This document shows, one piece after another, positions 1 to 23,482 of a stretch of DNA of 23,482 bases. Numbering within the stretch: the stretch's first letter is position 1; each line of letters starts with the position of its first letter. The translations under genes were made by a program, and so were the position numbers. This DNA is from a virus, in IMG/VR virus record IMGVR_UViG_3300010160_001969, positions 1 to 23,482 of that record; one strand, written 5' to 3'. The notes below the pieces were generated by a model. The model made no database searches. It had not been told where the DNA came from and worked only from the letters and a program-made list of their open reading frames with translations.

Positions 1-153
1 CTCAGTTGGAATTTCTTCATTGATAGTTGCCTCTGCAAGAATGTTCTTCAGAGAAGAAACAGTCTTTAGAGTTTTGCCTTGTTTAAATAAAAGGCCTTGA
101 TTGATAGAACCAAAGTTCTTCAATACGGAGAGTGTGTCATTCGATAATTTCAT
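1..153 (-). CDS. 45: Sliding clamp (DNA polymerase processivity factor), N-terminal part
   Basis: This is the first 51 codons of a T4 gp45-type sliding clamp; the gene runs off the left end of the window. The protein starts MKLSNDTLSVLKNFGSINQG, which closely resembles the start of T4 gp45 (MKLSKDTTALLKNFATINSG). gp45 is a ring-shaped trimer that tethers the phage polymerase to DNA and, in T4, also couples to gp55 to activate late transcription. Its ATG overlaps the TGA of the upstream DUF3310 gene as ATGA, so the two are probably translationally coupled. Its position downstream of gp46/gp47 agrees with T4-like gene order. Only the N-terminus is visible, so completeness cannot be judged. Confidence 0.9.
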   Translation of the reverse strand, partial: MKLSNDTLSVLKNFGSINQGLLFKQGKTLKTVSSLKNILAEATINEEIPTE

Positions 154-425
154 AATTTAGTTTCCTTAGTCAAATCGTGATTATGCAAAGCCATAATACC
201 ATAGTGTAACACTTTTAGCAAATCTTTGCGGTTATAACCATCTTTTTTCCCATATCTTTGGGAATACTTCATAATGTTACCAATGCAAAATCCTTCACCA
301 TGTCCTGAGTCCATGATAAATTCAGTTGCCTGGAACTTGTTCTGTGAATAGTGTTCACCGTAAGTATCATCAATGTAATTTTTTAGCTCATTGATGATAC
401 GGTCTTCACTATACTTGTATTTCAT
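150..425 (-). CDS. DUF3310 family protein
   Basis: A 91-residue protein with the DUF3310 pattern: EFIMDSGHGEGFCIGNIMKY, then SQRYGKKDG, then a Leu-rich helix (DLLKVLHYGIMAL). DUF3310 domains are common in phages; in T7 gp1.7 the domain is part of a nucleotide kinase, but that protein is longer and the activity cannot be assumed here. It is joined by ATGA overlaps both to the glycosyltransferase upstream and to the gp45 clamp downstream, so it lies in the replication operon. A role in nucleotide metabolism is family-level inference. Confidence 0.75.
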   Translation of the reverse strand: MKYKYSEDRIINELKNYIDDTYGEHYSQNKFQATEFIMDSGHGEGFCIGNIMKYSQRYGKKDGYNRKDLLKVLHYGIMALHNHDLTKETKL

Positions 426-1237
426 AATTTGCCTGTATACTGTGCAACAGCAGGCATGTTACCACTAAAGGCATATGTGCCAATGTGTTGAGTTTTCATC
501 CATGGACACAAGTAGATTTTTCCACCCATCTTACGCCACATTTGACAGAACATATAATCTTCTGAAAGATATCGTTCTGAACCACCACCTGTGATACTAT
601 CTTTGGTATCGATAACAGTATCAAAGTAAGCGTGAATGTAACGTGTGCCATCAAAGTTAGCTTGGCCAACATGATCTGGTTTATATTTGATAGATGGATA
701 TTCAACTTCCATTTTCTCAAACACTTCACGTTTTACTAACATGAAACCTGTACCAATTTCCATAACTTCAAGAGGTTCAGTCACTTGGAATTGTGATGTG
801 CCCCTTACAACATTGAAGACGTATTCGCCGACAAGTTGGTCAAGTTCTTTTGGATCCATATCAGGATGTGTGCGAGCAGCAGCTGCAACATTACCCCAAT
901 TGATTGATTTCTTAGGATAAGGCCCGCCAATAACTTCTTTATCTAAAGCAAGAAGTGCTAACACATCTTGTGGATTATAATGAATATCGGAATCGATAAA
1001 CAAAAGGTGTGTATAACCTGAACGGAGAAATTCATCTACAAGGTAGTTTCTCGCTCGTGTTATCAGAGATTCATTGAATAGGAATGAAAACTTAGTTTCA
1101 ACCCCATATTTTGCCATTGTTGTTTGTAAGTCCAACGCTGACTTGACATAAAGACCGTGTGACATGCCACCGTACATAGGTGTGGCAATAAACAGCTTGT
1201 TCTTTTTTAATTCTTCGACTTTAACTTGTATTTCCAT
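422..1237 (-). CDS. Glycosyltransferase, GT-A fold (family 2-like)
   Basis: A 271-residue protein with an N-terminal beta strand (KLFIATPMYGG), a helix-rich region, then LLFIDSDIHYNP with a DxD-type metal and nucleotide-sugar motif at residues 82-84, and later an aromatic-rich acceptor region (YIHAYFDTV, EDYMFCQMW). It should transfer a sugar from a nucleotide donor to an unknown acceptor. There is no signal peptide or membrane helix, so it acts in the cytoplasm. It sits between a terminator on its upstream side (about 1251-1289) and the DUF3310 gene, which it overlaps by ATGA. No clear promoter is visible in the 70-base gap, so read-through or an unrecognised promoter must drive it. It is the only glycosyltransferase in the window, so it could use sugars made by the island at 11-20 kb, though it is distant and this is a guess. 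Phage DNA-base glycosylation is another possibility. Confidence 0.75.
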   Translation of the reverse strand: MEIQVKVEELKKNKLFIATPMYGGMSHGLYVKSALDLQTTMAKYGVETKFSFLFNESLITRARNYLVDEFLRSGYTHLLFIDSDIHYNPQDVLALLALDKEVIGGPYPKKSINWGNVAAAARTHPDMDPKELDQLVGEYVFNVVRGTSQFQVTEPLEVMEIGTGFMLVKREVFEKMEVEYPSIKYKPDHVGQANFDGTRYIHAYFDTVIDTKDSITGGGSERYLSEDYMFCQMWRKMGGKIYLCPWMKTQHIGTYAFSGNMPAVAQYTGKL

Positions 1238-1250
1238 AATGTATCCATAA

Positions 1251-1289
1251 AATAAAAAGGGGGAGTAATATTATATATATCACTCCCCC
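1251..1289 (-). terminator. Rho-independent terminator after the winged-helix gene
   Basis: On the minus strand an 8-bp perfect GC-rich stem, GGGGGAGT (1289-1282) with ACTCCCCC (1266-1259), encloses a 15-nt AT-rich loop and is followed directly by TTTTTATT. This is a textbook intrinsic terminator. It ends the monocistronic transcript of the gene at 1309-1581 before the glycosyltransferase gene. Confidence 0.92.
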
Positions 1290-1308
1290 ATAGACTACCT
1301 AAGATATA

Positions 1309-1581
1309 TTAGGCAAAAGCACGTGTGCCTTGTGTACGCATTGCTTGAATACCAGCAGCGACAATGCGCTTTGTTGGTGTTCCAAGGCGATAGAAAGAAA
1401 CTTTCTCACCACTTTTTGTAACACGGCTGTTCAAGTAGATGGCATTACCATCGTTACGCAACTCATTGATAGTTGCGGATGGGTTTGCAACACCAAAAAC
1501 ACTCTGCATTTTAGTAGGTGTCAATGTGTTATAAGAACCGGATTTTGACAAATATGCCAACACTTTATTTTTTGCACTCAT
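1309..1581 (-). CDS. Small winged-helix-like DNA-binding protein (hypothetical)
   Basis: A 90-residue basic protein. The N-terminal half reads as a helix-turn-helix or winged-helix: a helix (KVLAYLSKSG), TPTKMQSVFGV, then NPSATINELRNDG as the likely recognition helix, followed by a beta wing (AIYLNSRVTK...KVSFYRLG). The C-terminus is basic (MRTQGTRAFA). Similar small HTH proteins occur in T4-like aquatic phages, but the regulated target is unknown. The gene is insulated: a consensus sigma-70 promoter and a leader hairpin lie upstream and a strong terminator lies downstream, so it is a stand-alone and probably strongly expressed early unit. A ribosome site (GGAG) sits 8 bases before ATG. Confidence 0.6.
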   Translation of the reverse strand: MSAKNKVLAYLSKSGSYNTLTPTKMQSVFGVANPSATINELRNDGNAIYLNSRVTKSGEKVSFYRLGTPTKRIVAAGIQAMRTQGTRAFA

Positions 1582-1609
1582 TACGAATACTCCATTTTTA
1601 GTCTCTCAG

Positions 1610-1645
1610 AAAAAAAACATTTGAGAGGAGACTGTTCTCTCAAAT
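1610..1645 (-). terminator. Leader hairpin with U-tract: intrinsic terminator or attenuator
   Basis: On the minus strand ATTTGAGAG (1645-1637) and CTCTCAAAT (1627-1619) form a perfect 9-bp stem with a 9-nt loop, then G and eight T (1617-1610). It starts about where the transcript from the promoter at 1654-1682 should begin and lies before the ATG at 1581. It can terminate read-through from the ATPase gene, but it also sits in the leader of the small HTH gene. The loop segment AGTCTC can pair with a downstream GAGACT, and the 3' stem strand CTCTCA with TGAGAG, so an alternative fold exists. Confidence 0.8.
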
Positions 1646-1653
1646 CAGATTAT

Positions 1654-1682
1654 ATTATAACATAAGCCGCAATAGATGTCAA
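1654..1682 (-). promoter_or_regulatory. Consensus sigma-70 promoter for the winged-helix gene
   Basis: On the minus strand TTGACA (1682-1677), an exact 17-bp spacer, then TATAAT (1659-1654) preceded by TGT, an extended -10. Both hexamers are perfect. The expected start of transcription is about 1646-1647, directly at the base of the leader hairpin. Confidence 0.92.
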
Positions 1683-1706
1683 CACTTATTACGGCAAATG
1701 TTTCAA

Positions 1707-2870
1707 TTAGAAAGGAACTTCGTCACTTGTACCTGTTTCTTCAACAATGGTTACAGGAACGGCATCAAGATTAATACCAGCATCAACTTTGGTGTATAAA
1801 TCAAGGAAAGATGCCTTTGTATCTTCATCGAAGCGATTCAAACAAAGACCAATTGCCTTCATCTTATCACCAAAGATACCGAAAGTTGAAACAATATGCA
1901 CTAAACGGCGAGTGGAAATCACTTCATCACATCCACCGTCAGCGAATGTTTTACGAATGGCATCTGCCCATGTAACAAGTTTCTCAGCAAAATCATCATC
2001 TGCACGGCCGGCAGATTCCAATTCTTTCTTCATGATTTTACGTTCAATGACAACTGGCGGCCATTGTTGTTCATAAGTATTTGGGAATCTTTCGAGGAAG
2101 GCCTCATTCAATACATTAGTAAACATATAACGACCATCATCTGATCCTTTACCTTTAGTGTTTGCAGTAGCAAATACAGTAAATCCTAATGCAGGTGTAA
2201 TCAATTCACCTTTCTTTTTCAGCATGAAAGGTTTACCCTCAAGTACACGTTGCAAAGAAGCAAGATTCTGAGCACCGTAATCGATTTCATCGATACACAA
2301 AACGGCACCTTGACGAGCAGCCGTTGTAACAGGACCGTCACGCCATTCCATATTGCCGTTAATCAATACATAGTTACCAAGTAAATCACCTTCATCAGTT
2401 TCAGGTGTCATAGAAATACAAATGAATTTACGTTTTGCCTTAGCACATGCCTGTTCAATAGACATTGTTTTACCGTTACCAGAATGACCAGTAACAAACA
2501 CAGGAAAGAATTGTTGTGATTTTACAATAGAAACGATATCTTCAAAGTCACCGAATGGTACATAATTTTTGTACGCAGAAGGAACTAAATTAATAGAATC
2601 CAAATCTGTAGCAATATTGGAAATTTTACTTGAAGATTTATCTACATTTTTAATCATAGGTATAACTTGAGCTTGTAAAGCAATTGTTGCAGAAGGAACA
2701 CGATACAGTCCTCGAGCAACTCGGTTTGATTCATCTTTAGTGAACCATTGAGCACTACTAATGCCCATTTTTTGACATAACAGTTTAATTTCCGAACGAC
2801 TCACTTCGGACTTGCCGAGCAATTGCAAATTGGAAATAAACTTTTCACGAACCTCAATACGATTTGACAT
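1707..2870 (-). CDS. cobS: CobS/MoxR-like AAA+ ATPase
   Basis: A 387-residue AAA+ ATPase of the CobS/MoxR type. Residues 1-65 form a small N-terminal region that may bind DNA or a partner. The ATPase core follows, with Walker A GHSGNGKT at 128-135, Walker B LCIDEID at 191-197, a sensor-1-like region FTVFATANTKG and a conserved ERFPN segment. In cobalamin synthesis CobS is the ATPase of the CobNST cobaltochelatase. Phage relatives are often annotated cobS, but no CobN is in this window, and a MoxR-type chaperone role with the vWA protein encoded just upstream is equally possible. It has its own sigma-70 promoter at 2905-2932. The symbol reflects family likeness, not proven function. Confidence 0.85.
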   Translation of the reverse strand: MSNRIEVREKFISNLQLLGKSEVSRSEIKLLCQKMGISSAQWFTKDESNRVARGLYRVPSATIALQAQVIPMIKNVDKSSSKISNIATDLDSINLVPSAYKNYVPFGDFEDIVSIVKSQQFFPVFVTGHSGNGKTMSIEQACAKAKRKFICISMTPETDEGDLLGNYVLINGNMEWRDGPVTTAARQGAVLCIDEIDYGAQNLASLQRVLEGKPFMLKKKGELITPALGFTVFATANTKGKGSDDGRYMFTNVLNEAFLERFPNTYEQQWPPVVIERKIMKKELESAGRADDDFAEKLVTWADAIRKTFADGGCDEVISTRRLVHIVSTFGIFGDKMKAIGLCLNRFDEDTKASFLDLYTKVDAGINLDAVPVTIVEETGTSDEVPF

Positions 2871-2904
2871 AATATAAAACGACCTTTGTTAATCAGATGG
2901 TACC

Positions 2905-2932
2905 ATTATAACACAACTACAACAGAAGTCAA
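2905..2932 (-). promoter_or_regulatory. Sigma-70 promoter for the AAA+ ATPase gene
   Basis: On the minus strand TTGACT (2932-2927), a 16-bp spacer, then TATAAT (2910-2905) preceded by TGT. One base of the -35 departs from consensus. The predicted leader is roughly 25 nt. The -35 lies inside the loop of an inverted repeat at 2919-2944. Confidence 0.85.
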
Positions 2933-2949
2933 GCCCTCTGTTGTTTTTG
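2919..2949 (+). terminator. Inverted repeat between vWA and ATPase genes; plus-strand terminator-like
   Basis: ACAACAGA (2919-2926) and TCTGTTGT (2937-2944) form an 8-bp perfect stem with a 10-base loop; on the plus strand it is followed by a run of T. Read on the minus strand it lies just after the vWA gene stop but lacks a U-tract, so it may be only a weak terminator there. Its loop holds the -35 box of the ATPase promoter. No plus-strand gene is known here. Confidence 0.4.
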
Positions 2950-2957
2950 TGCAACAC

Positions 2958-5219
2958 TTATACAGCAATACCTTGAATAAATTTAGAGACTAAAACACGG
3001 TTCACTTGTTTACCGCGGTTGAATTTCATAAACGCATTTTTCAATTTACTAGATGTAACTTTTCCTTCAATTTCAATTTCTTCTTTATCTACAACAAGAT
3101 TATCACCACCAGCAATCATAAAGAAACTGGTATAATTTTTCTTATGAGAAACAATAAATTTTTCACTTCTGAATTTACTTTGAATTTTCTTGCCAAGGTC
3201 GTAACCATTAATTCGATCCGTGTTTCGAACTTCACGGATTGTAAGCCCATTTTCATTAACATACATTCTTTCAATTGCATGTTTTGCTCGACCCTCAATA
3301 ATATAAAATCCAAATACTTTAGAATGAGTAGTTTTATTGAACCAGCTCAAAACGGTTTCAAATGTAGAACATGACATTTTCGAATCGATTATCTGTTCTT
3401 CATATTGAAACTTCTTGTCACGGATAACCACGTTTACATATGTTGGCCAATATGTTTGATATTCACCTTCATTATCTAAATATGAATTGTTACTATCAGC
3501 ATCACCGTCATGTACAATTATTAGATTGGTAAGATCCAAATTATTAACTTTCTTAAAGTTTAACATTATATCACGGCACACAACAATAGCTTCTGTTAGT
3601 GGTGTATTGGACAAAACTTCACTTTTTGGACGGCTAACTCGATTACCATATCGATTACCAGGGTGAGGGTATGAAAGTTTCAACAAAATCATATTACGCA
3701 AAGCTTTTGTAAACTCAGAGTTTGACATTTTGTGATTCAAATATTCACGCAATTGAACATTAGATAAATTCAAAGAGTTATTAGATGGTCCAAAAGAATT
3801 TCTTTGTGTATCAATGTCAACTGGATATTGCATGTTTCTATCCAAAAACCAAGTACGACTTTCATTAGTAAAACCATAAACATGAAATGGTATATTAACT
3901 TTACGGCAGAACATAGAAAGAATCAAAATCTGTTCAATTGATCCTGGCATATTATCAGTCATAGAACCAGAACAATCAAGCAACAAAATCAATCCATGCG
4001 ATTTACCTTTTGGCACTAACATCACTTTACGAAAAATATTATCATCAAATTGATACGATGAAAGTTTGTTTACATCAATATCACCAGTATCGGACAGTTT
4101 AGATTTACTAAAAGCTTTGGCGGCCTTACGCATTTCAAACTCTTTGGCAAGTAATGAAACATATCGTTCATTCTTATTACGGAAGTCTTTCACAAACTCA
4201 TTAATTTTTGCATAAGTCAAACGACCTTCTTCGATATCTACCATGTAATGTTTACTAATCAATTCTTGCACCCGTTTTGCAGGTGTAATACAATTATGCA
4301 TATTCACTTTTGGTATATTAAGGTAAATATACTCTTTACATTTATTATCCAATAGTATAGTTTCATTGTTTCGGAAGTTGTCATCCGTTTCACAAATTGG
4401 ATCAAAGTCTTCAGGTAAAGAATCTGATTCTGCGGATTGTTTATTGCGATTGATTTTGTTAGAATCATCAGAATCATTATCGGAATCTTCATCAGAATTA
4501 CCATCGGGATCTGATGAAGATTTGGCATCTTGATCTAATTCACCATCATCAGAAGAATCATAATCATCATCTTGTTCATAATCACCGTCAGCATCTTCTT
4601 CAAACAAATCTGAATCAAAATCTTTTTCTAATTCTTTTTGTATTTCAAATTGTTCTTCTTTTGAATATCCATAAATTTCTTCGGTAACACGGAGAGTATC
4701 TTCCCATGTTTCGAGCATTTGAATTTTACTAATTAAACTCCATTCTTTACCCGAAAAAGAAATAGATTGCGTATATTGGCTTTTAGTAAAGATATTTAAT
4801 CGTTCAATGAAAGGAAGTCCATTAATTTCACGGCCAGCAAGACCGAAAAAATCACGGAGATTTAATTCAGTATAAGCTTTACGGAATGATGTTTTGAGTC
4901 CTGGATATTTACGAATTACTTTTTTCTCAATTCGAGCATCTTCAACAACATTTAAAAATGATTTATAGTTTTTGCTTTTGGTAGTATCCACGGCAGCATC
5001 ATGCCAACCTTCCGCAGGTGTGTAAAGAGCATGGCCAACTTCATGACCTCCAAGCAAATCATACATGCAACCAGACATATCTTTCCAGATTGGAAGATAT
5101 AAAATACGATTTTTAGGATCAAATTTGGCAGTTTGAATTTTTTGGTGTTGAATCGTGATATTCTCATTTGCCATTAATTTAGCAAGTTGAGATTTTTGTT
5201 CTACCGTAAAAGTGGTCAT
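2958..5219 (-). CDS. cobT: CobT-like von Willebrand factor A protein with HEVGH motif
   Basis: A 753-residue protein. The N-terminal domain carries GGHEVGHALY with HEVGH at 59-63, and VVEDARIE near 91-98, a gluzincin-like zinc site pattern. A long Asp/Ser/Glu-rich acidic linker follows (about 200-270). A C-terminal vWA domain has the metal-ion-dependent adhesion site DCSGSM at 415-420 (DxSxS) and a later HDGDADS segment. CobT proteins likewise join an acidic linker to a vWA domain and work with the CobS ATPase, which is the next gene here. The pair resembles MoxR-vWA metal-insertion or remodelling chaperones; the substrate is unknown. The ATG has a good ribosome site (AGGAT, 5 bases before the start) and its own promoter at 5247-5274. 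The N-terminal motif makes a peptidase annotation possible but untested. Confidence 0.8.
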   Translation of the reverse strand: MTTFTVEQKSQLAKLMANENITIQHQKIQTAKFDPKNRILYLPIWKDMSGCMYDLLGGHEVGHALYTPAEGWHDAAVDTTKSKNYKSFLNVVEDARIEKKVIRKYPGLKTSFRKAYTELNLRDFFGLAGREINGLPFIERLNIFTKSQYTQSISFSGKEWSLISKIQMLETWEDTLRVTEEIYGYSKEEQFEIQKELEKDFDSDLFEEDADGDYEQDDDYDSSDDGELDQDAKSSSDPDGNSDEDSDNDSDDSNKINRNKQSAESDSLPEDFDPICETDDNFRNNETILLDNKCKEYIYLNIPKVNMHNCITPAKRVQELISKHYMVDIEEGRLTYAKINEFVKDFRNKNERYVSLLAKEFEMRKAAKAFSKSKLSDTGDIDVNKLSSYQFDDNIFRKVMLVPKGKSHGLILLLDCSGSMTDNMPGSIEQILILSMFCRKVNIPFHVYGFTNESRTWFLDRNMQYPVDIDTQRNSFGPSNNSLNLSNVQLREYLNHKMSNSEFTKALRNMILLKLSYPHPGNRYGNRVSRPKSEVLSNTPLTEAIVVCRDIMLNFKKVNNLDLTNLIIVHDGDADSNNSYLDNEGEYQTYWPTYVNVVIRDKKFQYEEQIIDSKMSCSTFETVLSWFNKTTHSKVFGFYIIEGRAKHAIERMYVNENGLTIREVRNTDRINGYDLGKKIQSKFRSEKFIVSHKKNYTSFFMIAGGDNLVVDKEEIEIEGKVTSSKLKNAFMKFNRGKQVNRVLVSKFIQGIAV

Positions 5220-5246
5220 AGATAATCCTAATCAATTTATAGGTCT

Positions 5247-5274
5247 ATTATATCAAAACTGGAGGGTTTGTCAA
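5247..5274 (-). promoter_or_regulatory. Sigma-70 promoter for the vWA gene
   Basis: On the minus strand TTGACA (5274-5269), a 16-bp spacer, then TATAAT (5252-5247) preceded by TGA (extended -10). The predicted start is about 5240, giving a leader of about 20 nt before the ATG at 5219. Confidence 0.9.
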
Positions 5275-5278
5275 GAGC

Positions 5279-5391
5279 CTGTTGTATAAAAACAACAGTT
5301 TGGAAGTCGCATGGGACTTAGGGATGGAGCGGATAACAGGAGTTAAACCTGTCTACCCATTGGGATGGGCTGTCTCGGACTTTCCGCATTT
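5279..5391 (-). ncRNA. Candidate structured RNA with a tRNA-like cloverleaf
   Basis: A consensus promoter at 5398-5426 fires into this non-coding stretch, with the predicted start at about 5391. From 5387 to 5325 the RNA can fold as a 63-nt miniature cloverleaf. The acceptor-like stem is GCGGAAA with TATCCGC (one A-A mismatch), followed by T and an encoded CCA. A tiny D-like hairpin is GTC-CGA-GAC. An anticodon-like arm CCCAT/ATGGG has only a 4-nt loop. A well-formed T-arm, ACAGG/CCTGT, has the 7-nt loop TTTAACT. Two more hairpins follow: AAGTC/GACTT (5319-5304) and CTGTTGT/ACAACAG (5298-5279). The short anticodon-like loop rules out a normal decoding tRNA. No ORF of note lies here. Function is unknown; it may be a tRNA mimic, a tRNA relic or a new phage small RNA. 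Confidence 0.5.
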
Positions 5392-5397
5392 GTGTCT

Positions 5398-5426
5398 ATT
5401 ATAACATTATATATGCACTTTGTCAA
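5398..5426 (-). promoter_or_regulatory. Consensus sigma-70 promoter for the tRNA-like RNA
   Basis: On the minus strand TTGACA (5426-5421), an exact 17-bp spacer, then TATAAT (5403-5398) preceded by TGT. Both hexamers are perfect. The first possible coding gene downstream is 170 bases away and has its own promoter, so this promoter appears dedicated to the RNA. Confidence 0.9.
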
Positions 5427-5430
5427 GCGT

Positions 5431-6708
5431 TTATCGACCAACCGCAGGCAAATATTTATTCTTTGCCTCTGGCCAGGTTAGTGTGGTTAAATCATCATAA
5501 AACAATGTCTCATTATTGTTACGACCTTTTTTGACCAACTGCTTGATACGAGGTTTGGCATGTTTAGTTCTCCAAATCTCAGTCAAGGCTTCTACACTTG
5601 TGTCAAATGATTTAATCAATACATCATCACCAATTCTCTTATTAAGGTAATCAACAGAGTTATCATACAGAGGTGACCAATAAATGCCTCGAGCATGATC
5701 TGTACGAATCAACTCTTTAGGTATGTTCAGTTTACTATACACAAATTGAAGTGAACGATTCTTATGGTCACGTTTATGTGGTTGACCAGAAGCTTTCTTT
5801 GCAGAATACCACTCAAAGTATTTGCGTGTATGTTTTACTTTTAACCAATCACGAATTTGATAACGAGTATTCTTTTCTGGTTCAAATGATACAGAACCTG
5901 CCGTAAAACCCATCTTCTGCCAGTGGTCTAAATTATCATACTGTGATAGACCATCAACCTTGGTTCTACCATATAATGATGTTGTTGTTACTGAAACAAG
6001 TACATCACCATACAATTTCTTCCATAGTTCTTGTACAGGATCAGCAAGACACAACAATGCAAGTAGTTTACCACCAACATAATTAAAACCAAGTGGTTGT
6101 AATGGAACAATCGTAGAACCAATGGCAGTATGGTTAATCATACCGCCTTGTGTCTTCAGTTCTCTAGGCCAACCAATATGATTGTCTCTTGGTGTTAAAT
6201 CAAGGAAGTCGGATGAGATGCAGATAACACCAAGATACTTCTTAGTTACTTTATCACGAATTACAAAGTTAAGGTTACGACCAATGTTAGAATTGTTCTT
6301 CATTGTAGATGAGAAGGTACGAATACAATTCCACAATTCAGGCAATTTTTCTTGCTTACTGGTGTACAACATCTCTGGTTGTAAATTTAGATAGTCTTCA
6401 GGTGTTTCTGGAATCCAGAAGTTTTTCTTGATTCCTTCAATTGCAAGACGTTGACCTTCATCTTCTACTACTCGTTTCTCACCTTCCCATAAGTCATTCA
6501 CAACAACAGATGGATATTTCTCTTGCACCTCACACCACTTTTGATACAGTGTATATTCTTTAACATCCATACCTGATACGAATGTGAGGTCTTTGATAAT
6601 GTTTTCACGCAAGGCCTCATCGGTTAGAATAGCGGGTTGTACTAGTTGTGCAGACCACTTTTGCCACTGTGTTTCAACATCATCTTTAGGATCAAATGCG
6701 TAAGCCAT
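5431..6708 (-). CDS. DUF4338 / DruA-like protein
   Basis: A 425-residue protein with the DUF4338 pattern in its centre (about residues 145-265): RNLNFVIRD, YLGVICISSDFLDLTPRD, HIGWPREL, then FNYVGGKLLALLCL and VLVSVTTTSLYGR. DUF4338 is the family of DruA, the core protein of the Druantia anti-phage system. The N-terminal third (to about 140) is helical and unassigned; the C-terminal third is basic (HKRDHKNRS, KPRIKQLVKKGRNN), fitting nucleic-acid binding. Its ATG overlaps the deformylase stop (TAATG), so it is in the gp47-gp46-deformylase operon. DruA's biochemistry is not settled in my knowledge, so no activity is claimed. It might be phage-borne defence against competitors or a housekeeping nucleic-acid protein. 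Confidence 0.7.
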   Translation of the reverse strand: MAYAFDPKDDVETQWQKWSAQLVQPAILTDEALRENIIKDLTFVSGMDVKEYTLYQKWCEVQEKYPSVVVNDLWEGEKRVVEDEGQRLAIEGIKKNFWIPETPEDYLNLQPEMLYTSKQEKLPELWNCIRTFSSTMKNNSNIGRNLNFVIRDKVTKKYLGVICISSDFLDLTPRDNHIGWPRELKTQGGMINHTAIGSTIVPLQPLGFNYVGGKLLALLCLADPVQELWKKLYGDVLVSVTTTSLYGRTKVDGLSQYDNLDHWQKMGFTAGSVSFEPEKNTRYQIRDWLKVKHTRKYFEWYSAKKASGQPHKRDHKNRSLQFVYSKLNIPKELIRTDHARGIYWSPLYDNSVDYLNKRIGDDVLIKSFDTSVEALTEIWRTKHAKPRIKQLVKKGRNNNETLFYDDLTTLTWPEAKNKYLPAVGR

Positions 6709-7283
6709 TATTTACTTTTTGCTCTCAAGTGTTTCTTAATACGTTTCTCCTGTTTCTGTTTTGCCATTTTTAAGGCAACAGGACCAACGTGGTGTGTTAA
6801 TTTAATACCATTCATGTGGTCTAACTCATGCAAGAAGCATCTTGCAGATAGACCTTCTAGTCGGGTCTGAACTTTCTTACCTTCTTCAGTAAAATATTCA
6901 ACTTCAATCCAACTATTTCTTGTTATTTTAACATACAAACCAGGAAAAGAGAGGCAACCTTCATTGTCTCTTACTAACTCTGCCGAAGCATTGATTACTT
7001 TTGGGTTGATACAAACCATATCAAATATATTTTCGTATCCTAAAACAAACACTCTAGCTTTAATACCGCATTGATTAGCTGAAAGACCAATGCCACCATA
7101 AGCCTCTCTTGTAACTTTCAATTTCTTAACCAATTGATGCAAATCAAAAGATGGTATTTCATCTTCGTATTCAGGCATCACTTCTGACAATAATGGATGT
7201 GTGTCTGCGTAAATCGGTAATGAAGTTATCTTTTCTTTGAGTAACCCAGCACCAGTATCGATTGTTAGTATTTCGCTATTCAT
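6708..7283 (-). CDS. def: Peptide deformylase
   Basis: A 191-residue polypeptide deformylase that removes the formyl group from the N-terminal methionine of new proteins, using a bound metal ion. All three family motifs are intact: GIGLSANQ at 64-71, EGCLSFP at 108-114 and HELDH at 152-156, giving the Cys and two His ligands and the catalytic Glu. The length is normal and it ends in a basic tail. It is joined to gp46 by an ATGA overlap and to the DruA-like gene by TAATG, so it is expressed with recombination genes. Deformylases are known auxiliary genes of marine T4-like phages, where they are thought to support synthesis of host or phage proteins during infection. Confidence 0.95.
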   Translation of the reverse strand: MNSEILTIDTGAGLLKEKITSLPIYADTHPLLSEVMPEYEDEIPSFDLHQLVKKLKVTREAYGGIGLSANQCGIKARVFVLGYENIFDMVCINPKVINASAELVRDNEGCLSFPGLYVKITRNSWIEVEYFTEEGKKVQTRLEGLSARCFLHELDHMNGIKLTHHVGPVALKMAKQKQEKRIKKHLRAKSK

Positions 7284-8992
7284 TTTAATATCCTTGAAAA
7301 ATTCTTTTCTTTACCAAATTTAATCACATTCAAAAACTTATCTTGTAGGATATCACCTTTGTGTGATATAACAAATAAATTAACACCATCAAGCATATGA
7401 AGTATCTTCATCAGTTCTTCTGTTCCGTTAGTATCTAGGCTTGAATCAAAGGTCTCATCAAGCACCAAAAGATTGGTGTTTGCAGAATTCTTTAACTTTG
7501 CAACGGCACGCCATGTTAACATCAGTGCCATGTCAATACGTTGTTTCTCACCTTCTGAGAAGTTATGATAAGAAAAGTCATCACGGTGTCTTGACTTGAT
7601 TGTTTCTTTAAACGATTCATCTAGGTTAAAGTTTACAAAGAAATCTAACGATGATAAATATTTGTTTACCAGTTTATTAATAACTGGTAAATATTGGCGA
7701 ATGATTTTAGTTTTAATGCCTGTATCTTTCAATAAACCAGAAGCTGTTTCATAATATGTTTTTTCTTCTATTAATAATTTTAAGTCTGATTCTAATTGTT
7801 TCAACTGACTCGCAAGTTCTTGCAACTGTATTTCTTGCAGCTGTGTTGAACCTTTTGTCTCTTTCAATGCCGCAACTGTTTTCTGTATTTTAGAAATATA
7901 CTTGTTAACTTCATTGATTGTTGTATTCTTAGTTGCAATTTCAATTTGCAATTTCTGAATCGCCTTTTGTGTCTCAGAAATCCTATTCAGCTTAGCTTGC
8001 TCTTCTAACAACTTAGTCTCAAGGTCTTTTAACCCAAGCTCGCATTGAGTTGTTTTAGTTTGCAAAGACTGTATTTGTTCTTCTTTAAACTCAGAGACAA
8101 TAGATTGCCTACACGTTGGACAATCATCATTATGTTGAAAAAAACTAATGTCTTTCTGAAACTTAGAAAGGTTATTTTCAATTTGTGTTTCTAGTTTACC
8201 TAGTTTCTTGACTTTAGTTTCAGTTTCAACTTGTAGTGCCACATCGGCAGAGTAGACCTCAACTTGTACTGTGAGGTTAGCTATTTCATCATGTAAACAT
8301 TGTATAGATTGATTGCTATTAAGTATCTCAGTCTCATACTCTTTCACCTTCTCATCATTGTTTTGTTTCACTTCATCAATATGTTTTTTCTCTAAGTCAT
8401 ATTTCTGTTGTGTCAAATCTATATCATACTTTGTTACAGTAATAGTTTCTTTATTGATACCCATCTTTTCTCTAACAATAGAATTCATTGTAGAAAAGAT
8501 TTGAATATCAAGTAAGTCTTCAATGATAGCTCTTCTATCGGAAGAAGATAACTGCATGAACGGTGTGAATGATGCAGAACCTAAAATTACAATCTGAGTG
8601 AATGATTTGTAATTTAGTTTAAGAACAAACTTCTCAAGGTATTCTTGATAGTCTCTTGCGGCTGCATCTTGATTAACAAGTTCACCATCACAATAAATCT
8701 CAAAGACATTTGGTTTAATACCACGAATGACTTTGTATGATTTATTGTTTGAATCAAATTCCACTTCAACGACACAATCTTTCTGATTGATCGAGTTGAG
8801 TAGTTGCGGTTTATTAATACTTCGAAACGCCTTACCAAACAAAGCAAAACACAATGCATCAAGCATTGTACTCTTACCCGAACCGTTTTCTCCAACAACA
8901 AGAGTATTAGAGTTATTATGTAAATTTATTTCAGTAAAATAATTTCCAGTTGAAAGAAGGTTCTTCCAACGCACATAACGAAAAATAATCAT
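7280..8992 (-). CDS. 46: Recombination endonuclease subunit gp46 (SbcC/Rad50-like)
   Basis: A 570-residue SMC-type ATPase, close to T4 gp46 in length. Walker A GENGSGKST is at 34-42. A long coiled coil (about 190-430) carries the zinc-hook CPTC at 291-294 at its tip. The ABC signature SEGEKQRID begins near 479, and Walker B LLVLDET lies near 508-514. It works with gp47 as the Mre11/Rad50-like complex that resects double-strand ends for recombination-dependent replication. Its ATG overlaps the gp47 TGA (ATGA), so the subunits are translationally coupled. No anomalies were seen. Confidence 0.97.
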   Translation of the reverse strand: MIIFRYVRWKNLLSTGNYFTEINLHNNSNTLVVGENGSGKSTMLDALCFALFGKAFRSINKPQLLNSINQKDCVVEVEFDSNNKSYKVIRGIKPNVFEIYCDGELVNQDAAARDYQEYLEKFVLKLNYKSFTQIVILGSASFTPFMQLSSSDRRAIIEDLLDIQIFSTMNSIVREKMGINKETITVTKYDIDLTQQKYDLEKKHIDEVKQNNDEKVKEYETEILNSNQSIQCLHDEIANLTVQVEVYSADVALQVETETKVKKLGKLETQIENNLSKFQKDISFFQHNDDCPTCRQSIVSEFKEEQIQSLQTKTTQCELGLKDLETKLLEEQAKLNRISETQKAIQKLQIEIATKNTTINEVNKYISKIQKTVAALKETKGSTQLQEIQLQELASQLKQLESDLKLLIEEKTYYETASGLLKDTGIKTKIIRQYLPVINKLVNKYLSSLDFFVNFNLDESFKETIKSRHRDDFSYHNFSEGEKQRIDMALMLTWRAVAKLKNSANTNLLVLDETFDSSLDTNGTEELMKILHMLDGVNLFVISHKGDILQDKFLNVIKFGKEKNFSRILK

Positions 8993-10068
8993 TCAGTTCT
9001 TTCAACATTCAAAGCTTCAACATAAAGTTCCCGCATAACAGTCTTTAGTTTTTCGGGTTCAACTTGAAGTGATAAATTGTCAATATACTTAGATAAGATA
9101 GTCATTGTATCTTCTGCTTGGTCAATAATATCCTGATCCATATCAATCAAATTGTCTGTGAAGTCTTCAACAATTGATATGTCTGCTGCTTGAGCTTTAT
9201 ATAAATTATCAAGGACAGTATCGAACAGATAAGGATTTTGTTTATTGAGTACAACAACTTTAACAAAACTATCTTTGTGTTGGTCAAAATCATATGTCTT
9301 CCAAAATTCAAAATCATTTACTGTATCATCATATGTAATCTTATAGAACATCTTATATGGATTAGGAATAAAAGTTAACTCTCTTGTGTCCGTATCAAAG
9401 ATGTGAAATCCTCTTTGGTCATTATAATCAGCCCAAGTCATCTCATATTGATTACCAAGATAGAAAATAGTTCCGTCATTTGATTTGTGATGAAAATGAC
9501 CAGATAATACCATATCAAACCTGTCAAACATTTTCTTATCTAGACCTTGTAGACATACATTGCCTCTGTCCATTTCAAATCCAGCAATTTCAAAATGGCC
9601 AAAAACTAAATTGGTTTCGGCATTTTTTAATAGATTCACACTTCTATCATAGTTGTCTTCACATATCCATGGCATTAAAAGAATATCAACACCAGCAAAT
9701 GTTACGATCTTTGGATTCTCATAGATAAAAGGTTCATTTACTTTATCATATGTTGTGCAAAGGTTGTTTACGGCATTTACTTTATTGGTATTTTTATAGT
9801 AAGTGTCGTGGTTACCAATCAGTATGTGTGTGTCAATATTGTTTTCCCAAAATCTACGCATGAATCGATTTTGGAAATCATCTGCAATTTTATGATTGAT
9901 AAATTTTCTACGATCAAGAACATCACCAAGATGTATACATGTTTTAATGTTATGTTCAGCTAAGTATGGGAAAAATATGTTATCCCAAAACTTGAAGAAG
10001 TATTCATTGAATAGTAAATTATCGCCTCTTGCGCCAAAGTGAGTGTCATTTATTAAAGATATTTTCAT
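8989..10068 (-). CDS. 47: Recombination endonuclease subunit gp47 (SbcD/Mre11-like)
   Basis: A 359-residue metallophosphoesterase. Motifs in order are NDTHFGAR (8-14), HLGDVLDRR with GDxxD at 48-52, IGNHDT with GNHD at 85-88, GHFE at 157-160 and GHFHH at 190-194, which together supply the two-metal nuclease site. The C-terminal part should bind gp46. It forms the resection nuclease with gp46. The start is fixed: the first metal motif begins at residue 8, and an in-frame TAA lies two codons upstream. The promoter -10 box ends only 8 bases before the ATG, so its main transcript would be nearly leaderless and lack a ribosome site. Confidence 0.97.
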   Translation of the reverse strand: MKISLINDTHFGARGDNLLFNEYFFKFWDNIFFPYLAEHNIKTCIHLGDVLDRRKFINHKIADDFQNRFMRRFWENNIDTHILIGNHDTYYKNTNKVNAVNNLCTTYDKVNEPFIYENPKIVTFAGVDILLMPWICEDNYDRSVNLLKNAETNLVFGHFEIAGFEMDRGNVCLQGLDKKMFDRFDMVLSGHFHHKSNDGTIFYLGNQYEMTWADYNDQRGFHIFDTDTRELTFIPNPYKMFYKITYDDTVNDFEFWKTYDFDQHKDSFVKVVVLNKQNPYLFDTVLDNLYKAQAADISIVEDFTDNLIDMDQDIIDQAEDTMTILSKYIDNLSLQVEPEKLKTVMRELYVEALNVERTE

Positions 10069-10076
10069 AGATTACA

Positions 10077-10105
10077 ATTATATACTAAACGAAATCAAGT
10101 GTCAA
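10077..10105 (-). promoter_or_regulatory. Consensus sigma-70 promoter for gp47-gp46
   Basis: On the minus strand TTGACA (10105-10100), an exact 17-bp spacer, then TATAAT (10082-10077). Both hexamers are perfect. The -35 box overlaps the stop codon of gp55. Only 8 bases separate the -10 from the gp47 ATG. Confidence 0.92.
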
Positions 10106-10653
10106 GCGGATTCAGGCACATCTTCAATAAATTTTTCAAGCCCTTTTACTTTGCCTTCTTTTTTCTTCCGTTTACTTTCTTCAAAGTTATGGATGAATTC
10201 AGAAATATTATCATACATTTGGAACTGTTTCATATGGCCATCGGAATCTTCATACATCTCATACTCATCTAGGATGCCATATTGTTCTGTTGCCTTGTAC
10301 TTGACATACAATTGTTTTTTCTCTTTCATAATTCTACGAAGGAAGGCAAAATATGTAATCTGTGTGAAGTAGGCAAAAGGATTACTACTCTTGGCAGGAT
10401 CAAAGTTGCGGAAATACATTAAACAGTTTTCAATACCATCTGAAACCATTTCATCACGGAAAGAATATGAGATGAAGTTAGGCTTGCGAGATAAGTGTTC
10501 ACCAATCTTTAGAAAGCATTCACCAATATAATTTGGTATTTGTGGGTCACTCTTACCTGCAGCCTTAGCATCATCACACAACTTTTGGTAGTTGATTAGT
10601 GCGGCCAAGAAGTCTGGGTTGTTAATATAGTGTTTTGTTTTCTTTTCAGTCAT
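10102..10653 (-). CDS. 55: Late-transcription sigma factor gp55
   Basis: A 183-residue sigma factor. It matches the T4 gp55 pattern: KHYINNPDFLAALINY near the N-terminus, HLSRKPNFISYSFRDEMVSD, GIENCLMYFRNFDPAKSSNP, FAYFTQITYFAFLRRI and MKEKKQ, the short region-2-like core that recognises the late -10 TATAAATA. In T4 it works with the gp45 clamp and the co-activator gp33. I choose the ATG at 10653 over an in-frame TTG four codons upstream. The leader is then about 17 nt from the promoter at 10678-10706. The charged C-terminus (KRKKKEGKVKGLEKF) may bind the clamp, as in T4. Confidence 0.92.
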   Translation of the reverse strand: MTEKKTKHYINNPDFLAALINYQKLCDDAKAAGKSDPQIPNYIGECFLKIGEHLSRKPNFISYSFRDEMVSDGIENCLMYFRNFDPAKSSNPFAYFTQITYFAFLRRIMKEKKQLYVKYKATEQYGILDEYEMYEDSDGHMKQFQMYDNISEFIHNFEESKRKKKEGKVKGLEKFIEDVPESA

Positions 10654-10677
10654 AGACGATTCCAATTCATTTGTGTT

Positions 10678-10706
10678 ATTATACTATAAAAGAAGACCAA
10701 TGTCAA
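10678..10706 (-). promoter_or_regulatory. Consensus sigma-70 promoter for gp55
   Basis: On the minus strand TTGACA (10706-10701), an exact 17-bp spacer, then TATAAT (10683-10678). Both hexamers are perfect. Three decamer repeats lie directly upstream of the -35, and a possible plus-strand promoter diverges from the same region. Confidence 0.92.
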
Positions 10707-10720
10707 GCTTCATTAAGTTT

Positions 10721-10750
10721 ACATTTGCCTACATCAGCCTACATTAACGC
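10721..10750. repeat. Three helically phased 10-bp repeats upstream of the gp55 promoter
   Basis: On the plus strand three consecutive decamers read ACATTTGCCT, ACATCAGCCT and ACATTAACGC, each starting ACAT and spaced exactly 10 bases. They lie 15-45 bases upstream of the gp55 -35 box, a typical place for an activator or repressor site; one helical turn per unit would put each copy on the same DNA face. An UP element is another reading. Confidence 0.5.
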
Positions 10751-10779
10751 TTGACAACTCTGTCGAATAAGCATATCAT
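10751..10779 (+). promoter_or_regulatory. Possible plus-strand (antisense) sigma-70 promoter
   Basis: On the plus strand TTGACA (10751-10756), a 17-bp spacer, then TATCAT (10774-10779), 11 of 12 consensus bases. It points into the 3' end of the minus-strand gene at 10776-11174, so it could only make an antisense RNA. With the gp55 promoter it forms a divergent pair; the two GCTTGACA copies are an inverted repeat around the decamers. Confidence 0.35.
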
Positions 10780-11174
10780 AGCGGTGTTCCGTTTTCAGAT
10801 AACTCTTTAGTTACCTTTTCCAGTAACCGTAAGACACGCTTTCGATAATCAAATCCAAGTATTGATGCCTTCATACCATCATCGTACGGTGGGTTTCTAC
10901 CTTCAGAATGGTATTGATTGACAGTTAAATCAATTAGTTGGCCATTTACATCTACCACCCACCAATGCCAGATATCTTCATCATCTAGTGCTCGGTACAG
11001 TTTGATGTTCTTTGTACCAAATACTTTCTGTAGGCAACCAGAAGCAGTATGGCAATGGCCAAACATTGGGTTAGATGCATTGCGTTCAACCCACTTCTTA
11101 GGTAATAAGTCAGGTGTCAAATTCATTATAATAATGCCTGATACCAATTCTAAATTATCTTTATTATACTCCAT
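10776..11174 (-). CDS. Conserved phage hypothetical protein, possible Cys-His-Asp hydrolase fold
   Basis: A 132-residue soluble protein I do not recognise by name. It contains FGHCHTASGCLQKVF, then ALDDEDIWHWWVVD and GQLIDLT. The ordered Cys, His and Asp, each at the start of a predicted helix or strand, recall the papain/transglutaminase-like (NlpC-type) fold; this is a weak inference. Similar unnamed proteins occur in T4-like cyanophages. The ATG at 11174 overlaps the SDR stop as TGATG; an in-frame TTG one codon upstream is less likely. It is the last gene of the accessory block before the gp55 promoter. Confidence 0.55.
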   Translation of the reverse strand: MEYNKDNLELVSGIIIMNLTPDLLPKKWVERNASNPMFGHCHTASGCLQKVFGTKNIKLYRALDDEDIWHWWVVDVNGQLIDLTVNQYHSEGRNPPYDDGMKASILGFDYRKRVLRLLEKVTKELSENGTPL

Positions 11175-12100
11175 CAAACATTACCATACTTACGATTGTT
11201 AATCATCTTGAAGCCTTTGATTAGCTCTTGAATCCCTGCATCTAGGCCATGTTGTGTTTGAAATCCAGTTGCCTCAATTTTATCATTTGATACAATGTAG
11301 TTTCTTTGGTCCGGGTCTTTACCAACTTTTGCTTCAATGAATGTGAATTTAGGAACATATTTCTTAATTGATTCACACAAATCCCATTTAGATATGTTTG
11401 CTTCAGACAGGCCTACATTATATATTTCACCTTTCATATCTTCAAAGTTATTTAGTGCATGAATAAAAGCGTTAGATACATCTCTCACATGAACATAGTT
11501 GCGTTTGAAATGGCTTTCAAATAGAACGGCACATCCATCGGTAACGGCTCGGTGTACAAAATCGTTAACGAGTAAATCAATTCTCATACGAGGTGACATG
11601 CCAAACACGGTTGCCAATCTGTAACTGATGGAGTTTAGATGATCCATCAGTTTCTTTTCTACTTCAACTTTATCTTTGGCATACAATGAAATAGGATTCA
11701 AGGCTGATTCTTCAGTACATAATGTGCCTGTACCATATGCACTATTGGTTGTTGGCATTAAAACAACTTGGTCTTTAGAAATGTAATCAAGCATCATAAA
11801 GATGGCATCTTTGTTGGTAGAAGATGCACCAATTGGATCTTTGTTACACAATGGTGCACCAACATATGCCGCCAATGGAATAATAACATCAGCTTGTTTT
11901 AAAATTGGAAATATATCCGATTTGATACGAACATCACCATTGAATACATTGAAGTTCTTTAAATGTGAAAGTTGATTCAAAGATGTTTGGCCATACATAA
12001 AGTTATCAAGTACAGTTACATTATGTCCTTTACTCAAAAGCATTGGCACAAGTGTTGAACCAATATACCCTGCACCGCCTGTCACTAAAATATTTACCAT
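11174..12100 (-). CDS. NAD(P)-dependent sugar epimerase/reductase (extended SDR)
   Basis: A 308-residue extended short-chain dehydrogenase acting on nucleotide sugars. The nucleotide-binding motif TGGAGYIGS starts at residue 7. The active site has Ser120 in TTNSAYG and the YxxxK pair Tyr140/Lys144 (YAKDK). The Asp-Glu pair typical of 4,6-dehydratases (TDEVYG) is absent, so a 4-epimerase or a ketoreductase is more likely than a dehydratase. A FKRNYVHVRDVSNAF segment is the usual sugar-nucleotide-binding part. It lies one base after the ColD-like gene stop. In yersiniose synthesis an SDR (YerF) reduces the added acetyl group, which is a precedent for a partner role here; the actual substrate is unknown. 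Confidence 0.85.
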   Translation of the reverse strand: MVNILVTGGAGYIGSTLVPMLLSKGHNVTVLDNFMYGQTSLNQLSHLKNFNVFNGDVRIKSDIFPILKQADVIIPLAAYVGAPLCNKDPIGASSTNKDAIFMMLDYISKDQVVLMPTTNSAYGTGTLCTEESALNPISLYAKDKVEVEKKLMDHLNSISYRLATVFGMSPRMRIDLLVNDFVHRAVTDGCAVLFESHFKRNYVHVRDVSNAFIHALNNFEDMKGEIYNVGLSEANISKWDLCESIKKYVPKFTFIEAKVGKDPDQRNYIVSNDKIEATGFQTQHGLDAGIQELIKGFKMINNRKYGNV

Positions 12101-12101
12101 A

Positions 12102-13271
12102 TTATACCTTATTAATTATCTCACAAATTTCATCAATTTCTTTTACTTGCATTGATGGGAAATTACCAATATAGAACCCATAGGAGTGAATGTGTTCTGT
12201 GTTTTTAAATTTTTCAAAGTGCATTGGTGGCACCAAATTCTTTAAATATGGTTGTCTTAACTGATTACCACCGCCTGCACTACCTCTACGAAACTCAATG
12301 CCATTCTCACGCATTGCCGTCATAAGTTTGGCCAAATGAACATTATCTTTTTCTTTCATTACTAAATTAAAGGCATAATTACTTGCACCTTCTAATTTGA
12401 AATCAGTAAAGTATTTGTTTTGATCAATGTTACGCAAGAACCTTTCGTTATTAAAGTTCCTTAGTTTAACATTTTCATCAAGGTTTGGCAACTGCTTACG
12501 ACCAAGTATGCCACCTATTTCATTGTTACGCATATTGTAAGCTGCATAAGCAAAAATAAATTCTGGATTACAACCAGGATTACTCTCAATGTAGTCTTCT
12601 TTATAATCTTGGTTAGACAACTCTCTAACCATACCATGTGCTCGAAGCATTCTCAATGTCTGATATGTTTCTTCATCATCGGTACAAACCATACCACCTT
12701 CAATAGTGGTCATGTGATGAGCATAATAGAAAGAGAAGTTAGAAGTCCAACCAAATGAACCAACTTTCTTACCATTGTGTGTTGCACCATGTGATTCACA
12801 AACATCTTCAATCAAAGGAATGTTTCGTTTCTTTAATTCATCCAACAACTCATCAGTCAAGGCATTGAAGCCTTGAAGGTGTGATAGAAAAACTGCCTTA
12901 GTATTTGGTGTAATGGCATTAATAATGTCTTGTGTATTCATACCCAATGTGCTTAAGTCAACATCAACAAACACAGGCGCAAAACCACATTGGAGTACAG
13001 AAGCAATGTCTGACACCCATGTCAATGGTGGTACAATAACTTCACCGCCAAATGGGTTTTTAATTTTAAGTAATGTCAATGACAGTAAGTTAGCAGAAGC
13101 ACCTGAGTTAACAAACACAGAATATTTTACACCCAACCACTTAGACCATTCTTCTTCAAACGCTCGGCAATTTGGACCGTTGGTGAGAATAGGGTCATCT
13201 TGTTTCAAATGCTCAATGACGGCATCTAACTCACTCCTCAATATATTATTTCGCATCAATGGATATTTCAT
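12102..13271 (-). CDS. ColD-like PLP-dependent nucleotide-sugar 3-dehydratase
   Basis: A 389-residue protein of the DegT/DnrJ/EryC1/StrS aminotransferase fold. The PLP-binding Lys of aminotransferases is replaced by His in SFYYAHHMTTIEGGMV (HH at 185-186). That swap is the hallmark of ColD (GDP-4-keto-6-deoxymannose 3-dehydratase, 388 aa) and of CDP-4-keto-6-deoxyglucose 3-dehydrases. The overall pattern also follows ColD: the SGASANLL loop, IVPPLTWVS, EDVCESHGAT and MLRAHGMVREL. It should remove the 3-hydroxyl from a 4-keto-6-deoxy sugar. The lack of an obvious iron-sulfur cluster region favours ColD over the E1/AscC type. I choose ATG 13271, which has GAGGTG just upstream and lies right after the kinase stop; the longer reading from 13319 overlaps the kinase and lacks such a site. 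Confidence 0.85.
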   Translation of the reverse strand: MKYPLMRNNILRSELDAVIEHLKQDDPILTNGPNCRAFEEEWSKWLGVKYSVFVNSGASANLLSLTLLKIKNPFGGEVIVPPLTWVSDIASVLQCGFAPVFVDVDLSTLGMNTQDIINAITPNTKAVFLSHLQGFNALTDELLDELKKRNIPLIEDVCESHGATHNGKKVGSFGWTSNFSFYYAHHMTTIEGGMVCTDDEETYQTLRMLRAHGMVRELSNQDYKEDYIESNPGCNPEFIFAYAAYNMRNNEIGGILGRKQLPNLDENVKLRNFNNERFLRNIDQNKYFTDFKLEGASNYAFNLVMKEKDNVHLAKLMTAMRENGIEFRRGSAGGGNQLRQPYLKNLVPPMHFEKFKNTEHIHSYGFYIGNFPSMQVKEIDEICEIINKV

Positions 13272-13278
13272 AATCACC

Positions 13279-14274
13279 TCAATTAGATTTGTGTATAATT
13301 TGGCTGCCATTTGTATCAAATTTAAAAGGCACCCATACTTTAATAGAACTCATTTGTTCTTTGAACTTTTCTTGTTTCTCTGGTGGTACTAAGAAGAAAA
13401 AGAAACCGCCGCCACCTGCACCCATTAATTTACCACCAAGTGAGCCGTGTTTTATAGCTTCTTCATATATGTCATCAATCCATTCTTCAGAAACACCTTC
13501 GGCTAGTTGTCGTTTCAATCTCCATCCATAAGATAGTAATTGTCCAATACTTGCCATGTCTCTTTCTTCTATCATATAGTCTATTGCTATATTTGATAAT
13601 GCGGCCATTGCTTCTAATTCAGAAGTTGATTTGCCTTCTTTGATATTGGCAACTTTCTTTTTAGATTGTATTTCTGAATATCGACTAACACCAGAAAAAC
13701 CAAGCATGATATGTGACTCTAATTCTTTTGTGTAATCGGTAGATAACTTAAACTCACTAGTAGTCCAATCTGCGCCTTTGCTACAATCGATAATGCGAAC
13801 ACCACCATGTGCAGCCATGATTTGATCTTGTATGCCAACATTCTCTTTTAGAATGTTTTGTTCAATATAGATAGCTTCTTTTGCTAACTCATCTTTACTT
13901 AGTGGTCGGTTTTCAAAGGTGTAAAGTGCATTTAATAGTCCGATAGTGAATGATGAACTAGAACCGATACCTGAACGAGCAGGTAAATCACCTTCATATA
14001 CAACAGAAACTCCTTTATTAATGCCCATGTATCGCAAGCATTCTCTTGCAGAAGGATGTTTAATTACATTCAAAGAGTTTACTTTTTCTATTTCAGAATA
14101 TGTAATAACTGTATTGTAATCAAAGAATGGTGGAACATCTCTTATAGTAATGTAACAGTATTGTGCCATTGCAGCTGAAACAATCTTTGTAGGATGTTTT
14201 TCAAACCACGCTGGATAATCTGTACCGCCACCAAAAAGAGATAATCTATAAGGAGTTTTACTAATTACCATCAT
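13279..14274 (-). CDS. GHMP sugar kinase, HddA-like
   Basis: A 331-residue GHMP-family small-molecule kinase. The start SKTPYRLSLFGGGTDYPAWF matches D-glycero-D-manno-heptose-7-phosphate kinase (HddA) and related sugar-1-kinases. The ATP-binding glycine/serine loop PARSGIGSSSSFTIG lies at 98-112, and the C-terminal GGKLMGAGGGGFFFF motif closes the active site. It should phosphorylate C1 of a sugar or sugar 7-phosphate so that a nucleotidyltransferase can activate it; no nucleotidyltransferase or GmhA isomerase is in this window. ATGA overlap with the upstream oxygenase-like gene indicates coupled translation. Confidence 0.85.
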   Translation of the reverse strand: MMVISKTPYRLSLFGGGTDYPAWFEKHPTKIVSAAMAQYCYITIRDVPPFFDYNTVITYSEIEKVNSLNVIKHPSARECLRYMGINKGVSVVYEGDLPARSGIGSSSSFTIGLLNALYTFENRPLSKDELAKEAIYIEQNILKENVGIQDQIMAAHGGVRIIDCSKGADWTTSEFKLSTDYTKELESHIMLGFSGVSRYSEIQSKKKVANIKEGKSTSELEAMAALSNIAIDYMIEERDMASIGQLLSYGWRLKRQLAEGVSEEWIDDIYEEAIKHGSLGGKLMGAGGGGFFFFLVPPEKQEKFKEQMSSIKVWVPFKFDTNGSQIIHKSN

Positions 14275-15176
14275 AAAGTTATATGTTTAAGAGAGCCACT
14301 TGTGTAGTGACTGAACACTGTTTTTTTATCCATAATATTTTCTTTTTCACTACGCAAACAAGCAATATACAAATCTTCACCAATGTTTGGTACAGAATCT
14401 AGATATTCACCTTTACGATCTGGATGTACATCATGCTCACCAGCAAAAATAGTGGTATCAATTGACACTCTACTACCTGCATGTATCAATCTTTTTGTTT
14501 TATGTAATAAAGCATAGTCGCTTACATTTATATATTGTTGTTCTGGAATGACAACATCATCTTCATAGTAATCTGTTACCCATTGCATACTTGTATACTC
14601 AGCTGATGTTTCTAGGAATCTATCTTCAAATTTAGATTCATCTTTGAGTTTATAGAAATGCAAATAATTTTTTTGTGTATCACCAAAAATAGGTAAATGA
14701 CAATTCATACCCCACGGGCCTTCAACCCACGCATCTGAATGGGGTAAAGCCGTATCAAGACCACGACCAATATTATCTTCCAATTCCTTAGCAAACTTAA
14801 TACGAATGTTTGGTGTTAATCTAAACTTCTTTAGATAACTAGGATCATTTTCAATAAAGTGTTTGACTACATCACACCAACTGCGAATATAAAAGTTATA
14901 TTCTAATGCATATTCTTTTTTAGGTACAACACCGCCATTTGGTGTAACATTAGTTCTATCAATACGATGTGCATTAAGTCTATACATAAAGATATCTTCA
15001 CGTTCTGAATATTCAAAATGTAGTGCCTTTGCAATATACATTCCAATAGAACGTCTTAATGCATCATAAAGATTTTTAGGTATTCTTTTACGAATGAATA
15101 GTTCATTAACATGTTCTGCACCCCATGTTTGAGCCATCTGACTCATTCTTTCTTTGCGGTATTGTAATGAACTCAT
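14271..15176 (-). CDS. Probable Fe(II)/2-oxoglutarate-dependent oxygenase
   Basis: A 301-residue protein with a pattern compatible with the double-stranded beta-helix oxygenases. HxD (His146, Asp148) lies in LPHSDAWVEGPWGMNCHLP, a central NYLHFYKL follows, and a distal His232-Arg236 pair lies in RLIHAGSRVSIDTT. These would supply two His and one Asp for iron and an Arg for 2-oxoglutarate. The N-terminal 90 residues are helical and unassigned. It is tied by ATGA overlaps to E1 beta upstream and to the GHMP kinase downstream, so hydroxylation of the same sugar or lipid precursor is a reasonable guess. The family call rests on motif spacing only. Confidence 0.55.
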   Translation of the reverse strand: MSSLQYRKERMSQMAQTWGAEHVNELFIRKRIPKNLYDALRRSIGMYIAKALHFEYSEREDIFMYRLNAHRIDRTNVTPNGGVVPKKEYALEYNFYIRSWCDVVKHFIENDPSYLKKFRLTPNIRIKFAKELEDNIGRGLDTALPHSDAWVEGPWGMNCHLPIFGDTQKNYLHFYKLKDESKFEDRFLETSAEYTSMQWVTDYYEDDVVIPEQQYINVSDYALLHKTKRLIHAGSRVSIDTTIFAGEHDVHPDRKGEYLDSVPNIGEDLYIACLRSEKENIMDKKTVFSHYTSGSLKHITL

Positions 15177-16075
15177 TTTAATATCTCTTTAATTTTGGCA
15201 ACAATTTCATCTTTAGATGGTGGTAAATTATCAACTTGTGGATAAAAACCAGCTGATTTATCTTTCAAACCCATAACATGCATATCTGCATTGATGCCTT
15301 TAGATAAATCAAATGCCAAACTCTTTGCAATGCCATCAACATAATCATCATCTAAAACAATACCATGTTTAGCTCTTTTTAAACTGAGTCTATCATTTTC
15401 TGTGGGATTAAAAGGTTTAATGTTTACAATGTGATGCACGGCAACTTTGTATCCTTCTTTTTCCAATTCTTTAGATGCCTCAACAGCTGCAAATCTAGTA
15501 ATAGAAATAGGAAACAAAACAATATCAGGTATATCATATTCAATATTTAACAATTCTTCTGTATTGCCATATGCACCACGATGTTCTGATACATAAACTA
15601 CATCATCAGAATCCATAAAATCCAAATACGCATTTGCATATTCATTAGGTGTCATTGGTGATACAATTTTAATTCCAGGCATTCTATAATACAATGCATG
15701 ATGTGATGATCCTGCAACAGGACCAATACCACCTTCCATTGCAATAGAACGAACAAACATTGGACAAGGTACACCCCAAATTTCTTTTGACTTGGCTGCG
15801 TAGTTAATAATCATTGGTGCATTGAACCAATTGAAACCTTGATAACGAATGACATACATTGGTCTACGGCCTGCAAGAGCTGCACCAACGGCAAAACCAC
15901 CGCCTGCGACATCTGCCATTGATAACTCTACCATACCATCTTCTTCGTATAGTTCAGGTAGTGTACCACCAACCCACCCAACGGCGGTTAAACATTGACC
16001 CATTACAAGACCATTTTCTTTAGTTAAATGGTGTCTTACTGTGTCTTTAATAATATCTCTTAATGCGATAGACAT
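15173..16075 (-). CDS. Thiamine-diphosphate E1 component, beta subunit-like
   Basis: A 300-residue protein of the E1-beta/transketolase C-terminal class: pyrimidine-binding N-terminal domain (EEDGMVELSMADVAGGGFAV, where Glu and Asp contact the cofactor), NWFNAPMIINYAAKSKEIWG, EGGIGPVAGSSHHALYYRMP, then a C-terminal transketolase-C domain (VAVHHIVNIKPF, GIVLDDDYVDG). It pairs with the E1 alpha-like gene just upstream, overlapping it by 16 bases, with the ribosome site AAGGAGG inside the alpha gene's end. I choose ATG 16075; a TTG three codons earlier is too close to that site. Together the pair should decarboxylate a 2-oxoacid and form an active acyl or hydroxyethyl group. No E2 or E3 gene is visible. 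Confidence 0.85.
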   Translation of the reverse strand: MSIALRDIIKDTVRHHLTKENGLVMGQCLTAVGWVGGTLPELYEEDGMVELSMADVAGGGFAVGAALAGRRPMYVIRYQGFNWFNAPMIINYAAKSKEIWGVPCPMFVRSIAMEGGIGPVAGSSHHALYYRMPGIKIVSPMTPNEYANAYLDFMDSDDVVYVSEHRGAYGNTEELLNIEYDIPDIVLFPISITRFAAVEASKELEKEGYKVAVHHIVNIKPFNPTENDRLSLKRAKHGIVLDDDYVDGIAKSLAFDLSKGINADMHVMGLKDKSAGFYPQVDNLPPSKDEIVAKIKEILK

Positions 16076-16887
16076 TTTGACCAAGCCTCCTTCACTCTTT
16101 GTTCAGCCTCTTTAATAATATCAGTGCCAAACTTATCAATATAAATTTTGTGTCTATCAAATATATGTGGGTTATCAATGCCTGCACCTGCATGCCAAAA
16201 TATTCGATTAGTTGAGATGTTTAATAACATAGGTTTTTCCATGTTATGTGTCTCAATAAAATTCCAAATCATTAATGGATCATCAGTCAAACCAGATGCA
16301 CTCACATTCATACTCTTTGCTACGTCTTGTAATTCCCAATTACGCCTTACTTTTTTCTCAGTAAGTATTGATAGGTTATTATCTTCAACGATATACCAAA
16401 TGGGTAAGTTTTTTGTTGATGCCCAACCAACTGATGTAATCGCATAATCTTCCTCTGCGGCCGCATCGCCAGTAAAACATAATGTTAATTTTTTATTACC
16501 ATAACACATACCTGTTGCAATAGGTACATGTGAACCCATTAGGCCATCATGGCCATAGATTTGTTTTTCTCTAGATTGAATTGACGCAGAACCACCCATA
16601 CCATTGGCACAACCTCTTGTGTCACCAAGTAATTCATAAACAAGAGCTTCAATGTCACCACCAAAAGACAAGTATGTAGAGTGTCCTCGGTGTTGAATGA
16701 AGATTTGTTTATCGATAGATTCTAGATAAGTGGCGAGAGTAGCAGATGTGTACTCTTGTCCGGCAGAAAGATAAACAGGTATCTTTATAGTTTTATCTTG
16801 TACACGTTTGTAAACTTCTTCTTCAAAGGCGCGGCATAATGAAGCCTTACGGAAGATTTCTTTTTCAAGTTCATAACTTAGCGGCAT
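16060..16887 (-). CDS. Thiamine-diphosphate E1 component, alpha subunit-like
   Basis: A 275-residue E1-alpha of the pyruvate/acetoin dehydrogenase type. SLCRAFEEEVYKRV and YLSAGQEYTSATLA open the domain. RGHSTYLSFGGDIEALVYEL and GCANGMGGSASI follow. The thiamine-diphosphate motif GDA (140-142) to NN (170-171) has the family's spacing, with Ala in place of the third residue of GDG. It is shorter than full E1 alpha (about 320-370), lacking N- and C-terminal extensions. Orphan E1 alpha/beta pairs in antibiotic clusters (avilamycin AviB1/AviB2) are linked to adding two-carbon branches to sugars, a useful precedent here. It overlaps the DJ-1-like gene by 17 bases. Confidence 0.85.
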   Translation of the reverse strand: MPLSYELEKEIFRKASLCRAFEEEVYKRVQDKTIKIPVYLSAGQEYTSATLATYLESIDKQIFIQHRGHSTYLSFGGDIEALVYELLGDTRGCANGMGGSASIQSREKQIYGHDGLMGSHVPIATGMCYGNKKLTLCFTGDAAAEEDYAITSVGWASTKNLPIWYIVEDNNLSILTEKKVRRNWELQDVAKSMNVSASGLTDDPLMIWNFIETHNMEKPMLLNISTNRIFWHAGAGIDNPHIFDRHKIYIDKFGTDIIKEAEQRVKEAWSKCLSH

Positions 16888-17416
16888 TTTGTTTCACCAT
16901 ATCAATAGCAGTTTTCATCCAAATGCCCATGTGGTCATAGTGTGGTGATGATACAATGTTACCATCTACAACTACTGGTGCATTAACATATTTAGCGCCT
17001 GAGTTATTGATATCATCTTCAAGGCTATAGTAACCACTAATGTTACGACCTGCAACAATCTTTGCAGAAATCATTAACTGAGCACCATGACATGTAGATG
17101 CAATTACTTTACCTTGTTTGTTCCATTCAGAAATGAAATTGATAACTTGTTTTTCTTGTCTCAACTTCTCAAGAGCTTTAACACCACCAGGCAATACAAG
17201 CAAATCAAATTCATTTAGACATACATTAAAAAGAGATTCAATTGTCAAATCGGTAGTTAACATATGTGAGGTCATATTAGACCCCATGATACCAAAGAAT
17301 TTGCCTGTTACGTTGGACATAACAAACACTTCATCAGTTTCTTCTTTCAATCGATAGAATGGATAAACCAACTCTTGGTCTTGAAAGTTTTCCCATGTAA
17401 TAATCAATGCTCTCAT
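16871..17416 (-). CDS. DJ-1/PfpI family protein
   Basis: A 181-residue DJ-1/PfpI-like protein of the class I glutamine amidotransferase-like fold. It shows an N-terminal strand with Glu9 (ALIITWENFQDQE), LLVLPGGVKALEKL, the nucleophile elbow ASTCHGAQLM with Cys109 and His110, then a C-terminal NIVSSPHYDHMG. PfpI relatives act as glyoxalases/deglycases, hydratases or proteases, so the reaction is open. It sits between the radical SAM gene and E1 alpha. I choose ATG 17416 because AGGAG lies seven bases before it; a TTG two codons upstream is inside the ribosome site spacing. Confidence 0.82.
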   Translation of the reverse strand: MRALIITWENFQDQELVYPFYRLKEETDEVFVMSNVTGKFFGIMGSNMTSHMLTTDLTIESLFNVCLNEFDLLVLPGGVKALEKLRQEKQVINFISEWNKQGKVIASTCHGAQLMISAKIVAGRNISGYYSLEDDINNSGAKYVNAPVVVDGNIVSSPHYDHMGIWMKTAIDMVKQNAAKL

Positions 17417-17418
17417 AA

Positions 17419-18930
17419 TCAATCTCCTAATAATTTACGTTTCAATTTAATTGTCTTTGTTGAGTCTAACTCATCTCTAGCCTTTTGACCAAATTTATCT
17501 TCTAATAGATTTAAATACTTATCATTCGAATGATAGGTGTCCCAAGCTTTATCTCTAAATGCAAGGATTTCTGCCGAAGTTAAATGTTCGTTTGATAGAT
17601 TCAAAGTATCATATGAGTGTTGACTGTAACCAGAATATGTACTTGGCAGTTCTGTTCCAAACAATCTGGCTTGATTGTGTAATGGACTACCTGGATATGC
17701 CATTGCAGAATAGAAGTTTGCCATTTCAGTTGGATTCTCCAATGCAAAGTCTAATGTAGCCTGCATTGTCTCTTTTGTATCATATGGCAATCCAAAAATG
17801 TAATTACCACCAACATTGATTCCTGCATTACGAATATCATTAATCAAATCTAATACTTTAACTTCTTGAAATCCTTCTTTGTGAATTTCTTTACGCAAAT
17901 TGTTATTTGGATTTTCAATACCAAGACCCAACCATTTAACACCAGCCTTTTGCAACTTCTCTAAATACTTAGGCTTGCAGGTATCGACTCTTGAATATGC
18001 CCAAATGTTGAAATCATATCCACGTTCAATAATCAAATCACATATTTTACCAAAATGATTTGGGTTTAAAACAAATAGTTCATCAGCAATCTTTACGTTA
18101 CGAACACCCTGTGATGCAATGTAATCAAACTGTTTAATGATAAACTCTGGTGACCACCAACGGAATGTATTACTATCAGAACTTGAAACATCATCACCCT
18201 GTTTAGTTCTGTTAATAATATTAATCATACAGAAAGAACATTTGTATGGGCAACCAAGACTTGTATAGATGGCTGCAAATGGTTGTTTCTCTGTATCGTT
18301 AGACCATGAATGCCACCCAGCCGTTCTATACTTACTCAAAGGTGGTAACAAGTCCCATGCCATACCAGGAAGTTCTTCTTCAAGTTTTTCTTTTGGAACA
18401 ACTTCAGTTGGTTCATTCATAATGATATTAATACCATCTCTATAAACTAAACCAGGAACTCTTTTAAGTTCTGTTGCATTCAATTTACTCAATGACAGTA
18501 ATGCATGTAGTGTATATACACCTTCATTCTGACAAACGGCATCAATGAAAGTTTCTTGTTTCATTGTTTGTATTGGTAAAGCTGCAACGTGTCCGCCAAC
18601 AAACACAATGAATGTATCTGGTGATAAGTCTTTCAGTTCTCTTGCAGTTGCAGTTGCACCTTCCATGTTTTGTGATGATGCAGATGGTTGTTGGCCATAA
18701 ACAACAAAACAAACAATCTTTGTTTTATATTCGGTGATTCTTTTTGCAGCCGATAGGTAATCTAAACCTTCTACTTCTGCATCTAAGATTTCTGGTTTAA
18801 ATCCTTTTGTACGAACACTATTTGCCAGCATTGCAGCCCAAATAGGAGGTTCAATTGCGGCATTATTTTTAGCAAGGCCTTGATAAATCTTTTCAGATGC
18901 GTTAGGGTGTACAAATAATATATCAGTCAT
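17419..18930 (-). CDS. B12-binding-type radical SAM enzyme (BchE-like)
   Basis: A 503-residue radical SAM protein. Residues 1-150 form a B12-binding-like Rossmann domain (ILFVHPN..., FIVFVGGHVAAL), without the DxHxxG motif of base-off cobalamin proteins. The SAM barrel begins with the cluster motif CPYKCSFC, with Cys at 227, 231 and 234 (start at 18930), then IKQFDYIASQGVRNVKIADE and LGLGIENPNN. Such enzymes do C-methylation, epimerisation or ring chemistry by radical steps. In this block it could modify a sugar or its lipid carrier. I choose ATG 18930, which overlaps the HAD gene stop by eight bases; an in-frame TTG at 18942 is less likely. Confidence 0.88.
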   Translation of the reverse strand: MTDILFVHPNASEKIYQGLAKNNAAIEPPIWAAMLANSVRTKGFKPEILDAEVEGLDYLSAAKRITEYKTKIVCFVVYGQQPSASSQNMEGATATARELKDLSPDTFIVFVGGHVAALPIQTMKQETFIDAVCQNEGVYTLHALLSLSKLNATELKRVPGLVYRDGINIIMNEPTEVVPKEKLEEELPGMAWDLLPPLSKYRTAGWHSWSNDTEKQPFAAIYTSLGCPYKCSFCMINIINRTKQGDDVSSSDSNTFRWWSPEFIIKQFDYIASQGVRNVKIADELFVLNPNHFGKICDLIIERGYDFNIWAYSRVDTCKPKYLEKLQKAGVKWLGLGIENPNNNLRKEIHKEGFQEVKVLDLINDIRNAGINVGGNYIFGLPYDTKETMQATLDFALENPTEMANFYSAMAYPGSPLHNQARLFGTELPSTYSGYSQHSYDTLNLSNEHLTSAEILAFRDKAWDTYHSNDKYLNLLEDKFGQKARDELDSTKTIKLKRKLLGD

Positions 18931-19402
18931 ATTTTTTACCAATCAAATCATTCCAATCAAGTTCTTTAGAGTCTACAACTATTACATGTTTATGTTGTCT
19001 CATTTTATTTAACACATCATCATTGTCATCATAGAAGACAACAGGATTAGGATCAAATTTAACATCTAATGTTTTATCATATACTTTAGATTCTAATATT
19101 TTGATATGATTAAAATACTTATAGATGCCAAATGATCTTAATAGATGTATCGATTGTTGGTACTCATATGGTATTGTTGGGTGTTTACCAGCAGAAACAA
19201 AACCTATTTTGTTGTCGCCACTTTGAAGATATTTTAAATATTCTTTTACACCTTCTCTGAGTATGCATACAGAACCAACATCGTCAACGATAACGTCATC
19301 AGTATTATTAAAAGGGAAAACCATTTGTTTTGCCCAAATAGAATCATTTTTTTTATTAAAACAATCCCAAATCGTTAAGTCTAAGTCAAATAAGTGTATC
19401 AT
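18923..19402 (-). CDS. HAD-superfamily phosphatase-like protein
   Basis: A 159-residue small HAD protein. The nucleophile motif is DLDLT (Asp6, Asp8, Thr10); motif II is IGFVSAG near 67-72; a Lys lies near 106-110; and motif IV is FYDDNDD with Asp125/126 and 128. It resembles magnesium-dependent phosphatases and polynucleotide-end phosphatases of the same minimal size. In a sugar block it could remove a phosphate from a sugar bisphosphate, as GmhB does before HddC, but the sequence does not prove a sugar substrate. ATGA overlap with the cupin gene upstream. Confidence 0.78.
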   Translation of the reverse strand: MIHLFDLDLTIWDCFNKKNDSIWAKQMVFPFNNTDDVIVDDVGSVCILREGVKEYLKYLQSGDNKIGFVSAGKHPTIPYEYQQSIHLLRSFGIYKYFNHIKILESKVYDKTLDVKFDPNPVVFYDDNDDVLNKMRQHKHVIVVDSKELDWNDLIGKKYD

Positions 19403-20055
19403 TTTGTAATCGAAATCATAGTTGTAGTTGCATCAAAATAAAATACCTTTAACAGGCGAGAGAGTGTATGACCATCAATAACATCACCGGGCCATACAAT
19501 AATTTGATTTGTGTAGGTACAAATTCCACCTTTTGTTATAATATATAAGTCTTCTTCTTTACCATTCATTAAAGATCGTTTAACTGGGTTAAAGTGCCTT
19601 ATCTGACAGTTAAAAACTTGAATAGGTTTAGATTTGTTATCAGCTTCTCCTATCCAAATACAATCGTCAGTCTTTTCAGTATGGTGTTTTTCACCTTCGT
19701 ATTGTTCACCACTTCTTCCGTACTTGTCTTCTAATCTAACCAAGTCGTGTTTATCTTCCGGCGTTTCAACTTCAAGTATGTATGCGCCACCTTTAGATAC
19801 TGCTTTTGTGGAATGAAATCTAGACCTGAATATATGTATCTTGTCTAAAGCTTTTAATTTAATTGTATTCCGTAAGAATGATAACTCTGTTTTGCCTTTA
19901 AGTAAAACAAAACCAGTGTTCTTATTTGGATGACAATGCATTGAAGTTTCTTTTCCTTCTTCAATGTGTAGAAACCAAATTGCAATATCAGAATTTCTAT
20001 AACAGAGGTATTCCATACCCCACGGTTTTTTCACAATAACATCACTATAATCCAT
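19399..20055 (-). CDS. Cupin-domain protein, sugar-phosphate isomerase-like
   Basis: A 218-residue protein with an N-terminal cupin barrel. PWGMEYLCY opens it, then GKETSMHCHPNKNTGFVLLK supplies the HxH metal-binding pair, and a second barrel segment contains RFHSTKAVSKGGAYILEVETP. The C-terminal part (about 130-218, IRHFNPVKRS...IVWPGDVIDGHTLSRL) may be a second, degenerate cupin. Similar cupins in surface-polysaccharide clusters are annotated mannose-6-phosphate isomerase-like. It lies one base after the Sm-like gene and is the first clear carbohydrate gene downstream of UvsW. Substrate unknown. Confidence 0.75.
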   Translation of the reverse strand: MDYSDVIVKKPWGMEYLCYRNSDIAIWFLHIEEGKETSMHCHPNKNTGFVLLKGKTELSFLRNTIKLKALDKIHIFRSRFHSTKAVSKGGAYILEVETPEDKHDLVRLEDKYGRSGEQYEGEKHHTEKTDDCIWIGEADNKSKPIQVFNCQIRHFNPVKRSLMNGKEEDLYIITKGGICTYTNQIIVWPGDVIDGHTLSRLLKVFYFDATTTMISITK

Positions 20056-20056
20056 T

Positions 20057-20497
20057 TTAATGTACCTTACTATTACGTCTTTCTCTTAATAACTCGATTA
20101 ATTCTTCTTCATCTAATTGTGCATCTGTTGGTTCATCATCATCTTCTTCATCTTCACCATCAAACAACTCTGGTCTGATTGATGATTCTGTTGCAAACTT
20201 CACATTGTCATCACATACTGCATTAGAGTAATACTCTACCAAATCATCTTTTGGATCTATAACAGTAAGTATATCTGCCTCATAAATTATAGCAAAATTT
20301 TCTTTAATTAATTCTATTGGTAACCAAGGCATCATCATCATTACGGATCTTCCAGTTGATACTCTCTTAAATATGATGTGCATTGGCCTATTCAGTAAAA
20401 CAGTATCACTATCTTCTATTGCTGTGCAATCAGCTATAATATCTTCGCCACTCTGCAAACGAACAATTTTAATTTGTGATTCTGTTGTATTAAGCAT
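20057..20497 (-). CDS. Conserved phage protein with Sm-like N-terminal domain
   Basis: A 146-residue protein I do not recognise by name. Residues 1-80 look like a small beta barrel (IVRLQSGEDIIADCTAIED, TVLLNRPMHIIFKRV, MMMMPWLPIE), the style of Sm/LSm-like phage proteins. Residues 113-140 are very acidic (DGEDEEDDDEPTD) and likely disordered. It overlaps the UvsW stop by eight bases and precedes the cupin by one, so it is co-transcribed with uvsW. An RNA- or protein-binding role is plausible but unproven. Confidence 0.5.
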   Translation of the reverse strand: MLNTTESQIKIVRLQSGEDIIADCTAIEDSDTVLLNRPMHIIFKRVSTGRSVMMMMPWLPIELIKENFAIIYEADILTVIDPKDDLVEYYSNAVCDDNVKFATESSIRPELFDGEDEEDDDEPTDAQLDEEELIELLRERRNSKVH

Positions 20498-21956
20498 TTT
20501 TGAGTTCTATGTTGTAAAATTTGTAATTAAATTTTTCTTCGTCATATATTTTAACACGTTCCACAAAATGTTTCAATGTATAATTGGTAAACTTGCCAAT
20601 TCTAAAATCATCTGAAATATCAAATAGAGTTGCAGCTTCTTTGTTATCACCTAGTCTTAGACCTCTACCGATTGATTGTAAATTACGAATTCTTGATTTA
20701 GAGGGTGAAGAAAATATAACATTATGTAAATTGCGAATATTGACGCCAGTACTAAAAGTGCCATATGAAGCAACAATGATTGCATCACTTTCTTTTTCAG
20801 TGATTGCCCTAATTGATTCCCTAATCTCAACATCGGTACCGCCAAATACAAAGAACACTTTTCTATTACCTGCGTGTTCTTTAATGTTCTCATGTAAATG
20901 TTTACCATGTTTCTCAACAAATTGAAATAAAACTAATGAGTTACCTTTCAGTGACAAAACTAAATTTCTAATAAAGTCATTTCTCGCTTTGTTCATAACT
21001 ATGTATTCGATCTCTTGGTTGTAGTCCCAAGATTTACATTCTTTACATATAACATCAGAGTATTTTAAAATCAAACACTTAATCTTAAAATCCGCCAGTT
21101 GTTTCTTTTCAATCAATTCAGCCGTAGATGTTGCTTTATAAACTGGACCAAATAGTCCTTCTAATACAAGTCTATGTGTTTGAGTTCCGTCAAGTGTCCC
21201 TGTTGTACCTATTCTATATTTAGCCGCTGTGCAACCAGATAGAATTGTTGTTAAAGACTTTGCCTTAAATTGATGCGCTTCATCACCTAGAACAAAATCA
21301 AATTGTTCAAAGTAATCACTTTCGTTTTTATATATTGATTGCCATGTTGTGATGGTAATAAACTTGTTTGTGTGTTTTTCTTTACCTGAATATTGACGAT
21401 GACAGTATTCTTCTGAATCATATCCATATGAAGCAAAATCAGAATACATTTGTTCAACTAATGAAGTTGTTGGAACAATTAATAGTCCACGTTTTGCATC
21501 TGTTGATTGTAGATATCTGATGATACAATATAGTATCAAAGATTTACCAGATGCAGTCGGTGATAGTAAAAGAATTCTTCTGTTACGAATGGCCTGAATG
21601 AAAGATTTTAATTGATAGTCTCTAATCTCATGCGGTAACTTTAATGATTGAACGAACTCTGTAGCTTCAATTGCAGAAAAGTTTTCTGATGTTGATATAT
21701 CAGAATCGATCTCTAATGTATAGTCTCGTTCTTTACAAAACTTTTCAATATAAGGTACTAGACCATGATATATTGAAAAACTCCGCAAATCAGCTAATCT
21801 AATTTTTCCATCCCACAAACGACTCTTGTAGGCTGGAACAAATTGATAACCCGGAACGTAGAAGGTAAAGTAGTCACTCAGTTCTTGTGCAATGTTTCTA
21901 TCACATTCGAACTGAATGAAAGCTTCATTCTTCTTATGAAGTATTAAATCAAACAC
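20490..21956 (-). CDS. uvsW: UvsW RNA-DNA and DNA branch-migration helicase
   Basis: A 488-residue superfamily 2 helicase close to T4 UvsW (503 aa) in length. The N-terminal 100 residues form the substrate-binding domain. Walker A SPTASGKS is at 132-139, motif II DEAH at 225-228, motif III-like TGT near 252, and motif VI QSIGRGLRLG starts at 427. T4 UvsW unwinds R-loops and stalled forks and so shifts replication from origin-dependent to recombination-dependent mode. It overlaps UvsY by eight bases, in an operon order typical of T4-like aquatic phages. Confidence 0.95.
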   Translation of the reverse strand: MFDLILHKKNEAFIQFECDRNIAQELSDYFTFYVPGYQFVPAYKSRLWDGKIRLADLRSFSIYHGLVPYIEKFCKERDYTLEIDSDISTSENFSAIEATEFVQSLKLPHEIRDYQLKSFIQAIRNRRILLLSPTASGKSLILYCIIRYLQSTDAKRGLLIVPTTSLVEQMYSDFASYGYDSEEYCHRQYSGKEKHTNKFITITTWQSIYKNESDYFEQFDFVLGDEAHQFKAKSLTTILSGCTAAKYRIGTTGTLDGTQTHRLVLEGLFGPVYKATSTAELIEKKQLADFKIKCLILKYSDVICKECKSWDYNQEIEYIVMNKARNDFIRNLVLSLKGNSLVLFQFVEKHGKHLHENIKEHAGNRKVFFVFGGTDVEIRESIRAITEKESDAIIVASYGTFSTGVNIRNLHNVIFSSPSKSRIRNLQSIGRGLRLGDNKEAATLFDISDDFRIGKFTNYTLKHFVERVKIYDEEKFNYKFYNIELKNA

Positions 21957-22383
21957 CTTGTATAAATCTTTCCCATGCTATAAAGTCACGGAGTTGAAAT
22001 GTTCTACTATTCAACTCCTTTAATATAGCGGTACAAACATCAACAATTTCATCATGCATAGCTTTGTTAGCTACATACTTGTTGATATCCTCGTCACTAT
22101 CCATATATGTAGTGATCTCAGATTTGAGTACAAATGGGAATGGCTGCCATCCATATTTTTGAAGATCGTCATCATCCAATTTACCTGTATAATATTCCCA
22201 CTTAAGCTTCTTCATTCTGTTATACTTGAATTCAGATTCTTTGGAAAGTAAACGATGCCGTGAAAGTATATTCAAATACTTACTGTGCATCTTTGGTATA
22301 TCTAGCAATGCTTTGCCAGGTTCTGTTCTATCAATGTCGGAATCTTTCCGCCATTCTTCTAGTAGTTCGTCAAGTTGTTTCAT
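21949..22383 (-). CDS. uvsY: Recombination mediator UvsY
   Basis: A 144-residue all-helical protein resembling T4 UvsY (137 aa): MKQLDELLEEWRKDSDID at the start, HSKYLNILSRHRLLSKE, a conserved WEYYTGKLDDDDLQKYGWQP centre and YMDSDEDINKYV near 95. UvsY loads the UvsX recombinase onto gp32-coated single strands. I choose ATG 22383: AAGGAGG lies eight bases before it. A longer reading from 22416 begins at a TTG without a ribosome site, and most of the extension would fall inside the promoter. UvsX itself is not in this window. Confidence 0.92.
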   Translation of the reverse strand: MKQLDELLEEWRKDSDIDRTEPGKALLDIPKMHSKYLNILSRHRLLSKESEFKYNRMKKLKWEYYTGKLDDDDLQKYGWQPFPFVLKSEITTYMDSDEDINKYVANKAMHDEIVDVCTAILKELNSRTFQLRDFIAWERFIQGV

Positions 22384-22403
22384 AGTTAAAGCCTCCTTTA
22401 TGG

Positions 22404-22432
22404 AGTATACTCTCAATTCATAATAAAGTCAA
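22404..22432 (-). promoter_or_regulatory. Sigma-70-type promoter for UvsY
   Basis: On the minus strand TTGACT (22432-22427), a 17-bp spacer, then TATACT (22409-22404). Each hexamer differs from consensus by one base. The predicted transcript begins about 14 nt before the UvsY ATG and still carries the AAGGAGG ribosome site. Confidence 0.8.
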
Positions 22433-22438
22433 GCTGTT

Positions 22439-22978
22439 TTAAAACATTTTTTCTACATCATAGTAACTATACCTGAATGTAGCATCGGCACTAACTGTGT
22501 TACTTGGGTCATCTGTGGCACTCATAACAAAGGTAGAAATAGAAACTGGAAACAAATCATGAAAATTGAAACGATAGTATGGTGTATTTGATGATGATAG
22601 TATTATAACTGATGCATCTGAATACTGTGGTTTTCTAACTGCACCCTTAGTTGTGAATTTGTTTAATGTGCCAAGTTTTTGATATTCTTCAAACTCTTTT
22701 GGGAAAGTCAATGCACGAATCCAATCGTGAATTTCTATCCAAGCTTTCAATTCTTCATCTATAAGAAAAGTAAGATTCAATAGATCATATGTGGCCTTTT
22801 CACCTGGTACATATAAGTCAATGAACGGATTTGGTTGTTGTGCTTCTGACATTGAAATTCCAGGTACACTTAATGATTGACAAAAATATTGTATGTTTGG
22901 CAATCTTGCAAATGTTAATATAAACTTATTCGGTTGAAGAAAGTTTGGATTGGTTGGGTTTCTTGTGATGGCTGTCAT
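22439..22978 (-). CDS. Tail-tube-like (gp19-type) virion protein
   Basis: A 179-residue protein. The start FLQPNKFILTFARLPNIQYF, then SLSVPGISMSEA, LNLTFLIDEELKAWIEIHDW and a C-terminal FSYYDV-type strand region, follow the plan of T4-like tail-tube proteins (gp19): a beta barrel with a central helix. T4 gp19 is similar in length (163 aa). It lies directly downstream of gp23, where aquatic T4-like phages often have a small tail gene such as gp3 or a gp19 paralogue. A late promoter and an AGGAG ribosome site precede it. gp19 versus a paralogous tube protein cannot be decided from this window. Confidence 0.6.
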   Translation of the reverse strand: MTAITRNPTNPNFLQPNKFILTFARLPNIQYFCQSLSVPGISMSEAQQPNPFIDLYVPGEKATYDLLNLTFLIDEELKAWIEIHDWIRALTFPKEFEEYQKLGTLNKFTTKGAVRKPQYSDASVIILSSSNTPYYRFNFHDLFPVSISTFVMSATDDPSNTVSADATFRYSYYDVEKMF

Positions 22979-22995
22979 TCAAATCTCCTGTCTTA

Positions 22996-23003
22996 TATTT
23001 AGA
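22996..23003 (-). promoter_or_regulatory. T4-type late promoter
   Basis: On the minus strand TCTAAATA (23003-22996) matches the T4 late -10 element TATAAATA at 7 of 8 positions. It lies 17 bases before the tail gene ATG, within the short gap after the gp23 terminator, as expected for gp55-directed late transcription. No -35 is required for this class. Confidence 0.65.
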
Positions 23004-23006
23004 CAC

Positions 23007-23031
23007 AAAAAAAGGGGACATTTCTGTCCCC
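23007..23031 (-). terminator. Rho-independent terminator after gp23
   Basis: On the minus strand GGGGACA (23031-23025), a GAAA tetraloop, TGTCCCC (23020-23014), then seven T (23013-23007). The tetraloop and T-run make this a strong intrinsic terminator ending the capsid transcript. Confidence 0.95.
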
Positions 23032-23061
23032 TTTTAAAGTACCCTCTTAGCGGGGTTTCAA

Positions 23062-23482
23062 TTACATCAAGTTACTGATGCGGAATCCACGGTAGTAATT
23101 GTTAGTTTGTGCGTTTAATGCGCCCAAACCTTGGTTAGTACCTTCTGCAAATGGGTTTGCAACGAGACCGTAACGAGTCTTGAATCCAATTTTTGGTTGG
23201 AAAGTACCCGTATCAACTGCACGAACCATTTGTAAAGGAACGTAAGGGCAGTAGAATAGACCAGCGTCATATGCGTTAGTACCTTTGTAACCAACAACTG
23301 CAAATTCGCTGTTGAAGTTAGCAGGGAAGTATGGGTCAATATAGACCTTGATACGACCGAAGATAGTACCAGCAAATGTATTGCCTGTATCGTCAACTGT
23401 CAAACTAACTTGACTCTGTAGAGCAGAGTTATAGTCAAGGATACCAGCCATTGCAAGAGCGGATGCAACATCAGATGAACAA
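23062..23482 (-). CDS. 23: Major capsid protein gp23, C-terminal part
   Basis: The last 140 codons of the major capsid protein; the gene runs off the right end of the window and is open there. The visible end matches T4 gp23 well: GRIKVYIDPYFP, VGYKGTNAYDAGLFYCPYVP, then FQPKIGFKTRYGLVANPFAE and a final YYRGFRISNLM. gp23 forms the hexamers of the head and is cleaved by the gp21 protease in T4. A terminator follows the stop. The start and the cleavage site lie outside the window. Confidence 0.96.
   Translation of the reverse strand, partial: CSSDVASALAMAGILDYNSALQSQVSLTVDDTGNTFAGTIFGRIKVYIDPYFPANFNSEFAVVGYKGTNAYDAGLFYCPYVPLQMVRAVDTGTFQPKIGFKTRYGLVANPFAEGTNQGLGALNAQTNNYYRGFRISNLM

Follow-up and report, generated by a model that had tools for sequence, protein, structure and literature searches.

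A miniature tRNA-Gly derivative accompanies a DruA-like gene in T4-like phages and may carry glycine for its product

Background

What is made from a short interval between two phage genes when that interval holds two perfect sigma-70 promoters? The question is raised by the DNA between a DruA-like gene and a vWA 'peptidase' gene in a virus fragment taken from an IMG/VR record (the window, meaning the whole stretch analysed, comprises 23,482 nucleotides). The fragment comes from a freshwater phage that is kin to T4-like cyanophages and pelagiphages, as marked by its late sigma factor, its tail tube and its vWA 'peptidase', a member of phrog_459, and all long genes followed in it lie on the minus strand. 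The DruA-like gene has a peptide deformylase gene and the vWA gene as its neighbours. Elsewhere in the window, positions 10776-20055 hold what looks by eye like a sugar-nucleotide or LPS-like metabolic cluster amid T4-like core genes (sugar kinase, aminotransferase, epimerase, an E1-like pair and a B12-radical SAM protein). The features of the locus are collected in Table 1.

Table 1. Positions in the window of the features of the DruA-like locus and the evidence on which each rests.
Feature	Position	Strand	Basis
Sigma-70 promoter of the RNA, TTGACA-17-TATAAT	5398..5426	-	12/12 match
tRNA-Gly-like RNA, 63 nt, with encoded UCCA	5325..5387	-	fold z, model R1, covariation, identity positions
DruA-like (PF14236/DUF4338) protein, 425 aa, probable GNAT fold	5431..6708	-	Pfam, AlphaFold2 and PDB comparison, co-occurrence
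Hairpin 3, CTGTTGT-loop-ACAACAG (GTTG...CAAC)	5279..5298	-	fold; also at DruA-less, RNA-less loci
Second sigma-70 promoter, for the vWA/'peptidase' gene (5219-2958)	5247..5274	-	12/12 match

Results and discussion

A compact cloverleaf with its own promoter

The earlier note, made from the sequence alone, had proposed that the first promoter drives a tRNA-like RNA with an encoded CCA, that two more hairpins follow and that the next gene has a promoter of its own. The RNA product with its perfect promoter and encoded CCA was borne out, on the minus strand, and so was the separate vWA promoter. The RNA folds with an acceptor of five pairs (5387-5383 with 5333-5329) followed by a mismatch zone, a D-like arm of 3 bp (5380-5372), an anticodon-like arm of 6 bp (5370-5355) with the 4-nt loop CCCA at 5364-5361, and a T-arm (5353-5335) with the 7-nt loop UUUAACU, after which come U and CCA. 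The fold has a z of -4.2 and no shuffle folds equally well, which together with the compensatory changes in relatives rules out a chance structure. The covariance model R1 finds the RNA in the window at E = 1.6e-22, the window sequence being among the 27 used to build the model. Neither ARAGORN nor Rfam, the RF00005 tRNA model included, sees it, and blastn with the RNA against named phages gave no match. By covariation and encoded CCA it is a cloverleaf of the tRNA kind, and it lacks the 7-nt anticodon loop with U33, in whose place the 63-nt class has the four nucleotides CCCA or CCCC. A likeness to RNase P RNA, read by eye from GGAAAGUCCG, was discarded when Rfam gave it no support.

The two further hairpins did not stand as parts of the RNA. 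Hairpin 2 (5319-5304) is not conserved at L028 and other loci, and hairpin 3 stands before the vWA promoter even where the RNA is missing; both fall outside the RNA family, and an RNA of three hairpins was ruled out. Hairpin 3 is part of the region ahead of the vWA promoter and is perhaps a terminator for the RNA. This GTTG...CAAC hairpin was seen ahead of the vWA promoter at every locus inspected, including those without DruA or RNA.

Relatives of the vWA gene carry the RNA upstream in some cases and lack it in others, and where present it shows many compensatory changes, so the check on covariation that the earlier note had named was passed. Across 27 distinct 63-nt sequences, pairing holds in 97.5% of cells, double changes occur in 9 of 19 pairs, and 54 compensatory cells were counted against 16.8 in shuffles. 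For the 40 distinct rows from the covariance-model search the corresponding values are 97.8%, 12 of 19 and 101 against 25.5, and when the structure was slid along these rows, pairing fell to 37-53%. Alignment A6 was fitted to the structure and A1 was ungapped and unfitted. Longer relatives of 66-70 nt bridge the 63-nt form to tRNA-Gly. The promoter is conserved as well, with a score of at least 10/12 in 63 of 107 distinct stretches upstream of the relatives' RNAs and a -10 element that mostly ends 8-13 nt 5' of the RNA. Some loci have two tRNA-like RNAs in tandem: glycine-type pairs follow DruA at L029 (3718-3857), L039 (1361-1500), L042, L126 and others, the second member being 69 nt long with the loop GUCCA and the T-loop TGCGAAT.

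Glycine identity is kept while decoding features are lost

In bacteria, glycine identity resides in U73, G1-C72, C2-G71, G3-C70, C35 and C36 (PMC9976931, Table 1). Because our first scan pattern had GCGG...CCGCTCCA fixed, these positions were re-examined with the covariance model, in which changes at these sites are allowed. Across its 67 matches all acceptor identity positions are invariant, save C2 in one row, whereas the fifth acceptor pair of the same matches varies freely among UA, AU, GC and CG. CC is found in the loop of nearly all distinct RNAs that fold as a cloverleaf, in spite of varying loop length and stem (CCCA, CCCC, CACCCA, CUUCCCA, UACCC, UCCCC, GUCCA, GACCA). The D-loop GG (G18G19) and the TTC T-loop are gone in all of the RNAs and the 7-nt anticodon loop is gone in most. 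Canonical phage tRNA-Gly (T2/T4 and array tRNAs) shares the acceptor stem, U73 and CCA with the phage RNA and differs from it in having the D-loop GG, the T-loop TTCGATT and a normal anticodon loop, in standing in arrays and in being found by tRNA tools. Within the same phage group, large genomes carry such ordinary tRNA-Gly (74 nt, with GG and TTCGATT) in separate tRNA arrays, and some genomes hold both it and the degenerate RNA. Judged by its sequence, the 63-nt RNA is a tRNA-Gly derivative in which the marks for bacterial glycine loading are kept and the parts for protein synthesis are lost.

The earlier note had overlooked this identity set. Of the partners that it proposed, a synthetase is likely, and a decoy for anticodon nucleases is unsupported because the anticodon loop is destroyed; mimicry towards RNase P or a CCA enzyme leaves the link of the RNA to the DruA-like gene, described below, unexplained.

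The RNA belongs with the DruA-like gene

Equally overlooked was that the RNA is tied to the DruA-like gene upstream and not to the vWA gene. Starting from the protein, the RNA was present at 133 of 134 testable DruA-like loci and in all 54 protein clusters formed at 95% identity, the sole locus without a visible RNA being L155, where only 191 nt of downstream sequence are available. Starting from the RNA, a DruA-like gene lies upstream on the same strand at 77 of 77 testable loci, in 70 of them with a gap of 23-68 nt. At vWA loci the two features occur together (37) or are both missing (15), with no discordant case, and where ORFs are inserted between the RNA and vWA the RNA stays with DruA. 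An opposite-strand ORF, GIY-YIG homing endonuclease-like by eye, lies between DruA and the RNA in L128 (4750-5290), and a similar sequence directly follows DruA in L155.

These counts are inflated by shared ancestry, since the order DruA-RNA-vWA is mostly constant. Mere hitch-hiking is nevertheless disfavoured, as vWA loci lacking DruA also lack the RNA, as the RNA stays near DruA despite inserted ORFs and as its sequence turns over while the identity positions stay. We therefore regard the RNA as almost certainly a functional partner of the DruA-like protein. That the RNA precedes vWA and is read in its direction would suit a leader or riboswitch-like element of that gene, perhaps T-box-like or a processing signal. 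We rejected this scarcely credible reading on the perfect promoter that vWA has for itself and on the DruA-less vWA loci without the RNA, and the RNA moreover keeps to DruA past inserted ORFs.

A partnership could also be of another kind: the RNA might serve the DruA-like protein without being charged, as a structural cofactor or a regulator comparable to an RNA antitoxin or a scaffold, the protein binding the tRNA shape and glycine being irrelevant. Obligate pairing and adjacency suit any protein-RNA partnership. A scaffold would, however, be expected to preserve its overall shape, whereas here close relatives differ in stems, loops and even in the type of D- and T-arm and have in common precisely the GlyRS identity positions and the 3' CCA; we consider this alternative unlikely.

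A second lineage in pelagiphages

Degenerate tRNA-Gly also accompanies DruA outside the group of the window. The cultured Pelagibacter phages HTVC008M and Mosig encode DruA-like proteins of 56-59% identity; no RNA lies directly beside these genes, and a whole-genome pattern located it 4-8 kb off, each of the two phages having an unannotated degenerate tRNA-Gly 4-7 kb from the DruA-like gene. That of HTVC008M (KC465899, 91140-91213), at a distance of 4 kb, is a tRNA-Gly(ACC) that lacks the D-loop GG and has the T-loop AGCGTTA; it is the only tRNA found in the genome and has no clear promoter. The Mosig RNA (MT647606, 7779-7852) is missed by RF00005, and its site is annotated as a 31-aa ORF (Mosig_000011, 7774-7869), probably a false ORF over the degenerate tRNA-Gly. 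It has 22 of its first 24 bases in common with T2 tRNA-Gly, the two differences lying in the D-loop (TGG to AAG); the T-loop of the Mosig RNA is altered as well. Among 42 environmental contigs with pelagiphage-type DruA, the RNA lies downstream in 16, on the same strand and at a distance of 4.7-7.9 kb; these 16 include all contigs with at least 7.4 kb of downstream sequence, and in most a sigma-70-like promoter stands about 10 nt ahead of the RNA. No pattern match was found in 15 records without DruA, which include five complete cyanophages; this control is weakened in that cyanophage tRNAs may lack CCA. Unlike the 63-nt class, the pelagiphage RNAs have a normal anticodon loop, with U33 and an NCC anticodon. 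HTVC008M, Mosig and the pelagiphage-type contigs are an independent lineage with both DruA and a degenerate tRNA-Gly.

The clear tRNA-Gly ancestry, the U33 and NCC anticodon of the pelagiphage forms and the two-base distance of Mosig from T2 over the first 24 bases could also be accounted for by a decaying relic or by an ordinary phage tRNA used in translation. Against such an explanation stand purifying selection with compensatory change over 54 protein clusters, the conserved promoter, the missing decoding loop of the 63-nt class and the presence of normal tRNA-Gly alongside the RNA in some genomes, and we hold it to be very improbable.

Other DruA homologues follow different patterns. Those of the cyanophage type, which lie between the clamp-loader genes gp44 and gp62, are accompanied by ordinary tRNA-Gly only. 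The DruA protein of Druantia has the Pfam family PF14236 in common with the phage protein, above cut-off; the phage locus differs from the defence system in lacking the other Druantia genes, and 14 bacterial Druantia loci tested had no tRNA-like RNA. Matches to GCGG...CCGCTCCA beside bacterial druA in L370 and L372 were dismissed as chance, as neither is a cloverleaf and the L372 match falls within a reading frame of XRE type.

The DruA-like protein and its probable fold

PF14236 is the sole Pfam match of the DruA-like protein (E = 6.4e-18; 65.4 bits against a gathering value of 27), and the domain, DUF4338, has been termed a GNAT domain (PMC10853773). Two AlphaFold2 models (pLDDT 83.6 and 78.3) both match GNATs in the PDB comparison, and phage Mu Mom (8bv8) tops both VIA lists with Z of 9.9 and 10.0. 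SpeG-type acetyltransferases tie with it (Mom 9.9 against SpeG-type 9.3, and 10.0 against 9.9). The models thus support a GNAT fold, and, as Mom ties with SpeG and others, kinship with Mom is unproven. FemA (1lrz) reaches Z 9.3 to the GNAT domain, of which the model has one clear copy and FemABX two. No relative was found among PDB sequences, Mom included, nor by a query against genome contigs. One cyanophage relative is labelled 'methylcarbamoylase mom' by its depositors, and in BFVD the closest predicted viral structures are from the giant viruses Faunusvirus, Yasminevirus and Dasosvirus.

As TacT-type GNATs acetylate Gly-tRNA, and two entries (5fvj, 7f36) appear low in the structure list, the RNA might instead be a substrate or decoy in acetyl transfer, the DruA-like GNAT or a TacT-like host toxin acetylating glycyl-tRNA and the RNA being a sink or shield. 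TacT stands far down that list, however, and a decoy for a host toxin would not account for an RNA so strictly tied to a GNAT gene of the phage; we judge this quite improbable.

A proposed glycine carrier for a probable GNAT enzyme

The best explanation in our view is that the RNA is a glycine donor for the DruA-like enzyme, to which we give a probability of about 0.55. After transcription from its promoter and trimming back to the encoded CCA, the RNA would be loaded with glycine by host glycyl-tRNA synthetase through G1-C72, C2-G71, G3-C70, U73 and the CC of the loop. That it is charged with glycine we infer to be probable, although the 4-nt loop may offer C35 and C36 poorly to GlyRS. With an anticodon loop of only 4 nt and the D/T elbow lost, the RNA would be barred from the ribosome, and the DruA-like GNAT would use it as acyl donor, passing glycine to a target in the phage or the host. 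The most attractive target would be a DNA base, because Mom, a phage GNAT, puts a glycine-derived group on the N6 of adenine in Mu DNA; N6-glycyladenine could rearrange into the glycinamide-type base known from Mu. DNA as the target is a tentative guess with this chemical rationale, and it is likewise only a speculative possibility that phage DruA/DUF4338 is a Mom-like enzyme modifying DNA with glycine from a charged miniature Gly-tRNA as its dedicated cofactor.

A glycyl donor is the most economical reading, as the RNA is of the glycine type and the protein a predicted GNAT, and as both tRNA-using GNAT-fold transferases and non-translating tRNA-Gly are known. The S. aureus tRNA-Gly of the latter kind is full-length, has a normal anticodon loop, is chromosomal and is not known to be linked to one gene; the phage RNA, by contrast, has 63-70 nt, is phage-borne and adjoins its GNAT gene. 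Some enzymes of GNAT fold draw their amino acids from tRNA (PMC12945691), and S. aureus reserves tRNA-Gly without G18G19 for the GNAT-fold aminoacyl transferases FemXAB (PMC4052509). As in the phage RNA, Gly identity is kept there and the D-loop GG lost, and the S. aureus RNA is thought to escape EF-Tu (PMC4052509); for the phage RNA the transferase role is inferred. Mom resembles the DruA-like protein in being a phage protein of GNAT fold and the top structural match of both models, and differs in having no detectable sequence relation, the structural match being tied with other GNATs. To our knowledge Mom has no RNA partner. Its donor has been given as an acyl-CoA, for example glycyl-CoA (PMC7824862).

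Against a glycine donor count the Mom tie, the bacterial Druantia loci without the RNA, the cyanophage type with ordinary tRNA-Gly, the normal anticodon loop of the pelagiphage RNAs and the shared ancestry in the co-occurrence. In the literature searched, from which preprints and most subscription papers were absent, neither a link of DruA with tRNA nor one of Mom with glycyl-tRNA is stated, and no account of the chemistry of DUF4338/DruA, a defence-associated domain, was found; nor did that literature or Rfam contain a phage RNA whose dedicated task is to supply a partner enzyme with an amino acid.

Conclusions

The pairing of a tRNA-Gly derivative with a DruA-like gene offers a handle on the chemistry of DUF4338/DruA. 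If charging is true, the 63-nt RNA would rank with the smallest natural RNAs for which charging by GlyRS is expected. Should the reading with DNA as target also be true, this would be an aminoacyl-tRNA-dependent DNA modification, and glycyl-tRNA would be pointed to as the missing donor of Mom. The glycine donor in DNA modification of the Mom type thereby becomes directly testable in the cultured phages HTVC008M and Mosig.
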